From Pseudomonadota bacterium (GTDB lineage Bacteria; Pseudomonadota; Gammaproteobacteria; Burkholderiales; Gallionellaceae): a stretch of DNA of 35,746 nt. Below, one piece after another: positions 1 through 35,746 of this stretch. The translations under genes were made by a program, and so were the position numbers. The stretch lies in assembly GCA_021783995.1 (NCBI GenBank), contig JAJXTH010000005.1, positions 76,592 through 112,337 of the forward strand. The letters run 5' to 3'. Numbering within the stretch: position 1 is the first letter of the stretch; each line of letters starts with the position of its first letter. The notes under the pieces were generated by a model. That model worked only from the letters and a program-made list of their open reading frames with translations. It had not been told where the DNA came from and ran no database searches.

Positions 1-660
1 TTCCACATAATTCTGGTTCACGGTGCCGCTGCCATTGGTTCCGGGCACTGTCGTGGTCGGCAAACCGGAGGAAGCCGTTTGCTGATAGAGGTTCTGCCCC
101 ATGCTCATCAGCCCTGTCGGATTGACGAAGGTCGCGAGCTGCAGGCTGCCTATCTGGACCGGATTTGCCACACCCGGCTGGGTGACAGATACGACGCCAT
201 CCTGGCCTATGGTGACGGTCAGCGCATTGGGCGGGATGGTTATCGCAGGTTGAACCGTGAAACCGCTGGACGTCACGAGCTGTCCCTGTGAATTCTCCTG
301 AAAGGATCCATCCCGGGTATAGGCTATTGTTCCGTCAGGCATCAGAACCTGAAAGAATCCCGCCCCCTGGATCGCCACGTCCAGGCTGTTCCCCGTCTGC
401 TGCAGATTTCCCTGGGTAAATATCCGCTCTGCCGCAACCGGACGGACACCGGTTCCAATCTGCAGGCCCGAGGGCAGTTGCGTCTGCTGCGAGGACTGCG
501 CGCCTGGCTGCCTTAGCGTCTGGTAAAGCAGATCCTCGAACACGGCACGCGAGCGCTTGAAGCCATTGGTGCTCACGTTGGCGAGGTTGTTGGCTATCGT
601 GTCCATCTGAACCTGCTGCGCATCCAGACCCGTTTGGGCAATCCACAAGGAACGTATCAT
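1..660 (-). CDS. flgG: Flagellar distal rod protein FlgG (3' end cut by window)
   Basis: FlgG forms the distal rod of the flagellar axle, in the periplasm between MS ring and hook. The gene starts at ATG 660-658, preceded by TGGAG, and reads open to base 1, so 220 codons are visible. FlgG is usually about 260 residues, so roughly the last 40 are off the window. The N-terminus [16 protein letters not shown] and the rod/hook signature [15 protein letters not shown] (about residues 24-38) are typical, as is the central ...[15 protein letters not shown]... segment shared by the FlgE/F/G family. It is the last visible gene of flgBCDEFG; flgH and flgI would be expected next. Identity is firm from motif and gene order. 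Confidence 0.95.
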
Positions 661-709
661 TTTTTTGGCTCCAGTCTTAGGACGTCGTTAATCAAATCTT
701 GCCTGGCCA

Positions 710-1447
710 TCAAATTCCCATGATGGTGCTGGCCTGCTTGGCGTCGTTGTCGGCCGTGGTCAGCATCTTTATCTGCATGTCGTATTTTCTGGACAGCGAA
801 ATCATGTTCACCAGCGCATTGACCGTGCTCACATTGCTTCCCTCGATATTGTCGGGCACGATCTGCGTGTTGGGGTCGACAGGCGCAGTGCTTCCGTTTT
901 TCATCCGGAACAAACCATCAGCGCCACGCTCGAGTTGATTTTCAGGTGGATTCACGAGCTTAAGTGTATCGATCACGGTGATGCCGTAAGCCTGCGAACC
1001 ATCGGGTATCGTCGAGATCGTGCCGTCATAGGCGAAAGTGATCTGCGAAGTCGGCGGAACGTTGATCGGACCGGACGATCCGATCACGGTCAGTCCGGTG
1101 CTGGTTTTCAGCGTTCCGTCAGCACCTATCTGCAGGCTGCCGTTGCGGGTGTATGCTTCCTTGCCATCCGGCCCCTGGACCGCTATCCAGCCTTTTCCGT
1201 TGACCGCGATGTCCAGATCTCGCCCTGTAGGCTGCAGACCCCCTGGAGAAAAATTCGTCCCCACGGTCGAATCCACCACGAAGGTGCGCGTGGGCAGACC
1301 CTCTCCCACGAGAGGCACGGCGCGAAAGGTGTTCATCACGGCGCGAAAACCCGGAGTGCTCACGTTCGCCAGGTTTTCCGACACCGACGCCTGCTGCTCC
1401 AGCACCTGGGATGCGCCCGTCATCGCGGTATAGATCAATCTGTCCAT
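710..1447 (-). CDS. flgF: Flagellar proximal rod protein FlgF
   Basis: FlgF is a proximal rod subunit. This 245-residue protein begins MDRLIYTAMTGASQ and carries the axial-family motif ENLANVSTPGFRA (residues 24-36), the DIAVNGKGWIAVQ segment near residue 80, and the C-terminal coiled helix with VNTLVNMIS-like spacing (ALVNMISLSRKYDMQ). Length matches the family (about 245-250). It lies between flgE and flgG, 23 bases after flgE and 49 before flgG, in one minus-strand operon. It is told from FlgG by the MDRLIY start and position; both belong to the same fold family. Confidence 0.95.
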   Translation of the reverse strand: MDRLIYTAMTGASQVLEQQASVSENLANVSTPGFRAVMNTFRAVPLVGEGLPTRTFVVDSTVGTNFSPGGLQPTGRDLDIAVNGKGWIAVQGPDGKEAYTRNGSLQIGADGTLKTSTGLTVIGSSGPINVPPTSQITFAYDGTISTIPDGSQAYGITVIDTLKLVNPPENQLERGADGLFRMKNGSTAPVDPNTQIVPDNIEGSNVSTVNALVNMISLSRKYDMQIKMLTTADNDAKQASTIMGI

Positions 1448-1470
1448 GGCTTACTCCCGGCCAGCCTTGC

Positions 1471-2964
1471 CTATCGCAGGTTCACGACGGTCTGCATCAA
1501 GGTGTCTTCGGTCTTGATGGTCTGGGCATTGGCCTGGTAATTGCGCTGGGCCGTGATCATGTTCACCAGCGCAGCCGTCAGATCCACATTGGAGTCTTCG
1601 GTTGCCGAAGATTGCAGGGTGCCCAGCCCGCCCGTGCCTGGCGCACCCACCAGCGGATTCCCCGACGCAGCAGTCTGCACCCATGAATTGTTACCTATGT
1701 CCTGCAGCCCTTGCACGCCAGTGAAATTGGCCAGCACGATCTGTCCGAGGGTGCGGGCCTGGCCGTTCGAATAGCGCCCGATGATGGTGCCATCCGCACT
1801 GGTGCTGGTCGAATTGAGCTGACCGGACTCATAGCCGTTCTGCGTCAGGGTGTTGACCGAGAAAGGTGTACCGTACTGGGTTGATCCGGCCGTCGAGGAA
1901 TTGAAATTGAAGGTGATGGCCTGGGTCGTAGACACCGACGTAGAGTTGGGAAACAACGCCGCGGATGCAATTGAACCAAGCGGTGAGGTGACAGGATTCG
2001 TGGAAGCCAAAGCGCCCGAGGAATTGAAAGTAAGCGTCGCCAGTTGTGGTGAGGTCGACGCTCCCGGAACCAGATTTCCATCCACAGTGAGATAGGCATT
2101 CCAGTTAGATGATGGCGCATTGGTCGTGGCAGCAACTCCTGTCGTTACCGCTGTCGCAGGGGTCACCGTCAGCGTGTTCGGAGGCGTACTCGGTATGCCT
2201 GTGATCGTATATGTAGTTGGAGTTGGAGTCGTTGCGAGCGTGACTGTATTGCCGACTGATAAACCTGCTGTCGAACCAAGCGTCATTGTGGCGACTCCAC
2301 CTGATACCGCTACTGTACCAGTACCAGATATTGAAACTGGCTGCCTTGCAAAATACATTGTTGCCACATGTGAAGCGCCCAGACTGTCATAAATCGTCAT
2401 CGAGGTCGAATTGGTATAGGAGGTCGCATCGGTAGGGGAAAATGTGGAGGTCGTCGGCACGGGAGAAGCCGAGCTCAGATTTACTCCCACGACCGAAGTC
2501 GTCGATTCCTGCGGCTGTATGTTCCCCGCATTGATCTGCAGCGGCACCGGAGCACCGCCCAGAATCGCACCGGCTGAGTTCGGGAGATAGCCGTTGACCT
2601 TGTATCCTTGCGCGTTGACCAGATAGCCGTTCTTGTCTATTTGGAATTGACCGTTGCGGCTATAAACTGTTGAGCCACCCGTGTTGGTCAGTTGAAAGAA
2701 TCCTGGACCGCTGATCGCCGTATCCAAAGGATTGGTGGTCGTGGTGATATTGCCCTGCGTGAACTGTTGCGCGACATCGGAAAGAGCCACCCCCGTGCCG
2801 ACAGAGACCGCGCTCGCACCTGCAAGAGACGCGGCAAACATGTCTGCAAATTGCGCAGATGACTGCTTGAAGCCCACCGTGCTGGCGTTTGCCACGTTGT
2901 TACCTATCGCGCTAAGCGCGCTGCTCGCAGCGCTCAATCCGCTAAGACCTTGTTCGAAGCTCAT
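1471..2964 (-). CDS. flgE: Flagellar hook protein FlgE, with a central insertion
   Basis: FlgE polymerises into the hook, the universal joint between rod and filament. The 497-residue protein begins MSFEQGLSGLSAASSAL and has the axial motif GNNVANASTVGFKQS (residues 21-35). The D1 segment DTAISGPGFFQL follows at about 81-92, and the C-terminal helix ends ALVNMITAQRNYQANAQ. Enteric FlgE is about 400 residues. The extra length is mostly a Thr/Val/Pro-rich stretch at about residues 207-285, inserted where other hooks run directly from the ...MYFA strand to the NWNAYLTVDG strand. The gene is 12 bases after flgD, so it is co-transcribed with it. Confidence 0.96.
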   Translation of the reverse strand: MSFEQGLSGLSAASSALSAIGNNVANASTVGFKQSSAQFADMFAASLAGASAVSVGTGVALSDVAQQFTQGNITTTTNPLDTAISGPGFFQLTNTGGSTVYSRNGQFQIDKNGYLVNAQGYKVNGYLPNSAGAILGGAPVPLQINAGNIQPQESTTSVVGVNLSSASPVPTTSTFSPTDATSYTNSTSMTIYDSLGASHVATMYFARQPVSISGTGTVAVSGGVATMTLGSTAGLSVGNTVTLATTPTPTTYTITGIPSTPPNTLTVTPATAVTTGVAATTNAPSSNWNAYLTVDGNLVPGASTSPQLATLTFNSSGALASTNPVTSPLGSIASAALFPNSTSVSTTQAITFNFNSSTAGSTQYGTPFSVNTLTQNGYESGQLNSTSTSADGTIIGRYSNGQARTLGQIVLANFTGVQGLQDIGNNSWVQTAASGNPLVGAPGTGGLGTLQSSATEDSNVDLTAALVNMITAQRNYQANAQTIKTEDTLMQTVVNLR

Positions 2965-2976
2965 GGTATCTCCCGA

Positions 2977-3666
2977 TTAAAGTATCTGTTGAACCTGGGT
3001 CAGCGCGACATTCTGCAGCGATCCGACACCGAGATTGATCCCTGTCGCACCCTGGGTCACGCTGTTGACCACGCCGTATTGCAGCGTGGTCGAAGTCACG
3101 GCACTTCCCGCCAGGGACGCATCGACCTTGAATGTGTAGCTGCCGGCAGGAGCCTGATTTCCGTTGCCATCCGTGCCGTTCCACTGCCAGTCGCTGACAC
3201 CTGCAGGTTGCGCTCCGAGGTTCATCGTGTCGACGAGGGCGCCCGAACTGTCATAAATGGAAACCTTGGTGCTGTCCGATGGGCCTGCCAGCGAGAAACC
3301 GCCCATGGCAGTGCCATTTGCAAGGTCGACTCCGTTGCCAGGGACCAGAACGCCGTGGCCTATCATGCTTGCAGCCTGGACGGTCTGGTTGGGCGTCATG
3401 CTCGCGCTCAACGCCTGCAGTGTCGCATTCAGCTGATTGATGCCGCTCACCGTGTTGATTTGCGCCATCTGGGAAGTCATCTGGGCATTGTCCATCGGAT
3501 TCAAGGGGTCCTGGTTCTTGAGCTGCGTGACCAACAGCGTCATGAACTGATCCTGCATCGCGGCAGTCGACGAATTCGACGTCGTTGCAGCAGTTGCCGA
3601 CGATGCGCCGCCATTCAGCGCTGCATATACGGCGGCAGCATTGGTCGGTTGGGTAGGACTTACCAT
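2977..3666 (-). CDS. flgD: Flagellar hook capping protein FlgD
   Basis: FlgD caps the growing hook and is needed for FlgE assembly, then is discarded. The 229-residue product has a low-complexity Ala/Thr/Ser N-terminus. The export/cap motif FMTLLVTQLKNQDPLNPMDNA (about residues 41-61) is diagnostic. A FlgD Tudor-like/FnIII C-terminal region follows, with GTDGNGNQAPAGSYTF. Length fits the family (about 220-230). The start ATG at 3666 has AAGGAGAA a few bases upstream. It lies between flgC (26 bases) and flgE. Confidence 0.95.
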   Translation of the reverse strand: MVSPTQPTNAAAVYAALNGGASSATAATTSNSSTAAMQDQFMTLLVTQLKNQDPLNPMDNAQMTSQMAQINTVSGINQLNATLQALSASMTPNQTVQAASMIGHGVLVPGNGVDLANGTAMGGFSLAGPSDSTKVSIYDSSGALVDTMNLGAQPAGVSDWQWNGTDGNGNQAPAGSYTFKVDASLAGSAVTSTTLQYGVVNSVTQGATGINLGVGSLQNVALTQVQQIL

Positions 3667-3692
3667 GATGATTCTCCTTAAATATGGTGCGG

Positions 3693-4091
3693 TTACGCAC
3701 CTATGGTCAATGTCTTCAACAGAAGCGTTTTCGAGGTGTTCAACACATCGACGTTGTTCTGATAAGACCGCGAGGCGGAGATCATGTTCACCATCTCATC
3801 CACCACATTCACATTCGGCATCGCAACATAACCCTTTGCATCGGCCAGCGGATGATTGGGGTCATAGACCAGTTTCATCGGCGCCGCACTCTCGGCAACA
3901 GACGCAACCTTCACGCCCTGCGCATCGCCCATCTGGGTCGCTGCAAACACCACTTCCTTCGCTTTATAAGGTTTTCCGTCCGAACTGGTGGTGCTGTCGA
4001 CGTTCGCCAGATTGCTGGCCACGGCATTCAGCCTCTGCGACTGCGCAGCCATGCCCGAGCCTGCGATATTGAAAACGTTAAACAATGACAT
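3693..4091 (-). CDS. flgC: Flagellar proximal rod protein FlgC
   Basis: FlgC is a small proximal rod subunit. The 132-residue protein begins [17 protein letters not shown]. It has the motif [26 protein letters not shown] cut over residues 23-48, of which SNLANVDS is the axial signature, and ends with the helix [34 protein letters not shown]. Both ends and length (about 135) are typical. It follows flgB by 17 bases with a ribosome site (GGGGGTC) just before the ATG. Confidence 0.96.
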
Positions 4092-4108
4092 GAGACCCCC
4101 TTTGTAGG

Positions 4109-4513
4109 TTAAGGTTGCAAAGCCGCCGTCAAGTCCTTGAATTGGCTTACGACAAAGCTTACCCCTACCTCGTAGCGCAACGCATTGTCAGTCGCCTGGG
4201 CGCGTTCCACATCCATGTTCACCGTGTTGCCGTCCGCGCTGGGCTGATCCGGTATGCGGTACAGCACGGGCGCACCCATGATGTTCCCGCCGGCACCGCC
4301 TTCGAGATGGGCCGATGAACTCGTCGTCATCGGCAGTGCCTGGGTAGAGCCTGACAGCGCATGTTGCAGCGCGCTGGCAAAATCGATATCACGTGCCTTG
4401 TATCCTGGCGTGTCGGCATTCGCCACATTGGAAGCCAGCAATTCCTGGCGCGCACCGCGCAGATTCAATGCCAGCTGGTTGAAACGCAGCGCGTCGTCTA
4501 CATTGTTGATCAT
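4109..4513 (-). CDS. flgB: Flagellar proximal rod protein FlgB
   Basis: FlgB is the first rod subunit above the MS ring and FliE. The 134-residue product has the N-terminal helix [19 protein letters not shown], the axial motif [18 protein letters not shown] (about residues 25-42), and a C-terminal helix ([21 protein letters not shown]). The length matches FlgB (about 135). It is the first gene of the minus-strand rod/hook operon; 139 bases separate it from the divergent flgA. A candidate promoter for the operon lies in that gap. Confidence 0.95.
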
Positions 4514-4549
4514 CTAGCACCTCGAGCTACAACTATCACGATGAGATGG

Positions 4550-4593
4550 ATCATAAGCGCAAATGCAAGATCGCTATCAACCGATTAACGGGG
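4550..4593 (-). promoter_or_regulatory. Candidate flgB operon promoter with CCCCGTTAATCG upstream box
   Basis: On the minus strand a CCCCGTTAATCG box starts at 4593 and a TATGAT hexamer starts at 4555 (ends 4550), 38 bases downstream and 37 bases before the flgB ATG. The box recurs upstream of flhB at almost the same distance from a TATAGT hexamer. No sigma-54 GG-N10-GC pair and no sigma-28 pattern was found here, so I infer a sigma-70 type promoter with an activator site overlapping the -35 region. The activator is unknown. Confidence 0.4.
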
Positions 4594-4602
4594 AAATTTC
4601 CC
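4591..4602. promoter_or_regulatory. Perfect 12-bp palindrome GGGAAATTTCCC in the flgA-flgB gap
   Basis: GGGAAATTTCCC is self-complementary and lies near the centre of the 139-base divergent spacer, abutting the CCCCGTTA box used on the flgB side. It could be a binding site shared by both directions. No regulator can be named from the sequence, and a chance occurrence is possible. Confidence 0.3.
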
Positions 4603-4652
4603 TTCAATTCCCGGTTATCCCGGACTTCCCATAATGCTTCAAGACAAGCACA

Positions 4653-5336
4653 ATGCAGGCCATGAAAAATTTTCTGCTGAGCGCCTGCCTCTTGTTATTA
4701 TGCGCCCCATCCTTCGCCGCGCAGGATCATGCTGCAGTGAAAGATGCGGCCGCCGCCTTCATCAGGCAACAAACGGCCGACCTGTCAGGCAAAGTCGCCC
4801 TGAGCGTGGGAACCATCGATGACCGACTGGTGCTGGATGACTGCAAAAGAATGGAAGCATTCCTGCCAGCCGGAAGTCAGCTCATAGGACGCGTCTCTGT
4901 CGGCGTGCGCTGCCTCAATCCGCAAGGCTGGCGCGTCTTCGTTCCAGTGGAGATCAAGGTCACGCGCGATCTCATCATCAGCGCAAAGCCACTGTCTAAT
5001 GGCCAGACCCTGCGTGCAGAGGACATTGCGAGGCAACGCACGGAAATCACTCAGGAAATTGGCGTAACCGATGAAAAGCGCGTGCTGGGGAAGGTGCTGC
5101 GCTACAGCATTGCAGCAGGCTCCATCATCAGGCCGGAAATGCTGCGCTCAGCCTACATCGTAAAACAGGGACAGGCCGTGCAGATCATCGTGAAAGGCGG
5201 CGGATTCACTCTGAGCAATACAGGCATCGCGCTCAACAATGCAGGTACGGGAGACAGCGTGCAGGTTCGCATCGAATCCGGGCGCGTGATCAGTGGCACC
5301 GCAATGGATAACGGTTCGGTCGAAATCAACCCCTAA
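4653..5336 (+). CDS. flgA: P-ring assembly chaperone FlgA
   Basis: FlgA is a periplasmic chaperone that helps FlgI form the P-ring around the rod. The 227-residue protein has a clear Sec signal peptide (MKNFLLSACLLLLCAPSFA, cleavage likely after ...FAA) from the second Met. It then shows the SAF-domain pattern with a Cys pair in DDCKRMEAF and VGVRCLNPQGWRVFVPV, and the C-terminal GGGFTLSNTGIALNNAGTGD block typical of FlgA. ATG 4653 gives three extra residues; ATG 4662 (MKNF) is an equally plausible start. It is transcribed away from flgB. Its stop overlaps by 4 bases the stop of the convergent PLP-enzyme gene, so no terminator fits between them. Confidence 0.93.
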   Translation: MQAMKNFLLSACLLLLCAPSFAAQDHAAVKDAAAAFIRQQTADLSGKVALSVGTIDDRLVLDDCKRMEAFLPAGSQLIGRVSVGVRCLNPQGWRVFVPVEIKVTRDLIISAKPLSNGQTLRAEDIARQRTEITQEIGVTDEKRVLGKVLRYSIAAGSIIRPEMLRSAYIVKQGQAVQIIVKGGGFTLSNTGIALNNAGTGDSVQVRIESGRVISGTAMDNGSVEINP

Positions 5337-6625
5337 ATCCGGTCGACCAGCCATGCCGTTTTATCCAGAACGGCCAGCACGTCGTCTTCCAGCCTTTTCA
5401 TACCTCCTGGCAACACCGCGTCGCTGATCAATCTGGCGCTCAAGGCGAGGCGCAAAGCGCTCAAATTTTTACCAATGAGAACCGGTTGCCCAAGCTGACA
5501 TCGCCGTCCGCCTATCACAGCGATGTCCGACACATTGAGCAGTTGGTAGACGCGCTGCGTTTCCTCCCGCGTGAGCGGCATCTTGTCGCGGCCGTGAAGC
5601 AGGAATGGAAAAATGCTCTGATGCATGTCCCAGCCTGCTTCAGTAGCAAGCGGCCTGCGGTCCATAGGCGTCACGGGAACCAATTCGAATCTCGGATCAC
5701 CTTCCAGACGTTGTCGCACGACCTTTGCGAAAGATTCCATGATGTTCGTGATCTGATTCTGTGAAAGAGCGCGAAATCGCCGGTGTTCGGCCAACGCGGC
5801 TTCCCATCGCAGCATCAGACCCGGATTCCTATGCTCAATCGCTTCCTTCACGTACCTTGGAGGCAGCATGAGCGCAGCAGAAAATGCCGGGCCGGTGAAG
5901 AACTTAGATCCCGTGATGGCGACCATGAAATCCTGTTTCAGATAGGCGCGCAGCGTCGATGGCGCAATGCGAAACTGGCAGGCATCGACCAGCACGCTGA
6001 CGTCTTGCGGATGGCGCTGGCAAAGCGAGATCGCGCATGAAATGCCAGGCGCGATCATTCCGGTCTTGGACTGATCCGCCAGGATGAGCAGCACATGATG
6101 GCCCGATGTCACTGCGGTTTCGACCATTGCGACCGCATCCGCATCGATCTCTTCCGGAGGGCGCGGTATTCCTGCCTCATCGCGCAGCGACACCGAGCTG
6201 ATTGCCAAGCGATGGACAGACATTGCGGCGCGCACGCCACTGCCGGTCTCGGATTCATTCACCATCACCACGGCAAGCTTCTTTGAACCTGAAAGCTGTT
6301 CGACTGCCAATGCATGTGCATCGGTGCCGGATTGAGCGAATGCCAGTCTGACGTTCAAGCCTGACAATTCGGCGAGCAGTTCCTCCCTGATGCGCTGCCA
6401 CGCCGACCCCATCGTGTCAGTCCGATCAAGCAGGCGCTCGCGAAGCCTTGCTGCCGCGGCATAGCCCAATCGTGAAACGACCGATGCCGTGGAAGAGCCG
6501 AAGGCCAGCAGCTCCGGATCAGGCCTGGGGGGGCAACCGTACTTGTTCAGCCCGGCTGGATCGAGCGCGATGCGCGCATCATTGCCTGCGACCAGCAGCG
6601 TTTCGATGTCCGGCAGACTCATCAT
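5333..6625 (-). CDS. PLP-dependent fold-type I enzyme of unknown reaction (cassette gene 3)
   Basis: I do not recognise a named enzyme. The 430-residue protein has the hallmarks of an aminotransferase class V-like PLP enzyme. These are a phosphate-cradle SGTDA at about 99-103, the D-x-x-Q pair in VDACQF (D214, Q217) expected to hold the pyridine nitrogen and O3', and a likely Schiff-base lysine in TGSKFFTGPAF (K241). All cofactor residues look intact, so it is probably active. The N-terminus NKYGCPPRPDPELLAFGSSTAS is unusual, with an Asn-Lys-Tyr-Gly-Cys block that may line the active site. The ATG overlaps the ATP-grasp stop (ATGATG over TGA). It is the third gene of the cassette and converges with flgA. 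Confidence 0.75.
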   Translation of the reverse strand: MMSLPDIETLLVAGNDARIALDPAGLNKYGCPPRPDPELLAFGSSTASVVSRLGYAAAARLRERLLDRTDTMGSAWQRIREELLAELSGLNVRLAFAQSGTDAHALAVEQLSGSKKLAVVMVNESETGSGVRAAMSVHRLAISSVSLRDEAGIPRPPEEIDADAVAMVETAVTSGHHVLLILADQSKTGMIAPGISCAISLCQRHPQDVSVLVDACQFRIAPSTLRAYLKQDFMVAITGSKFFTGPAFSAALMLPPRYVKEAIEHRNPGLMLRWEAALAEHRRFRALSQNQITNIMESFAKVVRQRLEGDPRFELVPVTPMDRRPLATEAGWDMHQSIFPFLLHGRDKMPLTREETQRVYQLLNVSDIAVIGGRRCQLGQPVLIGKNLSALRLALSARLISDAVLPGGMKRLEDDVLAVLDKTAWLVDRI

Positions 6626-7824
6626 CTCAAGCGCCCTGCTTTTCTATCCAGCAGCATCTGGTAGAAGGCATCGAAGATGCGATGCATCGGCTCTTGCTTG
6701 TAACCATAGATATCGACCGGATCGAGGGCGTGCACGATCATGCAGCTATCCGCTTCGAAGATCAGGAGACGACCGTCTGCCGTCTCTGCGCAATCGATAC
6801 CCAGATAATCGAGCCCTATTCTTTTGTATATCGCCTTGAAGGCTGCCGCGTGCCGGACCGCAAAGTCCTGATCGAATTCCACCATGAAGCGCGCTTCCTC
6901 GTCTCTCTTCTCGACGCTATCCTTCATTCCTGCATTCGCATAATGTATCATCCAGTGGGACGATATGGCCATGTGGCAGATATAGGGACGCCCCGCGATC
7001 AGCACGATGCGGCATTTGCGGAACAATCCGTCGGTTTTCCGGTAGTCGACAAAGCGCGACACATAAAATTCGTCGCCGTCCACGGAAGACAGATAGCCCG
7101 CTATCCCGACAGCATCGTCCATCTTTTGCAGCCCGTTTCCGGCATGCGAGTCTACGGGGCGCACGATCAAGGGAAAATCGATTCCGACTGACTTTGTCGC
7201 TCCCGCCAGATTTTCAAGCGCTTCCCTGCCCGTTCTCACCGTTACGGGCATCTCTATTCCTGGCGCATCCTGCAAAAGCAAAGCACAGTTGTCGCGAGAC
7301 AGCGCAGCGATGCGCAATGGATCGTTCAGCACGGGAACAGGCCAGGAGGCGAGGGTTTTCGCCACTTTCTTCAAAACCGGAATATTCTTTTCGGATTCGG
7401 CAATCGCAACGAACAGCGCGTCGTGCTCTGGCAAACGATCGGGCATGTCGAGCTCTTCAGTCACATACACGATATGCAGCGCCACGTCCTTGTCCTCGAT
7501 CAGACATTCGATAGGCGAATTGGCCATCAGGTCGCCTTCGCTCATGATCAAGAGCAGCCTGATCGCGGCCTTTTCAGGCTCCGCTCCCATGACAGGGTAA
7601 GTCTGCTGGAGCGACAATGCCTGGCGCTGCATGCTCAAGCCCAGTTCGCGCTCTCCCCGCAACTGCAATATCGTCGAAAGATCCAGCAGTGCAGAGGCGT
7701 CTTTCGGGTTTCTGTCTGCGCGCGCGATAAGTTGCACGCCAATCGACCCCATGTCCTCCCCGGCTATCGTCATGCGCATCAATCTTGCCAATCCGATCAG
7801 CCTGTTTTCCGGCATCTCACTCAT
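6622..7824 (-). CDS. ATP-grasp ligase with TPR-like N-terminus (cassette gene 2)
   Basis: The 400-residue protein has a short TPR-like helical pair (about residues 28-73, ...NPKDASALLDLSTILQLRG...), a Rossmann-like pre-ATP domain (about 88-200), then an ATP-grasp core. In the core, FPLIVRPVDSHAGNGL (217-232) fits the ATP-binding strand and glycine-rich loop. YLGID (340-344) and LLIFEADS (353-360) fit the Mg-binding strands. In RimK-type ligases the last motif is usually E-x-N; here it is E357-A-D359. Such enzymes join a carboxylate to an amine through an acyl-phosphate. With a decarboxylase upstream and a PLP enzyme downstream, an amide-forming step in small-molecule synthesis is inferred. 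Substrates are unknown. It overlaps the decarboxylase gene by 8 bases. Confidence 0.75.
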   Translation of the reverse strand: MSEMPENRLIGLARLMRMTIAGEDMGSIGVQLIARADRNPKDASALLDLSTILQLRGERELGLSMQRQALSLQQTYPVMGAEPEKAAIRLLLIMSEGDLMANSPIECLIEDKDVALHIVYVTEELDMPDRLPEHDALFVAIAESEKNIPVLKKVAKTLASWPVPVLNDPLRIAALSRDNCALLLQDAPGIEMPVTVRTGREALENLAGATKSVGIDFPLIVRPVDSHAGNGLQKMDDAVGIAGYLSSVDGDEFYVSRFVDYRKTDGLFRKCRIVLIAGRPYICHMAISSHWMIHYANAGMKDSVEKRDEEARFMVEFDQDFAVRHAAAFKAIYKRIGLDYLGIDCAETADGRLLIFEADSCMIVHALDPVDIYGYKQEPMHRIFDAFYQMLLDRKAGRLR

Positions 7825-9268
7825 TCATACTCCAAAGCTTCTCGCCCAGAGCAAGCACGGCATCGACCAATGCATCGATGTCGCGCTTCTCTGTGCGGTG
7901 ATTGACGATGGCAGCGCGTATCGCAAGCCTACCCTTTACCATTGTTGTCGAGGGCGCTGCAATGCCTGATTCCTGGAGTGCCACGACGATGTCGGCATTG
8001 AGCTTGTCGCTTCCCTGATATCGGAAACACACGATGTTCAACGCAACCGGCGCCAGCATTTCCAGCATCGGGGCAGCCTCGATGCGCTGCTTGAGATATC
8101 GGGCCAGCACACAGGTATTCGAGATCATGCTCCCAAGCTTCTCCGCTCCATACACCTTAAGCGTAAACCATGCCTTCAGCGCCCTGAAGCTCCTTGAAAG
8201 ATCAGGCCCGAAATCACATGGCCAGGGAGAGCCTGCCGCCATGCCGCGCAGTTCGCGCTGAAGATAGGCTGCAGGCGTTGCAAAGGCACGGCGATGCAAT
8301 TCGCCATCCTTCACCAGCACGAAGCCTGCATCGTAGGGCACCTGTCCCCACTTGTGAAAATCGAATGCAATGGAATCTGCGCGCTCCATGCCCTTCAGCA
8401 TGGGCGCGATATCCGGCGACAACATGCCCAGCGCACCATAAGCCCCGTCCACATGCAACCACAGGCCATGGCGTTTTGCGATATCGGCAATCTCATCCAG
8501 CGGATCGATGGCGCCGACATCCACCGTGCCAGCTGTTGCGGTTATCATGAACGGTTTTAATCCTTGTGCCCTGTCTTTTACGATCGCCGCTTCGAGTGCT
8601 TTCACGTCCATTTGGAAATTTTCATCCAGGCACACCTTGCGCAGCGCCAAGGTACCCAGCCCTGCCATGTCCATCGCCTGGGCGATGCTGACATGAGCGC
8701 TGCCGGATGCATATGCGACAAGACCGTGATCGACACTCAGGCCCTCATCGCGCACAGCCACGCCCAGATGGGCTGCGCGCGCGACCAGCACGCTGATGAA
8801 GTTGGCCATCGAGGTGCCGGTGACGAAAAGACCGCTGGCCGTATCGGGGAATGAGAATAACTCGCGCATCCAGCGCAGGACCTGCCTCTCGACTTCCACC
8901 GGCATCTGCTCTCTTCCGCCCAGATTGGCGTTAAGCCCTGCCGAGAGCATCTCCGCCATCATGCCGACCGGCGTGCCCCCACCATGCACCCAGCCCATGA
9001 ATCCAGGATGCGCATTGCCTATTGCATAAGGCAGCACATCCTGCATGAAAATCGCATGCGCTGATGTCATGTCAGCAGACTGCTCCGGCATGTCCTGATT
9101 GAATGCGTCGCGGACTGCCGGCGGTATCGTCTGCCATACAGGACGGCTGCGCAAATTCTCTGTGTAGTCGAGCATGTCATCAAGCATGCGATGGCTTTGT
9201 CGCCGGAAATCCTGCCAGTCTTCAGGATCCAGCGTTTCTCCGGACGTTTCCAAATATATGCGCTCCAT
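7817..9268 (-). CDS. Group II PLP-dependent amino acid decarboxylase (cassette gene 1)
   Basis: This 483-residue protein belongs to the aromatic-L-amino-acid/glutamate decarboxylase family, which removes CO2 from an L-amino acid to give an amine. Numbering is from the chosen start. Motifs are HPGFMGWVHGGGTPVG (near 87), TGTSMANF (150-157), the cofactor-stacking His in SAHVS (H192), HVDGAYG with the pyridine-binding Asp (D274), and the Schiff-base lysine in DFHKWGQ (K306). Substrate specificity cannot be read from sequence. An in-frame ATG at 9337 would add 23 residues (MDVLCPVHDQQ...) unlike the family and would run through a strong inverted repeat; ATG 9268 (MERIYLE) is preferred. It begins a three-gene operon divergent from flgM. 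Confidence 0.9.
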   Translation of the reverse strand: MERIYLETSGETLDPEDWQDFRRQSHRMLDDMLDYTENLRSRPVWQTIPPAVRDAFNQDMPEQSADMTSAHAIFMQDVLPYAIGNAHPGFMGWVHGGGTPVGMMAEMLSAGLNANLGGREQMPVEVERQVLRWMRELFSFPDTASGLFVTGTSMANFISVLVARAAHLGVAVRDEGLSVDHGLVAYASGSAHVSIAQAMDMAGLGTLALRKVCLDENFQMDVKALEAAIVKDRAQGLKPFMITATAGTVDVGAIDPLDEIADIAKRHGLWLHVDGAYGALGMLSPDIAPMLKGMERADSIAFDFHKWGQVPYDAGFVLVKDGELHRRAFATPAAYLQRELRGMAAGSPWPCDFGPDLSRSFRALKAWFTLKVYGAEKLGSMISNTCVLARYLKQRIEAAPMLEMLAPVALNIVCFRYQGSDKLNADIVVALQESGIAAPSTTMVKGRLAIRAAIVNHRTEKRDIDALVDAVLALGEKLWSMNE

Positions 9269-9302
9269 TGATCTGATGTTCAAGATTATCACATCACGCT
9301 TA

Positions 9303-9323
9303 CCCTGTTGGTCGTGAACAGGG
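9303..9323. promoter_or_regulatory. Inverted repeat CCCTGTT-N7-AACAGGG, candidate operator
   Basis: A perfect 7+7 bp dyad with a 7-base spacer lies 35-55 bases upstream of the decarboxylase start. Neither side is followed by a T-run, so it does not look like a terminator. The position suits an operator controlling the PLP/ATP-grasp cassette, and possibly flgM on the other strand. No regulator gene is linked to the cassette. Confidence 0.45.
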
Positions 9324-9396
9324 CACAAAACGTCCATTTATTCGGAAGTCCGGCATCTGTTACAATGAAATCTACCGGGAAATATCAAAATAGTTC

Positions 9397-9423
9397 TAAA
9401 GTTTTCTCAAGACTTTCCGATAT
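9397..9423 (+). promoter_or_regulatory. Sigma-28 (FliA) promoter for flgM-flgN
   Basis: TAAA (9397-9400), 15 bases, then TCCGATAT (9416-9423) match the sigma-28 consensus TAAA-N15-GCCGATAA at all four -35 bases, the exact spacing, and six of eight -10 bases. It lies 43 bases upstream of the flgM ATG. This is the expected late-class promoter, by which FliA drives its own anti-sigma factor. Confidence 0.8.
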
Positions 9424-9466
9424 AGCTGGCAACGACCCGAATAATCGTTAGAGCAAGAGGATCATC

Positions 9467-9772
9467 ATGAAAATCGAAAAGCCATCCAACACAGCCCGAA
9501 CCAGCAACCCGGGGGTCGCGACTGCACGCACAAACAGTGCAAAAAACGAAACCGTGCAGCAACAGTCGGGCACCAGCGTTTCTCTGGGTTCGAATGCGGC
9601 TCAGCTTTCCAGCATGCAGGCAAGCATGGCGAATGCGCCCGTCGTGGATGCAAACAAGGTGGCACAGATCAAGCAGGCCATCAGCAACGGGAATTTCAAG
9701 GTCAACTCCGCCATGGTCGCAGACCGCCTGATCCAGTCCGTGCATGACCTGATCAACAACAAGCAGGCATGA
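9467..9772 (+). CDS. flgM: Anti-sigma-28 factor FlgM
   Basis: FlgM binds FliA and holds late flagellar genes off until the hook is finished, when it is exported through the basal body. The 101-residue protein has a disordered polar N-terminus (export signal region, MKIEKPSNTA...) and the conserved sigma-binding C-terminus VDANKVAQIKQAISNG... followed by VADRLIQSVHDLI. The ATG has AAGAGGATC just upstream. It is preceded by a sigma-28 promoter and overlaps flgN by 4 bases (ATGA). Confidence 0.95.
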   Translation: MKIEKPSNTARTSNPGVATARTNSAKNETVQQQSGTSVSLGSNAAQLSSMQASMANAPVVDANKVAQIKQAISNGNFKVNSAMVADRLIQSVHDLINNKQA

Positions 9773-10239
9773 CCCCGCTTGCGAATCTCCTTGCCGCATT
9801 GACGGAGGAACACGCCGCCGTCTCCGATTTTGTCGCGCTCTTGCAGCAGGAGCAGAAGATGCTGACCGAAAACAGCACCGATGAGCTGGCTGTTCTCGCA
9901 GAGCAGAAGTCAAACCATGCAGTAAAAATCAACAAGATTGCAGAAGGCCGCCATCGTATGCTGCAGTCACTGATCCCGGAACTCACTGCCAGCAGCATTC
10001 GGGACTGGATGGAAATCAACAGCAGGCAAAGCCTTGATCTGTGGCAGAAAATACTCGTCCTTTCCGATCAGGCACGCGAATTGAACCGCGTCAATGGTGA
10101 ACTGATACAGATGAAATTGCGCCACAATCAGCAGTTGCTCGGCACGCTGAGCCGGGCGGTCAATCAGTCCAGTCTTTACGGTCCGAACGGCCAGACCAAC
10201 TTTCCGACGGGTAGCGGCAGGTCGCTCGGCCTGGGCTAG
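9769..10239 (+). CDS. flgN: Flagellar export chaperone FlgN
   Basis: FlgN binds the hook-filament junction proteins FlgK and FlgL in the cytoplasm and passes them to the export gate. The 156-residue product is all-helical: TEEHAAVSDFVALLQQEQKMLTE near residues 13-35, then a long coiled helix (LSDQARELNRVNGELIQMKLRHNQQLL) typical of the FlgN family. Assignment rests on this pattern and on the 4-base overlap with flgM, since FlgN sequences are poorly conserved. The Gly/Ser-rich tail is probably flexible. Its stop overlaps by 4 bases the stop of the convergent motB gene. Confidence 0.92.
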   Translation: MTPLANLLAALTEEHAAVSDFVALLQQEQKMLTENSTDELAVLAEQKSNHAVKINKIAEGRHRMLQSLIPELTASSIRDWMEINSRQSLDLWQKILVLSDQARELNRVNGELIQMKLRHNQQLLGTLSRAVNQSSLYGPNGQTNFPTGSGRSLGLG

Positions 10240-11012
10240 TTGGCAGGAACCGACGCAGGCACGCCGGAGCTTGGCATTTCCCGGTCAAACTGCGGAGACA
10301 GTATCGTGATCGAAACTCGCCGGTTCTGCGCGCGATGTTCAGGCGTATCATTGGGCACGATGGGCTGGTTTGCGGCCATGCCTACCGCCGTCATGCGATT
10401 CTCAGGCACGCCGAATGAAGCCAGCGTCCTGACCACGCTTCCTGCACGACCGGACGACAATTCCCAGTTGGAGGGAAACTTCGCATTCTTGATCGGCACG
10501 TTGTCCGTATGACCTTCCACTTCGACGGATTGATTCTCGCGGCTCAACACCTCTGCCAGCTTCTGTAGCGTCTGTTTGGCATCGCCCTGCAGTTTGTCGT
10601 CGCCCTCGCCAAACAGCGCGCTGGCTCGTATGTCGACTTCCATGCCGCGCGCAGTCTGGTGCAGGCCTATCTGTCCCTGGGCAATCTCCGGCCCCAGTGC
10701 CTTTTGCAAACTCTCGCTCACCGATTTCATCTCTTCACGGATTTTGCGCTGCTGTGCTGCCATGCGCCCATCCCGATTGTTCGCCAGCGCATTCAACGAT
10801 GGCTGACTGATGCTGGCAGGAGACGAACTTGCATGCTGAGTAAAGGCGATGCTCAGCGAATTGCTGAAGGTCTTGTATTTCTCCTCATTGACCGAGGAGA
10901 TCGCATACATCACGACAAAAAAGGCAAACAGCAGCGTGACGAAGTCGGCATAGGAAATCAGCCAGCGTTCGTGATTGTCGTGTTCTTCCCGCTTGCGCCG
11001 GCTCACCATCAT
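10236..11012 (-). CDS. motB: Flagellar motor stator protein MotB/MotD
   Basis: MotB anchors the stator to peptidoglycan and carries the ion-binding aspartate. From ATG 11012 the protein has 258 residues. It has a short basic cytoplasmic N-terminus, one membrane helix containing the ion-binding Asp (D23 in SYADFVTLLFAFFVV), and a C-terminal OmpA/MotB peptidoglycan-binding domain with VEVEGHTDNVPI and SNWELSSGRAGSVV. The reading frame stays open a further 108 codons upstream, but that part is out-of-frame motA and is discarded. ATGATG sits across the motA TGA, so the genes are translationally coupled. The location next to fliA and flhG resembles the Pseudomonas motC-motD type, so motD is an alternative name. 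Confidence 0.93.
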   Translation of the reverse strand: MMVSRRKREEHDNHERWLISYADFVTLLFAFFVVMYAISSVNEEKYKTFSNSLSIAFTQHASSSPASISQPSLNALANNRDGRMAAQQRKIREEMKSVSESLQKALGPEIAQGQIGLHQTARGMEVDIRASALFGEGDDKLQGDAKQTLQKLAEVLSRENQSVEVEGHTDNVPIKNAKFPSNWELSSGRAGSVVRTLASFGVPENRMTAVGMAANQPIVPNDTPEHRAQNRRVSITILSPQFDREMPSSGVPASVPAN

Positions 11013-11755
11013 TGGTCCAGATAGCTTTGCAACTTGAATTCGATGTAGCGTGGATTCTCCCCGTTTGCAATTGAACTCAGGCCATCCACTATCATGCCGT
11101 GCATCTGCGTCTGCTGCATGATGATACCCTTCAATTTGTTGGCCACAGGCAGGAAAAAGAGATTTGCGAACGCGACGCCATAAATGGTTGCAACGAAGGC
11201 GACCGCGATTCCGCCGCCAAGTTTGCTGGGTTCGGAAAGATTCTGCATCACATGCATCAATCCCAGCACTGCGCCTATGATGCCTATGGTGGGGGAATAG
11301 CCAGCCGCGGCCTCCCATACGCGCGCTGCCTGCCAACGCGGCTGCTCCCAGGAGTTGATGTCGATTTCGAGAACCTCGCGTATCTTTTCCGCGCTATGTC
11401 CGTCCACCAGAAGCTGCACGCCCTTCTTCAGAAAAGGATCGGCGATATCCGGAATATACTGCTCAAGTGCCAGCATGCCTTCCTTGCGCGCAAGGGTCGC
11501 CCATGCCGTCAGTTGGTCGATCGACTCCCGGCCTGAGATCTTGGGATCGACAAATGCCCAGCGGCCTATTTCGATGGCCAGCATGAAGACTTTTCCCGAA
11601 CTTTGCACCATCACCGCACCCAAGGTGCCGAAAAAGACGATCAGAAATGCAGTCCCCTGGAAAAGGATGGAAAGATTGCCGCCCTCCATGACTTGAGATA
11701 ACAGGATGCCTGTCAGCGCAATCACCAAACCCAGCAGGGTCAGCCTGTCCATCAA
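11009..11755 (-). CDS. motA: Flagellar motor stator protein MotA/MotC
   Basis: MotA is the four-helix membrane subunit that forms the ion channel with MotB and contacts FliG. The 248-residue product has two N-terminal membrane helices (LLGLVIALTGILLSQV and TAFLIVFFGTLGAVMV), a cytoplasmic loop rich in charged residues (about 90-140), and the conserved channel helix with the essential proline in GYSPTIGIIGAVLGLMHVM (about 173-191). TIYGVAFANLFFLPVANKLK follows. Length and sequence are closer to PomA/MotC types than to the 295-residue enteric MotA. It overlaps fliA and motB by 4 bases each. Confidence 0.94.
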   Translation of the reverse strand: MMDRLTLLGLVIALTGILLSQVMEGGNLSILFQGTAFLIVFFGTLGAVMVQSSGKVFMLAIEIGRWAFVDPKISGRESIDQLTAWATLARKEGMLALEQYIPDIADPFLKKGVQLLVDGHSAEKIREVLEIDINSWEQPRWQAARVWEAAAGYSPTIGIIGAVLGLMHVMQNLSEPSKLGGGIAVAFVATIYGVAFANLFFLPVANKLKGIIMQQTQMHGMIVDGLSSIANGENPRYIEFKLQSYLDQ

Positions 11756-12462
11756 TACCCTTTCAATGCGGCACGCAGCCGTGCCACGGCCTGACTGTGC
11801 AGCTGGGAAACGCGGGACTCGCTGACGCCGAACACCTCCCCGATTTCACGCAAGTTCATCTCCTGCTCATAGATCATGCCCATCAGCATGCGCTCGCGTT
11901 CGGGAAGATGGTCGATCGCCCGGGTCAGCTCTGCCTTGAAGCGCTCGTCATGAAGCATTGCCTGCGGATCGATATCGTTGGAAAATTCGAAACGCTCGAA
12001 GAAATCGTCGTGATCTTCGTCCTGGAAGTCCTCATAGTAGACCAGCTGCGCACCTCTGGCTTCCTGCAGCATCTCCTGGTATTCGGTCAGGCTGACATCC
12101 AGTTCCTTCGCGATCTCGGTCTCGTTCGGAGCGCGGCCCAGCTTCTGCTGCAAGCGGCTGACGGACTGCTCGATGCGCCTCATGTCGCGCCGCAAGCCGC
12201 GCGGCAGCCAGTCTGCGCTGCGCAGTTCATCCAGCATTGCGCCGCGTATGCGCTGCGTTGCATAGGTTTCGAACTGTGCCCCGTGTATCTCGTCATAACG
12301 GCTTGCCGCATCCAGCAGCCCCATCATCCCTGCCTGGATGATGTCGTCGATCTGCACGCTATAGGGCAATCTGCTCATCATCTGATGAGCCAGACGCTTG
12401 ACCATGGGGGCATAATCCCTCAGACACTGATCTTTGTCCTGCAATCCGGATGCGTTATACAT
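11752..12462 (-). CDS. fliA: Flagellar sigma factor FliA (sigma-28)
   Basis: FliA directs RNA polymerase to late flagellar and chemotaxis promoters. The 236-residue protein begins MYNASGLQDKDQCLRDY and has region 2 (YSVQIDDIIQAGMMGLLDAASRYD and FETYATQRIRGAMLDELR, about 40-85), with the FliA-typical DWLPRGLRRDMR after it. The region 4 helix-turn-helix is NLREIGEVFGVSESRVSQLHSQAVARLR near the C-terminus. Length (about 240) is normal. The start is supported by homology but has no clear Shine-Dalgarno sequence; a 13-base inverted repeat lies directly upstream. It follows flhG by 72 bases and overlaps motA by 4. Confidence 0.97.
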   Translation of the reverse strand: MYNASGLQDKDQCLRDYAPMVKRLAHQMMSRLPYSVQIDDIIQAGMMGLLDAASRYDEIHGAQFETYATQRIRGAMLDELRSADWLPRGLRRDMRRIEQSVSRLQQKLGRAPNETEIAKELDVSLTEYQEMLQEARGAQLVYYEDFQDEDHDDFFERFEFSNDIDPQAMLHDERFKAELTRAIDHLPERERMLMGMIYEQEMNLREIGEVFGVSESRVSQLHSQAVARLRAALKGY

Positions 12463-12464
12463 AA

Positions 12465-12477
12465 TTATGAATCATAA
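12465..12477. promoter_or_regulatory. 13-bp inverted repeat TTATGA-A-TCATAA at the fliA start
   Basis: A perfect 6+6 bp repeat with one central base lies 3-15 bases upstream of the fliA ATG, where a Shine-Dalgarno sequence would be expected and none is seen. It may be a protein-binding site or a short RNA element that limits fliA translation. It is short and AT-rich, so chance cannot be ruled out. Confidence 0.3.
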
Positions 12478-12489
12478 AGCGTAGATCAA

Positions 12490-12517
12490 TTTATATCCAG
12501 ATGACATTGTCAGGCAA
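12490..12517 (-). promoter_or_regulatory. Candidate sigma-70 promoter for fliA-motA-motB
   Basis: On the minus strand TTGCCT (12517-12512), 16 bases, TATAAA (12495-12490) lie in the 72-base gap between flhG and fliA, 28 bases before the fliA ATG. Four of six -35 bases and five of six -10 bases match consensus. It would let fliA be transcribed independently of flhBAFG. Confidence 0.35.
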
Positions 12518-12534
12518 ACATGCGCGCTTCACAA

Positions 12535-13464
12535 CTATGCCAGTTGGCGCTTATGCTGTCCGATCAGGGTTCTCATCATCCGCGCAATATCGCCTTGCAA
12601 TCCATACTGCTGTACTGTCATGTTCAAAACGCTCTGCGACAGGGCAAGGCATGACCTGGCCGAGACTGCCGAAGGATACGCCTCCACCACGGCACGGCCC
12701 AACTGCGTTGACCGTTTCATCCTGTCATCCTTTAGTATGCAGCCCAGATATTCAAGCCTGGCTGCAAGATTCGCCCTCGCCACCTTTTCGATGTTCCCGA
12801 ACACGATTCTTGCGGTCTTTTCATCGGCAACCTTGTTCACCACAATTTCGAAGTGCAGCCTTGCATGTTCCAGCGCGAGCCGCTTGATCAGCGCATAGCT
12901 TTGCGTGATGCCGCTCGAGGTTGCATCCATCACGACCAGCATTCTTACGCCAAAGGCAAGACTGGATGACATGACTGCCTCTTGTTCCAGCATCGCGGCA
13001 TCAATCAGCATCACATCGACCCCATTTCCGGCTTCCCGCAGTATGTCTTCAAGCCGCTGCTGTTCGGGCACGGTCAGCCTGGGCAACGCGCGCATCAGCC
13101 TTGCCATGGGGAGAATCGCGCATCCATGAGCAGTCACGATCGCATCCACAAGCTGACAGCGCCCCTGTATCACGTCCAGCAGATCATGGCGAGCAAGCAA
13201 CCCCACACTGTCAGTCAGATTGTGCGGTGCAGGGTTTTCATCCAGTATCAGCACATCCCGGCCTGCGCTGCACAATGCAGTTGCGAGATTGAGCGTCACA
13301 CTGGTGCGCCCTGCGCCACGCTTGCCCGATACCAGCGTGATGATCTGTGGCTGGTTGCACACCAGCATGCGTCGAAGGCCTTCCGCCTGATCATCGGCTC
13401 CCAGCCGCCTCGCGGCTGCTTTCCCTGACACCTTACTACCCAGCACTCCGATCTCACATTGCAC
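12535..13464 (-). CDS. flhG: Flagellar number regulator FlhG (FleN/YlxH), divergent P-loop
   Basis: FlhG is a MinD/ParA-like ATPase that limits flagellar number and stimulates the FlhF GTPase. The 309-residue protein keeps the FlhF-activating motif DQAEGLRRM (residues 25-33) and the MinD-fold strands around IITLVSG. The deviant Walker A is SGKRGAGRTS (46-55): the first lysine is kept, but the usual G-K-T lysine is Arg. The Walker A' Asp is DENPAPHN rather than D-x-D-x-G-x-x-N. C-terminal amphipathic helices (residues about 270-305) may bind membrane. Placement after flhF (11-base overlap) and before fliA fixes identity. Confidence 0.9.
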   Translation of the reverse strand: MQCEIGVLGSKVSGKAAARRLGADDQAEGLRRMLVCNQPQIITLVSGKRGAGRTSVTLNLATALCSAGRDVLILDENPAPHNLTDSVGLLARHDLLDVIQGRCQLVDAIVTAHGCAILPMARLMRALPRLTVPEQQRLEDILREAGNGVDVMLIDAAMLEQEAVMSSSLAFGVRMLVVMDATSSGITQSYALIKRLALEHARLHFEIVVNKVADEKTARIVFGNIEKVARANLAARLEYLGCILKDDRMKRSTQLGRAVVEAYPSAVSARSCLALSQSVLNMTVQQYGLQGDIARMMRTLIGQHKRQLA

Positions 13465-14647
13465 AGGACACCTCGCCGTTCAATCCTGCCATGACCATCG
13501 GAAATTCCATCTCATCAAGCGCATAGGGCGACTTTTCCTCCTGCGCTTTGAATGCGCGATGCAGCAGCACGTCGATGTTGACTGGATGCAGATCTTCCGG
13601 CACACGCTGCCCATTAGTAACGAAGCACATCATCAAGCGATGGCGCACCACCACATCCAGCAAACCGCCCAGGTTGACCGCCTCATCGAGCTTGGTCGCA
13701 ATGCACCCCATCACTTGCCTGTTGTGGTACATGCGCACCACATCCTCCAGTGTATCTCCGCTGCTGGTCGCATTGAGCATCAGCAAGCGCGCAACATTCG
13801 CCTCGTCGAACATCTCGTTCTGCTCAACCACACGTTCGTCTCGCTGCCCCATGCCTATCGTGTCTATCAGCACAAGATGCTTGTGGCGCAATGCAGAAAG
13901 CGTGAGCCGCAGATCATCAGCCCCCTTCACCGCATGCACTGTCACGCCGAGTATCTTGCCGTATATCTTGAGCTGTTCATAAGCGCCTATCCGGTAGCTG
14001 TCCGTGGTCAGTAGCGCGACCTTCTCCGCGCCATAGCGCACCACCGCGCGCGCGGCGAGCTTGGCGGTGGTGGTCGTCTTGCCAACACCTGTGGGGCCTA
14101 TCAGCGCATAAGTCCCTCCTTTGGCCACAATGTCATCATCAGTTTCTGCAACGCGCACATTGCGCTTCAATACCTGCTTGATCCAAAGTTCGCCCTTTTC
14201 GTCACCGGAGGGCAACTTGCCTAGCAACTGTCGCGCGAGCAGCGTGCTGAAACCCGCATTGATCAGGCGACGCAACAGGGTAGCACGCTGCGGGTCGCGC
14301 TGCTGTACATTGCCCCAGGACAGCGTTTCGATCTGCCTTTGCAACTTGCTGTGCATCGACTTGATCTCGCCAAGCAGCACTGACTCCGGGTGCTGGACTG
14401 CAGCGCCGGACGCGAATGCCTTGGGTTCTGCAATCGCTGGCGCAGGTTGCATTTCCTGAACTGCAGGCGCATGTCTGGCAAGAGCAGAGTCCGACAGCTT
14501 TGCAATATCATCTCCGTTCATCGCGACGATCTCGACGCCATCCGCGACGGCACGATTAGACAGGATGACCGCATCCTCGCCCAGCTCATTGCGTATTTGC
14601 CTCAGCGCTTCGCGTGCGGTTGCGGCGATATATTTTTTGATGTTCAT
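13454..14647 (-). CDS. flhF: Flagellar biosynthesis GTPase FlhF (SRP family)
   Basis: FlhF is an SRP-type GTPase that marks where a flagellum is built and recruits the first basal-body proteins to the pole. The 397-residue protein has the N-terminal MNIKKYIAATAREALRQIR segment with GEDAVILSNR, a helical N domain (about 90-165), then the NG domain. That has G1 GPTGVGKTTTTAKLA (184-198), the G2-like TDSYRIGAYEQLKIYG, G3 DTIGMGQRD (262-270) and G4 TKLDEA. All nucleotide-binding motifs look intact. It overlaps flhA by 4 bases and flhG by 11. Its presence suggests polar or otherwise placed flagella. Confidence 0.97.
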   Translation of the reverse strand: MNIKKYIAATAREALRQIRNELGEDAVILSNRAVADGVEIVAMNGDDIAKLSDSALARHAPAVQEMQPAPAIAEPKAFASGAAVQHPESVLLGEIKSMHSKLQRQIETLSWGNVQQRDPQRATLLRRLINAGFSTLLARQLLGKLPSGDEKGELWIKQVLKRNVRVAETDDDIVAKGGTYALIGPTGVGKTTTTAKLAARAVVRYGAEKVALLTTDSYRIGAYEQLKIYGKILGVTVHAVKGADDLRLTLSALRHKHLVLIDTIGMGQRDERVVEQNEMFDEANVARLLMLNATSSGDTLEDVVRMYHNRQVMGCIATKLDEAVNLGGLLDVVVRHRLMMCFVTNGQRVPEDLHPVNIDVLLHRAFKAQEEKSPYALDEMEFPMVMAGLNGEVSCAM

Positions 14648-16728
14648 GCATTCCCCCCTACCATGGAAGTTACCCTTATGGTCTTAAAGTCAGGTACTTC
14701 ATCGTGCGAAATAACCCGCAAGTTCGGCACGGCGCGTCTCAGAAAACGCGCCAGCAGGTCGCGCAGCTGCGCTGGGACCAGCATCACCGTGGGCAAGCCC
14801 AATTGCTCCTGACGCGCTGCGGCAGCGCGAGATTCGTTGAGCACGGTATCGGCAAGCCCGGGTTCTATTCCGACGCCGTTCTGACTTGCCTGCATGGCCT
14901 GCATCAGGATGTGCTCGAGTTCCTTGTTCATGCCTATCACCTGCAATTCCTGTGCGGTGGGATAGAACTGCTGCACGATGGCGGGACCCAGCGCAACGCG
15001 CACCAGAGAGGTCAGTTGAAGCGCATCAGGTGTGCGCGGCGCATTGTCTGCAAGCGTCTCCACGATGGTGCGCATGTCGCGGATATGCATGCCTTCATCC
15101 AGCAAATTCTGCAGCACTTTCTGGACCGTGCCCAAAGGCAGTGTCTTGGGCACCAGATCCTCGACCAGCTTGGGCGCGCTCTTGGCAAGATGATCGAGCA
15201 GCTGCTGCACTTCCTGGCGCCCCAGCAATTCGGCCGCGCGGGTGTTGAGCAGGTTGCTCAGATGGGTTGCGACCACGGTGCTGGGATCTACCACGGTATA
15301 GCCCATGATCTGTGCCTGCTCGCGCAGGCCTGCATCTATCCACACGGCAGGCAGCCCGAATGCCGGGTCGCTGGTTGCCGTGCCGGCGAGTGGGCCCGTC
15401 ACGTTGCCGGGATTGATCGCGAGCAACTGCTGTGGATAGGCCTCCCCGCTGCCGATCTCGACGCCTTTTAACGTGATGCGGTAGGCGTTGGGACGCATCT
15501 CGAGGTTGTCCCGGATGTGCACGGGCGGCGGCAGAAACCCGATATCCTGGGTGAATTTCTTGCGTATTCCCTTGATCCTGCGCAACAGGTCTCCGTCCTG
15601 CGCCTTGTCCACCAGCGTGATCAGACGGTACCCGACTTCCAGCCCTAGCACATCGACCTGCGCGACATCTTCCCAGCTTGCATCGGCCGCTTCGGATATC
15701 AATGGGGTTGCAGGCACTTCCGCCTGCGCCTCAACAGCAGCCTGCTCGGATTTCTTCGTCAGATGGTATGCAAGCCAGATCATGCCGAAGGAAAGCAGCA
15801 GGAACGGGAAATGCGGCATGCCAGGTATGATGCCCAGCATGCCCACGATCGCGGCAGTCAGCATGATGATCTGGGGATACTTGAATAGCTGCCCCATCAT
15901 CTGTTCACCTATGTTCTGCTCGGTGGAGACGCGGCTTACCACCACGCCTGCTGCCGTTGAGATTACCAGCGCCGGAATCTGTGCTACCAGCCCGTCACCT
16001 ATCGCCAGCAGCGTGTAGTTCTTGGCCGCGGTTGCAATGTCCATGTTGTGCTGAAGCACGCCGACGACCAGTCCTCCGATCAGATTGATGAGCATGATGA
16101 GTATGCCGGCAACCGCATCGCCCCGTACAAACTTCGAGGCACCGTCCATCGCTCCGTAGAAATCCGCTTCCTGACCGATCTCGGCGCGCCTCTGCCTTGC
16201 CACATCCTCGCCGATCAGACCCGCATTGAGATCCGCATCGATCGCCATCTGTTTGCCCGGCATTGCATCCAGAGTGAAGCGCGCACCCACTTCCGCGATG
16301 CGGCCCGCACCCTTGGTGATCACCATGAAATTGATCACCACGAGTATCGCGAAAACCACGATACCTACTGCGTAATTTCCACCCACCAGAAAATGTCCGA
16401 ACGAATCGATCACCCGCCCTGCAGCATCCGGTCCCGTATGGCCCTGCAGCAGCACCACACGTGTGGAAGCCACGTTGAGCGACAGGCGCAGCAGGGTGGT
16501 GATCAGCAATATGGTCGGGAAAGACAGAAAATCCAGCGCCTTGTTGGTGTTCATGCTGATCAAGAGCACCATCACCGCCACAGAGATGTTGAAAGTGAAC
16601 AGGATGTCCAAAAGCATGGGCGGCAATGGCAGCACCATCATCGACAGTATCATCACGATCAGCGCAGGGCCTGCAAGGCCGCGCAGCTTCGAGTTCTTTT
16701 TGAGAAATTCCAGTAACTGATTCATCAT
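14644..16728 (-). CDS. flhA: Flagellar export gate protein FlhA
   Basis: FlhA is the large export-gate subunit of the flagellar type III secretion system. Its ring in the cytoplasm docks chaperone-substrate complexes. The 694-residue protein has about eight N-terminal membrane helices (residues about 20-330). Between them is the FHIPEP signature region, including the loop GAGRIAEVGARFTLDAMPGKQMAIDADLNAGLI cut at about 145-178. The cytoplasmic domain with ALPAVWID-like and DPSTVVATHLSNLL blocks follows. Length (about 690) is normal. It overlaps both flhB and flhF by 4 bases. Confidence 0.98.
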   Translation of the reverse strand: MMNQLLEFLKKNSKLRGLAGPALIVMILSMMVLPLPPMLLDILFTFNISVAVMVLLISMNTNKALDFLSFPTILLITTLLRLSLNVASTRVVLLQGHTGPDAAGRVIDSFGHFLVGGNYAVGIVVFAILVVINFMVITKGAGRIAEVGARFTLDAMPGKQMAIDADLNAGLIGEDVARQRRAEIGQEADFYGAMDGASKFVRGDAVAGILIMLINLIGGLVVGVLQHNMDIATAAKNYTLLAIGDGLVAQIPALVISTAAGVVVSRVSTEQNIGEQMMGQLFKYPQIIMLTAAIVGMLGIIPGMPHFPFLLLSFGMIWLAYHLTKKSEQAAVEAQAEVPATPLISEAADASWEDVAQVDVLGLEVGYRLITLVDKAQDGDLLRRIKGIRKKFTQDIGFLPPPVHIRDNLEMRPNAYRITLKGVEIGSGEAYPQQLLAINPGNVTGPLAGTATSDPAFGLPAVWIDAGLREQAQIMGYTVVDPSTVVATHLSNLLNTRAAELLGRQEVQQLLDHLAKSAPKLVEDLVPKTLPLGTVQKVLQNLLDEGMHIRDMRTIVETLADNAPRTPDALQLTSLVRVALGPAIVQQFYPTAQELQVIGMNKELEHILMQAMQASQNGVGIEPGLADTVLNESRAAAARQEQLGLPTVMLVPAQLRDLLARFLRRAVPNLRVISHDEVPDFKTIRVTSMVGGNA

Positions 16729-17867
16729 GCGACTCCATTTGCCGGATCAAGCTCCAAAGGCACGGGCAGGCTGCCGGGCTGCAATGGGAGCTCTCCTCCC
16801 GCGGCCTGATAGCGTTTCAACTGATACACATAAGCGAGCACCTCGGCGACGGCTGTATACAGCGCCTCCGGGATGGATTCGCCGATGTCGGTATGCTTGT
16901 GCAGAGCGCGGGCCAGGGGCGGAGCCTCGAGTATGGGAACATGGTTTTCCTGTGCTATCTCGCGTATACGCTGGGCGAGCAGATCGGAGCCTTTTGCAAC
17001 CACGATGGGCGCTCTCATGCCGTTCTCGCTGTATTTGAGCGCGACAGAATAGTGTGTCGGGTTGGTCACAACCACATCCGCTGTCGGGATCGCGGACATC
17101 ATGCGGCGCTTTGCCATCTCACGCTGCATGCTGCGTATGCGCATCTTGATCTGCGGGTTGCCGTCCGTTTCCTTGGTCTCCTGGCGCACTTCCTCCTTGG
17201 TCATCATCATCTTCTTGTTGTGCGAATAGAGCTGGTATGGGACATCCACCAAAACGATCAACAGCATTCCGCCGACGATGGCGAGAAAACTTCCTGCCAC
17301 CAGATAGCCCATCTGAGCGATCGCCGCGGAAATGGACAGCGTCGCAAGCTCCAGCGCTTCGCCCAGATGCCGCCACATCACCCAGGCCGCAATCCCCCCC
17401 ACCACGACCGCCTTGCCAAATGCCTTGGCCAGCTCCACCAGCGCGCTCATCGAAAACATGCGCGCGATGCCTGAGAAGGGATTCATGCGCGAGAATTGGG
17501 GAATGAGCGCCTCGGTGCTGAACAGCCATCCGTTCAGAAACAGAGGGGAAACCAGCGCCGTCAAAAGCATCAGTGCAAGCACAGGGGAAAATGTGACCAG
17601 CACGTTCACGGACAGATCGTAAAGATGCGGGATCAGCAGTTCCGGCCTGAAGACCATGTCACGGTCGAACGTCATTCCGTCGTGCAGCAGTTTCACCATT
17701 TGCGCGTTGAGATGCGCGCCCAATAACCAGAGCGAAACACCGCCTGCGAGCAGTATCGAAAAGGTGGAAAGCTCATGCGAACGCGCGACCTGCCCTTTCT
17801 CTCTTGCCTGGTCAAGTCGCCGTTGCGAGGGCTGTTCTGATCTTTCTAGGTCGCTGTCTTCTGCCAT
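16725..17867 (-). CDS. flhB: Flagellar export switch protein FlhB
   Basis: FlhB controls the switch in export specificity from rod/hook to filament substrates. The 380-residue protein has a charged N-terminus (MAEDSDLERSEQPSQRRLDQ), four membrane helices (about 36-210), and the self-cleaving NPTH motif at residues 269-272 in VVVTNPTHYSVALKY. The C-terminal domain ends with a Pro/Leu-rich tail. Cleavage residues are intact. It is the first gene of flhBAF-flhG-fliA-motAB and has a 157-base leader containing a candidate promoter with the same upstream box as flgB. Confidence 0.97.
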   Translation of the reverse strand: MAEDSDLERSEQPSQRRLDQAREKGQVARSHELSTFSILLAGGVSLWLLGAHLNAQMVKLLHDGMTFDRDMVFRPELLIPHLYDLSVNVLVTFSPVLALMLLTALVSPLFLNGWLFSTEALIPQFSRMNPFSGIARMFSMSALVELAKAFGKAVVVGGIAAWVMWRHLGEALELATLSISAAIAQMGYLVAGSFLAIVGGMLLIVLVDVPYQLYSHNKKMMMTKEEVRQETKETDGNPQIKMRIRSMQREMAKRRMMSAIPTADVVVTNPTHYSVALKYSENGMRAPIVVAKGSDLLAQRIREIAQENHVPILEAPPLARALHKHTDIGESIPEALYTAVAEVLAYVYQLKRYQAAGGELPLQPGSLPVPLELDPANGVA

Positions 17868-17890
17868 GATGAGCTCCGCCGATGTGAAGG

Positions 17891-17933
17891 ACTATACGCA
17901 AAAGCGCATTTTTCAATCCTGCGAATAACGGGG
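17891..17933 (-). promoter_or_regulatory. Candidate flhB operon promoter with CCCCGTTATTCG upstream box
   Basis: On the minus strand CCCCGTTATTCG starts at 17933 and TATAGT starts at 17896 (ends 17891), 37 bases downstream and 23 bases before the flhB ATG. The same box, with one base changed, lies 38 bases from TATGAT upstream of flgB. Two further dyads lie upstream: CAGA-ATAC-TCTG (17950-17961) and the palindrome CTGATCAG (17982-17989). The rest of the 157-base gap holds nothing I can name, and I see no clear terminator for the preceding operon. Confidence 0.4.
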
Positions 17934-18024
17934 AATTTATCTGGCTACTCAGAATACTCTGGGGAAATCGCGATGCAGCGGCTGATCAGGCGGAACCGGG
18001 TTTCAGCTTATCAAATCCTCATTT

Positions 18025-19728
18025 TCATGTTCGGGCCACATTGAGATAGGCCACCACTTCCGATCCATTGCCGGAGTATTGCAGGCTATCGCATATGCCA
18101 AGCAAAAGACCGATGCCGCGCCCGTGGTGCTGCTGATTGGAAGCCAGGTCGCACGACAGCACGCTTGCAAAATCGAAACCATTTCCGCTGTCTCTGACCG
18201 AGATTTTCAGGCTGCCGCTCGACTCGCCTTTGAGTCTCTCAACCCCCAGCGCAATCTCTCCAGCCTCAAGTTCGGCTAACTGCTTTGCGCGTTGGGTAAA
18301 ATAAAGCTCCATGCCATCCGGCAGATTCTTGATCCGGGAATCCAGCTTCAACACACCGTGATCCAGTGCATTGTTGAACAATTCGGAGAGCACGAGAAAG
18401 AGCTTGCTGTCAGGCTGCTCGCCTTCTATCTGCCTCACGATGCCCAGCAGAAAGGGAACCACATCCAGCTGCTTCAATTGCTCCGCCTTCAAGAGCAGGG
18501 AAAAATCCCATGTCGATGTCATCGATTCCGCGACCGTCCGACCTGACTCCTGCTTGAAAGGGACCTGGGGTGCACTGACATCCGCGGCAGGACAGTCGAT
18601 TACGATCAGTGCAATATCGTCCGAAGGCTGGGCGCCTGAAAGCAGGCTCTCTATCGTTTGAGACACCCTGTCAAACAGCCCAGCCTGTCCGGCATCCCCG
18701 ACGCGCAGAAGCAGACCGTTCTGACCCAACATCTGATTGTCTTCTATCCTGATCTCCGTCGCGCCATCCGTGCACATCAGCACTTGCGCGTGCTGTCCTG
18801 CCAGATTGTAATACTCCAGTGAAGTGTCGAACTCGGCCTTGCTCAACACACCCAGCGGCAATTGTCTGGAGTTGAAGCTGTGCAAAACATTGCGTCCGTC
18901 TTCATCCATCACCAGCACGGGAGGCAATCCGCCGTTCCACACCTGAATGACCTCCGCACCCGGGTTGATGGACAGCATGGCGACGGCGACGAAACGCGGC
19001 AGCGGCAGATAGTCCCTCACCCGCGCATTGAGCTCATTCAGGATCGAGACGATGTCGAATCCCTTGGCAGTCATCTGGTAAAAAGGGTGGGTGATGGGAA
19101 TCACCGCAAGTGCTGCCGTCAATCCATGGCCCGCGCTGTCGGCCAGCAATGCGTGCAGACAGCCATCCGGCGCCCTGGCAAATGCTATCAGGTCGCCGCT
19201 GAAATGCTCCGCCGGTTTCAGCAAGAAGCGCACGCACGGATCGTTGATCTTGCCGAGTGCCGTGAACTGCTCGATGAATGTACGTGCGGTCGCAGCCTCC
19301 TCTTCGCTGCGCTCCTTGTAATCCAGAAGGCGGTTGTTCTGCTCTAAGCGCACATCAAAGTTGTGCATCTTTGCCTTCAGGACTTCGTATTGAACCGGCT
19401 TGAAGAGATAGTCGTCCCCCCCCGCACGCAGCCCTTCGACCACTTCCTGCGTGGCCGTCTGCGCGGAAAGGAACAGGATGGGTAACCAGGCTTGATGGCG
19501 CCGCCTTATCTCCCGCACGCTATCTATGCCGTTCATCACGGGCATCTGCACATCCATCAGCACCATGTCAGGCAACTTCTTCTCGCACTGCGCCAGTGCC
19601 TGGGCGCCGTCTTCGGCCAGCATCACGCGATAACCCATTTTCTGCAGCATCACAGACATGAGCTTGCGGTTCGCCGCCGCATCATCCACGACCAGCACGT
19701 TCAGCGGCTCTTTATTGCCTGCGTTCAT
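18025..19728 (-). CDS. REC-PP2C phosphatase-HATPase switch protein (HsbR-like)
   Basis: The 567-residue protein combines three modules. First is a receiver domain (about 8-125, acidic pair VVDDA, phospho-acceptor in MVLMDVQMP, lysine in LFKPV). Second is a SpoIIE/PP2C phosphatase (about 165-380) with HFSGDL, DSAGHGL and PSDDIAL metal-binding motifs. Third is a C-terminal RsbW-like kinase domain (about 415-565) with N-box ELFNNALDHG, DSGNGF and GRGIGLL. This architecture matches Pseudomonas HsbR, which controls the phosphorylation of a STAS partner. Here the STAS gene is 14 bases upstream. All catalytic residues look intact in all modules. It is the last gene of the cheY-cheA-...-cheB operon. 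Confidence 0.85.
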   Translation of the reverse strand: MNAGNKEPLNVLVVDDAAANRKLMSVMLQKMGYRVMLAEDGAQALAQCEKKLPDMVLMDVQMPVMNGIDSVREIRRRHQAWLPILFLSAQTATQEVVEGLRAGGDDYLFKPVQYEVLKAKMHNFDVRLEQNNRLLDYKERSEEEAATARTFIEQFTALGKINDPCVRFLLKPAEHFSGDLIAFARAPDGCLHALLADSAGHGLTAALAVIPITHPFYQMTAKGFDIVSILNELNARVRDYLPLPRFVAVAMLSINPGAEVIQVWNGGLPPVLVMDEDGRNVLHSFNSRQLPLGVLSKAEFDTSLEYYNLAGQHAQVLMCTDGATEIRIEDNQMLGQNGLLLRVGDAGQAGLFDRVSQTIESLLSGAQPSDDIALIVIDCPAADVSAPQVPFKQESGRTVAESMTSTWDFSLLLKAEQLKQLDVVPFLLGIVRQIEGEQPDSKLFLVLSELFNNALDHGVLKLDSRIKNLPDGMELYFTQRAKQLAELEAGEIALGVERLKGESSGSLKISVRDSGNGFDFASVLSCDLASNQQHHGRGIGLLLGICDSLQYSGNGSEVVAYLNVART

Positions 19729-19742
19729 CGACTGCCCTTCAC

Positions 19743-20048
19743 CTACAGGATCTTGAACAGCTTGTTGAAATTGGCGATATCGAGTATCTGCACGATCGCG
19801 GGATTGGGCCTTACCAGCATCACCGTCTTTCCTGCTGTTTGTGCGCGTTCACGCAGCAGCATCATCATGCCCAGCGCCGAGCTGTCGAGATAATCCACCT
19901 GGCTCAGCTCGATCTCGAATTCGCGTATCGCCGGATTCTCGAGAGATGGCGCATAAGCACCCTTGAAATCCCGGTGAACCTGAAAATCGAAACGGCCCGA
20001 TATGGAAATGCGCGCCACATCTCCCTGAATGTTTGTACTGATGCTCAT
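19743..20048 (-). CDS. STAS-domain anti-sigma factor antagonist (HsbA-like)
   Basis: The 101-residue protein is a single STAS domain. It has an N-terminal strand ISTNIQGDVARISISGRFDF and the phospho-acceptor loop QVDYLDSSALGMMMLL (about residues 50-65), where the Ser of the D-S-S triplet is the expected phosphorylation site. Such proteins switch partners according to phosphorylation. The adjacent phosphatase/kinase gene is its likely modifier. In Pseudomonas aeruginosa the similar HsbA is reported to bind FlgM; whether this one does is inference. Confidence 0.85.
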   Translation of the reverse strand: MSISTNIQGDVARISISGRFDFQVHRDFKGAYAPSLENPAIREFEIELSQVDYLDSSALGMMMLLRERAQTAGKTVMLVRPNPAIVQILDIANFNKLFKIL

Positions 20049-20077
20049 CCCTCTTCCTCCCGATAGAATTGATCCGA

Positions 20078-21181
20078 TTAAACCCGATTGGATTTGCCGC
20101 TGTGCCGCGCAATATAATCCAGCGTATGCCGGGCGATGCCCTGCAGTGGTACGACCTCAGAGGCGCCCCCCAACGCGATTGCCTCCCTTGGCATGCCGAA
20201 CACCACGCAACTGGCCTCGTCCTGCGCGACCGTATATGAGCCAGCTTTTCTCATCTCCAGCATGCCCTGCGCCCCATCCTTGCCCATGCCTGTGAGTATG
20301 ATCCCCAGCGCATTCGCGCCTGCCACGTTGGCCGCCGAACGGAACAGCACGTCGACAGAGGGACGATGACGGTTCACAGGCGGCCCCTGACTCAGCTCTG
20401 TCATGTAGTTCGCCCCGCTGCGGCGCAACAGGAGATGCGAATGGCCCGGCGCGATATAGGCATGCCCCGGAAGTATCCGCTCGTTGTGTTCCGCCTCCTT
20501 GACGGAAATCCTGCAAAGGGTATTCAACCTGTCTGCAAAAGACTTGGTGAACGCCTCCGGCATATGCTGGGTCACCAGTATGCCCGGCACATCTGCAGGA
20601 AAATGCGTCAGCACTTCCTTGATCGCTTCCGTGCCTCCCGTCGATGCACCGATGATGATGAGTTTCTCTGTCGATGAGAACTGTCCGGCAATGCTGGGCA
20701 GTATCGCATCCGCGGTGAGTCTTTCTGAAACGAGCGCAGACGACGGGGAGAGCTTGCGTACCCTGGCCTGTGCAGCGGTGCGTATCTTGTCTACGATCTC
20801 GCCGGCATATTCTTCCATGCCGCGCGAGATATCCATCTTGGGTTTGGATACGAAATCCACCGCGCCCAGGGCAAGCGCGCGGAATGTGATGTCCGAACCG
20901 CGTTCGGTCAGCGTGGACACCATCACCACCGGCATGGGCCTCAACCTCATCAGCTTTTCCAGAAAATCCAGACCATCCATTTTGGGCATCTCCACGTCCA
21001 GCGTCAGCACGTCGGGATTCAAGGTCTTGATCATCTCGCGCGCCACCAGGGGATCGGGTGCCGCGCCCACGCACTCCATGTCAACTTCACGGTTGATCAG
21101 TTCCTTCATGACGCTGCGTATCAGCGCGGAGTCATCGATCACCAGCACTCTGATCTTGCGATTTTCCATGGCATTGTTCAT
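20078..21181 (-). CDS. cheB: Chemotaxis protein-glutamate methylesterase CheB
   Basis: CheB removes methyl groups from receptors and deamidates them when phosphorylated by CheA, closing the adaptation loop. The 367-residue protein has a receiver domain (acidic pair VIDDSA, acceptor in [13 protein letters not shown], about residue 61) and a C-terminal esterase. The catalytic Ser is in IGASTGG (about 178-184), His in THVMPEA-like [10 protein letters not shown], and Asp in [10 protein letters not shown]. All catalytic residues are present. ATG 21169 (MENRKIRV) is a possible alternative start. It follows cheD by 6 bases. Confidence 0.97.
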
Positions 21182-21187
21182 TCCGCA

Positions 21188-21802
21188 TCAATCAAAAAGC
21201 TCAACATCACCCTCCAGATCCGAATAGCGCAGGCGCGAGCTGTATTCGTTCTCCCGGTTGATGATCGTATCGTTGTGCACCTGCTTGAGCTTTTTCACGC
21301 GGACCCTCCCAGTAGCAGGAAAGAAATACACCTTGCGCGGATAAACATCGAGCATATCCTGTGCGGCGATATGAATATTTTCCTCTTTCAGGAATTTGAG
21401 CACGAACTTTGCGTTGCGCTCTCCCACATTGGATACCGTGAAACCGCGCAGCACGGCCCCTCCGCCAAACACCTTGGCCTCAAGATTGCTTCGCTTCGCA
21501 CCCAGCTTAAAGAGCTGATTGATGAGTATCTCCATTGCATATGTACCATAACGCGCAGAATTCCCCAAAGGATTGCTCTGGTCGCGCCCGCTGTCGGGCA
21601 GCATGAAGTGATTCATTCCCCCGATCCCGCTGACCGTATCACGTATGCAGGCGCATACGCAGGAGCCCAGCACGGTCACCAGCAGCATGTCGCGTGACGT
21701 CACATAATATTCGCCGGGCATGATCTTGGCAGCCTCCATGCCATGTTCATGGTCGAAATACACATTGGGCGCCAGCAGTTCTTCAAAACTGTGATCAGCC
21801 AC
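21188..21802 (-). CDS. cheD: Chemoreceptor glutamine deamidase CheD
   Basis: CheD deamidates receptor glutamines to make methylation sites. The protein (about 204 residues) has the catalytic Cys in TVLGSCVCACIRD and the His in GMNHFMLPDS, spaced as in the family, plus AKVFGGGAVL. There is no nearby ATG: the frame could start at TTG 21808 or GTG 21802, both with only a weak AGG upstream; I chose GTG. The C-terminus ends in GDVELFD, close to the GDIELF tail of the receptor at 28131. It lies between cheR and cheB. Confidence 0.95.
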   Translation of the reverse strand: MADHSFEELLAPNVYFDHEHGMEAAKIMPGEYYVTSRDMLLVTVLGSCVCACIRDTVSGIGGMNHFMLPDSGRDQSNPLGNSARYGTYAMEILINQLFKLGAKRSNLEAKVFGGGAVLRGFTVSNVGERNAKFVLKFLKEENIHIAAQDMLDVYPRKVYFFPATGRVRVKKLKQVHNDTIINRENEYSSRLRYSDLEGDVELFD

Positions 21803-21819
21803 GAGCAACTGCCTGCGCT

Positions 21820-22683
21820 TTATCGTGGGGCATGATGCGCTTTCGCCCGTTCATATACCGTCTTGCCGCGCAACCTGAACAGGTGGGCGGCATGATGGAA
21901 GCTTTCCGAATGCCCGGCAAACAGCAAGCCGTCGGGCTGCAGCAGCGGCTCGAAGCGCTGCAATATCTTGAGCTGCGTTTCCTTGTCGAAATAGATCATC
22001 ACGTTGCGGCAGAATATCGCATCCAGCGGACCTCTCACCGGCCATGTCGAATCGAGCAGATTCACCTGCCTGAAGGTGATCATCGCGCGCAGCTCCGGTC
22101 TCACCCGCACATAACCCGATTGCGCGCCCGCCCCCTTCAGAAAGAAGCGCTTGATTACATCTGCAGAGAGCTTCTCGACGCGCTCCATCGGATAGACGCC
22201 TTCTTCTGCCTTGGCCAGCACGTTCGTATCGATGTCTGTCGCGAGTATCGTCACGGGAGGCGTGAAGCTGCCGAAGGCATCGATCGCGGTCATCGCCATC
22301 GAATAGGGTTCCTCGCCGGTCGATGACGCCGAACACCAGAGCGATATGTGCTGACGCCCCTTTTGCTTCAGCACATGGTCGGCCAGCAACGGAAAGTGAT
22401 GCGGCTCGCGAAAGAACGAAGTCAGATTGGTGGTCAGCGAATTGGAGAACGCCTCCCACTCTGCCTTGTTGTTGCTTTCGAGCAAAGCCAGATAATCGTT
22501 GAAGTTGTTGATGCCTGTCGCTCTCAGGCGGCGCGCCAGGCGGCTGTATACCATGTCCTGCTTGGAATCGTTGAGCGAAATGCCTGCATGATCGTAGATC
22601 AATTTCCGCACGCGCTCGAAATCCTTGGCCGTAAACACGAATTCGCGATCCCGCCCGACGCTGGACTTAAGATTTATGGTCAC
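21820..22683 (-). CDS. cheR: Chemotaxis protein methyltransferase CheR
   Basis: CheR methylates receptor glutamates with S-adenosylmethionine. It shows the N-terminal helical domain (FTAKDFERVRKLIYDHAGI), the SAM-binding Rossmann domain (WCSASSTGEEPYSMAM, about residues 115-130; LATDID) and FCRNVMIYFD, FAGHSES near the end. The beta-subdomain region that binds receptor pentapeptides (about 170-200) is present, in keeping with the DWEEF tail of the receptor encoded just upstream. Start choice: TTG 22695 has no ribosome site, while GTG 22683 follows GGGGGA by 4 bases and is preferred. Confidence 0.95.
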   Translation of the reverse strand: MTINLKSSVGRDREFVFTAKDFERVRKLIYDHAGISLNDSKQDMVYSRLARRLRATGINNFNDYLALLESNNKAEWEAFSNSLTTNLTSFFREPHHFPLLADHVLKQKGRQHISLWCSASSTGEEPYSMAMTAIDAFGSFTPPVTILATDIDTNVLAKAEEGVYPMERVEKLSADVIKRFFLKGAGAQSGYVRVRPELRAMITFRQVNLLDSTWPVRGPLDAIFCRNVMIYFDKETQLKILQRFEPLLQPDGLLFAGHSESFHHAAHLFRLRGKTVYERAKAHHAPR

Positions 22684-22716
22684 CACTTCCCCCAAAATTG
22701 ACTGGTAGCTGATGGC

Positions 22717-22729
22717 ACGAGTAACTCGT
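22717..22729. repeat. Inverted repeat ACGAGT-A-ACTCGT between mcp and cheR
   Basis: A perfect 6+6 bp repeat with a single central base occupies the 57-base gap between the receptor stop and the cheR start. No T-run follows, so it is not an ordinary terminator. It could slow ribosomes or stabilise the receptor mRNA end; function is unproven. Confidence 0.3.
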
Positions 22730-22740
22730 CACATGCTGCC

Positions 22741-24873
22741 TTAGAATTCTTCCCAATCTCCATCGACCGAATTCGGTTTTGCAGATATCTTTTTGACGGG
22801 TGTTTTGGGAGCTGGCGCTTTCGGAATCGGTGTTTTGGGCGCCTGAAGTTTGCGTGCTGGCTGCATCCGCGCCGCATCACCCAGCTTGAACGTCGCAACA
22901 GATTCCGAGAGACTGTGTGCCTGCTCTTCAAGCGATTCGGCAGCCGCGGCAGCCTCTTCGACGAGCGCCGCATTCTGCTGTGTGACCTCGTCCATCTGCG
23001 TGATCGCCAGGTTCACCTGCTCTATGCCTGCGCTCTGCTCGACCGAGGCCGCAGTGATCTCCGACATGATGTCGGTCACCCGTCGTATGCTTGTGACGAT
23101 TTCTTCCATCGTCTTCCCTGCCTGAACGACAAGCTTGCTTCCGCTTTGCACTTTCTCCACCGAATCGCCTATCAGCGTTTTGATCTCCTTGGCTGCTGCA
23201 GCAGAGCGCTGTGCGAGATTTCTCACTTCACCCGCAACCACTGCAAAGCCTCTACCCTGTTCGCCCGCCCTTGCCGCTTCCACTGCAGCATTGAGGGCGA
23301 GTATGTTGGTCTGGAATGCGATGCCATCGATCACAGATATGATATCCACGATCTTGCGCGAGGACTCATCGATCGAATCCATCGTCGCCACCACCTGATT
23401 CACCACTGCGCCCCCTTTCCCCGCGACGTCGGATGCGCCGATCGCGAGTTGGTTGGCCTGCTTGGCGTTCTCCGCATTCTGCTTTACGGTAGATGTCAGC
23501 TCTTCCATGCTGGAAGCCGTCTCTTCAAGACTGGACGCCTGTTCCTCGGTGCGTTGCGAAAGATCCGAATTCCCTGCAGCGATTTCCCGGGCTGCGGTAT
23601 TGATCGTGTCAGTGGCATCCTTGATCTGGCCTACGATCTCCTTCAGTTTTTCTATCGTGCTGTTGGAATCATCCTTGAGCCTGCCGAAGGTACCGAAATA
23701 TTCGTTGGTGATGCGATCGGTCAGATCACCGCGAGACAGTGCGCCCAGCACGCGCACCACTTCATTGAGACCAATCTCGCTGGTCTGCATCAGCTTGTTG
23801 ATGGATTCACCAAGCTGCAGGAAGAAACCGGATTTGCCCTGCAGATTCATGCGCACAGTGAAGTCACCCATCACGGCGCTCTGCACGATGTCAGCCACTT
23901 CCTGCTCGGTTGCAACCTCAACGGTCCTGTCTGCCCATTCGACCACGCTGCCCAGACGCTCCCCATGATTGTTGATGATCGGATTGGCGATCAGGCGGAA
24001 AGTCCTGCCGGCGACCACGATCTGTGTGGTATGGGTGCTGGTGAAGCTTGCAAGCATCTGCGACTGATGTGCGGGATTCTTGTGGAACTGGTCCATGTTG
24101 GCGCCCTGCAGCCTTGCCACGCTGAAATTGGGCAACGCACGTCTGATGTCGCTCTCCGCATTGGAGAGCATTGCAAGTACCGATTTGTTCAAAAAGACGA
24201 TGTTGCGATTGGCATCGGAAATCATCACGTTGGATGAGACATTGTCGAGCGCATCCTTGATCAGCGTCATCTCGTCCTGCCGCTTTTTGGCTTCGATTTC
24301 TGCAGCCACTTCCGCCGTGGTGTCCTTCCACTCAACCACGGCGCCCAGGCGCTCGCCCTGCTCGTTGATGACAGGATTGGCAATCAGCGAGAAGGTGCGC
24401 CCGCCGATCTGTATGGATGCTCTGTGGGTTGACGTGAAACTGCGCAACATATGGCGCTGGTGTTGCGGATTCTTGTGAAAGCTGTCGATATTGGCGCCGA
24501 TCAGCGAGGCAACATTGAAACCTGGCAGCTCCTTCCTGATGTCGGCCTGCGCGGCTGAGAGCATGGATTCAACCGTCTTGTTCATGTAGACGATGTTGAG
24601 ATCGTTGTCGGCGATCATCACGTTCGTCGTGACGTTGTCGAGCGCGGATTTAAGGCGCGCCATTCCGGCATTCTGTTTTTTACATTCGTCGAGTTCACGC
24701 CTGAGTTCTGAAAAGTCGGCAGCCAGCTTGGTTTGCAAATTGCGCAAGGCGCGAACCAGGGGATCAGATCCTTCGATCATCGTTGACAAATTGCCGACGG
24801 CAATCTTTTCCACGATCGAGATCGCATCGTTAATCTGAGTCTCCAGTGCCCTGCAATTTCCGAACAATGCCAT
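22741..24873 (-). CDS. Cytoplasmic chemoreceptor, HAMP-PAS-PAS-HAMP-HAMP-MCP with CheR pentapeptide
   Basis: The 710-residue receptor has no membrane helix. Regions are a HAMP-like start (about 15-60), two PAS domains (about 74-193 and 205-324) that are clear duplicates of each other (shared FHKNPxHQ, SFTSTH, GRTF-LIANP, NxxGERLG-VVEW), then two HAMP units (about 326-418). The MCP signalling helix follows, with hairpin tip [21 protein letters not shown]. The C-terminal linker is Pro/Lys-rich and ends DWEEF, matching the W-x-x-F pentapeptide that tethers CheR/CheB. The layout and tail recall Pseudomonas Aer2/McpB, which binds haem in PAS. Ligand or cofactor here is unknown. The gene lies between cheW and cheR. 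Confidence 0.92.
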
Positions 24874-24912
24874 GTTTATGCTCCCTGAATTTTGAATTCC
24901 GTATTGAAAAGA

Positions 24913-25389
24913 TCAGCTGGCTACTTCATCGAACAGTTCCATGTCCCGGCTACTCAGCAATTTCTCTATGTCCATCACGATGATCATGCGTTCATCCACC
25001 GTGCCCAGTCCCTGGATATACTGGGTTTCCAGCGAGGAACTGAATTCGGGCGCGGCCCTCATCTGCTCTTCAGTCAACGCGATCACGTCGGATACGCCGT
25101 CCACCACGATGCCCACCACGCGGTTGGCCACATTCAGGATGATCACCACGGTGAACTGGTTGTATTCGACGTTGCCAAGATGAAACTTGATGCGAAGATC
25201 GACGATGGGGACGATGATGCCGCGCAGATTGATTACCCCCTTGATGAATTCAGGCGCATTGGCGATCTTGGTGACGGCGTCGTAGCCGCGTATCTCCTGG
25301 ACTTTCAGTATGTCTATGCCATACTCTTCCTGGCCCAGCGTGAAAGTCAGCAGCTCCCGGCTGCTGGCCACCTGTAATTCTGCAGTCAT
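24913..25389 (-). CDS. cheW: Chemotaxis adaptor CheW
   Basis: CheW couples receptors to CheA in the signalling array. The 158-residue protein has the CheW fold: [22 protein letters not shown] (about 13-34), the conserved [14 protein letters not shown] block (about 53-66), and [15 protein letters not shown] (about 90-104). Length (about 160) is typical. It lies between cheA and the PAS receptor gene in the cheY-cheA-cheW-mcp-cheR-cheD-cheB operon. Confidence 0.97.
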
Positions 25390-25419
25390 GATGCGCCCCT
25401 TTCCCGAATTCTCTATCGC

Positions 25420-27585
25420 CTATTGCTGCGCCAGCTTGACCAGTGCTGCCACATCGATGATCATCGCTACCCGTCCGTCGCCCATGATCGTCGCCCCGGA
25501 CACGCCTGCGACCTTGCGGTAGTTGGTTTCCAGACTCTTGATAACGACCTGGTGCTGGCTTACCAGATTGTCAACGAACAGCGCGATCTTCTTCCCTTCC
25601 GCCTCCAGGAGCACGAGTATTCCTTCGGAAGGTTCGCGCATGCGCGGCACAATGTTGAATACCTGATGAAGCGCGATCACCGGAAGATATTCCCCTCTCA
25701 CATGGACTACCTTCCCCTGCCCGCTGATTTCCCTGACGGCATCTTGAGCAGGCTGCAGCGATTCGCTGATGAAACTTAACGGCACGATATAGATCTCTTC
25801 GCCCACCGCGACCGACAAGCCATCGAGTATCGCCAGCGTCAGCGGCAGGCGTATCGTGATCGTGCTGCCCTGTCCATGGCGCGAGGCAATTTCGACGCGG
25901 CCGCCGATGCCCTCGATGTTTTTTTTCACCACGTCCATGCCGACCCCGCGTCCCGACACATCGGTAATAACCGCCGCAGTTGAAAACCCGGGCGCAAAGA
26001 TCAACTGCCAGACTTCGGCATCACTCATCGCATCCGTTACCGGCAAACCCTTTTCGCGTGCCTTGGAAAGGATCTTCTCGCGGTTGAGTCCGGCGCCATC
26101 GTCAGTCACCTCGATCACGATGTTCCCGCCCTGATGCGCAGCGCGCAGCGTGATTGTACCCATCGCATCCTTGCCTTTTGCGATGCGCTCGTCCGGCATC
26201 TCGATGCCGTGGTCCAGACTGTTGCGCACCAGATGCGTCAGCGGGTCGCTGATCTTTTCGATCAGTCCCTTGTCGAGCTCTGTCCCCTCGCCGACCAGCC
26301 TCAACTGCACCTTCTTGTCCAGTTTTCCCGCCAGATCGCGCACCAGGCGTGGGAAACGGCTGAACACGAAATTGATCGGCATCATGCGCACCGACATCAC
26401 CGATTCCTGCAGCTCACGTGTATTGCGTTCGAGTTGTACCAGTCCGTTGATCAGGCGCTCGTGCAGCGCGGCATCGAGATGAGAAGCGGTTTCTGCCAGC
26501 ATGGACTGTGTGATCACCAGTTCACCCACCAGATTGATCATCTGATCGACCTTTTCCACGCTGACCCTGATCGATGTCTCGGCTGCCGGCTTGTCTGAAG
26601 CGCGGCGCTGTCCAGTCTCAGGCGCATTATCGGTATAACGGCGCTTGGGCGTCTCATCCGCTGGCGACACCGGGGCAGGTTCATCGAAGAAGCCATAGCC
26701 CTGTGCCTTCTCGACATCCGCCTTGATCTCGGCTGGTTCGGTGAAAAATCCGTATCCTTGCGCCTGCTCGACGTCAGCTTTTATCTGCTCAGGCTCGACG
26801 AAGAAACCATAACCCTCTTCAGCAGCCGTGTCGGCTACCGCGTCGTCAAAAAATCCGTAGCCGGAGTCTGCATCTTCTTCCTCCACGCTTCCCATCTCTG
26901 TGAACGTGATCTGGTTTGCATCGAGAAAGAAGGAAAAAATCTCGCGCAGCGCATCGGCAGAAAGCTGCGTGATCAGATCAAGTTCTACCTGCCTCCCCTC
27001 CAGGTTTTGGGCATCTATCCTGCCGATATTGCGCAGGTCTTCCAGCAGATTCTCAAGTTGCCCTTCCTTGGGAAATATCCCGGCATTGCAGGGGAAACAT
27101 ATCCGATAGCGATGTTGAGCCATGATCGGGAATGCAGTCTCTCCTATACCGCCCGCAAGGGGTAGGCCCGGTGTGTCCCCGGTGCTGCGCGCCGACCCTT
27201 CCGCCGTCAATGCTTCGAGTCTTGCACGGATTTCCTCAGAGGCGTGAGGGTCCGCAATCGTGCCATTCTGATGTGCCTCAAGAAGGCCGGACAACACATC
27301 TCCCGCCTGCAGGAATGCATCCACCATCTCGGGGGTTATAGCAATCTCATTCTTGCGTATGCCATCGAGCAGTGTCTCAAGCACATGCGTGACTTCGGTC
27401 ATGTCGGTGAAACCGAAAGTGCCGCTACCCCCCTTGATGGAATGGGCCGAACGGAAGATCGCATTCAGCTGGTCGGGATCGGGAGCGTCGAGATCGAGCG
27501 CCAGCAACAGGCTTTCCATGCTTGCGAGGTGTTCGGCAGACTCTTCAAAGAACACCTGGTAAAACTGGCTCATGTCGATGGACAT
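25420..27585 (-). CDS. cheA: Chemotaxis histidine kinase CheA (first copy, with GYGFF repeats)
   Basis: CheA phosphorylates CheY and CheB in response to receptors. The 721-residue protein has P1 with the phospho-His in RSAHSIKGG (H48), and a P2-like response-regulator docking domain (about 155-230). A linker follows with four GYGFF blocks (242-246, 258-262, 277-281, 296-300), then P3 dimerisation (about 337-400). The HATPase has HLVRNSLDHG, DDGAGL and GRGVGMDVV, and a C-terminal P5 CheW-like domain (about 585-715) completes it. Catalytic motifs are intact. Its neighbour is its own CheY 55 bases upstream. It differs from the second CheA by having a P2-like domain and the repeats. Confidence 0.97.
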   Translation of the reverse strand: MSIDMSQFYQVFFEESAEHLASMESLLLALDLDAPDPDQLNAIFRSAHSIKGGSGTFGFTDMTEVTHVLETLLDGIRKNEIAITPEMVDAFLQAGDVLSGLLEAHQNGTIADPHASEEIRARLEALTAEGSARSTGDTPGLPLAGGIGETAFPIMAQHRYRICFPCNAGIFPKEGQLENLLEDLRNIGRIDAQNLEGRQVELDLITQLSADALREIFSFFLDANQITFTEMGSVEEEDADSGYGFFDDAVADTAAEEGYGFFVEPEQIKADVEQAQGYGFFTEPAEIKADVEKAQGYGFFDEPAPVSPADETPKRRYTDNAPETGQRRASDKPAAETSIRVSVEKVDQMINLVGELVITQSMLAETASHLDAALHERLINGLVQLERNTRELQESVMSVRMMPINFVFSRFPRLVRDLAGKLDKKVQLRLVGEGTELDKGLIEKISDPLTHLVRNSLDHGIEMPDERIAKGKDAMGTITLRAAHQGGNIVIEVTDDGAGLNREKILSKAREKGLPVTDAMSDAEVWQLIFAPGFSTAAVITDVSGRGVGMDVVKKNIEGIGGRVEIASRHGQGSTITIRLPLTLAILDGLSVAVGEEIYIVPLSFISESLQPAQDAVREISGQGKVVHVRGEYLPVIALHQVFNIVPRMREPSEGILVLLEAEGKKIALFVDNLVSQHQVVIKSLETNYRKVAGVSGATIMGDGRVAMIIDVAALVKLAQQ
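26686..26862 (-). repeat. GYGFF tandem repeat within cheA linker
   Basis: This stretch encodes residues 242-300 of CheA: four GYGFF blocks at spacings of 16, 19 and 19 residues. The middle two units are nearly identical 19-mers containing EPxxIKADVE. The repeat is in frame and lies between the P2-like and P3 domains. Similar GYGFF-type linkers are, from memory, seen in other betaproteobacterial CheA proteins. Confidence 0.8.
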
Positions 27586-27640
27586 TGGCTATTCCTCAAT
27601 GAAGTGCAAGAATCGGGAGTCTATCGGGCAGGCAGGAAAC

Positions 27641-28006
27641 CTATCCGATCACTTTCTTGACGACTTCCAGCAGTTTTTGAGGATCAAACGGTTTGACCAG
27701 CCAACCTGTCGCGCCGGCGGCCTTGCCTTGCGCCTTCATCGCATCGCCAGATTCGGTCGTGAGCATCAGTATCGGCGTCGCCTTGTATTGCGGCAGAGCG
27801 CGCAGCGTCTTGATCAAGGTCAGCCCGTCCATCTTCGGCATGTTCTGGTCGGTCAGCACCAAGTCGACCTTGCTGGCTTTGGCCTTGTCGAGTCCGACCT
27901 GGCCATCTTCTGCCTCGATGACGGTATAGCCGGAAGATTTCAGGGTGAATGCCACCATCTGCCGGATGGAGGCAGAATCGTCGACGGTCAACACAGTTTT
28001 TGCCAT
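27641..28006 (-). CDS. cheY: Response regulator CheY (cheA-linked copy)
   Basis: This is a single-domain response regulator of 121 residues. It has the acidic pair in LTVDDSAS (D9, D10), the phospho-acceptor in LVLTDQNMPKMDG (about D53), the Thr in MLTTES and the lysine in LVKPFDP. It belongs to the CheY type encoded next to cheA in cheY-cheA-cheW operons and may act as a phosphate sink or a second motor signal. The other CheY (33145-33534) is closer to the FliM-binding enteric form. It is first in its operon, with a 124-base leader in which I find no convincing sigma-28 promoter. Confidence 0.95.
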   Translation of the reverse strand: MAKTVLTVDDSASIRQMVAFTLKSSGYTVIEAEDGQVGLDKAKASKVDLVLTDQNMPKMDGLTLIKTLRALPQYKATPILMLTTESGDAMKAQGKAAGATGWLVKPFDPQKLLEVVKKVIG

Positions 28007-28090
28007 ATTTTTCGCTCGGTAGTTATGATTGATTACTGAAAGGCTTTAGCATCCACACCGCAATAAAACGGAGTGAATCATGTGAATGCG

Positions 28091-28115
28091 AAAAATATTA
28101 CCCTGAACAGGGGTA
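28091..28115 (-). terminator. Probable rho-independent terminator after the membrane receptor gene
   Basis: On the minus strand TACCCcTG-TT-CAGGGTA forms a 7-bp stem with one bulged C, and AATATTTTT follows. It begins 16 bases after the receptor stop and precedes the cheY-cheA operon, so it would separate the two chemotaxis operons. The loop is tight, so strength is uncertain. Confidence 0.45.
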
Positions 28116-28130
28116 CATGACAACACGAAG

Positions 28131-29321
28131 CTAGAATAATTCGATATCTCCCGTCTCGAAATTGTCCTGCGAGACAGGGTTGGATTTTCTTGCATCCAGG
28201 GAAACGACATGTTCATGCAACGCATTGCCGAAGGCCGCGATTTGCGCCAGGTATTCGCGGCTATTGAGGCTTTCCCCACCGTTGCCGAGTATGCCTGCAA
28301 CCTCCTGCATCGAGACAAGGCGCAATTGCGCGTGTCCTATCAGTTGCGAGCTCATGTCCTGGAATTGCAGTGTAGACACAGCCGTCGCGACCTTCTGCTC
28401 GACTTCCTTGTTGATGCGTCCAAGCTCGAGCGAATCCTGAGCCAGTGTCTCATTGAGACGGGTCAGATCCGCCATCATGTCATAGACATGCTTCTTGGAA
28501 TGCATCACGTTCGACATGTCCTTTGCCGCAAGCGCATTGATCATCAGTTCAGCACTCTTCAACGACATGTTCACGTCACCAACCAGTGTGCGTATCTCGC
28601 TGCTGAACCTGTTGGTCTTCTCGGAAAGGCTGCGCACTTCATCCGCCACCACCGCAAAGCCGCGGCCCGCCTCTCCCGCTCTCGCCGCCTCGATCGCCGC
28701 GTTGAGTGCAAGAAGATTGGTCTGCTTGGCGATGCTTTCCACTTCGGCGAGGATCGCGAGTATGCTGGAGACCTGCGCACTGATCACATCGACCTTTTCC
28801 ACCAACTCCATCGCACGGGTGCTGCTTTCCACCGTGCTGTCGACAAAATCGTTCATCGCTTTTTCAGTCTCTTTCACGAAACTGCCAAACTTCTGCTTGG
28901 TGGATCCGTTGTTATCCTCCCCACCTATGATAGAGAGCACCAGGGATTGCTGCAAGCGCACCTCTTCGGCCATCGACGTGAAGGTTGCAACCAGCGTATT
29001 GATCGCATCGCCAAGTATTGCCTGCGTATTGGCCATCTCGGTGTGGGCTGACGAAAGCTGATCGGAAACAGCCAATCCCAATTGCACATGAAAACCGTGG
29101 CTCGCATGCATGACTTCCCGATTGTCAGGTTCGATCGCAATGGCTGATATCTGATTGGAACCCGCCAGCTTCAGCAGATATCCCCAGCAAGCCAGCACAC
29201 AAACCCACAGCAGAAAATCCGCCAACTCAACTTCAAGGGTGCCGAAATAATACGCATGACCGGCGAGCAGCACACCGCTTGCCAGCGCACCCGTCAGCAA
29301 TAAGCGAGGAAATTTTCTCAT
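28131..29321 (-). CDS. Membrane chemoreceptor without periplasmic sensor domain
   Basis: The 396-residue receptor has two closely spaced membrane helices (about 5-24 and 33-52) with under ten residues between them, so it has no room for a periplasmic ligand domain and no clear HAMP. The signalling hairpin [23 protein letters not shown] is cut at about 200-220 and is followed by [15 protein letters not shown] long C-terminal region (about 270-396) is predicted helical. The final residues are GDIELF, similar to the CheD tail. It may sense membrane state, energy level or a partner protein. It is last in the cheV-cheV-cheY-cheZ-cheA-mcp-mcp run. Confidence 0.9.
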
Positions 29322-29346
29322 GTGTTCAAATCTGGTTCATCGAAGA

Positions 29347-30447
29347 TCAATTCTTGCTCCCCGCCACGGCGATTCTCTCGAGTCCCGAAAGTACCTCCAT
29401 GCTCGCGGCTTCCAACTTCTGCACCAACTCCATCCCTTTCATGGCATCGCCATCGCGGTATGAAGATACGGCATCCCGGCCGTACTCGTGGAATGCCTGA
29501 TGCGGATTGGCGATCGCGGCGTACCCGTCCAGCCTGGAAAAATAATCTCGACCTTCACCTTCAAAATACCACTTGCCCAGACGGCATGCGGTATGGGATG
29601 CAAAGCTGTCGGGAGTGCGGTCGGAAATTCCCATGAAGACCTTGTATATCTCGAACTTGTAGAGTATGTGGTCTATCTTGGTCACTTCGATGAAGCTGCG
29701 TAGCGCCGCCGTTGAAACGCTGCCCTCCATCAGATGGGATAATTCCATCACCTGCTTCATGCTACCCATCACGCTGGAGACATCGCTGCCGAACTTGTGA
29801 GACTTTTCAGCCAGGCCTTCCATTTGCACCTTGGTCTGTTCGGTCTCACCCTGGATCGCCGTGACTATCGTCGAGATCTCGCTGGTCGCGCTGGAGGTGC
29901 GCTCTGCAAGCTTCCTCACTTCGTCCGCAACCACCGCAAAACCTCTGCCCTGTTCCCCTGCACGTGCCGCCTCGATTGCCGCATTGAGCGCCAGAAGATT
30001 GGTCTGGTCGGCGATCTCCTTGATCAGCTTCACGATATTGCCTATCTGGGCAGCGCGCAAAGTGAGACTCTGCACATTTTCAGAAGATTTCAGCGTGTCA
30101 TTCGACATCACGTCCAGCGTCGCTGCGATCTGTTCTATTGATTCACGATTGCCTGCTGCAATATGCGCTGCCTCGATGGCATGGTCTTTTTCTGCGTGCA
30201 GGGAGCTGGCGGCGGCCGCCTGCGATCCCTGGAGCGCCGTGAAAGACTCGCCGAAACTTTGCATGTTGCTGTAGATCTGCCTCGCGATCTTTGCATCCAG
30301 CGTTGCCACCTTCATCTCGGCATGCATAGACTCGCGTGCACTTTCCACCTCGCTCAAGGCGCGGCGCAGGCCTGCAGCCTCCTGTTCGCACTGTGCTATT
30401 TTATTCAGAGCTTTTTCGAGTTCCTGCCTCGATTTCCCGCCAAACAT
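29347..30447 (-). CDS. Cytoplasmic chemoreceptor with zinc-binding CZB domain
   Basis: The 366-residue receptor lacks membrane helices. A coiled N-terminus (1-60) leads to the MCP hairpin [20 protein letters not shown] (about 147-166) with [18 protein letters not shown]. The C-terminal CZB domain (about 250-350) has the zinc-ligand set His260 (KIDHILYK), Cys288 (TACRLGKW), His316 and His320 (PHQAFHEYG). CZB domains bind zinc and in some receptors respond to hypochlorite or zinc. There is no N-terminal sensor, so the C-terminal domain is the likely input. The gene is 50 bases after cheA and 25 before the membrane receptor. Confidence 0.93.
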
Positions 30448-30497
30448 GATCCCTCCCGGTTCGGCAAATCAGATGTTTGCCATTCTTGAAATAATTT

Positions 30498-32318
30498 TTA
30501 TCCGCGCACGTCGCTCAGCAATTCCTTGATGTCCAGGATCAGCACGATGTCCCCTTCGCTTGACATCGTGACCCCTGCCACCCCTTTTGGCCGGAAGGTA
30601 TCAAGCGATTTGATCACCACGTCGTCGTGGCCTGCAAAACCATCAGCAGACAGAATGAAGCTGCTGTTGCCGAACTGCATCAGCACCCCCACCTCGGGCT
30701 CCCTGTCTGAGGCGTTCCATCCGATCAGTTGCGCCAAAGGCAGCACGGGCAATACCTCGCCGCGCACCACCATGGTGGCGCGACCGGAAATCTTCTGCAA
30801 TTGGCCTGGCGAGACAGAAAGAATCTCGCGCACCATCGAAAGCGGCACCGCAAACGACTGATCGCCCAGGCGCAGTATCAGCACGGGCAATATCGCCAGC
30901 GTCAACGGCAGGGAGATGATGAACACGGTGCCTTGTCCCGGCACGGAATTGATATTGATCGAGCCGTTGAGTTTCTGGATATTGGTCTTGACCACGTCCA
31001 TCCCGACGCCTCGGCCGGACACGCTGGAGATTTCATCCTTGGTGGAGAATCCCGGCAAAAAGATCAGCTCTAGACACTGGTTCTCGTCCAGCGTATTGGC
31101 CACTTCAGGCGTAATGATGCCCTTTTCGATCGCCTTGTTGCGTATGACTTCAGGACGCATGCCTTTGCCATCGTCGGCGATCGTGATCAGGATGTGATCA
31201 CCCTCGTGTCGCGCGCTCAGTTCCACAAGGCTCTTTTCGGGCTTCCCGGCAACCTGCCGGCCTTCGACTGTCTCCACGCCGTGATCGACCGCATTGCGCA
31301 CCAGGTGAACAAGAGGATCATTGAGATCCTCGATCATGGTTTTGTCCATTTCTGTCTCTTCACCGGAGAGCACCAGCTCCACATCCTTGCCCAGCGAACG
31401 CGCAAGGTCGCGCGCAAGACGCGGATACTTCTTGAACAGCCGGCCTATCGGCTGCATGCGCGTTTTCATCACCGCATTCTGCAGATTCACCACCAGCATG
31501 TCGAGCTGCGTGACCGCCTGATCCAGATCGCGCAGCGTATCTGCGCCATGGTTTCCCTGCATGATGTCGGAACGCAAATGGTTCAGGCGATTCTTGGTAA
31601 GACCTATTTCGCCGGACAGATTCAGTACCTGGTCCAGCCGCTCCGTATCAACGCGTATCGTGGTTTCCTTGGCTTCCTTGATGGATACGTCGCCATCGCG
31701 GCGCCCGACCGTGGAACCAGGCACATCGTCGCGACGCCGGCCAAAAGCCTTCTTGGTCGACTCTTCCTGCGACAAGGCCTCGGCTATTTTTTCAGGATCC
31801 CTTGCCACGCCAGCAGCCACATTGATGTCGGTCCCTGTCAGCGCGGTATAAAGCGCATTCCAGTCCACGCCGTCGACAGAGGGCGCTGCCGGTTCAGCTG
31901 CGGCAGTCGTCGTTTGGCTTAGCGCTTTGCCTGCCAGAGCCGATTTAAGATCGTCGAGTATTTGTTTTGGCGCTGGATGCGGTTGCTGGCTTTGCTGCAG
32001 TGCGCCAAACATCTTCTTAACTTCGGCAGTCGCAGCAAAAATCACGTCCATCAACTCAGCACTCAGAATCAGTTCGCGGTTGCGCAACTTGTCGAACAGG
32101 TTCTCAGTCAGATGGCAAAGCGTGACCAGCTCAGTCGCATTGAGAAATCCCGCGCCACCCTTGATCGTATGGAAACCGCGAAATACCTCGTTGAGCAAGC
32201 CGTTGTCATCCGGCTGCTTTTCCAGCTCCATCAGTTTGCTGTCCACTTCGGACAGCATATCGCCCGCCTCGAGCAGAAAATCGCTCAACAGCTCTTCCAT
32301 GCCAGCAAAATCGTTCAT
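30498..32318 (-). CDS. cheA: Chemotaxis histidine kinase CheA (second copy)
   Basis: The second CheA has 606 residues: P1 with phospho-His in RGFHTIKGG (H50), a long linker (about 110-215) without a recognisable P2 domain, P3 (about 217-280), and HATPase with HLVRNAVDHG, DDGKGM and GRGVGMDVV. A C-terminal CheW-like P5 domain (about 470-600) follows. Catalytic residues look intact. It is 115 residues shorter than the other CheA and lacks the GYGFF linker. Neighbours cheZ, cheY and two cheV genes point to direct motor control. The start has TTAGGAG upstream. Confidence 0.97.
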   Translation of the reverse strand: MNDFAGMEELLSDFLLEAGDMLSEVDSKLMELEKQPDDNGLLNEVFRGFHTIKGGAGFLNATELVTLCHLTENLFDKLRNRELILSAELMDVIFAATAEVKKMFGALQQSQQPHPAPKQILDDLKSALAGKALSQTTTAAAEPAAPSVDGVDWNALYTALTGTDINVAAGVARDPEKIAEALSQEESTKKAFGRRRDDVPGSTVGRRDGDVSIKEAKETTIRVDTERLDQVLNLSGEIGLTKNRLNHLRSDIMQGNHGADTLRDLDQAVTQLDMLVVNLQNAVMKTRMQPIGRLFKKYPRLARDLARSLGKDVELVLSGEETEMDKTMIEDLNDPLVHLVRNAVDHGVETVEGRQVAGKPEKSLVELSARHEGDHILITIADDGKGMRPEVIRNKAIEKGIITPEVANTLDENQCLELIFLPGFSTKDEISSVSGRGVGMDVVKTNIQKLNGSININSVPGQGTVFIISLPLTLAILPVLILRLGDQSFAVPLSMVREILSVSPGQLQKISGRATMVVRGEVLPVLPLAQLIGWNASDREPEVGVLMQFGNSSFILSADGFAGHDDVVIKSLDTFRPKGVAGVTMSSEGDIVLILDIKELLSDVRG

Positions 32319-32404
32319 GTTTTCTCCTAATCAGGCTCGAGGATCAGATTGACGGAACTGTTCCACATTCGACTCTATCCTGCATCCCGATTCTTCAGTC
32401 CCAA

Positions 32405-33136
32405 TTAAAATCCCAAGCTCTCCAGCAGGTCATCCACTTGATCCTGGCTCGTCACAACGTTACGTCCGTTGGGATTGATCACAGGACCGTTCAGCAGCCC
32501 TGAATCGAATTCTGCCCTGACAGAGGGCGGCGCATTGTCCAGCAGCAATGCCAGCAACTGGCTCTCCATCTGCCGGGTCACATCGATGATTTTTTTGATG
32601 ACCTGGCCTGTAAGATCCTGAAAATCCTGTGCCATGATGATTTCCATCAGATAAGCGCTGGTCATCTTGGTCTGTTTGGGTACGATGTCCAGGAATGCCT
32701 GGGTCTGCATCACCAGTATCTTGAACTGCTCGACATTGAGCTTCTTTTCGAAAAGCAAAGCCCACTGTCCGCCCAGACGATGCGCCTCCACTTCCATGTT
32801 CTGCATCAGGGGTTGTGCGGCTTCAGCCGCATTGAGCACGCGTTCAGCAGCCTGCTGCGTGAGCGTCGCGACATAATTAAGGCGATCGCGCGCATCAGGT
32901 ATCGATGCAGTCGCCTTCTCGATTTCCTTGTTAAGCCCCAGTTCGCGCAGTGTGTCATGCAAGGTGCGCGTCATCTGGCCCAGCTGATTCAGGACTCTGT
33001 CCGACGTCGGACTGACTGGCGCGCCGGCAACCAATACGGTAGATTCTGCTTGCTCTTCCTGTGCATTCGCCGCGACGATGCTGTCGAACAGCGATTCAAG
33101 ATCGTCGGTATCCTGGACTGCAGTATTGGTAGCCAT
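32405..33136 (-). CDS. cheZ: CheY-P phosphatase CheZ
   Basis: CheZ dephosphorylates CheY-P. The 243-residue protein has the long four-helix core and the catalytic block AQDFQDLTGQVIKKI (about residues 169-183) with the essential Asp and Gln. The C-terminal CheY-binding tail is DQVDDLLESLGF. Length is a little above the enteric form (214). A GTG four codons upstream (33148) overlaps the cheY stop, but ATG 33136 (MATNTAVQD), with TGAG just upstream, is preferred. It sits between cheY and cheA, the order seen in Pseudomonas cheY-cheZ-cheA. Confidence 0.95.
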   Translation of the reverse strand: MATNTAVQDTDDLESLFDSIVAANAQEEQAESTVLVAGAPVSPTSDRVLNQLGQMTRTLHDTLRELGLNKEIEKATASIPDARDRLNYVATLTQQAAERVLNAAEAAQPLMQNMEVEAHRLGGQWALLFEKKLNVEQFKILVMQTQAFLDIVPKQTKMTSAYLMEIIMAQDFQDLTGQVIKKIIDVTRQMESQLLALLLDNAPPSVRAEFDSGLLNGPVINPNGRNVVTSQDQVDDLLESLGF

Positions 33137-33144
33137 GTCAGTTC

Positions 33145-33534
33145 TCACTTATTCATGTTTTGAAAAATCTTCTTCAGCTTCTCATCCAGCGTGGCTGCGG
33201 TAAAAGGCTTGACCACATAACCGGAAGCGCCTGCCTGCGCTGCCTCGATGATGTTTTCGCGCTTGGCTTCAGCTGTCACCATTAGTACCGGAAGGGACTT
33301 CAGCTTCGCATCTGCTCGAATTTCCTTCAGCAACTCTATCCCCGTCATGTTCGGCATATTCCAGTCTGACACGACGAAATCAAATGTATCGGAACGCAGC
33401 TTCTTCAACGCGTCGACGCCATCCTCAGCTTCCTGCACGTTGAGAAAACCCAGCTCCTTCAGGAGATTTCTCACGATGCGCCGCATCGTCGAAAAATCGT
33501 CCACAACCAAAAAACGCGTACTCTCGATACCCAT
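33145..33534 (-). CDS. cheY: Response regulator CheY (motor-binding copy)
   Basis: The 129-residue receiver has the acidic pair LVVDDFS, phospho-acceptor in [13 protein letters not shown] (about D58), the signalling Thr in MVTAEAK, and lysine in YVVKPFT. The sequence is very close to enteric CheY, including [13 protein letters not shown] and GYVVKPF, so it is the likely FliM-binding output. It lies 8 bases upstream of the preferred cheZ start and follows cheV by 9 bases. Confidence 0.97.
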
Positions 33535-33543
33535 ACAAATCTC

Positions 33544-34491
33544 CTAAGTCAACAAAGGCCTCAGCGTCGTTGACAATACAATCGAATCGAATTTCGACAC
33601 ATAATAATCAACCCCGACGCGCCTACCCATCGCCTTGTTTGCATCAGACGACAGGGATGAGTGCATCACGACCGGAATGCCATCGAATCGATGATCCGCC
33701 TTGATATTCTGGGTCAACACATAACCATCCATTTCAGGCATCTCGGCATCGGTGAGTATAACCTGTATCTGATCATGCAAGGGCGTGCCCGTGGTCTGTG
33801 CCGCATCGGCCATGGTCTTCAACCTGTCCCATGCTTCGCGCCCGCTGTTTGCCTGTATGTGCTTGACCCCCATCTTGTCCAGCACTTCTGTGATCTTGCG
33901 GCGCGCCACCATGGAATCATCGGCGAAAAATACGCACAACTCGTGGCCGGACTCGATAGGCTCCACGTTACCGACGATCGCCTCGCCAAACGCATTTGAA
34001 AGTATCTGTTCAACATCCAACAGGGAAACCAGCGTGCCATCCGGAAGCTCTGTGATCGCCGTGATCAAGGCTCCCTTGTCGGACAACATGCCTTCCGCCG
34101 GACGCACCTTGTCCCAGTCCACCCTGATGATGCGGTCCACGCTTTCCACCAGAAAACCCAAGATATGCGTGTTGTATTCGGCCACCATCATGGTCTGATG
34201 CGGTGCTGAAGGCGATATTCCCATGAATTCGGCCAGGTTCAGCACCGGCATCACATGCCCGCGCAATGAAACGATGCCGTTGACCCCGTGCGGCATGTTG
34301 GGCGTGCGCGTGATCTTGCCTGCCTGACTCACTTCCTTGACCTTGAACACATTGATGCCGAATTTCTCATCGGTGCCCAGATTGAAAAGCAGGATCTCCA
34401 TCTTGTTGGTTCCGGCAAGGCTGGCTCTGGCATCGATCTGGTTAAGCAGACCGTCTTCCGTGCTGCTCAGCATTTCTTCTGAATAAGACAT
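33544..34491 (-). CDS. cheV: CheV: CheW-receiver fusion (copy 1)
   Basis: CheV fuses a CheW adaptor to a receiver domain, giving phosphorylation-dependent adaptation. The 315-residue protein has a CheW-like domain (about 25-170; KFGINVFKVKEVSQ, GIVSLRGHVMPVLNLAEFM) and a receiver (about 185-315). The receiver has FFADDSMVARR, phospho-acceptor in VILTDAEMPEMDG, Ser in VMHSSLS and lysine in YVSKFD. All receiver residues are intact. It is paired in tandem with a second CheV, 19 bases away. Confidence 0.95.
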   Translation of the reverse strand: MSYSEEMLSSTEDGLLNQIDARASLAGTNKMEILLFNLGTDEKFGINVFKVKEVSQAGKITRTPNMPHGVNGIVSLRGHVMPVLNLAEFMGISPSAPHQTMMVAEYNTHILGFLVESVDRIIRVDWDKVRPAEGMLSDKGALITAITELPDGTLVSLLDVEQILSNAFGEAIVGNVEPIESGHELCVFFADDSMVARRKITEVLDKMGVKHIQANSGREAWDRLKTMADAAQTTGTPLHDQIQVILTDAEMPEMDGYVLTQNIKADHRFDGIPVVMHSSLSSDANKAMGRRVGVDYYVSKFDSIVLSTTLRPLLT

Positions 34492-34510
34492 CTAGATCTC
34501 CTTAATCCAC

Positions 34511-35455
34511 TTACGCCAGCAGTCTAGCCAGGGTTTGCGACAGTTTCTGAGGTTCAAATTTCGGCACATATTCGTCAACGCCGACTGCCTTGCCCAACTG
34601 CTGATTCGACGTGCTGGAAAGCGATGAATGCATCAGCACCGGTATGCCTGCAAAACGCTTGTCTTCCTTGACCTTGCGAGTCAGCATGTACCCGTCCATC
34701 TCCGGCATCTCGACGTCGGTCAGGATCAGCTGCACCATATCCTTCATCGCCGTATTTGTGCTTTCGGCATAGGACGCCATCTTGGAAAGCTCTTCCCATG
34801 CCTGTCTCCCGTTCATCGCAGAAATGTATTTCACGCCCATCGCATCGAGCGTGCGGGAAATCTGATTGCGCGCAACCGCTGAATCGTCCGCAAAAAACAC
34901 CGTGCGATTTTCCAGACCCAGCGGCTTGACTGTGTTGTATATCATCTCGTCCGCATTGAGCTGCCCTGTTTCCGCAAGCACTTTTTCAACGTCTATCATC
35001 ATCACCAGACGCTTGTCCTTGAGCTCGGTAATCGCGGTGACCAGACCACCCAGTTCGGCGCTCAGCATCGCCGGTGGCACGCGCATCGCCGACCAGTCGA
35101 GCCGCAGGATATTGTCGACAGACTTGACCAGAAAGCCCTGGGTGTGTCCGTTGTATTCCGTGACGATCATGATCTCGGGCTGCCCGTCTGTCACAAGGCC
35201 TATGTATTTGGCAAGATCGATGACAGGCACCAGCGTTCCTCGCAGACTGACCATGCCTTCGACTGCGGGTGGCATCTCGGGCGCACGCGTAATGTCCGGA
35301 ATGCGCATGACTTCACGCACCTTGAAAACATTGATGCCGAAGGTCTCTTCGCGTTGCGTGCGCATATCCATGCCCAGCGAGAACATCAGTATCTCCAGCT
35401 TGTTCGTGCCGGCCAACTTGGTTCTGCCATCGATATTTCTCAACAGATCAGACAT
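34511..35455 (-). CDS. cheV: CheV: CheW-receiver fusion (copy 2)
   Basis: The 314-residue protein has the same layout as copy 1: CheW-like (about 22-170; TFGINVFKVREVMR, GMVSLRGTLVPVIDLAKYI) then receiver (about 185-314; FFADDSAVARN, LILTDVEMPEMDG, LMHSSLSS, YVPKFE). The two copies share most motifs but differ in flanking residues (for example VREVMRIPDITRAPEMP versus VKEVSQAGKITRTPNMP), so the duplication is not recent. Each may couple a different set of receptors. It is the first gene after a terminator-like hairpin, so it probably has its own promoter, which I could not locate. Confidence 0.95.
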   Translation of the reverse strand: MSDLLRNIDGRTKLAGTNKLEILMFSLGMDMRTQREETFGINVFKVREVMRIPDITRAPEMPPAVEGMVSLRGTLVPVIDLAKYIGLVTDGQPEIMIVTEYNGHTQGFLVKSVDNILRLDWSAMRVPPAMLSAELGGLVTAITELKDKRLVMMIDVEKVLAETGQLNADEMIYNTVKPLGLENRTVFFADDSAVARNQISRTLDAMGVKYISAMNGRQAWEELSKMASYAESTNTAMKDMVQLILTDVEMPEMDGYMLTRKVKEDKRFAGIPVLMHSSLSSTSNQQLGKAVGVDEYVPKFEPQKLSQTLARLLA

Positions 35456-35484
35456 TTCCTGCTCCCAATTTTAGGACTGTGGAT

Positions 35485-35529
35485 AAAAAACCGGGACTAT
35501 GGCAGCGCTCAACACATACTGCAATCCCG
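35485..35529 (-). terminator. Rho-independent terminator of the rightmost receptor gene
   Basis: On the minus strand CGGGA (35529-35525) pairs with TCCCG (35496-35492), and inside it GCAG (35522-35519) pairs with CTGC (35505-35502). A six-T run (35490-35485) follows one base after the stem. It lies 15 bases after the receptor stop and 30 bases before the cheV start, so it would end receptor transcription. Confidence 0.6.
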
Positions 35530-35544
35530 AATTTTCCATCTCCG

Positions 35545-35746
35545 TTAAACCCTGAATCTTTTTACTGCATCCTGCAACTCGTGCGCCAGTTCCTCAAGGC
35601 GCACGATCTGCTCCGCATTCGATTCCACCGCCGCATGGTTCTCCTCCGACATCTGCGCGATGTTCTCTACATTGCGTGCAATCTCGTTGCTCGCTACACT
35701 CTGCTCCTGCACCGATGAAGCAATGTCGTTCACCCCGGCGCTCGAT
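35545..35746 (-). CDS. Methyl-accepting chemotaxis protein (C-terminal fragment, 5' end outside window)
   Basis: Only the last 66 codons are in the window. The reading frame begins SSAGVNDIASSVQEQSVASN and continues EIARNVENIAQMSEENHAAV, the usual distal part of the MCP signalling helix after the hairpin, and stops after a short tail (DAVKRFRV) with no CheR pentapeptide. The sensor type cannot be judged. It is transcribed toward cheV. Confidence 0.85.
   Translation of the reverse strand, partial: SSAGVNDIASSVQEQSVASNEIARNVENIAQMSEENHAAVESNAEQIVRLEELAHELQDAVKRFRV

Follow-up and report, generated by a model that had tools for sequence, protein, structure and literature searches.

Organization of the locus

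The window, a stretch of 35,746 nucleotides from a Gallionellaceae genome, carries a three-gene cassette on the minus strand (5333-9268) that is flanked by flgA and flgM. The genes are here called DEC, GRASP and PLP3, and the locus is laid out as follows.

4653-5336, plus strand: flgA (PF13144, E 2e-28), convergent with PLP3
5333-6625, minus strand: PLP3, fold-type I PLP enzyme with a class V-like D-x-x-Q / Lys site, 430 aa
6622-7824, minus strand: GRASP, N-terminal TPR-like helices and a RimK/LysX/Ddl-type ATP-grasp ligase, 400 aa
7817-9268, minus strand: DEC, PLP decarboxylase (PF00282), 483 aa when read from the ATG at 9268; an alternative start at 9337 gives 506 aa
9397-9423, plus strand: sigma28-type promoter-like site of flgM (pattern match)
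9467-9772, plus strand: flgM (PF04316, E 6.2e-16), divergent from DEC
9769-10239, plus strand: flgN (PF05130, E 2.4e-23)

DEC and GRASP overlap by 8 bases and GRASP and PLP3 by 4 bases, the latter an overlap of the ATGA type, and these coordinates bear out the tight coupling described in an earlier note on this DNA. The same note had the cassette overlapping the flgA stop and facing flgM across a short promoter gap. The 3' ends of PLP3 and flgA do converge, with a 4-base overlap at the flgA stop, and the gap between DEC and flgM measures 198 bases and holds a sigma28-like site, TAAAGTTT-N11-TCCGATAT, from 9397 on the plus strand, labelled by what we take to be the sigma28 consensus. The site points to flgM and away from DEC, and a like site is present upstream of flgM in related loci (L044-L050, L052 and L056).

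The G+C content of the cassette is 57.2%, and both G+C and GC3 resemble the values of the flagellar neighbours; there is therefore no sign of recent transfer. Of 11 cassette-less genomes of the same genus that were searched, four have flgA, and in all four flgM adjoins it. The idea that the cassette splits flgA from flgM-flgN therefore holds for Gallionella-type loci, but not as a general rule, as flgA/flgM is one site among several.

The encoded proteins

DEC passes the Pfam gathering score for PF00282 (225.7 bits, cut-off 27, E 1e-66) with a match that spans residues 98-440 of the 506-aa form, and it is the sole PF00282 match in the window's genome assembly. The nearest solved chain is 4obu, the Trp decarboxylase of R. 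gnavus (E 1.6e-64). Residues H192, D274, H305, K306 and Y335, numbered from the ATG at 9268, are shared by all 13 aligned copies and include the PLP-binding His-Lys (H305/K306) and loop Tyr (Y335) of PF00282 decarboxylases; the decarboxylase-type role of Y335 is presumed from AADC, with DEC aligned to 4obu. DEC reaches no NCBIfam equivalog cut-off, the best model being NF052646 (207.5 of 900 bits). Its sequence suggests that DEC turns an amino acid into an amine. Among PADLOC defence models, DEC gives weak partial matches only (DndA, E 2.9e-4; SspA, E 1.1e-3), and GRASP and PLP3 match none; with no meaningful match for the cassette, an anti-phage defence system was rejected.

GRASP reaches a single Pfam or NCBIfam model, TIGR00768 (RimK), and its 24.5 bits fall far short of the cut-off of 143.4. 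Among PDB chains, its profile matches TPR chains and one RimK-like chain. The AlphaFold (AF2) model (pLDDT 88.5) is matched best in Foldseek by D-Ala-D-Ala ligase (E 5.3e-12), with a TMt of 0.63 to LysX/ArgX with LysW. D344 and E357 are invariant in 17 of 17 aligned rows and are presumably metal ligands, by analogy with RimK. The predicted fold and the conserved acidic residues place GRASP in the ATP-grasp superfamily, where by analogy it is predicted to join a carboxylate to the amine made by DEC.

RimK and LysX, both among the structural neighbours of GRASP, ligate onto proteins. GRASP might likewise be a protein ligase, guided by its TPR-like N-terminus, that couples an amine or amino acid directly to a carboxyl group on a flagellar protein, with DEC and PLP3 supplying the amine. 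Against this, the structures that match GRASP best are those of small-molecule ligases (Ddl), and the window's FlgM and FlgN have no acidic tail by eye; we consider such a role unlikely. GRASP shares with the RimK/LysX ligases the fold, a weak TIGR00768 match and conserved acidic residues, presumed to form the metal site. It differs from them in falling far below the family cut-off, in its TPR-like N-terminus and in its genomic setting.

PLP3 has no Pfam match at E <= 0.001, be it to PF00266 or to another named family, and no NCBIfam match at E <= 0.1; a search of PDB sequences with its profile gave nothing at E <= 1. Its AlphaFold (AF2) model (pLDDT 88.1) is closest in Foldseek to PLP decarboxylases (best E 1.4e-13), and each of the 50 PDB chains listed is a PLP enzyme (E 1.4e-13 to 3.2e-11, TM 0.5-0.7), which we take to be of fold type I. 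By this predicted model PLP3 is itself a fold-type I enzyme. Residues D214, Q217, K241 and R392 are invariant in 16 of 16 aligned rows, and hhalign pairs the first three with D200, Q203 and K226 of the class V enzymes SufS/IscS/CsdA from E. coli (E 0.0027, probability only 11%) in an alignment that covers SufS 85-247 and ends short of Cys364. IscS is also among the listed Foldseek matches, whereas the low profile probability and the missing PF00266 match set PLP3 apart from class V. Profile comparison finds no homology between DEC and PLP3. For the set as a whole, Pfam, profiles and predicted folds agree with the initial assignment of an amino acid decarboxylase, a TPR/ATP-grasp ligase and a fold-type I PLP enzyme. 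A viral origin of PLP3 was also considered and rejected, in that a single scan of viral contigs with one distant query, the PLP3 of L260, found no relative.

Conservation of the gene set

A scan of GTDB confirmed at least 577 PLP3 relatives, of which the best 80 were kept, so that the sample is biased to kin of the window. DEC, GRASP and PLP3 are collinear in 63 of 80 named loci. One DEC-GRASP and one GRASP-PLP3 gene fusion were found, and Sulfuricella-type loci carry a fused SAM methyltransferase-like domain. All three genes are present in 24 of the 27 loci fetched in a draw from the order. Judged by their PLP3 sequences, there are 123 distinct loci in total, some of them near-identical. The earlier note had asked whether the three families co-occur; they do, and computation identifies the genes as an operon. 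Recurring neighbours, whose clusters were identified in part so that an exporter may be among the rest, include a GGDEF protein, present in 11 of 80 loci, and an MCP chemoreceptor, present in 7 of 80. In open-licence PMC literature, mostly titles and abstracts, no flagellum-linked decarboxylase/ATP-grasp/PLP operon was found; the ATP-grasp survey by Iyer et al. 2009 may mention part of the set.

Association with flagellar genes

In the order sample, flagellin is present in 39 of 40 genomes with PLP3 and in 196 of 309 without (Fisher 1.3e-6; 0.009 at the genus level), as read by hand from the cross-table. The 93 distinct three-gene loci divide into 43 with a flagellar gene no more than 10 kb away, 23 with none in that range and 27 truncated by contig ends; for 29 of the 43 the distance is no more than 500 bases. 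Control stretches of 20 kb (n=40), taken from four genomes at regular places picked by the analyst and with the cassette excluded, contain a flagellar gene in 3 (strict) or 7 (loose) cases. In the less biased order draw, 12 of the 27 loci fetched from 40 positives have a strict flagellar neighbour, compared with 3 of the 40 controls (Fisher 7e-4), where cut contigs were scored as misses and the 12 and 27 were counted by hand. A draw from the phylum, with 20 of 23 new positives fetched, gave flagellar neighbours in 6 of 12 three-gene loci, five of the six from one genus. In a draw of 276 genomes from the class, flagellin occurs in 152 and PLP3 in one, which is that of the window. The link between the cassette and motility genes, raised in the earlier note, is thus real.

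The flagellar sites vary and include flgA/flgM, fliC-flaG-fliD-fliS and flgE-flgK; in a distant genus, the arrangement flgE-flgK ... GT-like-PLP3-GRASP-DEC occurs in all five genomes fetched. The cassettes of Sulfuriferula multivorans TTN (L084) and Methylobacter tundripaludum SV96 (L064) are examples near fliC-flaG-fliD-fliS, with fliC at 1.9 kb in the former and fliS at 6.3 kb in the latter. The nearest flagellar gene in the 43 loci is flgA in 14, fliS in 10, flgK in 5, flgM in 4, ycgR and flaG in 3 each, fliC in 2, and fliJ and flgB in 1 each. By this tally, 24 of the 43 are filament-stage or anti-sigma28 genes, while the commonest single neighbour, flgA, is a basal-body gene rather than a filament gene. 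In the PLP3 tree, a FastTree reconstruction in which 36 of 120 branches are open and long-branch warnings apply, flagellar neighbours recur on separate branches. The cassette does not always lie beside flgA/flgM, a question put in the earlier note: besides the several flagellar sites, 23 of the 66 three-gene loci that can be resolved lack any flagellar gene within 10 kb, for example in Methylobacter tundripaludum OWC-G53F and Nitrotoga M5.

A strict sigma28-type pattern lies before DEC in 5 of 78 loci (four genomes), compared with 0.6% of random stretches, although its p-value is optimistic because the pattern was framed after inspection of the top matches of a looser scan. That looser, weighted scan of the 78 upstream regions is close to random, slightly above it. 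In the window, the strict pattern finds no site ahead of DEC.

The loci away from flagellar genes, together with a cassette that is not distinct in G+C, would suit an enzyme set of ordinary metabolism without a motility role, placed beside flagellar genes by chance or shared ecology. We regard this as very unlikely in view of the near-constant presence of flagellin in PLP3-bearing genomes, the separate flagellar settings across the PLP3 tree and the sigma28-type sites before DEC in four genomes. Co-occurrence, fusions and recurrent flagellar neighbours likewise speak against families that are scattered or that meet only in an unrelated pathway already known, as the earlier note had allowed.

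Proposed pathway and comparison with known systems

Because the genes travel together and settle repeatedly beside flagellar genes, they probably make or attach a chemical group for motile cells. We favour, with a probability of roughly 45%, a three-step pathway of flagellated cells with a product that is most likely placed on filament or hook-filament proteins. We infer the reactions, their order and the substrates as follows. DEC would produce an amine by decarboxylating an amino acid; GRASP would use ATP to activate a carboxylate and join it to that amine, with chemistry as in MfnA and MfnD of methanofuran synthesis; and the class V-like PLP3 may process the amino-acid portion of either precursor or product. 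The methyltransferase-like domain fused in Sulfuricella-type loci may contribute a methyl group. The product would be attached most likely to flagellin, FliD or FlgK/L, and less likely to another flagellar protein.

Collinearity, the fusions, co-occurrence with flagellin, flagellar neighbours, the sigma28-type sites of DEC, the invariant residues and the precedents of MfnA/MfnD and SfmE were weighed in favour of this pathway. Weighed against it were the 23 of 66 loci without a flagellar gene, flgA as the commonest nearest gene, the lack of Maf enrichment, the NRPS-linked kin of PLP3, the absence of a sigma28-type site for DEC in the window, the near-random looser scan, and a cassette that encodes no transferase and no target of its own.

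The precedent for amidation by a decarboxylase and an ATP-grasp enzyme comes from MfnA/MfnD: according to excerpts of PMC8141765, MfnA is a PLP tyrosine decarboxylase, MfnD is a tyramine:glutamate ligase, and its kin MyfA is an ATP-grasp enzyme. DEC and GRASP likewise pair a PF00282 decarboxylase with an ATP-grasp ligase, and DEC matches the MfnA model TIGR03812, but far below its cut-off (102.4 bits, cut-off 299.4), and the cassette has an extra PLP enzyme and flagellar linkage. A part in methylofuran/methanofuran synthesis, with ligation of tyramine and glutamate, was rejected because the formyltransferase of that coenzyme pathway (PF02741) was found in no more than 2 of the 47 genomes that carry PLP3, the other 45 giving no match; the window's genome gave none, which contradicts such a role for this organism and leaves it a negligible probability.

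Excerpts of PMC3765264 describe a flagellum-linked operon of Shewanella oneidensis, sfmABCDE, in which the ATP-grasp protein SfmE acts in flagellin modification. Loss of the operon, which also encodes the methyltransferase SfmD, changes flagellin mass. The cassette resembles sfm in its flagellar linkage, its ATP-grasp ligase and, in some loci, a methyltransferase-like domain; as far as those excerpts go, sfm differs in having NeuB-like and TPP enzymes with a Maf gene upstream, whereas the cassette has two PLP enzymes and no sugar enzyme. Flagellin glycosylation with nonulosonic acid by Maf offers a further likeness, in that part of the cassette loci lie near fliC-fliD-fliS and the filament is the presumed target. 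Maf (PF01973) was found in 0 of 39 flagellated genomes with PLP3 and in 4 of 39 without (2 of the 4 over the cut-off), the latter 39 being picked by the analyst from the 196 flagellin-positive PLP3-negative genomes of the order sample and the positive controls of the model being archaea; Maf-type glycan decoration is thus not supported.

The product might instead be a free small molecule for motile cells, such as a signal, osmolyte, metal ligand or antimicrobial, with flagellar placement reflecting co-regulation and the filament left untouched. PLP3 relatives lie directly after NRPS or NRPS/PKS genes in each of the four plasmid regions of Rhizobium and Sinorhizobium that were read out of 33 records, and one distant relative lies near an NRPS in G052, a setting that leans toward small-molecule or peptide chemistry. 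The loci away from flagellar genes and the methyltransferase-like fusion also fit a free product, and the GGDEF and MCP neighbours would suit signalling. Repeated flagellar placement on separate branches argues against it, and we hold this reading to be possible, though not the one to expect.

Significance

Flagella can be chemically modified, with effects on assembly, swimming and surface recognition; the additions described to our knowledge are mostly sugars or methyl groups. The three genes described here form a compact set, one of whose enzyme families has no Pfam or NCBIfam match. The set tracks flagellin and recurs beside flagellar genes, and cultured carriers exist in Methylobacter tundripaludum and Sulfuriferula multivorans. 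As a tentative and somewhat doubtful extension, the cassette may represent a widespread and undescribed way of modifying the filament. Its three enzymes would build a non-sugar amine-amide group, and in Beta-, Gamma- and other Proteobacteria this group would sit on flagellin or hook-filament proteins.

Gene layout and protein families

The three open reading frames of the cassette were re-read in the window, and the coordinates and overlaps reported for them in the earlier note are correct:

7817-9268, minus strand: DEC, open reading frame, PF00282 decarboxylase
6622-7824, minus strand: GRASP, open reading frame, predicted ATP-grasp ligase
5333-6625, minus strand: PLP3, open reading frame, predicted fold-type I PLP enzyme

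DEC and GRASP overlap by 8 bases and GRASP and PLP3 by 4, and the end of PLP3 overlaps the 3' end of the convergent flgA by 4 bases. The divergent DEC and flgM are separated by 198 bases. Within this gap is a sigma28-like site for flgM (plus strand, from 9397), and nine related loci have a similar one upstream of flgM. The identities of flgA, flgM and flgN are confirmed by Pfam.

DEC is assigned to PF00282 by Pfam with the His-Lys and loop Tyr residues conserved, and no second member of this family was found in the genome assembly. The closest solved relative of DEC is a tryptophan decarboxylase, and DEC reaches the cut-off of no NCBIfam equivalog model. GRASP has no Pfam match, with only RimK below cut-off. 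Its structural model (pLDDT 88.5) has an ATP-grasp ligase fold with TPR-like N-terminal helices, and the best structural matches of the model include D-Ala-D-Ala ligases, LysX/ArgX with LysW, and RimK. PLP3 matches no family in Pfam, NCBIfam or PADLOC and no PDB chain by sequence. The PLP3 model (pLDDT 88.1) resembles fold type I PLP enzymes, and D214, Q217 and K241 align with the cofactor residues of SufS, at E 0.0027 and a probability of only 11%. Two of the three families pass no named model.

Three more GRASP paralogues occur in the same genome outside the cassette (L041:3057-4217, with L041:1241-3073; L042:10116-11522; L043:9548-11227), without adjoining DEC or PLP3. A TPR-sulfotransferase gene converges on one of them, and another lies near genes that resemble pilMNOPQ by their N-termini. 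Elsewhere, L158:6069-9062 and L160 carry two divergent GRASP copies, and DEC is missing beside PLP3.

PLP3 also varies in architecture. In Sulfuricella T08 and genome G533 (L037:8025-10538 and L156:9085-11562) its C-terminus is fused to a domain that resembles SAM-dependent methyltransferases and, by eye, PRMTs. In L253, L263 and L266 the PLP3 frames are 734-840 aa long and carry about 180-310 additional N-terminal residues, for which Pfam gave nothing convincing. DEC adjoins PLP3 in L263 and L266, but no GRASP turned up there, so this extension may stand in for GRASP.

The three genes as a unit

DEC, GRASP and PLP3 form an operon. The earlier note had treated them as a set, and their co-occurrence bears this out: PLP3 is present in 16 of 61 related genomes, and all three genes are together in 14 of the 16, the window's own included. 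In the other two, a contig ends after part of GRASP (G018), or a distant PLP3 is found with DEC and GRASP missing (G052). Among the best 80 of at least 577 PLP3 relatives in GTDB, the order DEC-GRASP-PLP3 is collinear in 63 loci, and fusions are seen in two others. The remaining 15, of which several lie at contig ends, are without at least one partner or show a different gene order. The fusions, DEC-GRASP (915 aa, one Methylobacter bin) and GRASP-PLP3 (918 aa, one Sterolibacterium bin), each span both profiles almost completely, and both come from metagenome bins, in which frame errors are possible.

Flagellar linkage

The cassette is linked to flagella by gene content and by neighbourhood. 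An even sample of the order (349 genomes) has PLP3 in 40 and flagellin in 235; flagellin is found in 39 of the 40 PLP3-positive genomes versus 196 of the 309 others (Fisher 1.3e-6), the one exception being G490, a 170-contig assembly. Counted by genus, flagellin is present in 15/15 PLP3-positive genera versus 110/148 overall (chance 0.009). PLP3 was found in 1 of 276 genomes drawn from the class, the window's own, and in 25 of 397 from the phylum.

Of 123 distinct PLP3 loci scored, 93 carry DEC and GRASP. Eighteen of these are at flgA/flgM, 18 are in a whole or partial fliC-flaG-fliD-fliS cluster, 6 are near flgE/flgK and 1 is near ycgR; 23 have no flagellar gene, and 27 are cut by contig ends. 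The nearest flagellar gene in the 43 flagellar-neighbour loci (flgA 14, fliS 10, flgK 5, flgM 4, ycgR 3, flaG 3, fliC 2, fliJ 1, flgB 1) lies no more than 500 bases from the cassette in 29. Control 20-kb stretches hold a flagellar gene in 3 of 40 cases after the paralogue-prone fliA, fliI and motB matches are dropped, or 7 of 40 with them. PLP3 loci without either partner have a flagellar neighbour in 0 of 11 uncut cases and 2 of 20 overall, PLP3 being at a contig edge in both. The PLP3 tree requires a minimum of 15 switches between flagellar and non-flagellar places, indicating that the association was gained or lost many times.

In one distant genus, all five fetched genomes of the six drawn have the order flgE-flgK-[flgL-like]-GT-like-PLP3-GRASP-DEC; the flgL-like gene, examined in two of the five, has only a match to Flagellin_N below cut-off. 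In another distant genome (L262), fliC-flaG-fliD-fliS is followed by the cassette. The GT-like protein of the five genomes, about 260-280 aa long and directly before PLP3 in each (L252:8410-9213, with equivalents in L254, L256, L258 and L260), gave no Pfam match and nothing firm from the PDB, so that its label rests on a DxD-like motif, possibly that of a GT-A glycosyltransferase. Upstream of DEC, 5 of 78 regions, in 4 genomes, contain a sigma28-type site, versus 117 of 20,000 random stretches. This is an excess (p about 0.001), but the pattern was defined once an initial scan had been inspected, and the window's own DEC upstream region is not among the five.

Insertion between flgA and flgM

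In flagellated members, the cassette is added into an otherwise contiguous flgA-flgM block. flgA was sought in 11 of the more complete of 24 same-genus genomes without PLP3. It gave no match in seven and was found in four; flgM adjoins flgA in all four, which identifies the cassette as an addition, and flgN was found behind flgM in three. The split of flgA from flgM proposed earlier holds for 8 of 14 three-gene loci in relatives, the window included, with flgM at the DEC side and flgA at the PLP3 side, but it is not constant, since other sites occur too. G001 and G027 have flgM, and flgA is absent from the 2.0 and 4.7 kb that remain before the contig end; the other four loci are in other places or on short contigs.

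In G027, four co-directed genes follow PLP3 at the expected place of flgA (L033:10783-15300). By eye they resemble a flavin monooxygenase/halogenase, a ketosynthase-like protein, a membrane or acyltransferase protein and a glycosyltransferase; together they may be a cluster of the aryl-polyene type.

Proposed function

The analysis shows an operon and its link to flagellar genes; its reactions and target we infer. In methanofuran synthesis, as described in PMC8141765, MfnA and MfnD are a decarboxylase and an amide ligase, and the cassette likewise pairs a decarboxylase with a putative amide ligase. A difference is the formyltransferase of the methanofuran pathway, for which 45 of 47 PLP3-bearing genomes gave no match. 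In Shewanella, the ATP-grasp protein SfmE acts in flagellin modification, and its deletion gives lighter flagellin and less soft-agar spreading, according to PMC3765264. By the MfnA/MfnD logic, DEC and GRASP would build an amine-amide product. Use of this product by filament or junction proteins is favoured on the MfnA/MfnD and SfmE precedents, tentatively, with a probability of roughly 0.45.

Other evidence pulls away from flagella. Of the resolvable three-gene loci, 23 lie apart from flagellar genes, and flgA, which is most often the nearest flagellar neighbour, belongs to the basal body. PF01973 (Maf, a flagellin glycosyltransferase type) was found in 0 of 39 PLP3-positive and 4 of 39 PLP3-negative flagellated genomes, which gives no sign of the usual nonulosonic-acid route. 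Recurring neighbours in the best 80 of at least 577 loci, where some neighbour clusters were identified, include a GGDEF protein (11/80) and an MCP (7/80).

By tblastn, PLP3 relatives occur in 33 PLSDB plasmid records (Rhizobium, Sinorhizobium, Neorhizobium); the ten matches listed share 36-38% identity with the query across 98% or more of its length. The relative follows an NRPS, NRPS/PKS or AMP-binding gene in all four plasmid regions read, overlapping it in three. These homologues are possibly tailoring or off-loading PLP enzymes of NRPS clusters. They are annotated "hypothetical protein" (L223-L226, Rhizobium/Sinorhizobium plasmids, about 11968-13503), and a phosphopantetheinyl transferase is nearby in three of the four regions. 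In G052 (L040:8102-18219), the more distant PLP3 accompanies an ATPgrasp_ST protein (PF14397) and an NRPS with AMP-binding, condensation and thioesterase domains; at L265:9240-12086, a distant PLP3 has ATPgrasp_ST, a sugar-transfer associated ATP-grasp, in GRASP's stead. These contexts imply that PLP3 chemistry can serve amino-acid or peptide assembly without a flagellum. That the product is instead a free motility-phase metabolite is only somewhat less likely, ranking close behind use by filament or junction proteins.

Modification operons linked to flagella are already known, and no description of this gene set was found in the open literature searched. The DEC-GRASP-PLP3 set would be a newly described form of such an operon, and, if the filament is indeed its target, it would represent a new class of modification.
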